Below, piece after piece: positions 1 to 45,937 of a DNA stretch of 45,937 bases. Positions within the stretch are counted from its first letter, which is position 1; each line of letters begins with the position of its first letter. This DNA is from Clostridiales bacterium (GTDB lineage: Bacteria > Bacillota > Clostridia > Lachnospirales > Lachnospiraceae). The position numbers and the translations under genes were made by a program. The stretch covers positions 1 to 45,937 of the forward strand of contig JAJQIK010000040.1 of the NCBI GenBank assembly GCA_021199255.1. Direction: 5' to 3'. Under the pieces are notes generated by a model, which did no database searches, was not told the origin of the DNA, and saw only the letters and a list, made by a program, of their open reading frames with translations.

Positions 1-847
1 GGAGCCAGGTGCGCATCGCGTATTTGGGGTTTTCCGTCTGCTGCGGCTTTGCGCTCGCCGTTTTCACCGTCTTTGCCATCTGGCTGAGTGCCAGGCAAAG
101 CTGGATGTAACTCTTAAGCTGTCCCGCGTGAAGTCCGCCTCTCCGGTCCGCTGTCGGCTCGTCAAACTGGAAAAGCCGGAACTCGACCGTGCCTTTTGTG
201 AAGGTCGCGTGGAGGTTGAGCATGTGGTAGCGGCTGTCGTTGTAATGGTGGTCTCTGCCGCAGGTGGCGTTCTGGCTGCCGTACCAGATGTCCGCAAGCC
301 CTGACATCGTCTTTGGCTTTCTGGCATTGACCTGCTCGATGAAGCGAGGGTCAACCGTGCGGCAGTAGCGGCTCATGCGGTAGCGGTTCAGGTTCAGTGC
401 GTCCGCGATAAGCTCCTCGTGGCTTGCCATGATGTTGGCGAGGTTCCTTAAGGTCTGCGCCGTGTGGCCCTGCGCTCCGATGTGGATGTGGACTCCGCAT
501 CCTCTGGAGGCGTCGCTCTTGGCTCCGGCGTGTCTCAGCTGGCGGATAAGCTCCTGCAAAAGCTCCATGTCGCTGTAGTGAAGTATCGGGGTGACCATCT
601 CGCATTTTTCGCTTTCCGGTCCGCTGATGCTGACGTCGCGCTGGAATTTCCATTCGCGTCCGTCCGCGTCCCATGCGCTCCAGGTGCAGTAACCGTTGCG
701 TCTGTGGGTATCCTCGTATCTGCCGGTGCCGAAGTATTTAGCGGCAAGCTTCGCTGCCTTTTCCCTTGTGATGCTGTTCATCTCGACCTCGACTCCGATG
801 GTCTGCTGCTTCATGGCTTCAATCTGTAATGCTGTTCTGCTGTTCAT
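1..847 (-). CDS. Amidoligase family protein (3' end cut by window edge)
   Basis: The open frame runs from ATG at 847 off the left edge, about 282 residues seen. It resembles the ATP-grasp-related amidoligase_2 family (glutamine-synthetase-like fold), enzymes thought to join amino groups to carboxylates, often near gamma-glutamyl cyclotransferases in phages. Recognisable pieces are GVEVEM near residue 18, the CGVHIHIG histidine motif near residue 117 and VEFRLFQF near residue 220. The substrate is unknown. A GGAGG site sits 8 nt before the start. The gene has its own upstream repeat (882-920) shared with another phage gene. It lies where terminase large subunit genes usually follow, off the window. 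Confidence 0.82.
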   Translation of the reverse strand, partial: MNSRTALQIEAMKQQTIGVEVEMNSITREKAAKLAAKYFGTGRYEDTHRRNGYCTWSAWDADGREWKFQRDVSISGPESEKCEMVTPILHYSDMELLQELIRQLRHAGAKSDASRGCGVHIHIGAQGHTAQTLRNLANIMASHEELIADALNLNRYRMSRYCRTVDPRFIEQVNARKPKTMSGLADIWYGSQNATCGRDHHYNDSRYHMLNLHATFTKGTVEFRLFQFDEPTADRRGGLHAGQLKSYIQLCLALSQMAKTVKTASAKPQQTENPKYAMRTWL

Positions 848-881
848 GTATGTACCTCCGTGTGTGGTTGTTTTCCCTTTC

Positions 882-920
882 GGTAGTGTATTAATCACTC
901 TAAACGGAGGTAATAGCAAG
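882..920 (-). promoter_or_regulatory. Repeated promoter-like element, copy 1 (before amidoligase)
   Basis: Positions 882-904 are identical to 2153-2175 over 23 bases, and the flanking TTGCTAT (minus-strand sense) is conserved at the same distance. On the minus strand TTGCTA resembles a -35 box and TTAATA/TAATAC a -10 box about 19-20 nt further on. The core AGTG-N7-CACT is partly palindromic, so an operator is also possible. Function is inferred from the repetition and from its position before a start codon. Confidence 0.55.
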
Positions 921-980
921 TTCTTTCGCGGCATAATTTACACAAAGATTTGCACCTGAAATTGTGTATTTTACAGGCTT

Positions 981-1205
981 TCAGTCACTGATTTTCTTCA
1001 CGATATCCTCGCCATACACAGCCTTTAATCCACAGCCATTATCCCAATGGATACAGAGATCCCCGGCATCATCAACCGCATACACGGTTCCCTTCGTACC
1101 GATGGGAGGTGCCTGGACATCATCCATCCGCACAAGCTCAACTCGGCATCCGGCAGGGTATTCTTTTCTGACCTTCTCGACCAGCTTTCTGTCTGGAAAT
1201 TTCAT
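981..1205 (-). CDS. DUF4314 domain protein
   Basis: A 74-residue protein matching the small DUF4314 family seen in phages and conjugative elements of Firmicutes. The N-terminal half is basic (MKFPDRKLVEKVRKEYP), followed by a beta-rich barrel-like part with GTKGTVYAVDDAG and IHWDNGCGLKAVYGEDIV. The family has an SH3-like, KOW-type appearance, which would fit nucleic acid or protein binding, but no function is established. The ribosome site AGGAGG overlaps the end of the 52-aa membrane protein upstream, so the two are probably translated together. Confidence 0.8.
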   Translation of the reverse strand: MKFPDRKLVEKVRKEYPAGCRVELVRMDDVQAPPIGTKGTVYAVDDAGDLCIHWDNGCGLKAVYGEDIVKKISD

Positions 1206-1214
1206 GTGTGCCTC

Positions 1215-1373
1215 CTATCTGAGCAGCTCGCGAAGCTGCGAGTGTGTCTCTGTCATAAACTCCTTCGAAATCCATGCGGCAATCTCATCACCGTATAGGA
1301 TGACTGCGGCAGCAATAACCACTGCTGCAATCACCATCACAAGCTGTATCCTACCAGTCCAGTCAGGCTTCAT
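1215..1373 (-). CDS. Small single-pass membrane protein (52 aa)
   Basis: ATG at 1373 follows an AAGGAGG ribosome site that lies inside the end of the upstream gene, and the two frames overlap by 11 nt. The product has a charged N-terminus (MKPDWTGRIQ), a hydrophobic stretch of about 18 residues (LVMVIAAVVIAAAVILYG) and a polar C-terminal tail. I do not recognise a family. The overlap with both neighbours makes it part of the same transcription unit. It is too short for most gene callers. Confidence 0.65.
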   Translation of the reverse strand: MKPDWTGRIQLVMVIAAVVIAAAVILYGDEIAAWISKEFMTETHSQLRELLR

Positions 1374-2130
1374 CTGCTGCCGCCTCCTTCCGTGAGCCGC
1401 TCTTAAAAGCGGAGGAGCCGGTCAGATTCTTTAAGAGTATTTTCCGGTCAGTTTTGTACTCCTCGCCGATAAATCCAAGCCTCAGCAGGAAGCAGCGGAA
1501 TGCGTACTTCTCATTGTCGACTTCCTTTTCAGTTGCGGTCACCCGTTTCTGCTCCTTGCTCATCCTGCAGAGTGCGGAAACGAAATGGGTGTAGGCTGTT
1601 GATGTGTCAGCATCGGGAAGCTCCTGAAACCAAGGGAAGGAAATGGTATCCTCGCCGATTTCGATTGGAAGGTCATCAACTCCGAGAGCCTTTTTAATCA
1701 GGTTGCCCTTGGCCTCCAGAATTCTGGTCAGCTTTCCGGCATCGACCTTGTCGAGCGGAAGGGAAATTGTAAGCCAGGGAGCGTCTGAGTCGGTGTCCTC
1801 GGCGTCTGTTGTCTCCTCGCTGTCTGTTTCTGTCTCATCCGCAGCTTCTTCTGTCTCTGTCGCTGCTTCAGGGGCTGTCTCTTCCTGAGATGTCTCTCCG
1901 CTTTCCGCGATAAATCCTCTCTTCGCGAGCTGCTCAAGCAGGTTCTCTACCTCCTCGCTGTCAGCCCGGTCACTGAAAATCACTGTGCCTTCCCTGTCGA
2001 TGGTGAAGTAATCCACCTCGTAGGATGCGCTCGGCATTCCGAGATACTTTGGAGCTACCTCTAAGATTTCTCCCATCGCTGTGACCAGTGCCTTGCGCTC
2101 CGCGCCTGTTCTGTTAAAATTAATCCTCAT
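1363..2130 (-). CDS. Conserved phage/ICE protein, 'virulence-related protein'-like (255 aa)
   Basis: Start chosen at ATG 2130 because GGAGG lies 8 nt upstream; an in-frame start at 2190 would overlap the repeated promoter element. The N-terminus (MRINFNRTGAERKALV) and the GMPSASYEVD region are typical of a protein common in clostridial mobile elements and labelled virulence protein in databases without functional proof. Residues 90-140 are an acidic Glu/Thr/Asp linker, followed by a second folded part with a repeated architecture (WLTISLPLDKVD). Function unknown. It precedes the 52-aa membrane protein and overlaps it. Confidence 0.7.
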   Translation of the reverse strand: MRINFNRTGAERKALVTAMGEILEVAPKYLGMPSASYEVDYFTIDREGTVIFSDRADSEEVENLLEQLAKRGFIAESGETSQEETAPEAATETEEAADETETDSEETTDAEDTDSDAPWLTISLPLDKVDAGKLTRILEAKGNLIKKALGVDDLPIEIGEDTISFPWFQELPDADTSTAYTHFVSALCRMSKEQKRVTATEKEVDNEKYAFRCFLLRLGFIGEEYKTDRKILLKNLTGSSAFKSGSRKEAAADEA

Positions 2131-2152
2131 TGCAATTGCCTCCTTTTTGTTT

Positions 2153-2191
2153 GGTAGTGTATTAATCACTCTAAAGCCCACAGATAGCAAG
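2153..2191 (-). promoter_or_regulatory. Repeated promoter-like element, copy 2 (before 255-aa gene)
   Basis: This copy ends 23 nt before the start codon of the 255-aa gene. It shares 23 identical bases with 882-904 and the TTGCTAT block at the same spacing. Two identical elements, each before an accessory gene of the late region, suggest shared control separate from the operon's main promoter. See copy 1 for the boxes. Confidence 0.55.
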
Positions 2192-2241
2192 CAGAATCGA
2201 GAGAAATATCTACCAAAAATGTAGGAGCGGATTTGTCACAA

Positions 2242-3501
2242 TTACCCTTCTGCCACCTCGACTTCCTTGACAAGAGCGGAGTAGGGGATACGCTCGCCGT
2301 TTCGGATGACAAACACATTTTCCGAGTCGCCAGTCATCTCCACATATCTCCGCAGGATGACAGAGGCGTACTTCTCATCCAATTCCATCGAATAACAGAT
2401 ACGGTTTAACTGCTCACAGGCCATCATGGTCGAGCCGCTGCCGCCGAAGGTATCCAGAACGATAGCGTTTTCCTGTGTGGAGTTGCTGATTGGGTATCCC
2501 AGCAAATCGAGAGGCTTGGAAGTCGGATGGTTTTCGTTTCGTTTTGGCTTGTCGTAATTCCAGATGGTGGTCTGTTTCCGGTCGGAGTACCACGGATGCT
2601 TTCCATTCTGTAAGAAACCGTAAAGCACCGGCTCGTGCTGCCACTGATAATCAGAGCGGCCCAGCACAAGGGAGTTTTTCACCCAGATACACACACCAGC
2701 GAGATGGAAGCCTGCGTCCACAAAAGCCTTGCGAAAATTCAAGCCTTCCGTATCCGCGTGGAACACATATGCCGCGCCACCGTTTTCCATGTGCGCGACC
2801 ATGTTCTGGAAAGACTTGTACAGAAATGTGTAAAAGTCGTCACCCTTCATGGAGTCGTTCTGAATGGTCAAGCCATCCGAGGATTTAAAGGAGACTCCAT
2901 ACGGCGGGTCCGTCACAATCAGGTTTGCCTTCTTGCCATCCATCAGCTTAGCCACATCCTCGGAAGAAGTGGCATCGCCGCACATCAGTCTGTGACGTCC
3001 GACTATCCAGACATCTCCCTTTTCTGCAAAGGCCGCTTTCTCCAATGCCTCCGACAAATCAAAATCATCATCCTCGACTTCGCTGTCAGAGCTATTGGAG
3101 AACAGGTCAGCCAGTTCCTTCTCGTCAAAGCCGGTCAGACCAATATCGAAATCCTCGCCCTGCAGGGACTCGATTTCGATGCGCAAAAGTTCCTCATCCC
3201 AACCGGCATCCATTGCCATCCGGTTGTCAGCGAGGATATATGCTTTCTTCTGAGCCTCGGTCAGATGGTCAGCAAATACACAAGGGACTTCGCTGATCCC
3301 CTCAGCTTTTGCAGCCTCGATTCTCCCGTGACCAGCGATTACACCATAATCACGGTCAACAATGACCGGGTTGATAAAACCAAACTCACGCAGAGAGGAG
3401 CGGAGCTTTGTAATCTGCTCCGGCGAGTGTGTCCTCGCGTTATTTACATATGGCACCAGCTTCTCGACCGGCACCAGCTGCATTTCAGATGTAGTTTTCA
3501 T
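2242..3501 (-). CDS. ParB-domain-fused N4/N6 DNA methyltransferase
   Basis: A 419-residue protein. Residues 8-110 form a ParB/sulfiredoxin-like N-terminal domain with IAGHGR (55-60) and the ADNR segment (91-94). Residues 160-395 are a beta-class SAM-dependent methyltransferase, with DPPY at 198-201 before the SAM-binding FGGSGS at 352-357, the order expected for the N6_N4_Mtase family. It would modify adenine N6 or cytosine N4 in DNA. No partner nuclease is adjacent, so it is an orphan methylase, probably protecting phage DNA. ATG 3501 is one base beyond the TGA of the SAM synthetase gene, so the two are translationally coupled; a start at 3612 would overlap that gene. Confidence 0.92.
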   Translation of the reverse strand: MKTTSEMQLVPVEKLVPYVNNARTHSPEQITKLRSSLREFGFINPVIVDRDYGVIAGHGRIEAAKAEGISEVPCVFADHLTEAQKKAYILADNRMAMDAGWDEELLRIEIESLQGEDFDIGLTGFDEKELADLFSNSSDSEVEDDDFDLSEALEKAAFAEKGDVWIVGRHRLMCGDATSSEDVAKLMDGKKANLIVTDPPYGVSFKSSDGLTIQNDSMKGDDFYTFLYKSFQNMVAHMENGGAAYVFHADTEGLNFRKAFVDAGFHLAGVCIWVKNSLVLGRSDYQWQHEPVLYGFLQNGKHPWYSDRKQTTIWNYDKPKRNENHPTSKPLDLLGYPISNSTQENAIVLDTFGGSGSTMMACEQLNRICYSMELDEKYASVILRRYVEMTGDSENVFVIRNGERIPYSALVKEVEVAEG

Positions 3502-3502
3502 A

Positions 3503-4285
3503 TCAGTACAGCCCCCATTCTGCAAATTTCTCAAAACCGCCAACAGACTGGATGAACTGCCTTGCCTGCTCCACAATTTCAGAAAAAGGCACTCCATCAA
3601 TCTCCGTGTCACCGATGGCGCAGCAGAAACGCTGTTCCTCTCCAGTTTCCTGCGCTTTCAGGAAGGCATAAATATTTACAGACACATCCGCCTTAGATAA
3701 GTCCTTACCATGCAGACCACCACCAGTAACAGAGTCAGCCATATCAGAACCGAGTTTCCTGTTGGTCGCACCCGTGTCAACATCCGTGCCGCCGCTCCAG
3801 TCGCCGAGCGGATTAATTTCCGCATCCGTATATACATTTCGCAGCTCATCTGTCGGAGCGTTGCTCTGGCAGATAATCAGTCGGTCACCGTCTAAGATGT
3901 ACTTTCCGTCAGAAGTGTACTTTTCATAGATAGCGTGAGCTATCTCAGAGAGCCGTCTCTGTTCATCATTCAAAGGCACACCCTTAAAAATCCCATTGTC
4001 ACCGCAGCGGATTTCATCAGCCTGATTGTCAGCGAGCAGCCTATCCTGTGCCACAATCACAATGTCAGGCACTACCGGACCGGCAATCCTGTGGACTGCC
4101 TCCTGTACCTCCAGCTCATTTAAATCCGCCGTGGTCTCGATGATGACATGACAGACGCCATGTCCAATCAACACCTCAACAGCGATTTTTGGATTCTCCT
4201 CTGAAGCGTATGCCAGGTCGACAATCGCTCCGGCAATCCTGTCCGCCACCTTATCCGGATGACCCGGATTTACTTTCTCTATCAT
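3503..4285 (-). CDS. metK: Compact S-adenosylmethionine synthetase (phage type)
   Basis: A 260-residue methionine adenosyltransferase, against about 380-400 residues for cellular MetK. The NPGHPDK motif (substrate histidine) opens the protein, GDNGIFKG matches the central glycine loop, and the GGTDVDTGATNRKLG...GGGLHGKDLSKAD block matches the conserved phosphate-binding region. The product would be SAM from methionine and ATP. It is directly coupled to the downstream DNA methyltransferase, which uses SAM, so a local supply role is likely (inference). The start at 4285 follows AAAGGAATG. The short length appears to be native to the phage form and not a truncation, since all core motifs are present. 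Confidence 0.9.
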   Translation of the reverse strand: MIEKVNPGHPDKVADRIAGAIVDLAYASEENPKIAVEVLIGHGVCHVIIETTADLNELEVQEAVHRIAGPVVPDIVIVAQDRLLADNQADEIRCGDNGIFKGVPLNDEQRRLSEIAHAIYEKYTSDGKYILDGDRLIICQSNAPTDELRNVYTDAEINPLGDWSGGTDVDTGATNRKLGSDMADSVTGGGLHGKDLSKADVSVNIYAFLKAQETGEEQRFCCAIGDTEIDGVPFSEIVEQARQFIQSVGGFEKFAEWGLY

Positions 4286-4287
4286 AT

Positions 4288-4830
4288 TTATCCCATTCCT
4301 TTCCGTGTGCGGAGCAGTCTCTCCATCACATCGTCCTGCGGCGTGGCTCCCTGCCACTCAACCGAGCAGTTCTCTCGCACAATCTGGTAAATCTGGTACC
4401 AGATTTGGTTGACCTGCTTCATGTATGTCTGGCTCATGGAAACATACGGAGAAGCAATGGCATTCCCAGTGGTCGGATGCTTTGCCAAAAATCCGTAATC
4501 GGAAATGCACTCCTCACACTGTATCCACCTGCTTACCGACATAGCGTACTGCTCAATCAGCTGGGTGCTCACCAGCCTGTCACAACCACGTGCCTTAAGC
4601 CACCGCCAGGTCTCTTCATAAACCTCGGCAGCGCACAGGTCTTTCCCGTTTTTCTGTTTCGCTTTCAGATAATCTTTTACCGGCGGCATATCCGCGCCTT
4701 CAAAAGAGGACGGCTCCGGCAGGTCGATGACCATTGCAGTTGCGCCGTCATTGATTTTGTCTGTCAGGGCTTTGCGTTTTGGACCGGTTCCCGGTCTTGG
4801 GCCGCCTCTGGCAGTGCCGTCTTTCGCCAT
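4288..4830 (-). CDS. Phage terminase small subunit, P27 family
   Basis: A 180-residue protein with the Gly/Pro/Arg-rich start (GGPRPGTGPKRK) and the conserved LPEPSSF, W-L-ARG and QIWYQIYQIVRENC segments of P27-type small terminases. It recognises the packaging site and hands DNA to the large terminase, which is not visible and should lie further left. ATG 4830 has AGGTG 8 nt upstream; GTG 4839 is a possible alternative adding three residues. Its stop is 2 nt before the SAM synthetase start, so the genes are in one operon. An HNH endonuclease lies just upstream, the usual order in HK97-like phages. Confidence 0.9.
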   Translation of the reverse strand: MAKDGTARGGPRPGTGPKRKALTDKINDGATAMVIDLPEPSSFEGADMPPVKDYLKAKQKNGKDLCAAEVYEETWRWLKARGCDRLVSTQLIEQYAMSVSRWIQCEECISDYGFLAKHPTTGNAIASPYVSMSQTYMKQVNQIWYQIYQIVRENCSVEWQGATPQDDVMERLLRTRKGMG

Positions 4831-4855
4831 GCTCTTCACCTCATTTCATGACCGA

Positions 4856-4869
4856 GGGGTTAATACCCC
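4856..4869. repeat. Short perfect hairpin before small terminase
   Basis: GGGGT-TAAT-ACCCC forms a 5-bp GC-rich stem 26 nt before the terminase start. There is no T-run, so it is not a typical terminator. It may affect translation or mark a packaging site, neither of which is shown. The rest of 4,841-4,945 shows no gene. Confidence 0.4.
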
Positions 4870-4945
4870 GTTTGAATTCAAAATTTTGTGCGTTTGACCC
4901 CCGCACCGTTCCCTGGGAAAAACCGAACAGAGATTTGTACCGCCC

Positions 4946-5335
4946 CTACCCCTCGGCTTTCGGCACCTTTGTTCGGTTATGCCACCTGTCGCCACGCTCC
5001 ACGTGAATCCTCGCATGGCATGGCTTGCACAAGGCTATGAGGTTGGAGCGGTCGTGCGTTCCTCCCTCAGAGAGCGGCAGCTTGTGGTGTATCTCCTCGG
5101 TCTTCGTATAGATGCCCTTCTCAAGGCAGAGCTCACACAAAGGGTGTGCAGCGGCATAGCTGTCACGGATACGTTTCCAGGCGCGTCCATATCTACGGCG
5201 TACAGCCGGGTCTCGGTCGTACTTCTCGTAACGTTTGTTTTCTTCCTTCAAGTGCTTCTCGCAGTAACGTTCTCCGTATTCCACAAGCTCCGGACAACCC
5301 GGATGGGAACAGGGATGTTTTGGTTTTCTTGGCAA
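4946..5335 (-). CDS. HNH endonuclease (packaging-associated)
   Basis: A 129-residue protein starting at TTG 5335, chosen because GGAGGTGG lies 6 nt upstream and homologues begin with PRKPK. It has an N-terminal zinc-ribbon-like part (CSHPGCPEL...YCEKH), a basic helix (RRRYGRAWKRIRD) and a C-terminal HNH domain: CELC, EIHHKLPLSEGG, RSNLIALCKPCHARIH. HNH proteins next to terminase genes assist DNA cleavage during packaging in HK97-like phages. It is the first gene after the late-operon leader with two terminator-like hairpins. Confidence 0.9.
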   Translation of the reverse strand: MPRKPKHPCSHPGCPELVEYGERYCEKHLKEENKRYEKYDRDPAVRRRYGRAWKRIRDSYAAAHPLCELCLEKGIYTKTEEIHHKLPLSEGGTHDRSNLIALCKPCHARIHVERGDRWHNRTKVPKAEG

Positions 5336-5350
5336 TGATTCCACCTCCAA

Positions 5351-5386
5351 TAAAAAAGTCCTCGTGAGGTTCTCCCACAAAGACTT
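5351..5386 (-). terminator. Terminator-like hairpin B in late leader
   Basis: On the minus strand a 13-bp stem with G-U pairs (AAGTCTTTGTGGG / CCTCACGAGGACTT) is followed by TTTTTTA. It ends only 3 nt before the GGAGGTGG ribosome site of the HNH gene, so it must be read through for late expression. It resembles the hairpin at 5487-5520. Confidence 0.65.
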
Positions 5387-5486
5387 ACAATGCTGCTGTT
5401 TATGCTATTGCTCAAAAATGAGAAATAGGTAACCGCCTGTCACGGCTGCTCCTCCGCGAAGGACACAGGTTGAGTTTCACGCCACG

Positions 5487-5520
5487 AAAAAAGCCCCTGC
5501 GGGATTTCCCACAAGAGCTT
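5487..5520 (-). terminator. Terminator-like hairpin A in late leader
   Basis: On the minus strand AAGCTCTTGTGGG pairs with CCCGCAGGGGCTT (13 bp, some G-U) and runs into TTTTTT. It lies about 90 nt after the end of the DUF1492 regulator gene and upstream of the packaging genes. The 5,387-5,486 stretch between the two hairpins holds no gene that I can see. Confidence 0.7.
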
Positions 5521-5611
5521 CGTTCCAGCTTTCGCTGATTATATGGTAGCACAAGTCGAGGTCAAGCGCAACCCAACTTTAGCGTGCATTTTGTTGCATC
5601 GTGTGCAACTT

Positions 5612-6037
5612 TTATAAAATCACAGGATTTTCCGGTATAACAATCTTTTCAAGCGCCCTGTTATGCCAACGGTACACTGTGGTGCGGTTGACATTTAAAT
5701 ATTCGCCTATTTCTTCCCATGTCCGGCTTTCAACATACCGGTAATACAAAACCATTCTTTCATCGCTGTCATCAAGAGCGTCAATGGCCGTCTGTATCTG
5801 AACCTTGAGTTTCAGGAGGAGCGCTATCCTGTCTTTAATTTTTATCTCCATGTCGATGGCTTCGTTTACCGACCGCTCGAATGGCGCGTCCGTATTTCTG
5901 CTCGTCTGGACCCTCTCACCTATACTCGGACTGCCGAGACTGTAGGCGTCCCGTCTGAAAGACTGTGCCCTTTTTATTTCTATCTCCAGCCTTCGGTCAA
6001 GTCGTTCAGCCTGACTCAAAAATTCTTTAGCTGTCAT
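5612..6037 (-). CDS. DUF1492 / sigma-region-4-like phage late regulator
   Basis: A 141-residue protein. The N-terminal two thirds are helical and charged, with a heptad-like pattern (IKIKDRIALLLKLKVQIQTAID). Residues 92-135 form a sigma-70 region-4-like helix-turn-helix, ERMVLYYRYVESRTWEEIGEYLNVNRTTVYRWHNRALEKI. DUF1492 and ArpU-like proteins of this form control late genes in Firmicute phages. The position as last gene before the terminase operon fits that role. ATGA overlap (6034-6037) couples it to the 95-aa gene. Confidence 0.82.
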   Translation of the reverse strand: MTAKEFLSQAERLDRRLEIEIKRAQSFRRDAYSLGSPSIGERVQTSRNTDAPFERSVNEAIDMEIKIKDRIALLLKLKVQIQTAIDALDDSDERMVLYYRYVESRTWEEIGEYLNVNRTTVYRWHNRALEKIVIPENPVIL

Positions 6038-6321
6038 ATCTCAGCCACCTCCTCCCTTAGCTTCTCAAAGATTGCACCTCCGTCAGCGTCCGAAAGCGTC
6101 TCCATCCACTGCGAATGAAAGAAATCCTCTACAGATGAAATATCCCGTCTGCATAAATTGCATTTATCCTCCCACTTTTCATGCGGAGTTTTCTTTTTCT
6201 GTAAACCGGCTGCATTGGCTGGTTCCTGTAAAAGAAGCTTTTTCAGCTTCCGCATTTCAGTGCGATAATCCTGTGCCGCCTGGACAATTATGGCATTAGC
6301 CAGATATTCATATGGGTCCAT
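6034..6321 (-). CDS. Hypothetical phage protein (95 aa)
   Basis: I do not recognise the family. The first half is a likely helix (YEYLANAIIVQAAQDYRTEMRKLKKLLL), followed by a Lys-rich part and CNLCRRDISSVEDFFHSQWMETLSDADG, with one CxxC pair. GGAGG lies 8 nt upstream of ATG 6321. It overlaps the DUF1492 gene by 4 nt and is probably its translational partner. Confidence 0.65.
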   Translation of the reverse strand: MDPYEYLANAIIVQAAQDYRTEMRKLKKLLLQEPANAAGLQKKKTPHEKWEDKCNLCRRDISSVEDFFHSQWMETLSDADGGAIFEKLREEVAEI

Positions 6322-6383
6322 GCGCCATACCTCCGAAAAATAATTTTTATCCCTCGGATTGTCAGTTTTTGTCTCAGATTGTC

Positions 6384-7752
6384 TTATTTTTTCAGATTTG
6401 CCTTTACGGCATCAATCAGTGCTTCCTGTGTGAAATCCTTATCAGCCAGAGCCTTCATGATTTTATCATCAATCGTGCCTTTGGCAGTTATGTGCTGGAT
6501 TATTACTGTTCCTGATTTCTGCCCCTGCCGGTAAAGTCTCCCGACTGTCTGCTGATAAAGCTCCAGCGACCATGTGATTCCGTACCACACCAGCGTGTTG
6601 CCGCCGCTCTGAAGATTAAGGCCGTGTCCTGCGGAAGCCGGATGGATCAGGCCTACCGCAAATTCTCCACGGTTCCACATCTCGATGCTGCCGGGTGAGG
6701 ATATCCTCGCATACTCGATTTTTAACGCATCCAGCCTTCTGGTTATACGCTCCAGGTCATGCTTATACCAGTAAGCCACCAGAAGCGGTTTGCCGTTTGC
6801 TGCCTCGATTATATCCTCCAACGCGTCCAGCTTACGGTCATGAATGTGCGTGACTTTTCCATCATCCGCATACACAGCTCCGTTTGCCATCTGGGAGAGC
6901 TTCCCTGAAAGCGCCGCCGCATTCGCAGCCGTTATCTCTCCGTCCGGTTTCGATATAATAAGGTTTTCCTTCATTTCGTCATATGCCTTCCGCTCGGCAT
7001 CGCTTAAATACACCGGATACTCGGTGCTTATAAGCTCCGGCATTTTAAGGTAATCGGCTGACCTCATGCTGATTGTGATATCGGACACCTTCTCATAAAT
7101 CTCGCGGTCGGCTCCTGGCAGGAGCTTATAGCTGTAAACAACCGGTCCGTTCATCCGGTCTGGTCTGAAATAGCTCTGCCGGTACTGGCCGATAAATCTT
7201 CCCAGCCTCTTTCCCATATCAAGCACTTTGTATTCCGCGAATAAATCCATGAGCCCGTTGCTGCTCGGCGTTCCGGTAAGTCCGACTATCCTCTTTACCT
7301 TTGGTCTCACCTTCATCAGGGATTTAAACCTCTTAGACTGCCACGACTTAAAAGAACTCAGCTCATCAATCACAACCATATCCCAGTCAAACGGAATACC
7401 GCTGGTTTCCACAAGCCATGTCATGTTCTCACGGTTTATGATATAAATATCCGCATCGGCTTTTAATGCTTTTTCTCTTTCAGCAGCCGTTCCGACTGCC
7501 ACGGAAAACCGGAAGCCAGAAAGCTCATCCCATTTTTCAATTTCCGCAGGCCATGTGTTTTTTGCCACCCGCAGTGGTGCGATAATCAGGACTCTGCTTA
7601 CCTCAAAGCGCTCATACATCAATTTTCTGATTCCCATAAGTGTAATTACGGTTTTGTCAACCCAAGCCCATATCCAGCAGCAGGGCGGCGACTTTATTTT
7701 CAATCAAAAAATCTATCGCATATTTCTGGTACTCGTGCGGAATGAACTTCAT
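6384..7752 (-). pseudogene. SNF2-type DEAD/H helicase, frameshifted in Walker A
   Basis: Starting at ATG 7752, 31 residues read MKFIPHEYQKYAID...ALLLDMGLG and then hit TGA at 7657-7659. The frame resumes one base later with DKTVITLMGIRKLMYE and continues to 6384 with DELSSFK (Walker B type), LTGTPSSNGL and the C-terminal helicase motif QTVGRLYRQGQ. The family has an unbroken DMGLGKT here, so removing 4 nt (TGAC or TTGA) at about 7656-7660 restores it. A +1 shift would give GLGDKT, with an extra residue in the ATP loop. The protein is normally a replication helicase of about 450 residues. Either a real loss, or a sequencing error. ATGA overlap with VRR-NUC. Confidence 0.85.
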
Positions 7753-8036
7753 AGGGCATCACCTCCAATCTCATCAATTATTTTTTCTATCTGCTTCACA
7801 TCGTCCAGGACATACACCTTAAATCCCAGACGGCAAAGCATCCCATGCCTTGATATCTGCAGCGGCCTTGGCTTCTTACCCGGAGCCTTTAACTCCACAA
7901 AGCCAATCCGTCCGCCAGGCATCAGCACAAGTCTGTCGGGCATTCCGTCAAATCCCGGACTTACAAACTTCAGTGCCATACCTCCGGCAGACTTTACCGC
8001 GATTCTGAATTTGTTCTCAATTTCCTTTTCTCTCAT
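7749..8036 (-). CDS. VRR-NUC domain nuclease
   Basis: A 95-residue stand-alone VRR-NUC protein of the PD-(D/E)XK fold: REKEIENKFRIAVK, PGFDGMPDRLVLMPGG, GFVELKAPG and PRPLQ give the metal-binding Asp, Glu and Lys. Such phage proteins are thought to act as structure-specific nucleases in replication or recombination. The start at 8036 has GAGGTG upstream. Its TGA overlaps the ATG of the helicase gene, so both belong to the replication operon. Confidence 0.88.
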   Translation of the reverse strand: MREKEIENKFRIAVKSAGGMALKFVSPGFDGMPDRLVLMPGGRIGFVELKAPGKKPRPLQISRHGMLCRLGFKVYVLDDVKQIEKIIDEIGGDAL

Positions 8037-8325
8037 GGTCACCTCAAATGTTCTTGTTCCAGAATTTGCTCGTTCCAGACCCTGTTCCACATAAAAGCCT
8101 TAAAATACAAAGCTGTCCTCAGATTTTTGGAACAACGGAACTGAATTTTCTCTTACGCGCGAATATGCGTATACGTGCATGCCACGCGTCCTGTTTATTC
8201 TTAATTTTTTATTTTTTTGTTCTATAAGAATTTCATGTTCTGTTGTTCCATCGCACCGTCCCAAACTACCGTATAAGGCGGTTTCAGGTGGAACAACATA
8301 TGGAACATGAAATAACTGGAACACG
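8037..8325 (-). other. Stretch without convincing gene, rich in GGAAC/GTTCC
   Basis: About 290 bp between the primase-helicase and VRR-NUC genes. It holds at least seven GGAAC or GTTCC words (for example near 8055, 8075, 8085, 8124, 8240, 8288, 8303, 8318). One reading frame extends the primase-helicase in another frame for about 77 residues, but with odd composition. No promoter or terminator is clear. Confidence 0.5.
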
Positions 8326-10659
8326 TCAGCTTGTTCTCTGGTACACCCTCTGCTTGCCATAAATCGGCTGCCTTTCAAAATGAGATGACCTGTCCCACCC
8401 GTCAATTCTGGCCATAATGGCAGAGATAGCGTATGAGTCTGTCGGACGAAGCTCTGCCTTTGGCTTGCCAAAGCACTCGCGCCAGATTTCCATGTTGCTT
8501 ACGCTCATACGCTTTACCGTGCCGTTCGGTCTGGTTGGGTCGTCAGTGTCCTGGATATATTCCCTGCGTCTGTACAAATCCATCTCATTCCAGTTCTCCG
8601 GAAGAAGCATATCGAGATAATCCCTTATGATGCCTTCACGCTCGTCCTGCTCCATAGCAGATGCCTGCTCCTGCTTGGCATATGCTTCCAGGTCATCATC
8701 CAGATACAGTTTTTCTCCCGATTTTGCAATCTCCGCAACCTCAGCCCATATCTGGGCTATGACATCCGGAGTCAGATCCCACGGTTTGTATTTTCCCTTG
8801 CCGGTTACCTTAACATTCCAGAAACGGCGGTTTCCTGTAATGTCGCGGAGATATCCATTCTCGGAGTTGGTCGTTCCGAAAAAGATACACTGCCTGGGGT
8901 GAGGGGTGACCCGCCGCCCGAAGCTGGCGCGATACTTATCATCCTGTCTGGAGATAAACGCCTTTACCTTATCAATATCCGCCTTTTTCATCCCTGCAAG
9001 CTCGCCAATTTCCAAAATCCAGTAGCCCTGCAGTTTCTCGGCAGCAGTTTTGTCGTTCATATCCGAAAGTGCCAGACTGTCTGAGAACCACTCCATCCCA
9101 AGAGCCGCAATAAGCGTGCTCTTGCCGATACCCTGCGCACCGTTTAAAACAATCATGGTGTCAAACTTAATGCCAGGATAATAAACTCTCATATAGGCTG
9201 CGCACAGCGACTTTCTCGTGACAGACCTGACGTATCTGGTATCCTCTGCACCCAGATAATCAATCAGCAGCGTTTCAACCCTTTTCACCCTGTCCCATAC
9301 AGGCAGGGTTTCAAACATCTTACGGATAGGATGATAAGAACGGTCATCCACGGCCTTTGTGACTGCGATGTCATAATTTCTCTGTGAGAATGTTCCGTAT
9401 TTATCATCCACATAACAGATGAGCTGTGCGTCATCCGCATCCCTCCAGAATTTCCCAGGATGCTTCCACGGCACCTCGCCCTTAATCTCCATACCGTCTG
9501 CCAGCTGGTTAAACACAATGTTCCTCATAAAAGTGTCATGCTGCATGATAAGACGTATATTGTGCAGATTATTCTTCAGCATGGCAGTCTTCTTTTCGTA
9601 CTGAAGCTGGTTCTTCCAGTCATCGTTTTCTTCTTCCGCATCAAAATCCGATATTGCCTGTCTCTGTCTGCGTTTCAATGCCTCAGCCCTTACAGCCTCA
9701 TCCTTTAACGCATACTCCGCCATCTCTGAAAATGACTTCCCCTGCTCATCGCCAAACTTATGGAGCCGGACAAGGTCAAAGGCATTCAGAAGCCTCCCAC
9801 CTGCAGGATCAGTGGCGTGCCAGCTGTATACGAATTTGTCATCAAATACCTGAACTCCCGCCGAGCCTTCTCCTGCGATGTAGTCATAACGGTCATCCTC
9901 AGCCGCAGGAGCGTAAATATCAGACAGCTCGTTTTCCATCACATCTGAAATGCTGTGAGCCCGACACCAGTCACCTACAACACCATCTTTTGCGAGCGGG
10001 TCTTCCTGCTTTTTGGCATTTCCTTCAACTGCCTTGTTTTCACCCGGAGTCCTTGGAAGATTTGCCACATCGTGCCAGTTCGGATAATCCTTAAGAAACT
10101 CATCCGGGTCAAGTTCCTCACCGTCATACGCCTCACAGATATACTCGCCATCACACGGACAGGTCGGCCAGTACATCATCTGATTGATTTTGAACGAACA
10201 TGGGTCTATCTGGTTGATGCCAATCCATGCCGCCAGATACCTCGATATGGCATTTGCCTCCTCTGGCGTCATGTCCCTTGTTGTCGGAATAACAATTCTG
10301 CCTCTCGGATTTTCCGGCGTATGGCTGTGAGTAGTATAAAAAATCGTTTTGTATTGATGGTTTTCCTGATACCACTCCATAAAATCGGACTTCAGCTTAT
10401 CTCCGTCAAGCGTGATGCCGGAGCGCGATGCCACTTCTTCCTTTTTACGGCGGGTTCCCTTCAGTTTTCCCATCATGAATCCGCCCTTGTCTTTTGCTTC
10501 ATCACGCTCCGCCTTTGGCATTTTTTTGTACTGCGCCGCCGTCTCTGACGTGCGCAGCGGAGTCTTCAGGCGTTCGTAAAGCTCCTCAAATGTTACTTCG
10601 CTTGCGGGCCACACGTCTGCAAGCCTGCTGTTTCCAGTACATATCGTGTATTTACGCAT
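8326..10659 (-). CDS. Primase / VapE-type replicative helicase
   Basis: A 777-residue fusion. The N-terminal part looks like an archaeo-eukaryotic-type primase, with SGITLDGD (80-87), a hydrophobic strand and PRGRIVIPTTRDM (118-130), followed by the NQMMYWPTCP segment. The C-terminal half is a virulence-associated-E/SF3-like ATPase: Walker A GAQGIGKST (507-515), WFSDSL, EIGELAGMKKADID and FFGTTNSENGYLRD, GNRRFWN. It would prime and unwind phage DNA. ATG 10659 follows AAGGAGGAG; upstream in-frame ATGs lie inside the preceding gene. It overlaps that gene by 8 nt. Confidence 0.9.
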   Translation of the reverse strand: MRKYTICTGNSRLADVWPASEVTFEELYERLKTPLRTSETAAQYKKMPKAERDEAKDKGGFMMGKLKGTRRKKEEVASRSGITLDGDKLKSDFMEWYQENHQYKTIFYTTHSHTPENPRGRIVIPTTRDMTPEEANAISRYLAAWIGINQIDPCSFKINQMMYWPTCPCDGEYICEAYDGEELDPDEFLKDYPNWHDVANLPRTPGENKAVEGNAKKQEDPLAKDGVVGDWCRAHSISDVMENELSDIYAPAAEDDRYDYIAGEGSAGVQVFDDKFVYSWHATDPAGGRLLNAFDLVRLHKFGDEQGKSFSEMAEYALKDEAVRAEALKRRQRQAISDFDAEEENDDWKNQLQYEKKTAMLKNNLHNIRLIMQHDTFMRNIVFNQLADGMEIKGEVPWKHPGKFWRDADDAQLICYVDDKYGTFSQRNYDIAVTKAVDDRSYHPIRKMFETLPVWDRVKRVETLLIDYLGAEDTRYVRSVTRKSLCAAYMRVYYPGIKFDTMIVLNGAQGIGKSTLIAALGMEWFSDSLALSDMNDKTAAEKLQGYWILEIGELAGMKKADIDKVKAFISRQDDKYRASFGRRVTPHPRQCIFFGTTNSENGYLRDITGNRRFWNVKVTGKGKYKPWDLTPDVIAQIWAEVAEIAKSGEKLYLDDDLEAYAKQEQASAMEQDEREGIIRDYLDMLLPENWNEMDLYRRREYIQDTDDPTRPNGTVKRMSVSNMEIWRECFGKPKAELRPTDSYAISAIMARIDGWDRSSHFERQPIYGKQRVYQRTS

Positions 10660-11269
10660 GATGTCTCCTCCTTGTCCCCGGAGTTTCTCCGTGTTCAAAC
10701 CTTGCCTGACGCGCAAGCCTGAAAGCCTCCAGCGTGGCTTCGTCATCCCTGTCGCGCGTATAATTATTGTCATCACCGAACAATTCAAAGTGTCCGTTTT
10801 TGTTAATGCCGGGATGTGCGACAAAGTAATCTCCATCAATAGTTTCAAAGTTGAACGGATACGGACCTCCCTTGACTCCCGGAAAGCCTGAATACCCTAT
10901 GTCCTCACAGTAAAATTCAATGTCGCCAATTGTATCTCCGTCTGGTATCCCAGCAACAACAAGGGTGGGATTTTCAACATTGTATATATCGCCGCTGTCA
11001 TCCGGCATGCTGAAGGCATAGATTTTTGCCGCATCGGCCTTGGTCATCACGCCTTTAACCTCAACATACAGGTCTCCGGCAGCCCTGCCTTCCACTCCAT
11101 GCAGCAGAAAATCAGGAAGATAATACTGGCCGTTTCCAAGTTCAAATCCTTCCGGCTCGTACTCCCAGCTCACATCACAGGCATCAAAGAAAACTGCCCA
11201 CCTTGCTTCAAGTCTTGAACGGAATAAATATCCCTTATATTCCGTCTGTATTGCTTTTGGCTTATTCAT
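10652..11269 (-). CDS. PD-(D/E)XK-like phage protein (205 aa)
   Basis: Residues 10-75 show a nuclease-like pattern: FRSRLEARWAVFFDAC, WEYEPEGFEL, YLPDFLL and YVEVKG, which would supply the Glu, Asp and Glu-x-Lys of the fold. The rest is a beta-rich region without motifs I recognise, ending in a basic tail (GTRRRHHA). This domain pattern is common in phage replication operons; the activity is inferred. It starts 8 nt inside the end of the DUF4406 gene and overlaps the primase-helicase start. Confidence 0.7.
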   Translation of the reverse strand: MNKPKAIQTEYKGYLFRSRLEARWAVFFDACDVSWEYEPEGFELGNGQYYLPDFLLHGVEGRAAGDLYVEVKGVMTKADAAKIYAFSMPDDSGDIYNVENPTLVVAGIPDGDTIGDIEFYCEDIGYSGFPGVKGGPYPFNFETIDGDYFVAHPGINKNGHFELFGDDNNYTRDRDDEATLEAFRLARQARFEHGETPGTRRRHHA

Positions 11270-11660
11270 AATGAACCTCCTCGTCCGTAAAATAGCGGAT
11301 TTTCATATTCTTACGTTCCGCTTTTGCAATTTCCGCTTCCATGCCTTCCGATATCCTTTCTCCGAACACCCAGACCTCCTCGCACTTGCCGAGAAAGACC
11401 TTTCCCATAAACAGCGCAAGCTTCCGCTCTGCCGTTTCGTCCATAAACTGTGGAAGCAGAAGATGCGGTGCAAGCGGTATCGCACCCCTATCTACCGCAA
11501 ACCTGCAGTAGCGTCTGGCTTTTTCCATATTTAATGGAATGTCTCCGGAAAACGGCGAGCAAATATAGACGACAGGTCTGTACGTCTTTTCCGTATTCAC
11601 AATCGCCTGGTACGCGACCGGATCGGCATAGCCTTCCGGATTTTTAAAATTAACACTCAT
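11262..11660 (-). CDS. DUF4406 / nucleoside deoxyribosyltransferase-like protein
   Basis: A 132-residue protein with YRPVVYICSPFSGD, a helix (NMEKARRYCRFAVDRG), the PLAPHLLLPQFMD motif and EVWVFGERISEGMEAEIAKAE, the pattern of DUF4406 and related nucleoside 2-deoxyribosyltransferase-like folds. It may act on nucleotides, but this is not shown. The start at 11660 has AAAGGAG upstream. It is the first gene of the leftward replication operon and lies next to the symmetric control region at 11,701-11,791. Confidence 0.8.
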   Translation of the reverse strand: MSVNFKNPEGYADPVAYQAIVNTEKTYRPVVYICSPFSGDIPLNMEKARRYCRFAVDRGAIPLAPHLLLPQFMDETAERKLALFMGKVFLGKCEEVWVFGERISEGMEAEIAKAERKNMKIRYFTDEEVHYE

Positions 11661-11700
11661 AGCCTCCGGCTCCTTTCTATAAGGTAGGGATTTATCCCTC

Positions 11701-11791
11701 CACTTTCCTATGGACAAGTAATTTCGATTTGAACGGAAATTTTTTTCAAAAAAACTCGTTCAAATCATTTTTTCGTGTCCATAGGAAGGTG
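11701..11791. promoter_or_regulatory. Large inverted repeat between divergent replication operons
   Basis: Two 35-nt arms (11701-11735 and 11757-11791) face each other across an AT-rich 21-nt spacer. The outer blocks CAC(T/C)TTCCTATGGACA and the inner blocks GATTTGAACG match their reverse complements; only the middle 7-8 bases differ. Each arm points at one operon and ends close to a start region, so both operons probably have the same promoter and binding site in mirror image. No consensus sigma-70 pair is evident in either arm, which suggests an activator or a phage-specific signal. Confidence 0.75.
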
Positions 11792-11828
11792 AGAGGCAGA
11801 TGAGCCACTCAGAAAGGTGGTGTTTTAC

Positions 11829-11987
11829 ATGACAGCAGAAATGATTCGTGAGCAGGAGCTTGACGAGGAACTGGCGGATGTCCTTATCGCCATCAGCGTC
11901 ATATCCAAAAGGCTCGCAAGAAAAATCGCTGCCAGGAACAGGTCAGACGATGTACCCACGGAAAGCGGAGGTGAAGATGATGGGTAA
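11829..11987 (+). CDS. Small phage protein (52 aa)
   Basis: First gene of the rightward operon. The sequence is mostly one helix (REQELDEELADVLIAISVISKRLARKIAARN) with an acidic tail ending GGEDDG. AAAGGTGG lies 8 nt before ATG 11829. Small proteins of this kind occupy this position before DUF2800/DUF2815 genes in Firmicute phages. Its end overlaps the next start. Function unknown. Confidence 0.7.
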   Translation: MTAEMIREQELDEELADVLIAISVISKRLARKIAARNRSDDVPTESGGEDDG

Positions 11988-12351
11988 GATGAAGGAACTT
12001 TCCATGATTCTCGACGAGATGATTGAAAGCGGAAACAACATGGCAGCTGCGGCCACAGCCTTAAAGAAATATTTCTCCGAGGCATCGGCAGACACAGCGT
12101 CGCAGGTGCAGAAGCCGGAGCCGCCGGTTCAGGACACCGAGCCAGCAGTACAGAAAAAAGATGTCTCCTTAAAAAAGGAAGATGTCAGAAAGCTCCTCGC
12201 TGATAAGGCAAACGCGAACGGCGGAGCTCACAGGGCTGAGGTAAAAGCACTTGTGAAAAAGTATTCCGGCAGCGGATACTTAAGCGACATTAAGCCGGAG
12301 CAGTACGAAGCACTTGTTGCGGAGCTTGGGGAGGTGACCGGCGATGCCTAA
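11980..12351 (+). CDS. Phage protein of the 'rrp5-like' annotated group (123 aa)
   Basis: The start is ATG 11980 (or ATG 11977 directly before it), with GGAGGTG upstream inside the previous gene. The N-terminal part is helical (MKELSMILDEMIESGNNMAAAATALKKYF), a Pro/Glu/Gln linker follows, and the C-terminus has KKEDVRKLLADKANANG...VKALVKKYSGSGYLSDIKPEQYEALVAELGEV, a helical domain resembling LEM/Rho-N type modules. Databases often label such proteins rRNA biogenesis protein rrp5, without support. It overlaps the DUF2800 gene by 8 nt. Confidence 0.7.
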   Translation: MGKMKELSMILDEMIESGNNMAAAATALKKYFSEASADTASQVQKPEPPVQDTEPAVQKKDVSLKKEDVRKLLADKANANGGAHRAEVKALVKKYSGSGYLSDIKPEQYEALVAELGEVTGDA

Positions 12352-13462
12352 ACACGCACTTCTCTCAGCATCCGCAAGCCACAGATGGCTTGCTTGTACG
12401 CCTTCCGCAAAAGCATGCGCCGATATCGAGGAGCGTGCAAGCCCCTACGCAAAACAGGGGACCGACGCGCACAGCCTGTGTGAATTCAAGGTATCAAAGG
12501 CACTCGGTCGGGACACGACTGACCCTACCGAAAATCTGGATTACTTTGATGCGGAAATGGACAACTGCACCGATGACTACTGCTCATATGTTTTGGAGCA
12601 GATAGAGGAAGCAAAGAAGTTCTGTGCAGACCCTCTCGTTCTCATCGAAACCAGATTGGATTTTTCCAGGTGGGTACCTGAAGGTTTTGGAACCGGCGAT
12701 GCCCTCATCGTATCTGATGAAGAATTGCACGTCATCGATTTTAAATATGGACTCGGCGTTTTAGTCGAGGCAGAAAGCAATCCGCAAATGATGTGCTATG
12801 CGCTCGGAGCGCTTGATGCATACGACGGCATCTATGAAATCAAAACCATAAAAATGACGATTTTCCAGCCAAGGCGAGGAAACGTCAGCACGGCAATCAT
12901 TGACAAGGATGCGCTGCTTCACTGGGCAGATGAGACGCTCGCTCCAAGGGCAAAGCTTGCATACGAGGGGGCCGGTGAGTATGTGGCCGGTGAACACTGC
13001 CAGTTCTGCAAGCTGAAAGCGACCTGCAGAAAACGCGCCGAGTACAATCTGGAGCTTGCAAAATACGATTTTGAAATGCCGGATACCTTGGAGCCAAACG
13101 AGATAGCAGCCATTCTTCCAAGAATTGAAGAACTCATTGCCTGGGGCGGGGAGGTTAAGGAATATGCTCTCGAACAGGCACGCTCAGGCGTAAAGTATGA
13201 AGGCTTTAAGCTGGTTGAAGGCAGATCCGTCCGCAAATACACCAACGAGGCGCAGGTTGCGCTGGAGGTGGAAAAAGCCGGATATGACCCTTACGAAAAG
13301 AAGGTTCTTGGCATCACGGCAATGACCTCGCTCCTCGGCAAAAAGAAGTTTGAGGAGATTCTCGGCGGACTCGTTATGAAGCCGCCCGGAAAACCGACAC
13401 TCGTGCCGGAAACGGACAAGCGTCCGGCACTTAACACAGCATCAGATGATTTTAAAGAATAG
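12344..13462 (+). CDS. DUF2800 phage nuclease (RecB/Cas4-like)
   Basis: A 372-residue DUF2800 protein. It begins MPKHALLSASASHRWLACTPSA and contains the RecB-type nuclease pattern: GTDAH, ETRLDF, GTGDALIVSDEELHVIDFKYG (Asp and Asp-x-Lys), and PQMMCYALGA. A cysteine cluster CQFCKLKATCRKRA near residue 215 resembles the iron-sulfur or zinc site of Cas4/AddB-like enzymes. Such phage proteins act as recombination exonucleases. It stands between the 123-aa gene and the ssDNA-binding protein, a standard recombination cassette. Confidence 0.88.
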   Translation: MPKHALLSASASHRWLACTPSAKACADIEERASPYAKQGTDAHSLCEFKVSKALGRDTTDPTENLDYFDAEMDNCTDDYCSYVLEQIEEAKKFCADPLVLIETRLDFSRWVPEGFGTGDALIVSDEELHVIDFKYGLGVLVEAESNPQMMCYALGALDAYDGIYEIKTIKMTIFQPRRGNVSTAIIDKDALLHWADETLAPRAKLAYEGAGEYVAGEHCQFCKLKATCRKRAEYNLELAKYDFEMPDTLEPNEIAAILPRIEELIAWGGEVKEYALEQARSGVKYEGFKLVEGRSVRKYTNEAQVALEVEKAGYDPYEKKVLGITAMTSLLGKKKFEEILGGLVMKPPGKPTLVPETDKRPALNTASDDFKE

Positions 13463-13474
13463 GAGATTTTAATT

Positions 13475-14038
13475 ATGGCAAAGTTTGAAAATCCGACAAA
13501 GGTTATTACAGGAGTTAACACCAGATGGTCTTACGCTAACGTATGGGACCCGAAGTCAATCAACGGCGGCGCACCGAAGTACAGCGTCAGCCTCATCATC
13601 CCGAAGGATGATACCGTAACTGTAAACAAGGTAAAGGCTGCCATCCAGGCGGCATACGAGGAAGGCGAGTCAAAGCTTAAGGGCAACGGCAGGACCGTAC
13701 CGGCGCTTAAGACCCTTAAGACACCTCTCCGCGACGGTGACCTTGAGAGACCCGATGACCCGGCTTATGCGGGCAGCTATTTCATGAACGCGAACTCCGC
13801 GACTGCTCCCGGCATTGTCGATGCTGACCGTCAGCCGATTATCGACCGTTCCGAGGTTTACTCCGGAGTCTACGGCAGGGCGAGCGTTAACCTGTATGCC
13901 TTCAACTCAAACGGCAACAAGGGCATCGCGTGTGGCTTAAACAACCTGCAGAAGATTCGCGACGGCGAGCCTCTTGGAGGCAAGTCCAGGGCCGAGGACG
14001 ATTTCGCAACTGAGGAAGACGACGACTTTCTCGACTGA
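13475..14038 (+). CDS. DUF2815 single-stranded DNA-binding protein
   Basis: A 187-residue DUF2815 protein, a family related to the Enc34-type phage ssDNA-binding proteins. It has an OB-fold-like beta pattern (KVITGVNTRWSYANVWDP, KYSVSLIIPKDD, YSGVYGRASVNLYAFN) and an acidic tail DDFATEEDDDFLD, the type of C-terminus through which SSB proteins bind partners. It follows the DUF2800 nuclease by 12 nt and has AGGAG upstream, so the two are in one operon. It would coat ssDNA during replication and recombination. Confidence 0.87.
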   Translation: MAKFENPTKVITGVNTRWSYANVWDPKSINGGAPKYSVSLIIPKDDTVTVNKVKAAIQAAYEEGESKLKGNGRTVPALKTLKTPLRDGDLERPDDPAYAGSYFMNANSATAPGIVDADRQPIIDRSEVYSGVYGRASVNLYAFNSNGNKGIACGLNNLQKIRDGEPLGGKSRAEDDFATEEDDDFLD

Positions 14039-14040
14039 CC

Positions 14041-14062
14041 TTTTACTCACATTTGAGTAAAA
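14041..14062. repeat. Palindrome after ssDNA-binding protein gene
   Basis: TTTTACTCA-CATT-TGAGTAAAA is a perfect 9-bp inverted repeat directly after the stop codon. It may be a weak terminator or an mRNA 3'-end hairpin; downstream bases on the plus strand are not T-rich. Confidence 0.5.
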
Positions 14063-14066
14063 CACC

Positions 14067-14088
14067 GGCGGCAGGATACTCTGCCGCC
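14067..14088. repeat. GGCGGCAG/CTGCCGCC hairpin, copy 1
   Basis: Stem GGCGGCAG with loop GATACT. The same 8-bp stem occurs at 14324-14348, and a 7-bp version at 16366-16393, so each of the gene ends in this part of the operon carries one. No T-run follows this copy. Confidence 0.55.
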
Positions 14089-14108
14089 ATATAAAGAAAG
14101 AGGTAACT

Positions 14109-14318
14109 ATGGACACACTGATATATTTTTTCGCTGTTTTAGGCGTTGTATTTTTCGCTGTATTAATCATCCTTGCGGCCATGTATGTCGCAGGCGAAAT
14201 AAAAAACTCCATGCGCTATCGCAAGCGCTCCAAGAACAATATCACGAGGCTGATTGACCAGATGGGTGAAATCCAGTGCGGTATCAACGACATAAAACAG
14301 AATGTTAAAAAGCAGTAA
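14109..14318 (+). CDS. Small membrane protein (69 aa)
   Basis: Residues 3-28 are a single hydrophobic segment (LIYFFAVLGVVFFAVLIILAAMYVA), followed by a basic, helical cytoplasmic tail (MRYRKRSKNNITRLIDQMGEIQCGINDIKQNVKK). AAAGAGG lies close upstream of the start. I do not recognise a family. It sits between two identical hairpins and inside the replication operon, so it may tether replication proteins to the membrane, which is speculation. Confidence 0.6.
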   Translation: MDTLIYFFAVLGVVFFAVLIILAAMYVAGEIKNSMRYRKRSKNNITRLIDQMGEIQCGINDIKQNVKKQ

Positions 14319-14323
14319 TCAGA

Positions 14324-14348
14324 GGCGGCAGGATGTGTTTCTGCCGCC
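14324..14348. repeat. GGCGGCAG/CTGCCGCC hairpin, copy 2
   Basis: Same 8-bp stem as 14067-14088, with a 9-nt loop. It lies 5 nt after the stop of the membrane protein gene and 22 nt before the polymerase start, so it may insulate or adjust expression of the two genes. Confidence 0.55.
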
Positions 14349-14370
14349 TGTTATAATAAGGAGCAGATGT

Positions 14371-16362
14371 ATGTCAAATATAAAAAGTCTTGAAATTGAT
14401 ATAGAAACATTTTCGTCTGTCGACCTTGCAAAAAGCGGGGTGTACCGCTATGCCGAGTCTCCCGATGCAGAGCTTCTGCTGTTTGGCTACTCTGTAAACA
14501 GTGGTCCGGTAAAGGTGGTGGACGTGGCCTGCGGGGAGAAAATCCCGGAAGATGTGATAGCCGCGCTGTCCGACGACTCTGTCTTAAAGTGGGCATTCAA
14601 CGCATCTTTTGAACGTGTCTTCTTATCCATCTGGCTCGACAGAAACTACGAGCAGTACTTTAGTTCCTACAGTATCAATGAGGATACCGTAGGCAGCTAT
14701 CTCGACCCGTCTTCCTGGCGTTGCTCCATGGTCTGGTCGGCTTACATGGGACTGCCGCTTTCGCTTGAGGGAGCCGGTGCCGTGCTTGGTCTCGATGAGC
14801 AGAAAATGAAAGAAGGCAAGGCGCTTATACGCTACTTCTGCCGCCCTTGCGCTCCGACCGGTGCAAACGGCGGACGCACAAGGAACCTCCCAGAGCACGA
14901 TAGAGAAAAATGGGAACTGTTCAAGTCTTATAATAACCGCGATGTGGAAGTAGAGATGGCAATCCAGCAGAAGCTGGCAAACTTCCCCGTTCCCGATTTT
15001 TTATGGGACGAGTACAGGCTTGATCAGGAGATAAACGACAGAGGCATTGCCGTCGACATGGGAGTGGTCGATAACGCCATCCGCTTTGACGCATTCAGCA
15101 GGACTGCGCTTATGGCATCCATGAAGGAAAAGACCGAACTTGAAAATCCGAATTCCGTGCAGCAGATGAAGACATGGCTCTCTGATAGGGGTGTGGATGC
15201 AGAGTCGCTTGATAAAAAGGCTGTCGCAGAGCTTATAAAGAGCGTTCCATCCGATGTTGCTGATATCCTTCGTCTCAGGCAACAGCTTGCAAAGTCGTCT
15301 GTCAAAAAATATCAGGCAATGAAAAATGCCACCTGTGCCGATGGCAGAGCCAGAGGTATGTTTCAGTTTTATGGCGCAAATCGGTCCGGAAGATGGGCTG
15401 GAAGAATCATTCAGCTGCAGAACCTGCCGCAGAACCATCTTAATGACCTTGCTGAAGCCAGGTCATGCGTAAAGTCAGGCGATTACGAACTCATGAATAT
15501 GCTGTACGACGACATTCCCGATACACTCTCGCAGCTGATCAGAACAGCCTTTGTACCACGAAAGGGTGACAAATTTGTGGTGGCGGACTTTTCTGCGATT
15601 GAAGCAAGGGTGCTTGCCCACCTTGCGCACGAAAGCTGGCGAACAGAGGTGTTTGCCAATAATGGAGATATCTATTGTGCATCCGCATCCGCCATGTTCC
15701 ACGTCAAGGTTGAAAAACACGGAGAGAACGCTCATCTCAGACAGAAGGGCAAAATAAGCGAGCTGGCTCTCGGCTACGGCGGTTCCGTTGGTGCTTTAAA
15801 GTCGATGGGAGCCCTTGAGATGGGCTTGACAGAAGACGAGCTTAAGCCCCTTGTGGATGCCTGGAGAAAATCAAATCCGAACATCGTCCGTTTCTGGTGG
15901 GACGTTGACCGAGCAGTCACCGAGGCTGTAAAAAACAGAAGCACCACTGAAACGCACGGCATCCGCTTCCGGTATAAAAGCGGTATGCTCTTTATCCTGC
16001 TGCCGTCCGGCAGGCAGTTATCATATGTAAAGCCGCGTATCGGAGAGAACCGGTTTGGCGGCGAGTGTGTGACATATGAAGGCGTAGGCACAAACAAAAG
16101 ATGGGAGCGCATCCAGTCATATGGTCCGAAATTCGTGGAGAATATCGTCCAGGCGATAAGCCGAGATATACTTATGTACGCCATGAAGACCCTGCAGCAT
16201 TGCTTTATATGCGGACACGTTCACGATGAATTAATCATCGAATGCAGCACAGGTGTATCTGTTGATGCCATATGTGAGCAGATGGGAAGAACCCCTCCAT
16301 GGATTTCAGGACTGCTTTTAAAGGCAGACGGATATGAATGCGATTTTTACCAGAAGTCATAA
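14371..16362 (+). CDS. Phage family A DNA polymerase
   Basis: A 663-residue polymerase of the phage PolA type. The 3'-5' exonuclease has D10 and E12 (EIDIETFSS) and the ExoIII-like YNNRDVEVE (187-195). Polymerase motif A is DFSAIEAR (406-413), motif B RQKGKISELALGYGG (457-471) and motif C HVHDE (616-620), so all catalytic residues are present. It replicates phage DNA together with the primase-helicase. ATG 14371 follows AAGGAG; an earlier in-frame start lies inside the previous hairpin and is unlikely. A terminator follows directly. Confidence 0.95.
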   Translation: MSNIKSLEIDIETFSSVDLAKSGVYRYAESPDAELLLFGYSVNSGPVKVVDVACGEKIPEDVIAALSDDSVLKWAFNASFERVFLSIWLDRNYEQYFSSYSINEDTVGSYLDPSSWRCSMVWSAYMGLPLSLEGAGAVLGLDEQKMKEGKALIRYFCRPCAPTGANGGRTRNLPEHDREKWELFKSYNNRDVEVEMAIQQKLANFPVPDFLWDEYRLDQEINDRGIAVDMGVVDNAIRFDAFSRTALMASMKEKTELENPNSVQQMKTWLSDRGVDAESLDKKAVAELIKSVPSDVADILRLRQQLAKSSVKKYQAMKNATCADGRARGMFQFYGANRSGRWAGRIIQLQNLPQNHLNDLAEARSCVKSGDYELMNMLYDDIPDTLSQLIRTAFVPRKGDKFVVADFSAIEARVLAHLAHESWRTEVFANNGDIYCASASAMFHVKVEKHGENAHLRQKGKISELALGYGGSVGALKSMGALEMGLTEDELKPLVDAWRKSNPNIVRFWWDVDRAVTEAVKNRSTTETHGIRFRYKSGMLFILLPSGRQLSYVKPRIGENRFGGECVTYEGVGTNKRWERIQSYGPKFVENIVQAISRDILMYAMKTLQHCFICGHVHDELIIECSTGVSVDAICEQMGRTPPWISGLLLKADGYECDFYQKS

Positions 16363-16365
16363 AGC

Positions 16366-16403
16366 TGGCGGCACCACACACGTGATGCCGCCACTTCTTT
16401 TTT
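16366..16403 (+). terminator. Rho-independent terminator after polymerase (GGCGGCA hairpin, copy 3)
   Basis: TGGCGGCA (16366-16373) pairs with TGCCGCCA (16386-16393), followed by CTTCTTTTTT. It ends the rightward replication operon and slightly overlaps the end of the convergent HTH gene. Confidence 0.8.
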
Positions 16404-16923
16404 ACCTGTATTCTTTCAGGCTCTCCGCCAGTTCTGCCAGAAGCTTCTTCTTACGTCCATTAAGAGTGGTCTGGGCGATACCAAGTTCCTTTGCAACACT
16501 ACGCTCGGATTCCTTATTGGCAATCATCTTGCACAGACGCTTCTTCTCCTCCGTAAGAGACTTAAGCTCCTCGCACAAAGCCTCAACAACAACCATCTCC
16601 GCCGCAAGCTCTGAAGGGTCATCCCCATCAATCGCTGAATCATATCCAGCTTCAACCAGAGCGTCGTAGGATGTCTCATGTTCAACCCGCTTCTGTAAAT
16701 CACGAGCCTGCTTCCTTGCCGCGTTACCAATCTTCCTGTTTGTCTCCTCAGCCTGCTCCGGTGTCTCTGCACCAATGATTGCATAGAGATGAGGCACTCC
16801 GTTTAATGCAATCTTCTTTACCGGAATGCCGTGAGCCTCAAAATACGCTACAGAATTCCAATCGCCATCTTCGATAGGCCAGTAAACCGGATTTGCTACT
16901 ACACTGTTGTCACTTCTTGTCAT
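16402..16923 (-). CDS. Phage HTH protein with sigma-region-4-like C-terminus (173 aa)
   Basis: The start at 16923 has AAGGGAG upstream. The first 70 residues form a compact domain with VYWPIEDGDWNSVAYFEAHGIPVKKIALNGVPHLYAIIG. A long acidic and basic helical section follows, and residues 135-170 carry EEKKRLCKMIANKESERSVAKELGIAQTTLNGRKKKLLAEL, a helix-turn-helix like sigma region 4. It probably binds DNA as a regulator within the lysogeny/early region. It converges with the polymerase operon. Confidence 0.65.
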   Translation of the reverse strand: MTRSDNSVVANPVYWPIEDGDWNSVAYFEAHGIPVKKIALNGVPHLYAIIGAETPEQAEETNRKIGNAARKQARDLQKRVEHETSYDALVEAGYDSAIDGDDPSELAAEMVVVEALCEELKSLTEEKKRLCKMIANKESERSVAKELGIAQTTLNGRKKKLLAELAESLKEYR

Positions 16924-17389
16924 AATTGACTCCCTTCTGCCAGGGCCGACAAAAGGCGAGGACAACAGCGTTTTCTTACGCTTTCTCCCATCCGAGCATA
17001 AAAAGGCGCAGCTAACAGACGGGAAGACATATTCTTTTCCAGAAAAAATTCTGAATTCAAAATATGTATCCTCGCCTCATGTCGCGCGCCACTCGGCTAT
17101 GAAATAATTTTTATTTGAGCTTAGGTGCTCAGATGGAAACACACCGGCTGATATGCTTCCATCTCGGCATCTAAATCTCCTCACTTACTAAAAGACAGGC
17201 AGATGGAAAATTCGTACCAAATCCCTCTCACTAACAGCCGAAAAAGTAAACCTCCTCCATATTCCACTGGAGAAAAGAAGCAGGATTGAGCGGAGCAAAT
17301 TGTCCTCTCACTATCTACTGGAAGAAAATCTCTAAAGTGGTCCACTTTTTTTCTCTATTTATGAAAGGAAATATCCACTCCATATGGAC
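16924..17389 (-). other. Long leader or intergenic region without clear gene
   Basis: About 465 bp upstream of the 173-aa HTH gene. On the minus strand it holds several very short frames of 9-13 codons, two of them next to GAGGAG- or GGAGG-like sites (around 17,160-17,250), and the inverted words GGCGAGGA (about 16957) and TCCTCGCC (about 17069). These could be leader peptides or structured RNA, but nothing is firm. No stable larger gene is seen on either strand. Confidence 0.35.
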
Positions 17390-17433
17390 AAAAAAAAGAC
17401 GGAGCAGACTGCAATTAATGCAGCCATGCTCCG
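17390..17433 (-). terminator. Terminator after zinc-ribbon gene
   Basis: In minus-strand sense CGGAGCA pairs with TGCTCCG, with an inner CTGCA/TGCAG stem, and a run TCTTTTTTT follows. It lies about 40 nt past the stop of the 68-aa zinc-ribbon gene and ends that transcript. Confidence 0.75.
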
Positions 17434-17475
17434 CCCCGGTGGTGACTCATAGTCCCTTTGGACAGTCAGCAAGAC

Positions 17476-17682
17476 TTAATCTCTTTCTGGTTTTTTCTTT
17501 TCTGGCTTTTTTCTCTTTTGCGCTCTACCTCTTTCACTTTTCAGTGTATCAAGGTCTCCATAAAATATCTTGTAGCATTTAGGACATACCGATGATACCG
17601 TTACCTTGGCTTTCCCATCCGCAAGGATTTCTCCCTTGCCGCACCATGGGCACTTGATGTGCCTATTAAAGAAATTTTCCAT
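17476..17682 (-). CDS. Small zinc-ribbon protein (68 aa)
   Basis: Two CxxC pairs, CPWCGKG (about residue 11) and CPKCYK (about residue 33), define a zinc ribbon; the tail is strongly basic (RGRAQKRKKPEKKKPERD). This suggests a nucleic-acid-binding protein of unknown role. Start ATG 17682 follows GGGAGG. An upstream in-frame ATG at 17781 is possible but would place the promoter and the operator within the coding sequence. The gene has its own -10 (17746-17751) and a repressor operator (17713-17732), so it is probably silenced in the lysogen. Confidence 0.65.
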   Translation of the reverse strand: MENFFNRHIKCPWCGKGEILADGKAKVTVSSVCPKCYKIFYGDLDTLKSERGRAQKRKKPEKKKPERD

Positions 17683-17712
17683 AACGTTTTTAACCTCCCT
17701 CGCGCCCTTGAT

Positions 17713-17732
17713 TGTTAACTCACTAGCTAACA
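17713..17732. promoter_or_regulatory. XRE repressor operator, copy 2 (before zinc-ribbon gene)
   Basis: TGTTAAC-N6-GCTAACA, read on the other strand as TGTTAGC-N6-GTTAACA. The 7-bp arms equal those at 19040-19059 upstream of the repressor gene. It begins about 14 nt downstream of TATAAT (17746-17751 on the minus strand), so a bound repressor would block the start of transcription. Confidence 0.7.
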
Positions 17733-17745
17733 GACGAACATTTTG

Positions 17746-17751
17746 ATTATA
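17746..17751 (-). promoter_or_regulatory. -10 box of zinc-ribbon gene promoter
   Basis: A consensus TATAAT on the minus strand within an AT-rich run. The -35 region at the expected distance is weak. A 9-bp hairpin (GCGGAAGCA/TGCTTTCGC) lies just upstream, after the protease gene. Confidence 0.45.
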
Positions 17752-17788
17752 AATATATGCGAAAGCATCGTGCTTCCGCATAGAATTC

Positions 17789-18586
17789 TTATCCTTCCAT
17801 GAAAGCGCAGTTCAAATAGCAATCTATCTCATCCAGAACATGCTGAAGGCTCACGTCCCTCGGAATGTATTTCAAATCCTGCAGCCTGTAATAAGCTGCT
17901 TCCTGTGATACGTTAAAAACTTCCGATACTTCTGCCATCTCCACGTAAAACAGATATGGACTTTTCTTATTGCTGCCTATAACCCTTCTCATCAGGATAT
18001 CAACCGCCGTCTTCGGCATAAGAACAGCTGCCGAAAAAGCGTTAGCCTGCCACTCCATTCGCTCCGCATCGCTCCACAGTTTTGGATTCTTGCCTGGCGA
18101 TTTTTTCCCATCAACCCTACATTGAACCATCGCAGGAGAGTCCTCTTCAATAAAATCCCATATTGTCATCTGGTTAGGATCTATGTGAAAATAAGGGATA
18201 TGGAATACCTCATGTCCTGCTTCATGTCCCATCGTAAAACGATACCGATGCTCCTGATTACTCTCTAGAAGAGAATTATCAATGATTACCGTGTGTGCCT
18301 TTGCGCTGATATATTCAGCTTCATCGGTTACTGGATTATATACAGGCACCTTGTTCGTATCATTAAAAACAGTCATTCCAAGATACACCCCACAATGGGA
18401 GAGGTACTGAAAATCCTGCTCCATCTTCAAATAATCCTGCACCAGTAGGTCGATGTCGACTGCCTGCGGCTCTTTCAACACCTCTGGGCAAAAATCCCTG
18501 ACAACCATATCCCCAATATCGTTAATCTCATCCTTCTTGAGGATGGGAACACCCACACGTGTTCGTCTGATATTTAAACCTATCAT
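17789..18586 (-). CDS. ImmA/IrrE family metallopeptidase
   Basis: A 265-residue protein with the zinc protease motif HEAGH (in FTMGHEAGHEVFH, about residue 120) and a downstream Glu in ERMEWQANAFSAAVLMP, the usual ImmA/IrrE pattern. The C-terminal part has a winged-helix-like segment (EVSEVFNVSQEAAYYRLQDL). In other elements ImmA cleaves the resident repressor after DNA damage, here presumably the XRE protein encoded just upstream. Start ATG 18586 is chosen to avoid a 43-nt overlap with that gene (alternative 18640). The product lies 12 nt downstream of the repressor gene. Confidence 0.88.
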   Translation of the reverse strand: MIGLNIRRTRVGVPILKKDEINDIGDMVVRDFCPEVLKEPQAVDIDLLVQDYLKMEQDFQYLSHCGVYLGMTVFNDTNKVPVYNPVTDEAEYISAKAHTVIIDNSLLESNQEHRYRFTMGHEAGHEVFHIPYFHIDPNQMTIWDFIEEDSPAMVQCRVDGKKSPGKNPKLWSDAERMEWQANAFSAAVLMPKTAVDILMRRVIGSNKKSPYLFYVEMAEVSEVFNVSQEAAYYRLQDLKYIPRDVSLQHVLDEIDCYLNCAFMEG

Positions 18587-18597
18587 ACCCGATACAT

Positions 18598-18975
18598 TTA
18601 CCCCTTTCTCCTCTTTAGCTCCTCGACAAATTGTTTCCATTCTTCTTCCCCGGCATCGAGGTCTCGTGCCGTTCTGAGTGCGCTGCTTACATAGTCCCTT
18701 TCCATGATGTATTCTGGCAAGTCTGGGGCAATCTGGTCCCTTGTACGTCCTGCAAGGTCAAGCATAAGTTCCTTTTCATCCTCTGACAGTTCAAGTATCA
18801 CAGCGATTTTGTTCAGTTTGTCGATGTCAAAGGAATTTCTTCTGTTCTTTTCAACGTCGGTCAGGAAAGGCGCCGACACACCCAGCTTGCTGGCCATCTC
18901 TCTCAAGGTAATCTTCTTTTCAACTCTTTTTTCTTTGATAAATTCACCAAAATTCGCATACATTTCATTCACCAT
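18598..18975 (-). CDS. XRE family repressor
   Basis: A 125-residue protein. Residues 5-62 are a helix-turn-helix of the lambda Cro/C1 type (FGEFIKEKRVEKKITLREMASKLGVSAPFLTDVEKNRR). The rest is helical and acidic (LSEDEKELMLDLAGRTRDQIAPDLPEYIMERDYV). It is the likely lysogeny repressor, paired with the ImmA/IrrE protease downstream. ATG 18975 is used; ATG 18963 is an alternative with GGTG upstream. A 20-bp palindrome 65 nt upstream is shared with the zinc-ribbon gene and is its probable operator. Confidence 0.88.
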   Translation of the reverse strand: MVNEMYANFGEFIKEKRVEKKITLREMASKLGVSAPFLTDVEKNRRNSFDIDKLNKIAVILELSEDEKELMLDLAGRTRDQIAPDLPEYIMERDYVSSALRTARDLDAGEEEWKQFVEELKRRKG

Positions 18976-19366
18976 TTCTTTCTTTTTTGTTTTTCAGATT
19001 CACCCATCATTAACGCAGTAGCCTGTTAGTCTGTTGACATGTTAGCCAACGTGTTAACATGAATGATAACAAAAAAGAAAGCTGATGTCAAGCGCTTTTC
19101 TCAGAAAAATTTGTACAGCCATTATAGGGAACAAGTGTTCTTTTTGTCAAGAGTTTTTTTGTGAAAAAGCTGGGAGTTTTTCAGAATCTTTCTCAAAGTA
19201 CTTTACTGTGTATACTATGGAACAAATCCATTTTTCACAGAAAAAGTGTAGAATATTTTGTCCAAGAATGATAGAATGTTAACGAAGCGCTTTGGGTAAT
19301 CACCCTAAAAGTAATATGTGAATTGATATATGTACCACAGATGACGGATGTAGGAGGATGTATCTA
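18976..19366. other. AT-rich divergent intergenic region
   Basis: About 390 bp between the repressor and the DNA glycosylase. It holds the operator 19040-19059, a TTGACA word at 19034-19039, and a consensus TATACT near 19210 in plus sense with a poor -35. No coding frame is convincing. It marks the junction between phage control genes and the AT-rich restriction island, and GGAGG at its end serves the glycosylase. Confidence 0.5.
19040..19059. promoter_or_regulatory. XRE repressor operator, copy 1
   Basis: TGTTAGC-N6-GTTAACA, identical in both 7-bp arms to 17713-17732. Located upstream of the repressor gene, it fits autoregulation. A looser half-related site (TGTTAG...TTGACA) precedes it at 19024-19039. 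Confidence 0.7.
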
Positions 19367-20017
19367 ATGTCCAATCTTATAACACTAGACGATGCCAGTC
19401 CCTCCGTTCAGTATTTGTGTCAGAAGGATAAGCGGCTGGCAAAAGTTATCAGTATGGTCGGTCCGATTAGCTATATTCCCCACGATGAGAATGCTTACCC
19501 ATTCTTGATACATGAGATTATAGAACAGATGCTCTCGATTAAAGCGGGGCAGAAAATATACGGTCGACTCGAGGAATTGTGCCATGGTGATATCACTCCA
19601 GAGCAGATAACTTTTTTATCTGATGAACAGATTCGAGGTACCGGAACCTCAAATGCAAAAGTTAGTTATATCCGTAATATGACAAATGCAATTATGGATG
19701 GCTCTATTTGCCTTGAGCAGTTGAGGAATCTATCTGACGAAGATGTCATAAAGGCTTTGACGAAAATACGCGGCATCGGAAAATGGACAGCTAAGATGTA
19801 TCTGATTTTCGTTCTAGACCGCCCTGATGTACTGCCAGTAGAAGATGGTGCATTTTTACAAGCGTACCGGTGGATGTATAAAACCGATGACTGTAGTGAA
19901 AAAACAGTCTATAAAAAATGTAAAAAGTGGAAGCCATATTCGTCAACCGCGTCTCGATTTCTTTATCGCGCATTAGATACCGGACTGACAAGGCAGGAAT
20001 TCCACATATTTAAATAA
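19367..20017 (+). CDS. AlkA-like HhH-GPD DNA glycosylase
   Basis: A 216-residue protein. The helix-hairpin-helix reads KIRGIGKWTAKMYL (133-146), followed by VLPVEDGAF with the catalytic Asp at 160, and KWKPYSSTASRFLYRAL, all as in 3-methyladenine DNA glycosylase II. No Cys cluster for an iron-sulfur centre is present, so it is not MutY/Mig-like. It would remove damaged or mispaired bases. It is 18 nt upstream of the restriction enzyme gene and probably co-transcribed. ATG 19367 has GGAGG 9 nt upstream; ATG 19358 is too close to it. The coding sequence is AT-rich compared with the phage genes. Confidence 0.88.
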   Translation: MSNLITLDDASPSVQYLCQKDKRLAKVISMVGPISYIPHDENAYPFLIHEIIEQMLSIKAGQKIYGRLEELCHGDITPEQITFLSDEQIRGTGTSNAKVSYIRNMTNAIMDGSICLEQLRNLSDEDVIKALTKIRGIGKWTAKMYLIFVLDRPDVLPVEDGAFLQAYRWMYKTDDCSEKTVYKKCKKWKPYSSTASRFLYRALDTGLTRQEFHIFK

Positions 20018-20035
20018 TATGGAGGTTATAAAATA

Positions 20036-21685
20036 ATGGCCAATAAGCGGAATAATTTAGAGGCGAATGAAGCCTTTCTTCAATATGAAGAAGAAATCGC
20101 CAACCACCCGGCATACGCAGGAATGCCAGATCTTCGCCACGATGATGGAACAATTCAGTGGGAAGCTCCATCAAATAGAGGTTCTGGTATTTTCCAATTT
20201 TCACACGACAAGCGCTATCAATGGTGGGTTGAAAAAGCAGCTGAAATCGGCATTAGTACTGACGAAGATAAATGGATTAGTAAGGTTGCCAAAACAATTC
20301 ATCCGACAAAATTGCATCCGTGCAAAGTTTGCGGTCGGGTTATGGATATCCGGTACTGTTACTTGTCCTCAAACTTCATAAGAAGAGTTCAAAAGCTACC
20401 CTTTTATGACGGCTCTATCGAAATGGAGGAAATAACACACATTTTAGATTTTGTAACAGCCTTTGTCGATACATATGGTGATGATGCTTATGACTCCTTG
20501 CCCGGCTTATTAAAATGTACACAAGTAAAAGAATTTCCCAGTTTGCCCCATGAGCTTTCCTCATGGACATCTTGGATAGAGCAAAGCTATATTCCCAAAG
20601 AACCCAGCATGCTTAGCCCAGGTGCTATGTCAAACGCCCCTGATCGCCTTGACGGCTTTCATACATTTAACCGTTGTTGTCGTTCTAAGGCGGATAAAGG
20701 TCGTTCAAAAGAAAATCTCGCGTCATATTCAACTGATAGAAGAGCTTTTGAAAATTGGAGTGATGGCAACTGGATCACAGCTAATAAATTGATGGGATTT
20801 ATCAGTTCCAACCCTGATATGAAACAAGAGCGCTGTGCAAACGTTGGAAACGGCGGACAGCATCCGCGTCCGTGTAGTGCAGACCATATTGGCCCTATAT
20901 CTCTTGGTTTCTGCCATAGACCTGAATTTCAGCTTTTATGTACACGCTGTAACAGTGCAAAAAATAATAGGATGTATTTTTCGGATGTTTGCCATTTGAT
21001 TGAAGTTGAAAAATCTGGAGAAAACGTTGTTACATGGTACGCAAATTCAATTTGGCAAAAATGTAAAGGAAAAGTAAATGACAAAGAATCTGCATTGAGA
21101 CTTAGTCGTGTGATGCGTGATAATCGCAACATAGCCATGATGCTTTTAGCAGACTTTATCGGCAAGAATGAATATCTATTTTTATTCACACTGCTTAATC
21201 TGGAATATGCTGACTATGATTATGAAATCATACCTGGTTCGACAAAAATCAGCAACCAAATAGTAACGGTAGCTTTCTCGCAGAAAGCAAGTACTTTGAG
21301 ATATGTGAATATCCAAAAAAAGAGAAAGATACGAGTCGCCTTTTCCTCTCTTTCTGAATACGCCAAGAAGGAAAATCGCAACGGTTACACTTACACTAAT
21401 TCAGAGATAGAAGCACTTAAAGAACATGCATTCAGTATTCTGTCCAATGTTAACGATAGTTTAAAAGAGCAGAATAAAGCCCTTATAAATGCGCTCTCTG
21501 ATGAAAACCACGTTGATTCCGAATTGGAATCTTTCTTATCTCGTGTGGATTACAATATGCTCAAGCACACAAATGAATTTGTTCATGCAAAAGAGTTGAT
21601 GAAACAAATAATGGAATTGGTTGCTCAGGAACTTGCTTCCAACTGGGATGACCCTCGTTATTCAAGAGAAACTGCAGAAGATTAA
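20036..21685 (+). CDS. Type IIS restriction endonuclease, Alw26I/Eco31I/Esp3I-like (HNH)
   Basis: A 549-residue protein. The HNH active site is D283-H284 in CSADHIGPISLGF and N306 in LLCTRCNSAKNN, with Cys pairs C267/C280 and C302/C305 for zinc. The His-to-Asn spacing of 22 residues equals what I recall for Eco31I (H312, N334). A first Cys pair lies at CKVCG (96-99). Family members cut outside GTCTC-type sites; the target here is inferred only from the family. GGAGG lies before ATG 20036. It converges with the fused methyltransferase, with one shared terminator between them. Confidence 0.85.
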   Translation: MANKRNNLEANEAFLQYEEEIANHPAYAGMPDLRHDDGTIQWEAPSNRGSGIFQFSHDKRYQWWVEKAAEIGISTDEDKWISKVAKTIHPTKLHPCKVCGRVMDIRYCYLSSNFIRRVQKLPFYDGSIEMEEITHILDFVTAFVDTYGDDAYDSLPGLLKCTQVKEFPSLPHELSSWTSWIEQSYIPKEPSMLSPGAMSNAPDRLDGFHTFNRCCRSKADKGRSKENLASYSTDRRAFENWSDGNWITANKLMGFISSNPDMKQERCANVGNGGQHPRPCSADHIGPISLGFCHRPEFQLLCTRCNSAKNNRMYFSDVCHLIEVEKSGENVVTWYANSIWQKCKGKVNDKESALRLSRVMRDNRNIAMMLLADFIGKNEYLFLFTLLNLEYADYDYEIIPGSTKISNQIVTVAFSQKASTLRYVNIQKKRKIRVAFSSLSEYAKKENRNGYTYTNSEIEALKEHAFSILSNVNDSLKEQNKALINALSDENHVDSELESFLSRVDYNMLKHTNEFVHAKELMKQIMELVAQELASNWDDPRYSRETAED

Positions 21686-21723
21686 AAAAACCGACCATCT
21701 TTCACAGATGGTCGGTCATTTTT
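21684..21723. terminator. Bidirectional terminator between endonuclease and methyltransferase
   Basis: ACCGACCATCT pairs with AGATGGTCGGT around a 5-nt loop; A-runs on the left and T-runs on the right let it work for both converging genes. Confidence 0.9.
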
Positions 21724-24544
21724 ACTGAGTATAACTATCAAGGTATTCATCGGGAGTTATCTCTCCTCGCATAAACTTTTGATATGGATTTGCAGCCGGG
21801 AATCGATAATTATAACTACTACCGTCTTCTCCTGGTTGCAACGGCGGTAAATCGCCAATTGCATCCTCAACCCCTATAATAGGAGGAAGTAGCGAAAGTT
21901 GCCCATCCTTCGGAACACAGGATATTTCATGCATATTAAAATGTCGGATTAGATTTGTCTCCCCACCAATAATTATGACTCGATCCCTTCTTTGTGGCAC
22001 ACCGTAATTTGCAGCACTGACTTGGTTGACTTTAATCTCAGCAACACATTCTTTCAGTTCAGCTTTAATCATTTCAAAGAATTGACCTTTGTCTAAATTG
22101 AGTATTCCTCGAACATTTTCAAATACAAAACCATCTGGTCTGATGGCCTTGACGATACTGGCATAGGACCTAAATAGCCAGTTTCGCATATCTGCGGTTC
22201 CTCTACGTGTGTTAGCTGTTGAAAACCCTTGGCATGGAGGACCACCTAATACAAATAAAGGTAGATTCGGATTTATTTCTCTTGCAGCTAACGCTTTTTC
22301 TACTATACTATCGTGTACTTCCTTGCTGTTAATATCCCCGACAATAGTTTCACCACCAAGGTTCTTTTTATGAGTCTCAACCGCATAATGATCAATATCA
22401 TTTCCAATAATCGGAGTCCATCCAGCCCAAATAAATCCCAAGGCAAGTCCCCCTGCTCCACAAAACAAATCCACAAACTGGCCCTTGAAGGGTATGTTTT
22501 TTGCAATTTGATATGCTAACAACGGTGGTACTGCATTACCAATTTGATTGTTGACTGCTCCGAGAGAGCCAATAAACTCAAATGAATCAGGAAAACTCTG
22601 AAATCGAGCGGCCTCTCTTTGTGAAATGGTTCTATCCTGATCATAATGCATATTGCATCCATTTCCAGGACGGTTAAAATAGGTATTGATAGTATACGCA
22701 GGCATCTCTGGGCGAAGCCTACCATAATATGTAGACCGGCTTCCTTTCCCTGCCTTGTAGCTTTCTCGGATTTGTGCTAGCCTTTGTGACGGTACACTCT
22801 CGGGAATATTTTTCCAGTTCCCTCCTTGTGGAACACACTTAATAACTTGCATATCCAAGTCACTCAATGATGATGCATAATGATTGAAAATCATAGTCTT
22901 TTTTTCTCCATCTTGATTTTTCAAATGATACTGTTGAATGATATCCGAACATTGCTTATCATTCATTTCGAATGAACTTACAATCGTTTTGTATCCATCA
23001 ACAGATAGCCCGTACAGGTGTGCAACAGCCAATTCAATTGCCTCTTCTACATCTTCACCTGCCAACTGCTTATCTACTAATTCTATAATATTTTTTTTAA
23101 CATATGGTTGTGGAACATGAATCTGTTTCACAATTCCCGCAGACACATGATTTGAAACCAATTTGCTTCTAGCCTGATATTCGTATACCATTGAATTCAT
23201 TATTGCGAGGAGCATCTTAAGGTATGGCAGCGTAGCATCATCACCATAAATTACACCCAGTGAATTCCCGCAAATATATCCTGGAGGCAACAATGTAGCT
23301 TTTATCCGTCTCGTTTGCGAGTCTCGTGACACGTCTCGCCACACTATTTTATACATGTACGAACTTTGCGGTGGAACTACCATTTTCTCATTGAGAAACA
23401 GCTTGTCACTCGTAAAGGAATATCGATCCACCATATATCCTTTCGCAAACTCAATAGTGCCATAAGGTTGCAGTTTCTCTTTTACTCTTGTTTCATCCAA
23501 TTCCCGCGTAAAATGTAATCCCGTATTATTGCAAAAGCTTTCCGTCGAAGGCAATTGCTCAAGGTACATCATTATAGGAATGGCTTCTATTCCTGTTTTT
23601 AACGGAATGCAGTAACCAGTTCGCTTAATGTATTCAAAAACAGCTTTTTCTATTTTCTTTTCTTTATAATCATCCTTGTCGTTGTAAATTCTAACGCTAA
23701 GGCTCTGGTCTGTTTTGCCGCCTTTAACTACCATTGTTATACTTGATATGTCTGCACTTCCAAACAACTTTAATTCTGCTGGATAATAGGAGACATTAAT
23801 CACCTTATAATTTTCAAAAATCCAATTCCTCAGCTTGCCTGAAACTTGATCATTGAGAAGTGAGGCTGGAGAAACAATACCACAAAATCCATCTTGCTTA
23901 ATTAAACGAAGAGCAACCTCAGTTCCACATCTTGCAAGGTTTGTACCCCATTTTCCAAATTTTGAAGACGGCTGTGAAATTTCAAAAGCTTTTTTCATGT
24001 AAGAATCATACTGTTCTATTGCATTTCGATAGGCAATCAAAGCATCTTCATCATTGTTCTTGCTAAACAGTTTTTGTGGTTTTAAAAGACCCCAAGGTGG
24101 GTTAGTCACACATATATCAAACTTCCCGCAAACTGTATCATATTCTACAAATGCATCTGCTTGACGCGCATCAATTTTGCACTGCAAACTATTAGACTTG
24201 CAATAATTTAATATTTCTCTTTTCGCTACATTAACTGCTTCTTCATCTATGTCCCAGACTGAGATAACAAGGTTCTTGGATATCAGTTTATCATTCTTCA
24301 TCAATTCTGAAAGCAAAGAGATGATAAGTCTTCCATCTCCGCAGAATGGATCAATTATATGAAGCTCAGAAGAAAAGGCGTCAAATACATATCTTTGGCG
24401 TAAAACCTGCATCATGCTCGAAGCAATGTCATAATCCGTATAAAATTTTCCAAGAAGCTTTTCGTCTTCAAAATCCGTTTGCGTAAATCCATCAACAAAC
24501 TGATAATATTCTTTACTTAACTCGTGTGGAGTTTTAGCCAGCAT
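21722..24544 (-). CDS. Fused adenine-N6 and circularly permuted cytosine-C5 DNA methyltransferase
   Basis: A 940-residue fusion. Residues 1-540 form a gamma-like adenine methylase: DPFCGDGR (65-72), NPPW (148-151) and a long target-recognition part, as in the Alw26I/Eco31I/Esp3I family. Residues 550-940 form a cytosine-C5 methylase whose motif order is rotated: the target/IX region (RLRPEMPAYTI 609-619, SQREAARFQSFPD 641-653) and motif X (QIGNAVPP 667-674) come before motif I (FVDLFCGAGG 690-699), PCQ (770-772, catalytic C771), ENV (809-811) and QRRDRV (851-856). Both activities would protect an asymmetric site on its two strands. GGGAGGGG precedes the start; the HTH_17 gene lies 29 nt upstream. 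Confidence 0.92.
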   Translation of the reverse strand: MLAKTPHELSKEYYQFVDGFTQTDFEDEKLLGKFYTDYDIASSMMQVLRQRYVFDAFSSELHIIDPFCGDGRLIISLLSELMKNDKLISKNLVISVWDIDEEAVNVAKREILNYCKSNSLQCKIDARQADAFVEYDTVCGKFDICVTNPPWGLLKPQKLFSKNNDEDALIAYRNAIEQYDSYMKKAFEISQPSSKFGKWGTNLARCGTEVALRLIKQDGFCGIVSPASLLNDQVSGKLRNWIFENYKVINVSYYPAELKLFGSADISSITMVVKGGKTDQSLSVRIYNDKDDYKEKKIEKAVFEYIKRTGYCIPLKTGIEAIPIMMYLEQLPSTESFCNNTGLHFTRELDETRVKEKLQPYGTIEFAKGYMVDRYSFTSDKLFLNEKMVVPPQSSYMYKIVWRDVSRDSQTRRIKATLLPPGYICGNSLGVIYGDDATLPYLKMLLAIMNSMVYEYQARSKLVSNHVSAGIVKQIHVPQPYVKKNIIELVDKQLAGEDVEEAIELAVAHLYGLSVDGYKTIVSSFEMNDKQCSDIIQQYHLKNQDGEKKTMIFNHYASSLSDLDMQVIKCVPQGGNWKNIPESVPSQRLAQIRESYKAGKGSRSTYYGRLRPEMPAYTINTYFNRPGNGCNMHYDQDRTISQREAARFQSFPDSFEFIGSLGAVNNQIGNAVPPLLAYQIAKNIPFKGQFVDLFCGAGGLALGFIWAGWTPIIGNDIDHYAVETHKKNLGGETIVGDINSKEVHDSIVEKALAAREINPNLPLFVLGGPPCQGFSTANTRRGTADMRNWLFRSYASIVKAIRPDGFVFENVRGILNLDKGQFFEMIKAELKECVAEIKVNQVSAANYGVPQRRDRVIIIGGETNLIRHFNMHEISCVPKDGQLSLLPPIIGVEDAIGDLPPLQPGEDGSSYNYRFPAANPYQKFMRGEITPDEYLDSYTQ

Positions 24545-24573
24545 TTCTCAACCCCTCCCAAATAGAGTATTTA

Positions 24574-24768
24574 TTAGTCCATAGCACTTTTTCCACTCTT
24601 AACCCACTCATCCAGTTCGGAGTATTTAAATTTCCATTGCTTACCGATTTTATGAGCAGGAATGTCTTTCCCTTTTCGAATCCAGTCACGCACAGTTGCT
24701 GGCTTCACCCCAAAATAATCGGCTGCTTCATCAATGCTAATCCACTTTTCCTCAACATTCTCACTCAT
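24574..24768 (-). CDS. HTH_17/excisionase-like DNA-binding protein (64 aa)
   Basis: One MerR-like winged helix, WISIDEAADYFGVKPATVRDWIRKGKDIPAHKIGKQWKFKYSELDEWV, the excisionase-family DNA-binding fold. It heads the methyltransferase transcript, 29 nt upstream, so it probably controls expression of the restriction-modification genes in the way C proteins do, though it is not a member of the XRE-type C family. Alternatively it could be a phage excisionase. GAGGTG precedes ATG 24768. Its promoter and a partly palindromic site lie directly upstream. Confidence 0.75.
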   Translation of the reverse strand: MSENVEEKWISIDEAADYFGVKPATVRDWIRKGKDIPAHKIGKQWKFKYSELDEWVKSGKSAMD

Positions 24769-24798
24769 AGTTTCACCTCAACCGGATATAATTATTCT

Positions 24799-24812
24799 GA
24801 CCTTACCAAGTC
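24799..24812. promoter_or_regulatory. Candidate operator at HTH_17/methyltransferase promoter
   Basis: GACCTTACCAAGTC, a partial palindrome, covers the expected transcription start of the 24816-24844 promoter. A related TTGGTAAGTC lies near 24904. Candidate binding sites for the HTH_17 protein. Confidence 0.4.
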
Positions 24813-24815
24813 AGC

Positions 24816-24844
24816 ATCATACCACAAACCCAGCCTGTTTTCAA
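24816..24844 (-). promoter_or_regulatory. Sigma-70-type promoter of HTH_17-methyltransferase operon
   Basis: On the minus strand TTGAAA, 17-nt spacer, TATGAT. Transcription would begin about 40 nt before the HTH_17 start. Confidence 0.75.
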
Positions 24845-24983
24845 CGGTTTTCTGCAGTTTATATACGTTTTTCACTGTTTTCGTGGTGAGACGAACATTA
24901 TCCCTCATTGGTAAGTCACAAAATACCGCCGAAGAATTACGCTATTTGCACTTTGAAGGCTCTTGTATTATACCACTAGACTC

Positions 24984-25019
24984 TAAAAATAAAGAAACCG
25001 CCCAAAAGCAGCGGTTTCA
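24984..25019 (-). terminator. Terminator of channel-nuclease operon
   Basis: Minus strand: GAAACCGC pairs with GCGGTTTC around a 9-nt loop, followed by TTTATTTTTAG. It lies 55 nt past the nuclease stop and separates this operon from the restriction island. Confidence 0.8.
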
Positions 25020-25073
25020 CGACACATTAATCATCGTATTTTGTATCATTTTTATTATGATTTGTCTACCATT

Positions 25074-26159
25074 TTATGGGTTACAATTTCCACAAGGCGA
25101 GTAGCCTTGGCTTATCAGGTCATCCCTGTTTCCGGTGTATTCCTTCTTATTCTTCTCGCTCATCTGACTCACGCTTGAGCAATCAGGATAATGGAATTTC
25201 TTAGTGTTGGTATTCAGAATATAGGTTGTGCCGGAGCTGCTTGTTTCTCCTGTAGTCTCTTCCGTATTCTCGGATGTCACCGCCGTCACGGTTGTCTCAT
25301 TGGTATCCTCATCCTCAAGCCAACTATCTCCGGTAGCATAATCGATGCTGACTCCTGGCTGCACGTTGTAACAGTAAACATTAAACAGAATACCGTCGCC
25401 GTCATCCTCCACGGACATTGCCTCCATCAGCACGCCGCTTGCAACGAGATTATCACCGTCAAATACAGGTGTCACCCTGTAAAGGACGTGGTTATTTGTT
25501 TCCTCTACATAGTCAGCCACCATGTTTTCAAACGGTAGCATACCTTCCACATTCAGATACCTCGTACCAGTGATGAGGTTCTTCTCATTGGCATTCTCTC
25601 CTGAAAGCTGGTATCCAATTAGATGGCAACGATTATACAGATAATTCCCATCAACAATATCATACTTCACGGTATGCCAGCCGGTGGGCTTCACAGAACC
25701 AATAGCGCCTCTTTCTTCTGTCGGCATGATGTCCTGTCCTATATTGGCGATTGCCACTCCACAACGCCCCAAGGAGTCAAGATCGCTGTAATACTCATAT
25801 GACTCAGTGGTAAGGTCTGAATCTGTAAAGAAAGGAACGTTATCATTGACAGCGACATAAGCTAACCCAGAATACTCCGGCACCTCAGACAGGTCAAAGG
25901 ATGTCTGGCTTGATATTTCTGCAGCCGGTTCCTCTGTTTCCGACTGCTCCTCGGTTTCCGTGACTTCTGGTTCTGCTGTTTCTGTCACGGTTCCTTCTGA
26001 CGTCCCCTGTGACTCCACAGCCGTTGACAAAACCTCCTGCGTGGTTTCGGATGAGCTTTCACTGTAATCGGCTTCAGATGAGCAGCCAAACAGTGCAAAA
26101 CAGAGCACTACTGAGATTAAGTAGGCTATAACCCGCTTGCTAAACTTCTTTTTTCTCAT
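25074..26159 (-). CDS. Lipoprotein DNA/RNA non-specific endonuclease with C-terminal Zn-type tail
   Basis: A 361-residue secreted protein. A signal peptide ends with LFGC (lipid-modified Cys 26), then a Ser/Thr/Glu linker to about residue 85. Residues 95-270 are a beta-beta-alpha metal nuclease of the EndA/Spd type: YNRCHLIGYQLSGENANEKNLITGTRYLN with H179 as base and N191/N194 near the metal. The tail (313-361) has HYPDCSSV and GYSPCGNCNP, a domain often attached to secreted nucleases. It would cut nucleic acid outside the membrane, perhaps incoming phage DNA or for nutrition. ATGA overlap with the 133-aa gene shows coupling. Confidence 0.9.
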   Translation of the reverse strand: MRKKKFSKRVIAYLISVVLCFALFGCSSEADYSESSSETTQEVLSTAVESQGTSEGTVTETAEPEVTETEEQSETEEPAAEISSQTSFDLSEVPEYSGLAYVAVNDNVPFFTDSDLTTESYEYYSDLDSLGRCGVAIANIGQDIMPTEERGAIGSVKPTGWHTVKYDIVDGNYLYNRCHLIGYQLSGENANEKNLITGTRYLNVEGMLPFENMVADYVEETNNHVLYRVTPVFDGDNLVASGVLMEAMSVEDDGDGILFNVYCYNVQPGVSIDYATGDSWLEDEDTNETTVTAVTSENTEETTGETSSSGTTYILNTNTKKFHYPDCSSVSQMSEKNKKEYTGNRDDLISQGYSPCGNCNP

Positions 26160-26557
26160 TTCTCATACACCTCCATCGTAATATTCTCGTGGGAGGAACC
26201 GACAAAATCCTCCGTATATGTCAAATGTCGCGAGGATATGTCGAAATCAAAAAAGAAATCTCCTGGATACTTCCTGTTCCACTTGAAAACAATTATTTTC
26301 TCCACATCTGTTTCATCCGGCAGAACATTCTCAGCAAAGCAGTAGTCGTCTTTTCCAGCCTTGCTTAAGAAATTATCATCCACAACAATGCCCTGCTCTG
26401 CGCAGTCCTTAAAGAGCGCGGCTGTATATCCGTTCATCCAGAGTTTTGCCCCGTCCGTCAGGGATAAAATCTTCTGGCAGAGAATCCGGTCCCTGCTCTG
26501 CCGCCTCTTGTTAAACATCATTCCGTTTCGGTCGTCGACCGTTACAATCAGATACAT
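26156..26557 (-). CDS. Hypothetical protein between ion channel and nuclease (133 aa)
   Basis: The protein begins MYLIVTVDDRNGMMFNKRRQSRDRILCQKIL and has GAKLWMNGYTAALF and VFKWNRKYPGDFFFDFD segments. I believe it belongs to a small conserved family found in Firmicutes, sometimes mislabelled ribonuclease Z, with no known function and no metallo-lactamase motif. It is cytoplasmic by composition. ATG 26557 follows AAAGGAAG. Its stop overlaps the nuclease start and it starts 16 nt after the channel stop, so it is tightly linked to both. Confidence 0.72.
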   Translation of the reverse strand: MYLIVTVDDRNGMMFNKRRQSRDRILCQKILSLTDGAKLWMNGYTAALFKDCAEQGIVVDDNFLSKAGKDDYCFAENVLPDETDVEKIIVFKWNRKYPGDFFFDFDISSRHLTYTEDFVGSSHENITMEVYEK

Positions 26558-26573
26558 ATGTACTTCCTTTCCA

Positions 26574-27311
26574 TCATTCTCCATCATCTTCTGAGGAGTT
26601 TAACTTACCAAGCTCGTCCATATAACCAGCCGTAATTATGCCCGCAGGCAGCGCGATGATTGCAATACCCATAAACGAGGATATCATAGTAACAATTCTT
26701 CCCGCCGTACTGACTGGATATATATCGCCGTACCCCATCGTGGTAAGGCTCACCGTTGCCCAGTATATAGCGTCAAAGAAATTTCCGAACGTGTCCGGCT
26801 CTACATTAAAAATAACAAGTGCCGAGAGCACAACATAAGCAACAGCCAGCGAGCAGACAGCCATCATTGGTGCTCTCTGTTTTTTGAGCACATTCATTAT
26901 GATAGTGACGCTCTTGGAATAGCGAAACATCTTAACTGCTCTAAACACGCGAAATGACCGCATAAGTCTGAAAATCTTTAACAGACGGAAACCGGCACTT
27001 AATGGGAGGAATGTTGGCAGAATAGAAACAAGGTCAACGATTGCCATTGGAGTAAACGGATATTTCAGAAATGATAAGGCTCCTTTGTGTGCTTTTAAGT
27101 CTGCCGTAAGCAGTCGCAAGAGATAATCAGCTATAAAGACTGCCGTAGCAACTATATCAATCACATTGAACACGTTGTTTGATTCTTTGAACGCCAGCGG
27201 AACCAAACTGGCAATGATTACAGCAATCATGACATAGTCATATATCGTGCTTATTCTGTTTTCACCATCTGACGGCTCAATCACGTCATAAACAAATCTT
27301 CTCCATTTCAT
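26574..27311 (-). CDS. Voltage-gated-like potassium channel
   Basis: A 245-residue, six-segment channel. The S4 helix has regularly spaced basic residues (FRLLKIFRLMRSFRVFRAVKMFR, 108-130). The pore helix and filter read ATVSLTTMGYGDIYP (185-199), a potassium TMGYGD signature, followed by a final helix at 205-229. It would conduct K+ across the membrane. A prophage location is unusual. A complete promoter lies upstream, and AAGGAG precedes the start. Downstream are the 133-aa gene and the lipoprotein nuclease, forming one operon. Confidence 0.93.
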   Translation of the reverse strand: MKWRRFVYDVIEPSDGENRISTIYDYVMIAVIIASLVPLAFKESNNVFNVIDIVATAVFIADYLLRLLTADLKAHKGALSFLKYPFTPMAIVDLVSILPTFLPLSAGFRLLKIFRLMRSFRVFRAVKMFRYSKSVTIIMNVLKKQRAPMMAVCSLAVAYVVLSALVIFNVEPDTFGNFFDAIYWATVSLTTMGYGDIYPVSTAGRIVTMISSFMGIAIIALPAGIITAGYMDELGKLNSSEDDGE

Positions 27312-27344
27312 ACAAACACTACTCCTTGTTACATGTTTGATGGA

Positions 27345-27373
27345 ATTATAGCATTTATGCCAAATTCATACAA
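27345..27373 (-). promoter_or_regulatory. Promoter of channel-nuclease operon
   Basis: Minus strand TTGTAT, 17-nt spacer, TATAAT, about 34 nt before the channel start. Near-consensus boxes suggest steady expression in the lysogen. Confidence 0.8.
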
Positions 27374-27382
27374 GCCAGAAGA

Positions 27383-27416
27383 GAAAAAGAGCACCCACTA
27401 TATTGGTGAATGCTCC
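27383..27416 (-). terminator. Terminator after SymE-like gene
   Basis: Minus strand GAGCA...TGCTC stem with inner CAC/GTG pairing, followed by TTTTTCTC. It sits 9 nt past the stop and overlaps the region before the channel promoter. Confidence 0.75.
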
Positions 27417-27424
27417 CTCGAAAC

Positions 27425-27616
27425 TTATTCTACTATGACCTCATCCTCTTTGGTAATGATGAGCCGCCCTCCCTGGCACTCTACGTTCACGTGATTGCCA
27501 ATATCAAAGCCCAGCTCCTTCAGCCATTGCCCCTGCAGCCTGATTACCGGCGTCTCCTTATAATTTCTTCCACTGGCGTAGCCCACAGTCAGATTTCTAT
27601 TCTCTTTTTGTCTCAT
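27425..27616 (-). CDS. SymE-like protein (63 aa)
   Basis: The body, PVIRLQGQWLKELGFDIGNHVNVECQGGRLIIT, matches the SymE toxin family (AbrB-like swapped hairpin). E. coli SymE is an SOS-induced type I toxin or RNA/DNA-compacting protein with antisense RNA SymR; here neither toxicity nor an antisense RNA is shown. AAAGGAGG lies before ATG 27616. The leader of about 100 nt folds into three hairpins. It is the gene nearest the right attachment junction. Confidence 0.78.
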   Translation of the reverse strand: MRQKENRNLTVGYASGRNYKETPVIRLQGQWLKELGFDIGNHVNVECQGGRLIITKEDEVIVE

Positions 27617-27633
27617 TAAAACTCCTCCTTTAA

Positions 27634-27714
27634 ATGCGCAGCGAAGCGCTGCTTTGATAAGAGATGATGCTTTGTGAAGCATATAACCCTATTAACGATA
27701 GCTCCCTATCGTTA
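27634..27714 (-). promoter_or_regulatory. Structured leader of SymE-like gene (three hairpins)
   Basis: Three inverted repeats lie in a row: GCAGCG/CGCTGC (about 27638-27652), ATGCTT-TGTG-AAGCAT (27667-27682) and TAACGATAG-CTCC-CTATCGTTA (27693-27714). They lie between the coding sequence and any upstream promoter and could control translation, be bound by a regulator, or form a small RNA. Confidence 0.5.
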
Positions 27715-27803
27715 AAACCTTGTGCAAACCTCAAACTCTGAATCTCCGCCGCACTTTGGTTTTAACTCTGGAAAGCCTTAGAATGTTGCTGAAAATGCTT
27801 ATT

Positions 27804-29936
27804 TCAAGCGTTTCTGATATGTATTAGCCCCTTATTTTGTATCAATTTCGAAGCCCTTTTGTTGAGCAGCGTTACAGGCTGTCCGCCCTGCAGCTTCTGG
27901 AGCACCATCTGTTCTCCTTCCCCTTCCAGATCTCCCGTAAAGAGAGCGGAGAAATCCCGGTAAGCCAAATGCAGGACAATGGAACAGGCATTGGTATCCT
28001 GAGAACTCCAGTTTTCTGTGGGATGTATACAGGTTAGCTTCACCTCTCCCCATACGGCCGTTTCCCCGGCGTGAATGTAGTGCACAGGAATGTCGTTTTG
28101 CGCTGCCAGATCTTCCAACTGCCTGTATTCCTCATTTTTACTGTCCTCCCCTACATCCGGCAGTACCAGCGTACCGATGACAATTCCCGTTTCCCCGTAT
28201 TGTTCCAGCCACGCGCGAATACCATTCTCATGGTCGCTGTCCGGGTGGGTGACAAAAACGGCGTCTAAGCGGGAGGTTCCCTGATATTTCAAAAAGGGCA
28301 ATATCTGATAGGCGGCCACATCGCTTTTATCAGAGCTGCCGCCGTCGATCAGGCAGCGCAGGCCCCCATCTTCCGACAGATAGATACAGTCGCCCTGCCC
28401 CACATCTAACATGGTAATTTCCAGCCCTCTGGGCACCCTGATGGTAAACACGCACAGAGCGCACAGGACGCCCTGCCAGAAAAGCAGCTTCGGCAGCCTA
28501 TGGTTCCACACCAGCAGGGCTATTATAATTCCCAGAAATAAGATAACCTTCCAGGTCTCCGGGCAGCCGGTAATCCAGCGATGTCCGGGAAGCCTCATGC
28601 ACCATTCGCAGCTTTTCTCATATAACCACAGAACCAGCCGCACGGGACAGGAGCCCCACACCCCCAAAGGCAGGAAGCACGCCGCCAGTCCCATACTGCA
28701 TAATCCGCCGGCCAGCACAAAGGTCATACAGGGAATTACAATGAGATTCAAGAGCACGGAATAAGGGGGAAACTCATAATAGAAGCACAGATATACCGGC
28801 AGCGTGGCGATGGAAACCGCAGCGCCGGACAACAGGAGCTTTTCCGCCCGGCTCCCCGTCAGAAGATTGCTCTCCACGGCAGGCAAAAGCAGGCCGATCC
28901 CACAGACAGCGCCGAAGCTGAACAGGAATCCGCTATGCCCCAGATAGAGGGGCTGCCGGATCAGAATCGCCAGCGCCGCCGTCATCAGGGCGGTGTACAG
29001 ATCATAGGTTCTGCCGATCAGCTTCGCACACAGACGGATCACGAACATCAGATAGGCTCTCGTCATGGACGCCCCCATTCCCGTCATAGTTCCGTAGCAG
29101 TACATCACCGCGATGGAAAGAAGAATGTTAAGCGGTTTAGGAATTTTCAGCCTGTCCAACACCTGATAAAGCCCCATGCCGATCACGGACAGATGCAGTC
29201 CGCTGATGGCCAGAATATGAATAATCCCGTTCTGCTGATACAGGCTTTTGACGTCCTGATCCAGAGTCCCCTTTTCCCCCAGAAGCATAGCTTTCATGAC
29301 AGAAGCGTCCCTGGTATCATAACAGGCGTCCAGAAGAAGGGACAGATATTCCCTGATCTGACAGAGTCCTTCCCGGAAGCCGTCATAGCCGCAGCCCCGG
29401 GCGATACATTCCGCTTTCAGCACTCTTCCCTGCTGATTTAGAATCCGATAATATTCCGCGCTGTCAAATTCCCCCGGATTGGTGGCATGGGCAAAGGAAT
29501 AAAAGGTTCCCTGTACCAGTACAAGGCTTCCTGTCCGGGGCAACTCCCCTTCTTCCAGATAGCACCAAAGCCCCTCCACTCCCTCGGCGTCCTCCCGCCG
29601 CAGGAGCTCTTTGTTTTCTTTCCAGTAACGATGGATTTTTGCCTTTGAAAATCGTTCCGACATCTCGGAACCATCCGAAATTTCCCAAGAATCTGATAAG
29701 ATTTGTTGCAGATTTGCCGTTTGGTCTTCTTGCAGAATTACCGCGTCTTTCAGGGTAATAACCGGAACTTCTTTTTCCCCCGATATACGGTACTCTTTCC
29801 AGTCTACATATCCTGCTACGGTAACGCGCTGGCCGTCCAGATGGGAATACACGGGCGCGCCCCGCGCCGCGGCGGTCATTCCCAGGACAAGCGCCGCCAC
29901 ATAGGCCAGACCAAGAAAGCACAAGGGTCTTCTCAC
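27804..29936 (-). pseudogene. comEC: ComEC/Rec2 competence channel, 3' end removed by prophage
   Basis: About 690 genuine residues remain. They cover the N-terminal OB-like domain, the ComEC membrane core with ILAISGLHLSVIGMG and several transmembrane helices, and most of the metallo-beta-lactamase domain (MLDVGQGDCIYL, DGGSS, VFVTHPDSDHENG, ALFTGDLEGEGE). The last block, including the KVAHHGS histidines and the remaining 60-100 residues, is missing; about 20 unrelated residues finish the frame. DNA uptake should be lost in this lysogen unless the phage excises. GTG 29936 with AAAGGAAG upstream is the chosen start; TTG 30008 is possible. Confidence 0.85.
27855..27872. other. Right prophage attachment junction (attR) within comEC
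   Basis: comEC codes for ...QPVTLL up to this point, where the family continues KVAHHGS; here the frame changes to N-KRASKLIQNKG and stops within 20 codons. The core sequence exchanged cannot be set without the left end. Confidence 0.7.
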
Positions 29937-29985
29937 GCTGTTGCCACTTCCTTTCCCCGCCCTGTCACACAAGCCCGGAATTTCC

Positions 29986-30939
29986 TCACTCTTCCTCCTG
30001 CTCCGCAATCAGATCCAGATTCCGTTCGAACACGCCGCTTAAGCTGATGTTCTCCCGATAGGAAATGTTCGTCTCTCCATTTACGGAAATCTGCACCTTG
30101 TTTACGTTGGACAATTCCACCAGGGAATTGGTGATAGAGTAAATGGTCACCTCTGAGCTTACATTATAGGGCTGACTTAAAAAATCCTCACTCAAGTTTA
30201 CATAACATACGCCATCTTTTACATTCACACTGATGATTTTGGTCGATGGATTAATCGTAGGATAACTTCCCTGGGCGGCCGGCCCCTGAATCAGTTGTTC
30301 CACCACCAGCTTATCCAGCGAAATATTACTGCTGTATACCACGTTTCTCCGGTTTTCCTCTACCAGGCCGTCCCCCGCCTCATTGGCGAAATACAGTCTC
30401 AGATTCGTCTTTTCATAGGCGTTGATCTCATTTCCCGCATTTTCGATAAAGGTATCCGCAGACATGGTTCCCACAGCCGTTCCCGTGCTGTCTGTGAGCA
30501 TTTCACCCTGAATGGTAAAAGCTACGTATTGAATTTCCGGAATCTGAGTCAGGGTTCTGACAATTGCCGCCCTGACCAGCACCTCCCGAATCACGTCCAT
30601 TTTCCTGTACTGTTCGTCAAAGTTCAGGGTGAGCTGCCCATTCTCCAGCGTATCGCCCAGCAGAGTAAAATCGCCCCCGAGGGGCGCGATATACTCCATT
30701 CTTTCCCCTGTAACGCTCAACTGCCCCAACAGTTCGGCAAGCAGCCCATCCGTATCCTGTGTTTCGGTGACATACTCGCTGCTGAAAAGCTTCGTCTCGT
30801 CTTTATTTACATAATATACCTGATAGACGGTTCCGCTGCTGTCCGTATCTTCGCTGCCGCAGGCTGTCATGAACAGCGCTGCCAGCGCCAGCAGAAAACC
30901 GGCTATAATGTTATGACCGTTTCTCATTCCCACAACCAT
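29986..30939 (-). CDS. GerMN domain lipoprotein
   Basis: A 317-residue exported protein. The signal peptide ends in MTACGS, a lipobox at about Cys 27. Two GerMN-type domains follow: the first at about 45-155 (LLAELLGQL, GQLTLNFDEQYRK, VRAAIVRTLTQIPEIQYVAF) and the second at about 180-300 (LYFANEAGDGLVEENRRNV, VEQLIQGP, VCYVNLSEDF). The family occurs in sporulation and cell-envelope proteins. It lies directly downstream of the two-component genes, 57 nt from the kinase, so it may be a member of that regulon. Confidence 0.85.
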   Translation of the reverse strand: MVVGMRNGHNIIAGFLLALAALFMTACGSEDTDSSGTVYQVYYVNKDETKLFSSEYVTETQDTDGLLAELLGQLSVTGERMEYIAPLGGDFTLLGDTLENGQLTLNFDEQYRKMDVIREVLVRAAIVRTLTQIPEIQYVAFTIQGEMLTDSTGTAVGTMSADTFIENAGNEINAYEKTNLRLYFANEAGDGLVEENRRNVVYSSNISLDKLVVEQLIQGPAAQGSYPTINPSTKIISVNVKDGVCYVNLSEDFLSQPYNVSSEVTIYSITNSLVELSNVNKVQISVNGETNISYRENISLSGVFERNLDLIAEQEEE

Positions 30940-30996
30940 GCCTTTCTTCCTGATTCCAACACCCCCGGCGCGCCGGAGTCCTTTATGCCAGCCTCT

Positions 30997-32466
30997 CTAG
31001 ACCGCGATATAGGTAAGCGGTATCTTCACCGTAAAGGTCGTTCCCACATTCTCTTCGCTGACTACCTTAATCGTGCCTCTATGCATAATAATCGCGCTTC
31101 TGGTGATGGCAAGTCCCAGTCCGGTACCGCCGATCTCTCTGGATCTGGATTTATCCACCCGGTAAAACCTTTCATAAATATGCTCTATGGATTCCTCCGG
31201 AATCCCGATCCCGGAATCCGCTATCTCTATCGTAAAAAACTGATGATCCGCGTCCAGCGTCACCTTAACCCAGCCATGTTCTTTATTGTACTTGATGGCA
31301 TTCTCCACCAGATTGGAAATGGCAAGGGTCAGCTTGACCTCATCTACTGCCGCCGTAACCGGGCGTCTGCTCTCATAGACCAGTTCCACATCCCGTTTCT
31401 GGGCAATAGGGCGAAGCCGCTTCATAATCAATTCCACCAGCACATTGACGTCAATCTGGGCGACATTGAGATCCGCCGCCGTTCTGTCCATTTTGACCAG
31501 GGATAACAGGTCTGTAATAATCTTATCCTCCCGCTCGATCTCCGCCGCGATATCCGTCATAAATTCCTGATAAATCTCCACCGGCACATCTTTCTGGGTA
31601 ATAAGGGAATCCGCCAGCACCTTCATGGAGGTAATGGGGGTCTTCAGCTCATGGGACACATTGGAGACAAATTCCTGTCTGGAATCATCCAACAGCTTCA
31701 TGCGGCTTAAGACTCTGTTAAAGGCGTCCCCGATACGCTCTGTCTCCAGACAGTCCGTAACCGAAATTGGATCGTTGGTATATCCTGCCTGCGCCTGATC
31801 CAGCGCTTCCGTAATCTTCTCGAAGGGGCGGATCAATCTCTTCGCCGCCAGCAGGGAAATCACGAAAATAATCAAAATGGCTATCACTTCTACAATCATG
31901 GTATTCCGGTTTAAAATATTCATGGTTGCCATAATCGTGTCCGTGGACGCGCTGACCAGCATCACTCCCCGCACCACATCAGCGCTGCCCGTCCCCTCCG
32001 GCTGGCCGTCCACGCTGATCGTCTCCGTGATGGGAACAGTCATTTCAATATATCCGTTTTCCCGGTCATATCGGCTGGTACTCTCGCCCTTAATGCAGCG
32101 CACCACTTCCTCCGAAATGATCGTTTTGTTCTCACTGATGCCATAGGTATCCTTGACAATACGCAGATCGCTGTTGATAATCAGAACCCGCCCATCATAG
32201 AATGAGGAAAGCTGGTCTATTTCCGCGTTGATTACTTCCGAGGAGGTATCCTGCAGGTAGTGATAGGTAATCAAATGGTTCGCCAAAATTTTAAGCTGTG
32301 TGGAAATATCAGATGCATGCACGCTGGCGGCGCGCCGCTCGTAATTCTGCAGGACGGCATACCGCATACTGATACAGGGAACCAATCCTACTATCAGCAG
32401 GATCAGAAAGATTCTTGTTCTCAGACTTCTTAGAATTTTAATATGACGTAATTTCTCTTTAAGCAA
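30997..32466 (-). CDS. Sensor histidine kinase, WalK/ResE-like
   Basis: A 489-residue membrane kinase: first helix at about 20-36, an extracytoplasmic sensor domain to about 185, second helix at about 190-208, HAMP linker (AKRLIRPFEKITEAL), then FVSNVSHELKTPITS with the phosphoryl His at about 272 and the ATP domain with NLVENAIKYN, IADSGIGIPEE and GGTGLGLAI. It would phosphorylate the response regulator encoded upstream, whose end it overlaps by 8 nt. The start is taken as TTG 32466; the frame is open to ATG 32499. Confidence 0.92.
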   Translation of the reverse strand: MLKEKLRHIKILRSLRTRIFLILLIVGLVPCISMRYAVLQNYERRAASVHASDISTQLKILANHLITYHYLQDTSSEVINAEIDQLSSFYDGRVLIINSDLRIVKDTYGISENKTIISEEVVRCIKGESTSRYDRENGYIEMTVPITETISVDGQPEGTGSADVVRGVMLVSASTDTIMATMNILNRNTMIVEVIAILIIFVISLLAAKRLIRPFEKITEALDQAQAGYTNDPISVTDCLETERIGDAFNRVLSRMKLLDDSRQEFVSNVSHELKTPITSMKVLADSLITQKDVPVEIYQEFMTDIAAEIEREDKIITDLLSLVKMDRTAADLNVAQIDVNVLVELIMKRLRPIAQKRDVELVYESRRPVTAAVDEVKLTLAISNLVENAIKYNKEHGWVKVTLDADHQFFTIEIADSGIGIPEESIEHIYERFYRVDKSRSREIGGTGLGLAITRSAIIMHRGTIKVVSEENVGTTFTVKIPLTYIAV

Positions 32467-33145
32467 AATAATACCCCACGCCCCATTTTGTACGCACATA
32501 AACCGGTTCGCTCGGTACGCTCTCTATCTTTTCACGCAGTCTTCTGATATGTACGTCTACGGTTCTTACGTCTCCGGGATAATCGTTTCCCCATATCAGC
32601 TTCAACAATTCCTCCCTGCTGTAGACCTTACCGGGGTTTTTCATTAACAGCTCCAGCATTTCAAACTCCTTCGCGGTCAGATTGATTTCCCTGTCCTTAA
32701 TGTAAACGCGCCTGCCGTCACATTCCAGACGCATATCGCCCTTTTCCACGACTCTGGAAGCCTCTTTCTCCCCGTTCTTTCTGCCGGTTCTGCGTATGAT
32801 AGCCTTAATCCTTGCCTTGACCTCTAAAATATTAAAGGGCTTGGTAATATAATCGTCAGCGCCGTAGTCCAGTCCCAAAATCTTATCCATATCGTCGCCC
32901 TTGGCAGTCAACATCACAATAGGCACGCTGGAAAATTCGCGGATCTGCTGACATACCTCAAAGCCCGTCATCTTCGGCAGCATCACGTCCAGCAGAATCA
33001 TATCATATTGATTCTTCTGCGCCAGCTCCAGGGCTTCCTCTCCGTCATAAGCGCAGTCCACTTCCATGCCGTCCTGCTCCAGACTGAACCGAATCCCCTT
33101 CACAATTAACTTTTCATCATCAACCACTAAGACCTTCTGACCCAT
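32459..33145 (-). CDS. OmpR/WalR-type response regulator
   Basis: A 228-residue regulator. The receiver has D9/D10, phospho-acceptor D53 (MILLDVMLP), T in VMLTAKGD and K near 107 (YITKPFN). The C-terminal winged helix (about 135-226) has EFEMLELLMKNPGKVYSREELLKLIWG and VDVHIRRLREKIE. It acts with the kinase encoded downstream and resembles the envelope-stress regulators of Firmicutes. AGGAG precedes ATG 33145. Confidence 0.93.
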   Translation of the reverse strand: MGQKVLVVDDEKLIVKGIRFSLEQDGMEVDCAYDGEEALELAQKNQYDMILLDVMLPKMTGFEVCQQIREFSSVPIVMLTAKGDDMDKILGLDYGADDYITKPFNILEVKARIKAIIRRTGRKNGEKEASRVVEKGDMRLECDGRRVYIKDREINLTAKEFEMLELLMKNPGKVYSREELLKLIWGNDYPGDVRTVDVHIRRLREKIESVPSEPVYVRTKWGVGYYFA

Positions 33146-33220
33146 TCTCTCCTACTCACCCCATTCATACTTTCGGATACGCCGGAAAACGCACTCCCAC
33201 GCCCTTCGCGCTTTTCCTTC

Positions 33221-34066
33221 CTATCCTGTCGTAATACTGTCCTTTATCTTATCATAAGTACCCTGCTTGATACCGCTTACGTTCATAATATCCTCGACGG
33301 CCGCAAAAGCGCCGTGCTCCTGCCGGTAAGCGATAATCGCCGAAGCCCTGGCCGCTCCGATTCCCGGAATCTCGCACAGCTGCGACTCAGAGGCCGTATT
33401 GATATTAATTTTGCCCTCCGCAGAAACGCCGCTTTCCTCTTCCGCAGCGCCGCTGCCGTCTGCCTGTATGGAGCTTTCCGGAAATAAAATCCCTATTCTG
33501 CCCTGTGCCTCTACGGCAGCCGCACCGCCCTCCGTATCTCCGTCCTCCTGCGCCAGGGCTTCCACCTGGGCGATGGTAGGAATCATCAGCTGAACCTCAT
33601 CAGGCAACTGCTGCGCCTGATTGACATAAGTTCTGTCCGCGTCCTCCGTAAAGCCGCCCGCCGCCTGTACCGCCTGATACACACGGCTCCCCGCAGGGAG
33701 CTCATACACCCCCGGCTCCTGAACTGCTCCGCAGACATGGATACAGATCACCGCCGGTTCCGTCCGGCTATCAGCCTCCTCCGCTCCAACTCCATCTGAA
33801 ACGGCGTCAGTCCCTTCTACTCCCGACGCTGTCCCGCTCTGCGCTGCCCCGGCGTTGTCCCCGGTCTCTGCCCCAGCCCCAAGCCCTGTATCTGACTCTT
33901 CCGCGGCGGCTTCTTCTTCCCGCTGCGTCTCCTGCAGGGAAAATACCAGTTCTTCCTTTCTGGTACAGCCGCCGCACAGAATCGCCGCCACGGGTATACA
34001 CAACAACGCCGCTTTCAGGGCGCAGCCTCTGGCGCGAGGCGTTTTGTTACTTTCTTTTCTTCGCAT
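33221..34066 (-). CDS. comEA: ComEA-like competence DNA-binding protein
   Basis: A 281-residue lipoprotein-like protein. A basic start and a hydrophobic stretch (AALLCIPVAAILCGGC) suggest lipidation. An acidic Glu/Gly/Ala linker follows, then an SLBB domain (IHVCGAVQEPGVYELPAGSRVYQAVQAAGGFTEDAD) and a C-terminal double HhH (ININTASESQLCEIPGIGAARASAIIAYRQEHGAF...VSGIKQGTYDKIKD). It binds incoming dsDNA for transfer to ComEC, which is broken here. ATG 34066 follows AAAGGAAT. Confidence 0.92.
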   Translation of the reverse strand: MRRKESNKTPRARGCALKAALLCIPVAAILCGGCTRKEELVFSLQETQREEEAAAEESDTGLGAGAETGDNAGAAQSGTASGVEGTDAVSDGVGAEEADSRTEPAVICIHVCGAVQEPGVYELPAGSRVYQAVQAAGGFTEDADRTYVNQAQQLPDEVQLMIPTIAQVEALAQEDGDTEGGAAAVEAQGRIGILFPESSIQADGSGAAEEESGVSAEGKININTASESQLCEIPGIGAARASAIIAYRQEHGAFAAVEDIMNVSGIKQGTYDKIKDSITTG

Positions 34067-34147
34067 AGATTCCTTTCCGAATCCCTCTCGGATTCTCAAG
34101 GAAGCTCCCGCTATGCACTGTAGTTTCATTGTAAAATAAATTATAGT

Positions 34148-34579
34148 TTATGTCCACTTAAAAATGACAATTCCCAGAATTGCCACCGCCATTCCTATCA
34201 TTTTACGCATCTCAAGAGGCTGTTTTTCTACGCCGAACAGTCCCAGAAGCTCTATCACATACGCCACAATCAACTGGGAAATGACGATCAGCATCACCGC
34301 CTTCGCCGACCCCAGAAGCGCCATACCCTGAATCACCGTATAGGTAATAAAAGCGCCGATGACGCCTCCTAAAAGCATATACTTGGGCTCCACCTTCCAC
34401 AGGGAGGTAAAGGAAGAGCGATCCGTAATCAGCCACCCGGCCAGACAGACCAACAGCGCCGTAAACTGCACGAAAGCATTGGCGACCCAAATGCCCGATG
34501 TCTTCGTCACCTGTGTGTTAAATACGCCCTGAACGCTCATGAGCGCGCCGGATAATAATGCAATCAAAAATCCAAACAT
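34148..34579 (-). CDS. Small DMT-type transporter (DUF606 family)
   Basis: A 143-residue membrane protein with four to five hydrophobic helices (FLIALLSGALMSVQGVFN, LLVCLAGWLI, GGVIGAFITYTVIQG, AVMLIVISQLIVAYVIELLG, MIGMAVAILGIVIF). This is the DUF606/DMT half-size type, which probably pairs with itself or another copy. The substrate is unknown. ATG 34579 has GGGGG upstream; a 21-bp hairpin separates it from the solute-binding gene before it. Confidence 0.85.
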   Translation of the reverse strand: MFGFLIALLSGALMSVQGVFNTQVTKTSGIWVANAFVQFTALLVCLAGWLITDRSSFTSLWKVEPKYMLLGGVIGAFITYTVIQGMALLGSAKAVMLIVISQLIVAYVIELLGLFGVEKQPLEMRKMIGMAVAILGIVIFKWT

Positions 34580-34615
34580 AAGATACCCCCGCTTTTTATG
34601 ATATAAAAATTTTAT

Positions 34616-34660
34616 GATAAAATAATACAAGACAGCCAAGCTGTCCTGTACTATTTTATC
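34616..34660 (-). terminator. Long 21-bp hairpin terminator after solute-binding gene
   Basis: Two 21-nt arms differ at only two positions (both G-U compatible) around a CAA loop; the minus-strand downstream side reads TATTATTTTATC. It ends the arg/solute-binding transcript and insulates the transporter gene. Confidence 0.8.
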
Positions 34661-34697
34661 CATTCTTTATGCGGGATATGCAGATTTCCATCTCCTG

Positions 34698-36317
34698 TCA
34701 CTCGGTTTCCGCTTCCGTACTTTCTTCCTCCGTACTTTCTTCCTCCGTATAGGCTTCCTCTGTCCCGGCTTCCTCCTCTTCGGTTTCCGCCGGCAGGTCG
34801 ATATATTCCTCCGTATAGGCTTCGCCGACTACCTGCGACATGATTTTTTCCGACAACGCCTTCAAATCCTCATTGGCGTCGTCCCCGTCCCAAATCTTCG
34901 CAAAGGCAATCTCTAACTCTACCCAGAAATTACTGGTTTCAATCATCTTCGGCATCGGCACGGAATTTTTATATTCTTCCATATACGCCGCCGCATTGGG
35001 TTCTTCATAGGTCGTACCGCCCGCGTACACCGGCAGCTTTCCGGTCCTGCCCAGCAGGCTGTCCGTATCATATTCAGTCAGATATCTGGCAAAAGCATTG
35101 GCCGTTTCCTTCTGCACAGAATAACCGTTCACCACTACGCACTGGGTCACCGACAAAGACGCGGAACTCAGGGTTTCGCTTACGTCCGGCAGCCGGGAAA
35201 TCCCATATTCATAATCAAAGCTTCCCTCCGCTTTTGCTTCCTCGATCTTAGTCAAAGCGTCCGAAGTCGCTACCGTATAAACGATTTTACCGTCCATAAA
35301 ATCCTGTAGGACACTGTCATAACTGATTTCCTTAGTGTCTATGGAAAAGAACTGGTTCAAATCCTGATAAACCTGCATGCAGCGGATCGCGTCTTCATTA
35401 TAGATATGGATCGAATCCGACTGATCTCCATCCACGCCGCCCACATCAATATGATCCCCTACAAAGAAATAATTATAAAAAATATCGGACACATCCCACT
35501 TAAAGACAGCTTCTACCTGCTCCGGCGCGTCATATCCATCCGCAAAGGACAAAATATCATCGATGGTACTCGGCAACGCCTCCTCCGCCTTCGCCACAAT
35601 CGCTTCCTCCGTAACGGCGCTTTGCGTATCGTCAGTCTCCAAAGCGGCTTCCGACGACTCATTGGCATCCCCGGATATCTGTTCGCTTTCGTCCGCGTCG
35701 GCTGTTTCCAGCTCCGTTTCCCCGCTGTCCGCCAATGCCTGCGCTTCTTCCCCCATAGCCAGATCAGCCTCCGCCTCAAGCTGCGCCCTGGCCCAATCCT
35801 CCAGATAAGTCCTGTTATAGAGAAAGCAACTGGTCTCAAAGTAAAAGGGATAGGCGATCTGTTTGCCCTGATAGGTCACCGCGTGAATCGCGGCCTCCGG
35901 AAAAATATCCTGCATGGGCGTCTCGTCCTCCGGTATCTGCACCTCGCTGGCCAGTCCCGCCAGATACGCCTTTTCCAAAGAATCATTGCTGACAATATAC
36001 AGATCCGGCGTCTCGTCGCTGTGCAGGGATGCCTGATTGATGGTTTCCAGATATTCCAGCCCCGATGTATAGACGGGAACCACCCTCACCTCATCCTGAT
36101 ATTCGCTGTAGGATACCGCCACGCTGTTCAGATAATCCGTCAGCGCTTCGTCCGTGTACCATAAGTATAAGGTTTCCCTATGCCCGAAGAGAGAATCGTC
36201 CTCCCCTTCGGTTTCTTCCGTCCGGTAAATCGCCATTCCGGCTTTGCCGGCAGCATAGACGCCGCCAGCCAGCAGCGCGATCGCCAGAATCGCGATAAAT
36301 CTCTTTTTTAGAGCCAC
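34698..36317 (-). CDS. Extracellular solute-binding protein (ABC type) with acidic insert
   Basis: A 539-residue protein. It has a basic N-terminus and a hydrophobic helix (FIAILAIALLAGGVYAAGKAG), which looks like an uncleaved anchor or signal, then the solute-binding family 1 pattern (LYLWYTDEALTDYLNSVAVSYSEY, DLYIVSNDSLEKAYLAG, AYPFYFETSCFLYNRTYLEDW). Between about 190 and 250 lies an acidic Glu/Ala/Asp/Ser-rich insertion, and the tail repeats Glu/Ser/Thr. No permease or ATPase gene is adjacent. GTG 36317 has AAGGAG upstream. It lies 35 nt after argD and may be in the same transcript. Confidence 0.75.
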   Translation of the reverse strand: MALKKRFIAILAIALLAGGVYAAGKAGMAIYRTEETEGEDDSLFGHRETLYLWYTDEALTDYLNSVAVSYSEYQDEVRVVPVYTSGLEYLETINQASLHSDETPDLYIVSNDSLEKAYLAGLASEVQIPEDETPMQDIFPEAAIHAVTYQGKQIAYPFYFETSCFLYNRTYLEDWARAQLEAEADLAMGEEAQALADSGETELETADADESEQISGDANESSEAALETDDTQSAVTEEAIVAKAEEALPSTIDDILSFADGYDAPEQVEAVFKWDVSDIFYNYFFVGDHIDVGGVDGDQSDSIHIYNEDAIRCMQVYQDLNQFFSIDTKEISYDSVLQDFMDGKIVYTVATSDALTKIEEAKAEGSFDYEYGISRLPDVSETLSSASLSVTQCVVVNGYSVQKETANAFARYLTEYDTDSLLGRTGKLPVYAGGTTYEEPNAAAYMEEYKNSVPMPKMIETSNFWVELEIAFAKIWDGDDANEDLKALSEKIMSQVVGEAYTEEYIDLPAETEEEEAGTEEAYTEEESTEEESTEAETE

Positions 36318-36352
36318 TCTTTGATCTCCTTCTTCTTTCCGTCCCGGCTGCA

Positions 36353-37558
36353 TCAGCCATACACTTCGCCGATACTCTCCCGTAAAATAACCATCATGTC
36401 ATCTACATGCTCTTTCGTAATCACAAGGGGCGGCACAAAACGGATAATATTCGTTCCGGCGTTGATCAGAATCAGCCCCTTATCCATGGCTTTGACAATC
36501 ACATCGCCTACCGCCCGGTCAAACACAAGCCCCTGCATCATGCCCAAGCCCCGTCTTTCCTGAACGCAGTCAAATTCCTGTACCATCTCCTCCAGCCGTC
36601 CGCCCAGATAATCCCCTACTGTGCCGACATTGTCCAGCACCTTCTGTCGTTCAAACAAATCGATGACCTTGCAGATAGCGGCGCAGGCCAGAGGATTACC
36701 GCCGTAGGTGGTGCCGTGATCTCCCGCCGCAAGGGAATGGGCGCCCACCTTTTCCGTCATCAGAAAAGCGCCTACGGGTACGCCGCAGCCCAACGCCTTG
36801 GCTGTGGTCATAACGTCCGGTTTCATTCCATATCTCTGCCATGCGTACATGGTTCCGGTACGCCCCATGCCACACTGGATTTCATCCAGAATCATCAGAA
36901 TATCTCTTTCGTCGCACAGCTTCCTGACCTTCCGCATGAACTCCTCCGTAGCGGGATAGATGCCGCCCTCGCCCTGCACGGTCTCAAATAAAATCCCACA
37001 GGTCTTATCCGTAACCTGCGCTTCCACGCTTTCAAAATCATTCAACCGGGCGAAACGGATATTGCCGATTCCCGGTTCAAAAGCCTCGCGGTAATGGGGA
37101 TTGCCCGTAACAGACAATGCTCCCATGGTTCTGCCGTGGAAGGAATGATCCATGGCGATAATCTCATGATCCGTGCAGCCGTCCTTTAACCAGGCATACT
37201 TCCTGGCCGTCTTAATAGCTCCTTCCACCGCCTCCGCGCCGCTGTTCGTAAAAAAGACTCTGTCCATACCGGATATCTTCTGAAGCTTCTTCGCCGCCTC
37301 AATCGCCGGAAGATTATAATAATAATTAGAGGTATGGATAAGCTTGTCAATCTGCTCTTTCAAAGCGTCGTTGTATTCCTGATGATGATACCCTAAGGCA
37401 AAAACGGCGATACCGGATACAAAATCCAGATATTTCTTGCCGTCCATATCATAGAGATATACGCCTTCCCCTCTCTCCAATACCACCTGATAACGGTTGT
37501 AGGTATGTAATAAGGCTTTCTCCGCCTCGTCAATATAATTCTGCATTGCAGCGCTCAT
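36353..37558 (-). CDS. argD: Acetylornithine aminotransferase
   Basis: A 401-residue class III aminotransferase of arginine synthesis, turning N-acetylglutamate semialdehyde into acetylornithine. FFTNSGAEAVEGAIKTARKY (102-121), MDHSFHGRTMGAL, FETVQGEGG (191-199), LDEIQCGMGRTG and the PLP Lys 254 (TTAKALGCGVP) are present. GGCGGGG precedes ATG 37558. It lies 33 nt after argB and belongs to the argJBD cluster. Confidence 0.96.
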   Translation of the reverse strand: MSAAMQNYIDEAEKALLHTYNRYQVVLERGEGVYLYDMDGKKYLDFVSGIAVFALGYHHQEYNDALKEQIDKLIHTSNYYYNLPAIEAAKKLQKISGMDRVFFTNSGAEAVEGAIKTARKYAWLKDGCTDHEIIAMDHSFHGRTMGALSVTGNPHYREAFEPGIGNIRFARLNDFESVEAQVTDKTCGILFETVQGEGGIYPATEEFMRKVRKLCDERDILMILDEIQCGMGRTGTMYAWQRYGMKPDVMTTAKALGCGVPVGAFLMTEKVGAHSLAAGDHGTTYGGNPLACAAICKVIDLFERQKVLDNVGTVGDYLGGRLEEMVQEFDCVQERRGLGMMQGLVFDRAVGDVIVKAMDKGLILINAGTNIIRFVPPLVITKEHVDDMMVILRESIGEVYG

Positions 37559-37591
37559 GGGAATTCCCCGCCTTTCTCTCAAGCTAACTTA

Positions 37592-38479
37592 TCATAAGGT
37601 TTCGTGGTTGGCAATAATAGCCGTTCCAATACCGTGGTTGGTGAAAATCTCCAACAGCAGACAGTGGAGGATACGCCCGTCCAGAATATGAACCCTGTTG
37701 ACGCCCCCCTTGATGGCGTCCGTGCAATTACTCAGCTTAGGCAGCATACCGCCACCGATACAGCCGCTGGCAATCAGTTCCTCCGCCTGCGCCGCCGTCA
37801 GTCTGGAAATAAAGCTTGACTTATCATTGATATCCCGGTACAGGCCCTCGATATCCGTCAGGAACACCAGCTTATCCGCGCCTACCGCCTTGGCGATGGC
37901 GCAGGCCGCGTCATCCGCGTTGATATTATAGGTGTTATACTGCTCGTCCAGCCCTATGGGCGCTACAATAGGCAGGAAATCCTTTTCCAGCAGATCGTAA
38001 AGGAGCTTTGGCTCGACCTTTTTAATGTCGCCTACGAAGCCGATATCCTGACCGTCCGCATATTTCTTATCGCACTGCAGCAGCCCGCCGTCCTTGCCGC
38101 TGACTCCCACGGCTTTTACGCCCAGCTCTCCCACCATACGCACCAGGTTCTTGTTGACCTTATTCAGAACCATCTCCGCAATTTCCATGGTCTCCTCGTC
38201 CGTCACACGGAGCCCGTTTACAAATCTGGCTTCCTTGCCGACCTTACCAACCCAGCGGCTGATTTCCTTACCTCCGCCATGCACGATAATAGGCTTGAAG
38301 CCTACCAGCTTCAAAAGTGTAACGTCCTTAATGACATTCTTCTGCAATTCCTCATTGCTCATGGCGCTGCCGCCGTATTTGACAACGATAATCTTACGGT
38401 TGAACTTCTGAATATAAGGAAGCGCTTCTATCAGTACCTCCGCTTTTGCCAATACTTTATCCATTTCCTTTTGTTCCAT
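37592..38479 (-). CDS. argB: Acetylglutamate kinase
   Basis: A 295-residue amino acid kinase, which phosphorylates N-acetylglutamate. VVKYGGSAM (about 31-39), [29 protein letters not shown], the Asn-Ile-Asn-Ala-Asp-Asp segment ([13 protein letters not shown]) and [13 protein letters not shown] are seen, as is the hexameric-form N-terminal helix region, which links to arginine feedback in related enzymes. GAGGAAG precedes ATG 38479. It lies between argJ and argD. Confidence 0.96.
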
Positions 38480-38529
38480 ATTCTTCCTCATTTCCCCGGA
38501 GCCTTCCTATAGCTGGCACAAGCCCGCCC

Positions 38530-39753
38530 TTAACTCCTGTAATCCGCATTAATCTTCACATAATCGTAGGTTAAATCACAGCCCCATGCCGTGGCCTGCG
38601 CCTCGCCCATTTTCATATCCACAATCACCCGCACCTCCGGCGACGACAGAATCTCTGTGGCTTCCGCCTCATCATAATCTGTCAGCATGCCGCCTTTACA
38701 GATCTGTATCCGTTTCTGGTCATTTTCACAGAACAGTTCTACCTGGGCGGGATCAAAATCCACGCCGGAATACCCCAGCGCGCACATGATTCTGCCGATA
38801 TTGGCGTCGTGCCCGTAAATCATGGCTTTGGTCAGGCTGGAGCACACTACGGACTTGCTTAAGGTTCTCGCATTTTCCTTCGTATCCGCGTGGATCACCT
38901 TCGTCTCAAACAAAGCGGTAGCCCCCTCGCCATCTCCCGCCATCATCTTGGCAAGCGTTGTGTCTATGTAGCGCAGAGCCTCTTTAAATTTGGCATAATC
39001 CTCATTCTTCTCCGTAATCCTCGGATTGCCCGCCAGAGAGTTGGCAAGGACTACCAGCGTATCGTTCGTCGAGGTATCGCCGTCTACGGAAATCATATTA
39101 AAGGTATCCTGTACGTCCTCCCTCAAAGCCTCCTGCAGCAGTTCTTTGGAAATCGCGATATCAGTCGTCACAAAGCCCAGCATAGTGCCCATATTAGGGT
39201 GAATCATGCCGGAGCCCTTGCACATTCCGCCGATGGTCACGGTCTTACCGCCAAGCTCGATCTGTACCGCCGCCTGCTTGGAAATCCTGTCGGTAGTCAT
39301 AATCGCTTCCGCCGCAGATGTGCCTGCCGCCAACGTATCCGTCTTGTCCGCCGCCAGCTTCTCTATGCCTGCCTCGATTCTGTCCATTGGGAGCTGCCAG
39401 CCGATCACGCCGGTAGACGCCACAAGCACCGCGTCTTCCGATATTCCCAGTACCTTAGCCGCCTTGGCCGCAGTCTGCTTACAACACGCGTATCCCTGGC
39501 CGCCGGTACAGGCATTGGCAATTCCCGCATTGACCACCACCGCCTGCACCGCCGGAGAATGGCTGACTACCTCCTTATCCCACAGCACCGGCGCGGCCTT
39601 TACCACATTACCGGTAAACACGCCCGCAGCTATACAGGGCGCCGCGCTGTATACCATCGCCATATCCTTTCTGTTCTGATATTTAATGGCGGCTTCCACG
39701 CCCGCAGCCTCAAAGCCCTGCGCCGCAGTAACGCCTCCTTCTATAATATTCAT
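38530..39753 (-). CDS. argJ: Bifunctional glutamate N-acetyltransferase / ornithine acetyltransferase
   Basis: A 407-residue ArgJ, which recycles the acetyl group between acetylornithine and glutamate and is autocleaved into two chains. The cleavage region reads KGSGMIHPNMGTMLGFVTTD; Thr 190 is the nucleophile, preceded by Gly 189 where many homologues have Ala. VNAGIANACTGGQG and MISVDGDTSTNDT are further family motifs. It is the first gene of the argJBD operon, with promoter and ArgR-type boxes upstream (39816-39936). Confidence 0.95.
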   Translation of the reverse strand: MNIIEGGVTAAQGFEAAGVEAAIKYQNRKDMAMVYSAAPCIAAGVFTGNVVKAAPVLWDKEVVSHSPAVQAVVVNAGIANACTGGQGYACCKQTAAKAAKVLGISEDAVLVASTGVIGWQLPMDRIEAGIEKLAADKTDTLAAGTSAAEAIMTTDRISKQAAVQIELGGKTVTIGGMCKGSGMIHPNMGTMLGFVTTDIAISKELLQEALREDVQDTFNMISVDGDTSTNDTLVVLANSLAGNPRITEKNEDYAKFKEALRYIDTTLAKMMAGDGEGATALFETKVIHADTKENARTLSKSVVCSSLTKAMIYGHDANIGRIMCALGYSGVDFDPAQVELFCENDQKRIQICKGGMLTDYDEAEATEILSSPEVRVIVDMKMGEAQATAWGCDLTYDYVKINADYRS

Positions 39754-39815
39754 GATGAAACCATTCCTTTCTTCCCGCTTTTACGCATACTTCCACGGGA
39801 TCACAACTATTAATC

Positions 39816-39844
39816 AATATACAATAAAACAGAAGGAATTGCAA
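39816..39844 (-). promoter_or_regulatory. Promoter of argJBD
   Basis: Minus strand TTGCAA, 17-nt spacer, TATATT, about 63 nt before the argJ start. The ARG-like box 39846-39861 abuts its -35. Confidence 0.7.
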
Positions 39845-39845
39845 G

Positions 39846-39861
39846 TGCAATTTTATTCACA
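39846..39861 (-). promoter_or_regulatory. ARG-type box 1
   Basis: TGTGAATAAAATTGCA on the minus strand resembles the ArgR/AhrC site TGTGAAT-AAAA-ATTCA. It touches the -35 of the argJ promoter, so a bound regulator would block it. Confidence 0.6.
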
Positions 39862-39916
39862 TTTTGTTTTATTTTATACATATTATTTGCTTTATTATGC
39901 ATAAAATAGGATTTTC

Positions 39917-39936
39917 AGGTGAATACTTATTCACCT
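39917..39936. promoter_or_regulatory. ARG-type box 2 (distal)
   Basis: AGGTGAATACTTATTCACCT, a palindrome with 9-bp arms matching the ArgR consensus. It lies about 70 bp upstream of the box near the promoter, suggesting looping by the ArgR hexamer (inference). Confidence 0.65.
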
Positions 39937-39964
39937 TATCCCGCTGCACCCATTCTCTCCGCGC

Positions 39965-40007
39965 AAAACGGCGCGGCTCCATGGTTCCCCAACGAAGCCG
40001 CGCCGTC
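39965..40007 (-). terminator. Terminator after chemotaxis transducer
   Basis: Minus strand ACGGCGCGGCT pairs with AGCCGCGCCGT (11 bp), followed by TTTTGC. It ends the transducer transcript before the argJ control region. Confidence 0.7.
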
Positions 40008-40025
40008 AATTGGCTGCCTGTTCTT

Positions 40026-41768
40026 TTATACCTTAAATCTGCCTACTGTGGTGTGAAGCTGTTCCGCAATATCCCTGTTGCCGTTTGCTTCCTCCTCAAT
40101 ATTTTTCATGCCCTCGGTAAGATCGGCGGAAATCTCGGCAACGTTCGTGATGCCGCCGGTACTCTCATCTACCGCCGTGTGAACCACGCTGACGGATTCA
40201 TAAATATGGTTCATACTGCCGTTGAGGCTCTTGATCTCCTCCGCAAATCCCTGTAACACCTGATTCAGATGCGCTACATCCTTTTCATAATTCATGCTGT
40301 TGTCCAAAAGCTCGTTATACCCCGCCATGGTTTCCTGCTCCAAAAACTGCAGCATATCGTTGGCCTCCAGCGCCAATTCATTGACCGCTTCGATGACGAT
40401 GCCGCTGACACGGCTGATCTCCGTGGCGGCTTCCTCGGAATGGGCTGCCAGCGTACCGATTTCGTCCGCCACTACCGCGAAGCCTCTTCCTGCTTCTCCC
40501 GCCCGTGCCGCCTCGATGCTGGCATTTAAGGACAACAGGCTCGTCTGCTTGGTAATGCTGATAATCTCATCTGTCAGGCTGTTGATCTGCTCTACCGCTT
40601 TGGACTTTCCAATCTTATCCTGAACCGCCGTACTCATCTCTGCGGCCCGCTGTTTCGCGTTCTGCTGCGCCTGCTGGGCATGGTTGTAAAGTTCCCGCGC
40701 CCTGTCGGCAATCTTCTCCGCGGAGCCGCTCTCGCTGACCGCCTTATCGGTAATCTCGCCGGTAATACTGGAAATCTCATTAATGGAATCGTTGACCTGC
40801 TCCAGCGAAGCGTTCGTCTCCTCCATGGCGGCGCTCATCTCTTCCATAGAGCTTGACACGTCGCAGATATTGCCCTGCGCCTCCGACAGTTGTTGTGCCA
40901 CCAGTCTGGAGGAATTGTTGAGTTCTACGGAATTATCCGTAATTTGCAGCATCATAGCCCGCATATATTCCAGCAGCTTATTGATATTGTCCGCAATCAG
41001 CTCCAGCTCGTCCCCTGAGGTAACCTGCAGCGTTCTTGTCAAGTCCCCCTCGTTGTGCACCAGATCATATATTTTATCATTTACTGCCTCCAGATTCCTC
41101 TTAATGCCGCTCATAATCACAAACAATAACACCAGCGCCGCCACAAGGCAGACGGCGGAAATCTCGAAAATACTATTCGTCGTGCTGTTAAGCCGTTCCG
41201 TAATGCCCGCGGCGTCGTAATCGCTCCCCAAGATTCCCACGACCTGCCCCTGGCTGTCCGTAATAGTCTTATACACGGTAATCAGATCGCCGTCCTCCGT
41301 GGAATCTATGTAATCCTGTACATATTCGCCGCCCGCAAACACATCGGCCAGCTCCTCATAGGATACTTCAAAAGCCTCTCCCGGCATATTCTGCCCCTGG
41401 GATTCGTCCGCGTCGACGCCATAATAAACCGTTCCATTTTCCTCATACAAGGTATACAGATACTTAATGCCGCACCGGTCTCTCGCTTCCCGCATGGCGG
41501 CGAGCATCTGCTGATACTCCTGCGTTTCCTCAGACCCGGCTCTGATCTGTCCTATCAGATCTCCATCCACCGCAGACAGGGACATGACCGCCGCCATATC
41601 CGCTTCTTCCACCCCCATGGCCACCATGCCGTAATAAACGTGGCGGTAAGAATTCAGTCCCAATATCACGCATACGACGATAATCAGTATGGTGCTTGGA
41701 ATCAGTATTTTCGTCCGAATACTGAGTTTTCTGGTTTTTGCCTTCGTTTTTTGCTTCCCATCTTCCAT
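40026..41768 (-). CDS. Methyl-accepting chemotaxis protein
   Basis: A 580-residue transducer. Helix 1 lies at about 22-40, an extracytoplasmic Cache-like sensor runs from 45 to 205 ([37 protein letters not shown]), and helix 2 lies at about 212-232. A HAMP-like linker and a long coiled coil follow, with the signalling tip [34 protein letters not shown]. It would report an extracellular signal to CheA. No che or flagellar genes lie nearby. ATG 41768 has GAAGGA upstream. It separates argJ from argC. Confidence 0.92.
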
Positions 41769-42035
41769 ATTCCGTTGTCCTTCGCCTTTCTTTCAGCGCC
41801 CAGCGGGTCGCCTACGTGCTATAAAATCATTATAGGACTTTTTTACTATAGAATCAACTTTTTCTTCTCCTCCAGGACACCCCCTAAGACCCTGGAAAAC
41901 CCTTCCTGCCCTCACATTTTGTACACATCCCATTCATATTTTTAACACATTTGCTGTCTATACTATGGCGATAGGCATAAGAAATCCATTCTGTAGCTGC
42001 CTATGAGACCGACAACAGGAAAGGAATCATTTCAG

Positions 42036-43562
42036 ATGAAAAGAAAATTATGTAAACTCTGTGGCGTTATGATCAGCGCCGCCCTCCTCTTCTCCGGCTG
42101 CGGTGCGTCCGAATCCGGCGCCGATACAGACAACGCTGCTTCCACCGAGGAACAGACTGATCTGCCAGAAGATGGCGAAGACCCTTCCAATGGAGCTCCC
42201 GATCAGGCTCCGCCTGACGATAACGGCTCCGGCGGCACGGATGCACCCGACAAACCGGAGGGCGATCCCCCCGACGGAGAAGGCGGGCCTGGCGGCAATG
42301 GAGGCCCCGGCGGAGGCGGCGGACAGTCTGCCCCCGAAGCTTATAACGCAGTAAACAGTTATACAGAAAATGCTTCTGTCACAGGGAAGACTATTATCTC
42401 CACCGGTACAGACGCAAATGCCGTGCTGGTTGAAAACGGCGCGCAGGTATCCCTTACCGGCGTCACGGTAGACCGCAGCTCTTCCGACAGCACCGGCGGC
42501 GATTCCTCCAGCTTCTACGGCGTAGGAGCCGCTATTCTTGTAACCGACGGCAGCCTCACCGTGACAGACAGCACGATTACCTCCGACGCGGCAGGCGGCG
42601 CGGGCGTTTTTGCCTATGGAAGCGGCACAGCCAGCGTATCCGATACCACCATTACCACCACGCAGGATACCTCCGGCGGTATCCATGTAGCCGGAGGCGG
42701 TACGTTATACGCCTCCAACCTGACCGTTGACACCAGCGGAGAATCCTCCGCCGCCATACGAAGCGACCGGGGCGGCGGCATTATGACCGTTGAGGGCGGA
42801 ACCTATACCTCCCATGGAACAGGCTCCCCCGCCGTCTACTGTACCGCCGATATCTCTGTTTCTGACGCGGTGCTGACTGCAACGGGGTCAGAAGCGGTCT
42901 GTATCGAAGGGCTCAATTCCCTTTCGCTGACGGACTGCGAGGTGACCGGCAGCATGGCCGACAATGAACAGAACGACTGTACCTGGACGGTTATCCTCTA
43001 TCAGAGTATGTCCGGCGACTCCGAGATCGGTAACAGTACCTATGAGATGACCGGCGGAAGCCTCACCTCTACCAACGGAGGACTTTTCTACACCACCAAT
43101 ACAGAAAGCACCTTCTATCTGTCCGGCGTGGAAATCACTCCCGCCTCCGAGCAGGATTTCTTTCTGAAATGCACCGGCAACAGCAATGCCCGCGGCTGGG
43201 GAACAAGCGGCGAAAACGGCGCTGACTGCACCTTTACCGCCGATGGCCAGGAAATGACAGGGAACATTGTCTGGGACAGCATCAGTACGCTGGATTTCAC
43301 CATGCAAAACGGCAGCGCCCTGACCGGCGCTTTTGTACAAGATGAAAGCAATGCCGGAAACGGCGGCGACGGATACGCAAGCCTCACCATCGACGAGGAT
43401 TCTGTCTGGATCGTAACAGGCGACAGCGTCCTTACTTCCCTGTACTGTCAGGGCTCCATTACCGATGAGAACGGCCAGACGGTAACCATTCAGGATACGT
43501 CCGGCAAGGTATTAGAAAAAGGAGACGGCAGCTATACGATTACCGTCTCCGAATATCAATAA
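42036..43562 (+). CDS. Beta-helix lipoprotein (carbohydrate-binding-like surface protein)
   Basis: A 508-residue lipoprotein: signal with LLFSGCG (Cys about 22), then an acidic Pro/Gly/Asp-rich spacer to about 100. From about 105 to the end it is a right-handed parallel beta-helix with repeated N-x-(V/I)T-(S/D) strands (LVTDGSLTVTDSTITSD, VAGGGTLYASNLTVDTS, CTADISVSDAVLTATGS). Beta-helix proteins bind or cut polysaccharides, but no catalytic site is visible. It is the only plus-strand gene in the host part and lies between the transducer and GNAT genes. AAAGGAA precedes ATG 42036. Confidence 0.8.
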   Translation: MKRKLCKLCGVMISAALLFSGCGASESGADTDNAASTEEQTDLPEDGEDPSNGAPDQAPPDDNGSGGTDAPDKPEGDPPDGEGGPGGNGGPGGGGGQSAPEAYNAVNSYTENASVTGKTIISTGTDANAVLVENGAQVSLTGVTVDRSSSDSTGGDSSSFYGVGAAILVTDGSLTVTDSTITSDAAGGAGVFAYGSGTASVSDTTITTTQDTSGGIHVAGGGTLYASNLTVDTSGESSAAIRSDRGGGIMTVEGGTYTSHGTGSPAVYCTADISVSDAVLTATGSEAVCIEGLNSLSLTDCEVTGSMADNEQNDCTWTVILYQSMSGDSEIGNSTYEMTGGSLTSTNGGLFYTTNTESTFYLSGVEITPASEQDFFLKCTGNSNARGWGTSGENGADCTFTADGQEMTGNIVWDSISTLDFTMQNGSALTGAFVQDESNAGNGGDGYASLTIDEDSVWIVTGDSVLTSLYCQGSITDENGQTVTIQDTSGKVLEKGDGSYTITVSEYQ

Positions 43563-43607
43563 ATTAGTATCATTCCATTAAAAAGCAGGATCAAACGAAA
43601 CGGGGGA

Positions 43608-44051
43608 TTATCGGTTGAACGCCGTAATATTTGCTTCATTCAGCGTAAAATCGTAGTAATTTAAATCTTCCCGCTTCGTCCAGCCAATCCGCCTCCAGAA
43701 CGCGTTGCCGATATCATTGGCTGTAAAAGCAATCAGCGACACCTTATTGATCTGTTCCTTCTTTAGCGCCTCCATGCAGAACACCACCATCGCCTTGCCG
43801 ATTCCCCGCATACGGTAATTCTCCGATACGCATACATGGTACAGGCAGCCGCGCCTACCGTCATGGCCGCACAGAATCGCCCCAACGATTCTGCCGTCCT
43901 CCACAGCCACCACGCTGGTGGTGGGATTTCTCTGTAAAAAGTGCGCAATTCCTTCCCTGGAATCGTCGATGCTTCGGATAGCAAATCCTTTAATCGTCAG
44001 CCAAAGCGCCCTGACCCCGTCGTAATCCTCTATTGTCATCGTGCGTACCAT
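43608..44051 (-). CDS. GNAT family acetyltransferase
   Basis: A 147-residue RimI-like N-acetyltransferase, with VVAVEDGRIVGAILCGHDGRRGCLYHVCV and the acetyl-CoA loop ENYRMRGIGKAMVVF (about 79-93), then LIAFTANDIGNAFWRRIGW. The acceptor is unknown. It lies downstream of the dCMP deaminase gene with a 63-nt gap and may share its transcript. Confidence 0.88.
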   Translation of the reverse strand: MVRTMTIEDYDGVRALWLTIKGFAIRSIDDSREGIAHFLQRNPTTSVVAVEDGRIVGAILCGHDGRRGCLYHVCVSENYRMRGIGKAMVVFCMEALKKEQINKVSLIAFTANDIGNAFWRRIGWTKREDLNYYDFTLNEANITAFNR

Positions 44052-44114
44052 AACCTGGTATCCTCGTCTTTCCCAATATCATTTCCCTGTTCATCCAAAG
44101 GCAGAAGGGACGGC

Positions 44115-44603
44115 CTAATATCCCATAACCCCCTCTATGGACTCGTCGTTCTCTATCCATTCCCGCACCGGAATCTTACGGTATTCATCTTCCGTATCCC
44201 TGATATAAACTGTCTCGATTCCCGCATTGATAATCTGTCTCTTACACATAGAGCAGCTGCAGGAATTTTTAACATATTCTCCCGTATCCGCTTCCACGCC
44301 TACCAGATACAAGGCGCTGCCAAGCATCTTATCCCTGGAAGCGCTGATGATGGCGTTGGCCTCCGCGTGTACGCTTCTGCACAGTTCATAACGCTCGCCT
44401 CTCGGAATCGCTTTCTTAATGCGGATACATTCGCCGATGTCGGTGCAGTTCTTCCTGCCTCTGGGCGCACCCACATATCCCGTGGAAATCACCTCGTCAT
44501 TTTTTACAATCACCGCCCCGTAATGACGCCTTAGGCAAGTGGAACGCTGAGCCACCATCTTTGCCAGATCTAAATAATAGTTGACCTTATCCCGTCTCTC
44601 CAT
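44115..44603 (-). CDS. dCMP deaminase (ComEB-like)
   Basis: A 162-residue cytidine/deoxycytidylate deaminase. SVHAEANAIISA (zinc His and catalytic Glu) and the SCSCSMCKRQIINAG zinc Cys pair are present, along with the TGYVGAPRGRKNC segment found in dCMP deaminases. The product is dUMP for thymidylate synthesis. ATG 44603 has AAAGGAAT upstream. ComEB lies within competence operons in Bacillus; here it is distant from comEA and comEC. Confidence 0.92.
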   Translation of the reverse strand: MERRDKVNYYLDLAKMVAQRSTCLRRHYGAVIVKNDEVISTGYVGAPRGRKNCTDIGECIRIKKAIPRGERYELCRSVHAEANAIISASRDKMLGSALYLVGVEADTGEYVKNSCSCSMCKRQIINAGIETVYIRDTEDEYRKIPVREWIENDESIEGVMGY

Positions 44604-44656
44604 ATCCACATTCCTTTCCTTCCAGACATGCTTTCCCGCAAAAGCCTCCATAGCCC

Positions 44657-45721
44657 TTATGGGAACATGGGCACCATTTCCAAGCCCTCACATTCCCGCA
44701 GTCCAAACATCAGATTCATATTCTGTACCGCCTGTCCCGCAGCGCCTTTTACCAGATTATCAAGCGCCCCCATCATGATGATGCGTCCGGTTCTTTCGTC
44801 GATCACAAAATTCACATCAACGTAGTTGCTGCCCTCTACCCATTTCGTTTCAGGGCAGACGCCTTTTTCCAGAACCCGGACAAATCTTTCTTCCTTATAA
44901 TATCGGTCATAGACCGCTTTAATCTCCTCATAGGAAGGCAGCCCCATACTGCCGTCTGCTTTTCTGACCTGCCTGAGCGCAGCATATTCCGTCACCAGAA
45001 TCCCTCTGTTCATAGGTACCAGATGGGGCGTAAAATTCACCAGAATCTCCCTGCCCGCCGCATAGCCAAGCTGCTCCTCAATCTCCGGCGTATGCCTGTG
45101 CCCTGCCACGCCGTAAGCCTTAATATTCTCATTCACTTCACAATACAGGTTCGGAAGCTTCGCGCCGCGCCCCGCGCCGGAGGTTCCGCTCTTGGCGTCG
45201 ATAATCAGCGTATCGGGGTCGATCAGTCCCTCCTTTACCAGCGGATAGGCGGTCAGAATCGAACAGGTCGTATAACAGCCGGGATTGGCCACAAGCCTTG
45301 CCCTTTTTACCTCTTCTCTGTTAATCTCACAAAGCCCATAGACCGCTTCTGCTATGTACTGGGGCGACTGGTGCTTAATCCCATACCATTTTTCATAAAC
45401 CGCCACATCTTTGATCCGGTAATCCGCGCTTAAATCAATGACCTTCGCCTTAGATAAAATATCTTCCTTCATCATGGACGCGCAAAAGCCCTGGGGAGTG
45501 GCCGTAAAAATCACATCTACCTGTCCCGCCAACGCTTCCATATTATCATCCAGGCACACGTCCTCCACGATCTGAAACATATTCCGGTAGACTTCCGCAT
45601 ATTTCTGATCTATATAGCTTCTGGAGCCATACCACTTGATCTCCGCTTCCTTATGCGCCGTCAGGATTCTGACTAACTCCGCCCCCGCATAACCGGTTGC
45701 TCCTATAATACCTACTTTCAT
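44657..45721 (-). CDS. argC: N-acetyl-gamma-glutamyl-phosphate reductase
   Basis: A 354-residue type 1 ArgC. It has the NADP loop VGIIGATGYAGAELVRIL (3-20), the catalytic Cys 149 in VANPGCYTT, and the KSGTSGAGRGAKL and GVAGHRHTPEIEEQL segments. It reduces acetylglutamyl phosphate in arginine synthesis. It lies about 5 kb upstream of argJBD, with unrelated genes between. ATG 45721 has GAGGA upstream. The frame is open further upstream into the repeat region, but that part is not ArgC-like. Confidence 0.96.
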   Translation of the reverse strand: MKVGIIGATGYAGAELVRILTAHKEAEIKWYGSRSYIDQKYAEVYRNMFQIVEDVCLDDNMEALAGQVDVIFTATPQGFCASMMKEDILSKAKVIDLSADYRIKDVAVYEKWYGIKHQSPQYIAEAVYGLCEINREEVKRARLVANPGCYTTCSILTAYPLVKEGLIDPDTLIIDAKSGTSGAGRGAKLPNLYCEVNENIKAYGVAGHRHTPEIEEQLGYAAGREILVNFTPHLVPMNRGILVTEYAALRQVRKADGSMGLPSYEEIKAVYDRYYKEERFVRVLEKGVCPETKWVEGSNYVDVNFVIDERTGRIIMMGALDNLVKGAAGQAVQNMNLMFGLRECEGLEMVPMFP

Positions 45722-45760
45722 CAATGCAGTCCTCGTTTCTATGTTGTTATAACCAGCAGG

Positions 45761-45937
45761 CGCCTGTGAGCATCGCTCTAACTGTATGCTTTCTCTTCCC
45801 TCCACTACGCCGTGCATCATTCGAGAACCTTCGGTTCTCTCATTCACGGGCTTCGCCCTATATTCGCTCAGAAGATAAAATTCGCCTGTGAGCATCGCTC
45901 TAACTGTATGCTTTCTCTTCCCTCCACTACGCCGTGC
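45761..45937. repeat. 122-bp tandem repeat start, upstream of argC
   Basis: A 55-base stretch at 45761-45815 recurs without change at 45883-45937, exactly 122 bp further, and the second copy runs to the window edge. Within the unit lie GAGAACC-TTC-GGTTCTC and GGGC-TTC-GCCC hairpins. The copy number and extent cannot be seen. It resembles an intergenic palindromic repeat and holds no gene. Confidence 0.75.

Follow-up and report, generated by a model that had tools for sequence, protein, structure and literature searches.

The restriction island under study lies in a window (the whole stretch of DNA analysed, 45,937 nt) and adjoins the replication genes of a prophage. The genes and features of the region are arranged as follows.

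12344..16362, plus strand: prophage replication module with phage exonuclease, Gp2.5-like SSB and family A DNA polymerase
17789..18640, minus strand: ImmA/IrrE-type peptidase (PF06114), adjoining the XRE gene
18598..18975, minus strand: XRE-type regulator (HTH_19, HTH_3), divergent from the glycosylase gene
19367..20017, plus strand: AlkA-like HhH-GPD glycosylase of the "QM" clade (HEIIEQMLS), with catalytic D163 and M58 at the wedge position
20036..21685, plus strand: Type IIS restriction endonuclease (REase, R) of the Alw26I/Eco31I/Esp3I family, with its own ribosome site
21690..21717, both strands: terminator-like inverted repeat between R and M
21722..24544, minus strand: fused methyltransferase (M), convergent to R, with an m6A part (TIGR02987) followed by a circularly permuted m5C part (PF00145)

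The start of the glycosylase gene at 19367 was set by its ribosome site, and residues are numbered on the 219-aa ORF. The original prediction, made from this sequence, had described a glycosylase gene ending 18 nt before a type IIS-like endonuclease gene whose partner methylates cytosine C5, and this layout was confirmed, with the partner being a fused m6A and m5C enzyme and all three genes being full-length frames. The system belongs to the Alw26I/Eco31I/Esp3I family, with PF09665, TIGR02986 and TIGR02987 over cut-off in addition to PF00145, and it resembles known members in its REase family, in its combination of m6A and permuted m5C methylation and in its convergent R and M genes; in the available part of one report, the R gene of an Eco31I homologue likewise lies on the opposite strand (PMC4659465). 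The circular permutation of the m5C part was judged by eye from the motif order, with the available part of PMC5944983 as a further source.

The glycosylase gene runs with R while M converges on them, with the inverted repeat between. Ten terminator-like sites were found in the region against 4.6 expected, so the argument for a terminator rests on the position of this repeat, not on its score. The XRE-type regulator is a possible controller of the glycosylase-REase genes, and together with the ImmA/IrrE-type peptidase it may render this operon responsive to DNA damage. PADLOC models gave no match to the glycosylase. Elsewhere in the window, a PF13930 DNA/RNA non-specific endonuclease is encoded just past the island (25074-26159, minus strand), and a phage-type fusion of a ParB-like protein with a DNA methyltransferase is encoded at 2242-3612 (minus strand).

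The window enzyme has the HhH-GPD domain and the fold of small AlkA-type glycosylases, and its closest known relatives are the small AlkA/Mag1-type alkylpurine DNA glycosylases (2h56, 2yg8, 3s6i; Mag2, 4hsb). The catalytic Asp after the hairpin (D163) was found in 61/61 clade members and in 18/18 ordinary small-AlkA controls of the same class, whereas the presumed DNA-wedge position is occupied by Met (M58) in all 61 clade members and by Gln in all 18 controls. Near the catalytic Asp the clade carries further fixed changes (P160, F166, Q168 and Y203), of which Pro160, Phe166 and Tyr203, together with the wedge Met and the linkage to restriction-modification (R-M) genes described below, set it apart from the small AlkA/Mag1-type enzymes. 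A non-catalytic protein that binds abasic sites or lesions as sensor or shield, like S. pombe Mag2, is hardly probable here, as D163, G139, G141 and W143 are kept in 61/61 members, whereas Mag2 has an altered hairpin (G-V-K).

To describe the genomic setting of the clade, a seven-sequence alignment was used as scan query, which gave 55 loci from genomes and 13 from viral sequences, four of the latter already in the set. With L127, the window and two phages added, the total was 72 loci, or 68 distinct loci after removal of four near-duplicates (L033, L075, L077, L078). Among named phage records the nearest glycosylases are those of NatCom_6392 (73.5%) and TPDSL_ph1 (61.5%), each 15 nt ahead of an ORF in the REase position; two more phage matches reached 33-34%. 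Eight of the 68 loci end too soon after the glycosylase gene (L006, L030, L036, L041, L052, L062, L066, L080), which left 60 for judgement, and a locus was counted as linked when a DNA methyltransferase was encoded in the 3 kb before or the 6 kb behind that gene.

By this measure, a methyltransferase accompanied the glycosylase in 48 of the 60 loci, with L065, L067, L068 and L073 counted as linked despite broken, cut or short frames. Among the ordinary small-AlkA controls (18 of 27 QQ-type loci, read at +/-7 kb) a methyltransferase was found by HMM or motif in none of the 18 within about -3/+7 kb, and at 1.5 kb no methyltransferase label was found in any of the 27. The difference between 48/60 and 0/18 is significant (Fisher p = 4e-10, relatedness ignored), and the controls rule out chance neighbours as an explanation. 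The linkage on which the original prediction had been staked is conserved in other genomes. The 12 loci in which the HMMs, each of which was built on two to six local sequences and could miss enzymes, found no methyltransferase are L025, L032, L042, L048 (internal stop), L049, L053-L056, L069, L071 (remnant) and L076; nine of the 12 copies are apparently solitary and chromosomal, on long contigs. These nine show the same residue set as the R-M-linked copies, so the set is not tied to R-M linkage.

The solitary copies, together with the fold and the alkylpurine glycosylases as closest solved relatives, would fit an alkylation-repair cargo that removes 3-methyladenine/7-methylguanine-type damage, perhaps including stray methylation by the methyltransferases, on behalf of prophage or host and that owes its position before R to shared transcription. 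We consider this unlikely, since the host genome already encodes a Tag-type enzyme, the R-M link is absent from all 18 ordinary AlkA controls, the wedge and active-site positions differ from those of all 18, and the glycosylase gene is read with R and not with M.

In most R-M-linked loci the glycosylase gene points the same way as the gene in the R position and nearly adjoins it. Nine recognisable REase families accompany the clade, and the methyltransferases are of m5C, m6A and mixed types. Other layouts also occur: the REase gene converges on the glycosylase gene in L058, the order is R and then glycosylase in L070 and L079, and no R was seen beside the glycosylase in L127. A different AlkA lies beside R-M genes on plasmids (L009, L166). 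No over-threshold Pfam family was found for the R-position ORFs of L006, L007 (two), L015, L034, L039, L047, L061 and L068 or the first of L051, and no NCBIfam model was over cut-off for ten R-position ORFs; by their position, these ORFs without a family match would be REases. The model of the R-position ORF of the L006/L019 family suggests an EcoT38I-like fold (mean pLDDT 79.7, pTM 0.59), with other models down to 54, and a 680-aa R-position ORF has by eye what we take to be a PD-(D/E)xK-like motif.

The original prediction had further called for a survey of glycosylase genes beside Alw26I/Eco31I/Esp3I-like loci. All seven judgeable Alw26I loci from outside the clade (L016, L165, L167-L171, with only 547 nt visible upstream in L169; L172 was not judgeable) lack the glycosylase, so the gene is facultative in these systems. 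These loci and the other REase families at clade loci rule out a link special to Alw26I, and REase families of QM-linked loci occur without the glycosylase in L016, L163-L165 and L167-L171. In even draws of genomes, Alw26I REases were present in 2/392 of the order, namely G000 and G391, each of which also has the glycosylase, and in 4/398 of the phylum, where G000 has it, G724 and G941 lack it and G757 could not be judged. On the viral contig L016 (7974-9641, plus strand), an Alw26I-type REase gene follows an LmuB-like ORF and the small HTH gene that elsewhere precedes the glycosylase. In L026 (8672-11371, plus strand), an 899-aa frame directly behind the glycosylase gene joins an Alw26I-type REase to an m5C methyltransferase, and a second fused methyltransferase converges on this fusion.

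Vsr and the Methanobacterium mismatch glycosylase Mig.Mth are repair-type genes beside R-M systems. Given this likeness, the glycosylase had been proposed to stand in the place of Vsr, repairing T:G mismatches or by-products such as 3mC at the sites of the m5C partner. Part of the survey agrees with this: among the 48 linked loci, 38 have an m5C enzyme, a share possibly above background (no enrichment was drawn from methyltransferase family counts in 96 genomes, because these include Type III and orphan enzymes); on the glycosylase tree the m5C label falls in clusters (17 changes, where shuffled labels gave 26.1 on average); and a Vsr gene is present at only one distinct glycosylase locus. This last point says little, because only 2 of 30 background m5C genes have a Vsr gene within 1.5 kb. 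As a general role, however, the proposal did not stand. By HMM, the other 10 linked loci have only non-m5C partners, including EcoRV- and HincII-type systems, and on the tree, a quick search with no bootstrap and with 36 of 76 inner branches weak, the label switches between m5C and non-m5C about nine times (L076, with Pfam N6_N4, was "none" in the linkage count and non-m5C in the tree; L068, its glycosylase frame cut to 73 aa, was non-m5C in the count and absent from the tree). Glycosylases of 95% identity stand before SacI and an m5C enzyme in L014 and before an m6A-type-only system in L034, and L013 and L023 likewise place the same glycosylase before m5C and m6A-type systems. Such loci and label switches rule out a repair role for m5C alone. 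Unlike Vsr and Mig.Mth, the QM glycosylase runs with R and persists where the m5C enzyme is missing. It also coexists with a Vsr gene and two m5C enzymes in the LlaJI-type locus L058, and two Vsr genes lie close to other m5C enzymes in the window's genome, the first directly adjacent, the second beyond a 1095-aa ORF. We therefore regard T:G or 3mC repair in the place of Vsr as quite improbable.

A second, OGG-type glycosylase was encountered in some of the same loci, in the following positions.

L013:9774-10586, L018:10890-11714, L019:7821-8648, L044:9753-10577 and L072:11321-12148, minus strand: OGG-type glycosylase, co-directional with and adjoining the m5C methyltransferase
L037:7186-8004, plus strand: OGG-type glycosylase, before the QM gene

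All six full copies lie in m5C loci, those of L019 and L072 being near-copies, and remnants were found in L006 and L012. PF07934 was found in the L018 copy, which is similar to MBOgg1 (1.7e-50) and to the C. acetobutylicum OGG. Beside an m5C methyltransferase, the OGG-type glycosylase is a better candidate for the place of Vsr than the QM glycosylase.

The comparison of closely related loci showed where they diverge. Only pairs of at least 80% identity were used, because at lower identity an end of homology at the gene border is expected anyway. In 12 of 18 such pairs, which are not independent (L014/L034/L063 form one group), the shared DNA breaks off no more than 30 nt from the stop codon of the glycosylase gene; of the other six, five remain homologous for more than 1 kb further and one solitary pair ends at 42 nt. 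L014 and L063 (m5C) and L034 (D12 and N6_N4) are 95-99.6% identical in DNA along roughly 6 kb that end at the glycosylase stop, where homology is lost, to be regained downstream. The window and L017 have the glycosylase gene alone in common (82.9%), with Alw26I behind the window copy and SacI behind the L017 copy, and L024/L027 and L021/L027 also share essentially the glycosylase alone. The sequences look as if R-M modules had been exchanged behind the glycosylase. In L043/L064 and L022/L028 windowed identity falls within the glycosylase gene, which suggests crossovers inside it, so that incoming modules would already carry a glycosylase.

These patterns could mean that the glycosylase is a recombination hinge or hitchhiker, kept mainly as a homology arm for the exchange of R-M and left-hand defence modules in phage hotspots. 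We hold this to be rather unlikely, since the catalytic set is unbroken, other gene orders (L070, L079) and the different AlkA on plasmids show the linkage too, and the protein is under purifying selection. As judged from coding sequences, this selection was shown beside m6A-type-only systems too: the L014 and L034 glycosylases (95% protein identity) gave dN 0.023, dS 0.257 and dN/dS of about 0.09, and L046-L050 gave dN 0.205 with dS saturated.

Taken as a whole, the glycosylase seems to serve restriction and not the repair of methylated cytosine. Our preferred reading, to which we give a probability of about 0.4, is that it is an active, specialised AlkA-like glycosylase and an accessory of Type II restriction, not of cytosine methylation. 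It would be made together with the REase, would flip out and remove some modified or alkylated base with D163, and would leave an abasic site. In this way it would support restriction while that is under way, and its likeliest target would be DNA carrying base changes that block or evade the REase. Against this reading stand the 12 of 60 loci in which no methyltransferase was found, the layouts of L058, L070, L079 and L127, the REase families that occur without the glycosylase, and the m5C enzymes of 38/48 linked loci. A bolder version, possible though on the whole doubtful, gives many Type II R-M cassettes a second effector in the QM glycosylase, an AlkA-fold enzyme retuned to excise the base modifications with which phages evade the REase; unmodified DNA would be cut by the REase and modified DNA damaged by the glycosylase. 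The alternative offered by the original prediction, an antiviral base-removal enzyme, comes close to the accessory reading that we prefer.

The genes usually named for an R-M cassette are R, M and C, at times with V. To these, a glycosylase clade that keeps its place before the REase while R and M swap behind it would add a new accessory gene, and the second-effector version, if true, would add an HhH-GPD antiviral glycosylase that is a common accessory of phage-borne R-M. The natural pairs, with near-identical glycosylases but different REases and methylation, allow one to ask which base is removed, and a glycosylase beside an m5C enzyme should not be read as a Vsr substitute without a survey. 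The available parts of two reports describe Brig1 and Brig3 as antiviral, uracil-DNA-glycosylase-like DNA glycosylases (PMC11078745, PMC13160076); in both cases a DNA glycosylase gene is found in the context of defence. The QM enzyme, with its HhH-GPD domain, probably differs from them in fold, and it is encoded before REase genes. The PabI-family restriction glycosylases also place a glycosylase within an R-M system, but there, according to the available part of PMC10273834, the REase itself is the glycosylase, whereas a separate Alw26I-family REase gene is present here. Within the portions available of the literature searched, we found no AlkA/HhH-GPD glycosylase described as a regular companion of Type II REases and no description of an HhH-GPD antiviral glycosylase.

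Many clade copies lie in phages or prophages, or beside Lamassu and candidate defence genes, these labels having been assigned by testing one representative per gene and extending the result by clustering. Lamassu genes (LmuB cluster) were observed upstream in 13 loci (L006, L017, L018, L021, L022, L024, L025, L028, L030, L037, L044, L047, L080), PDC-S53-type genes in seven (L007, L012, L036, L043, L064, L068, L074) and PDC-S06-type genes in six (L019, L039, L051, L061, L072, L073). The order in these defence hotspots runs from the Lamassu, PDC-S53 or PDC-S06 genes through a small HTH gene to the glycosylase. Beyond the methyltransferase, an ORF of 154-160 aa that by eye appears ASCH/PUA-like recurs in L007, L031, L035, L051, L064, L067 and L074.
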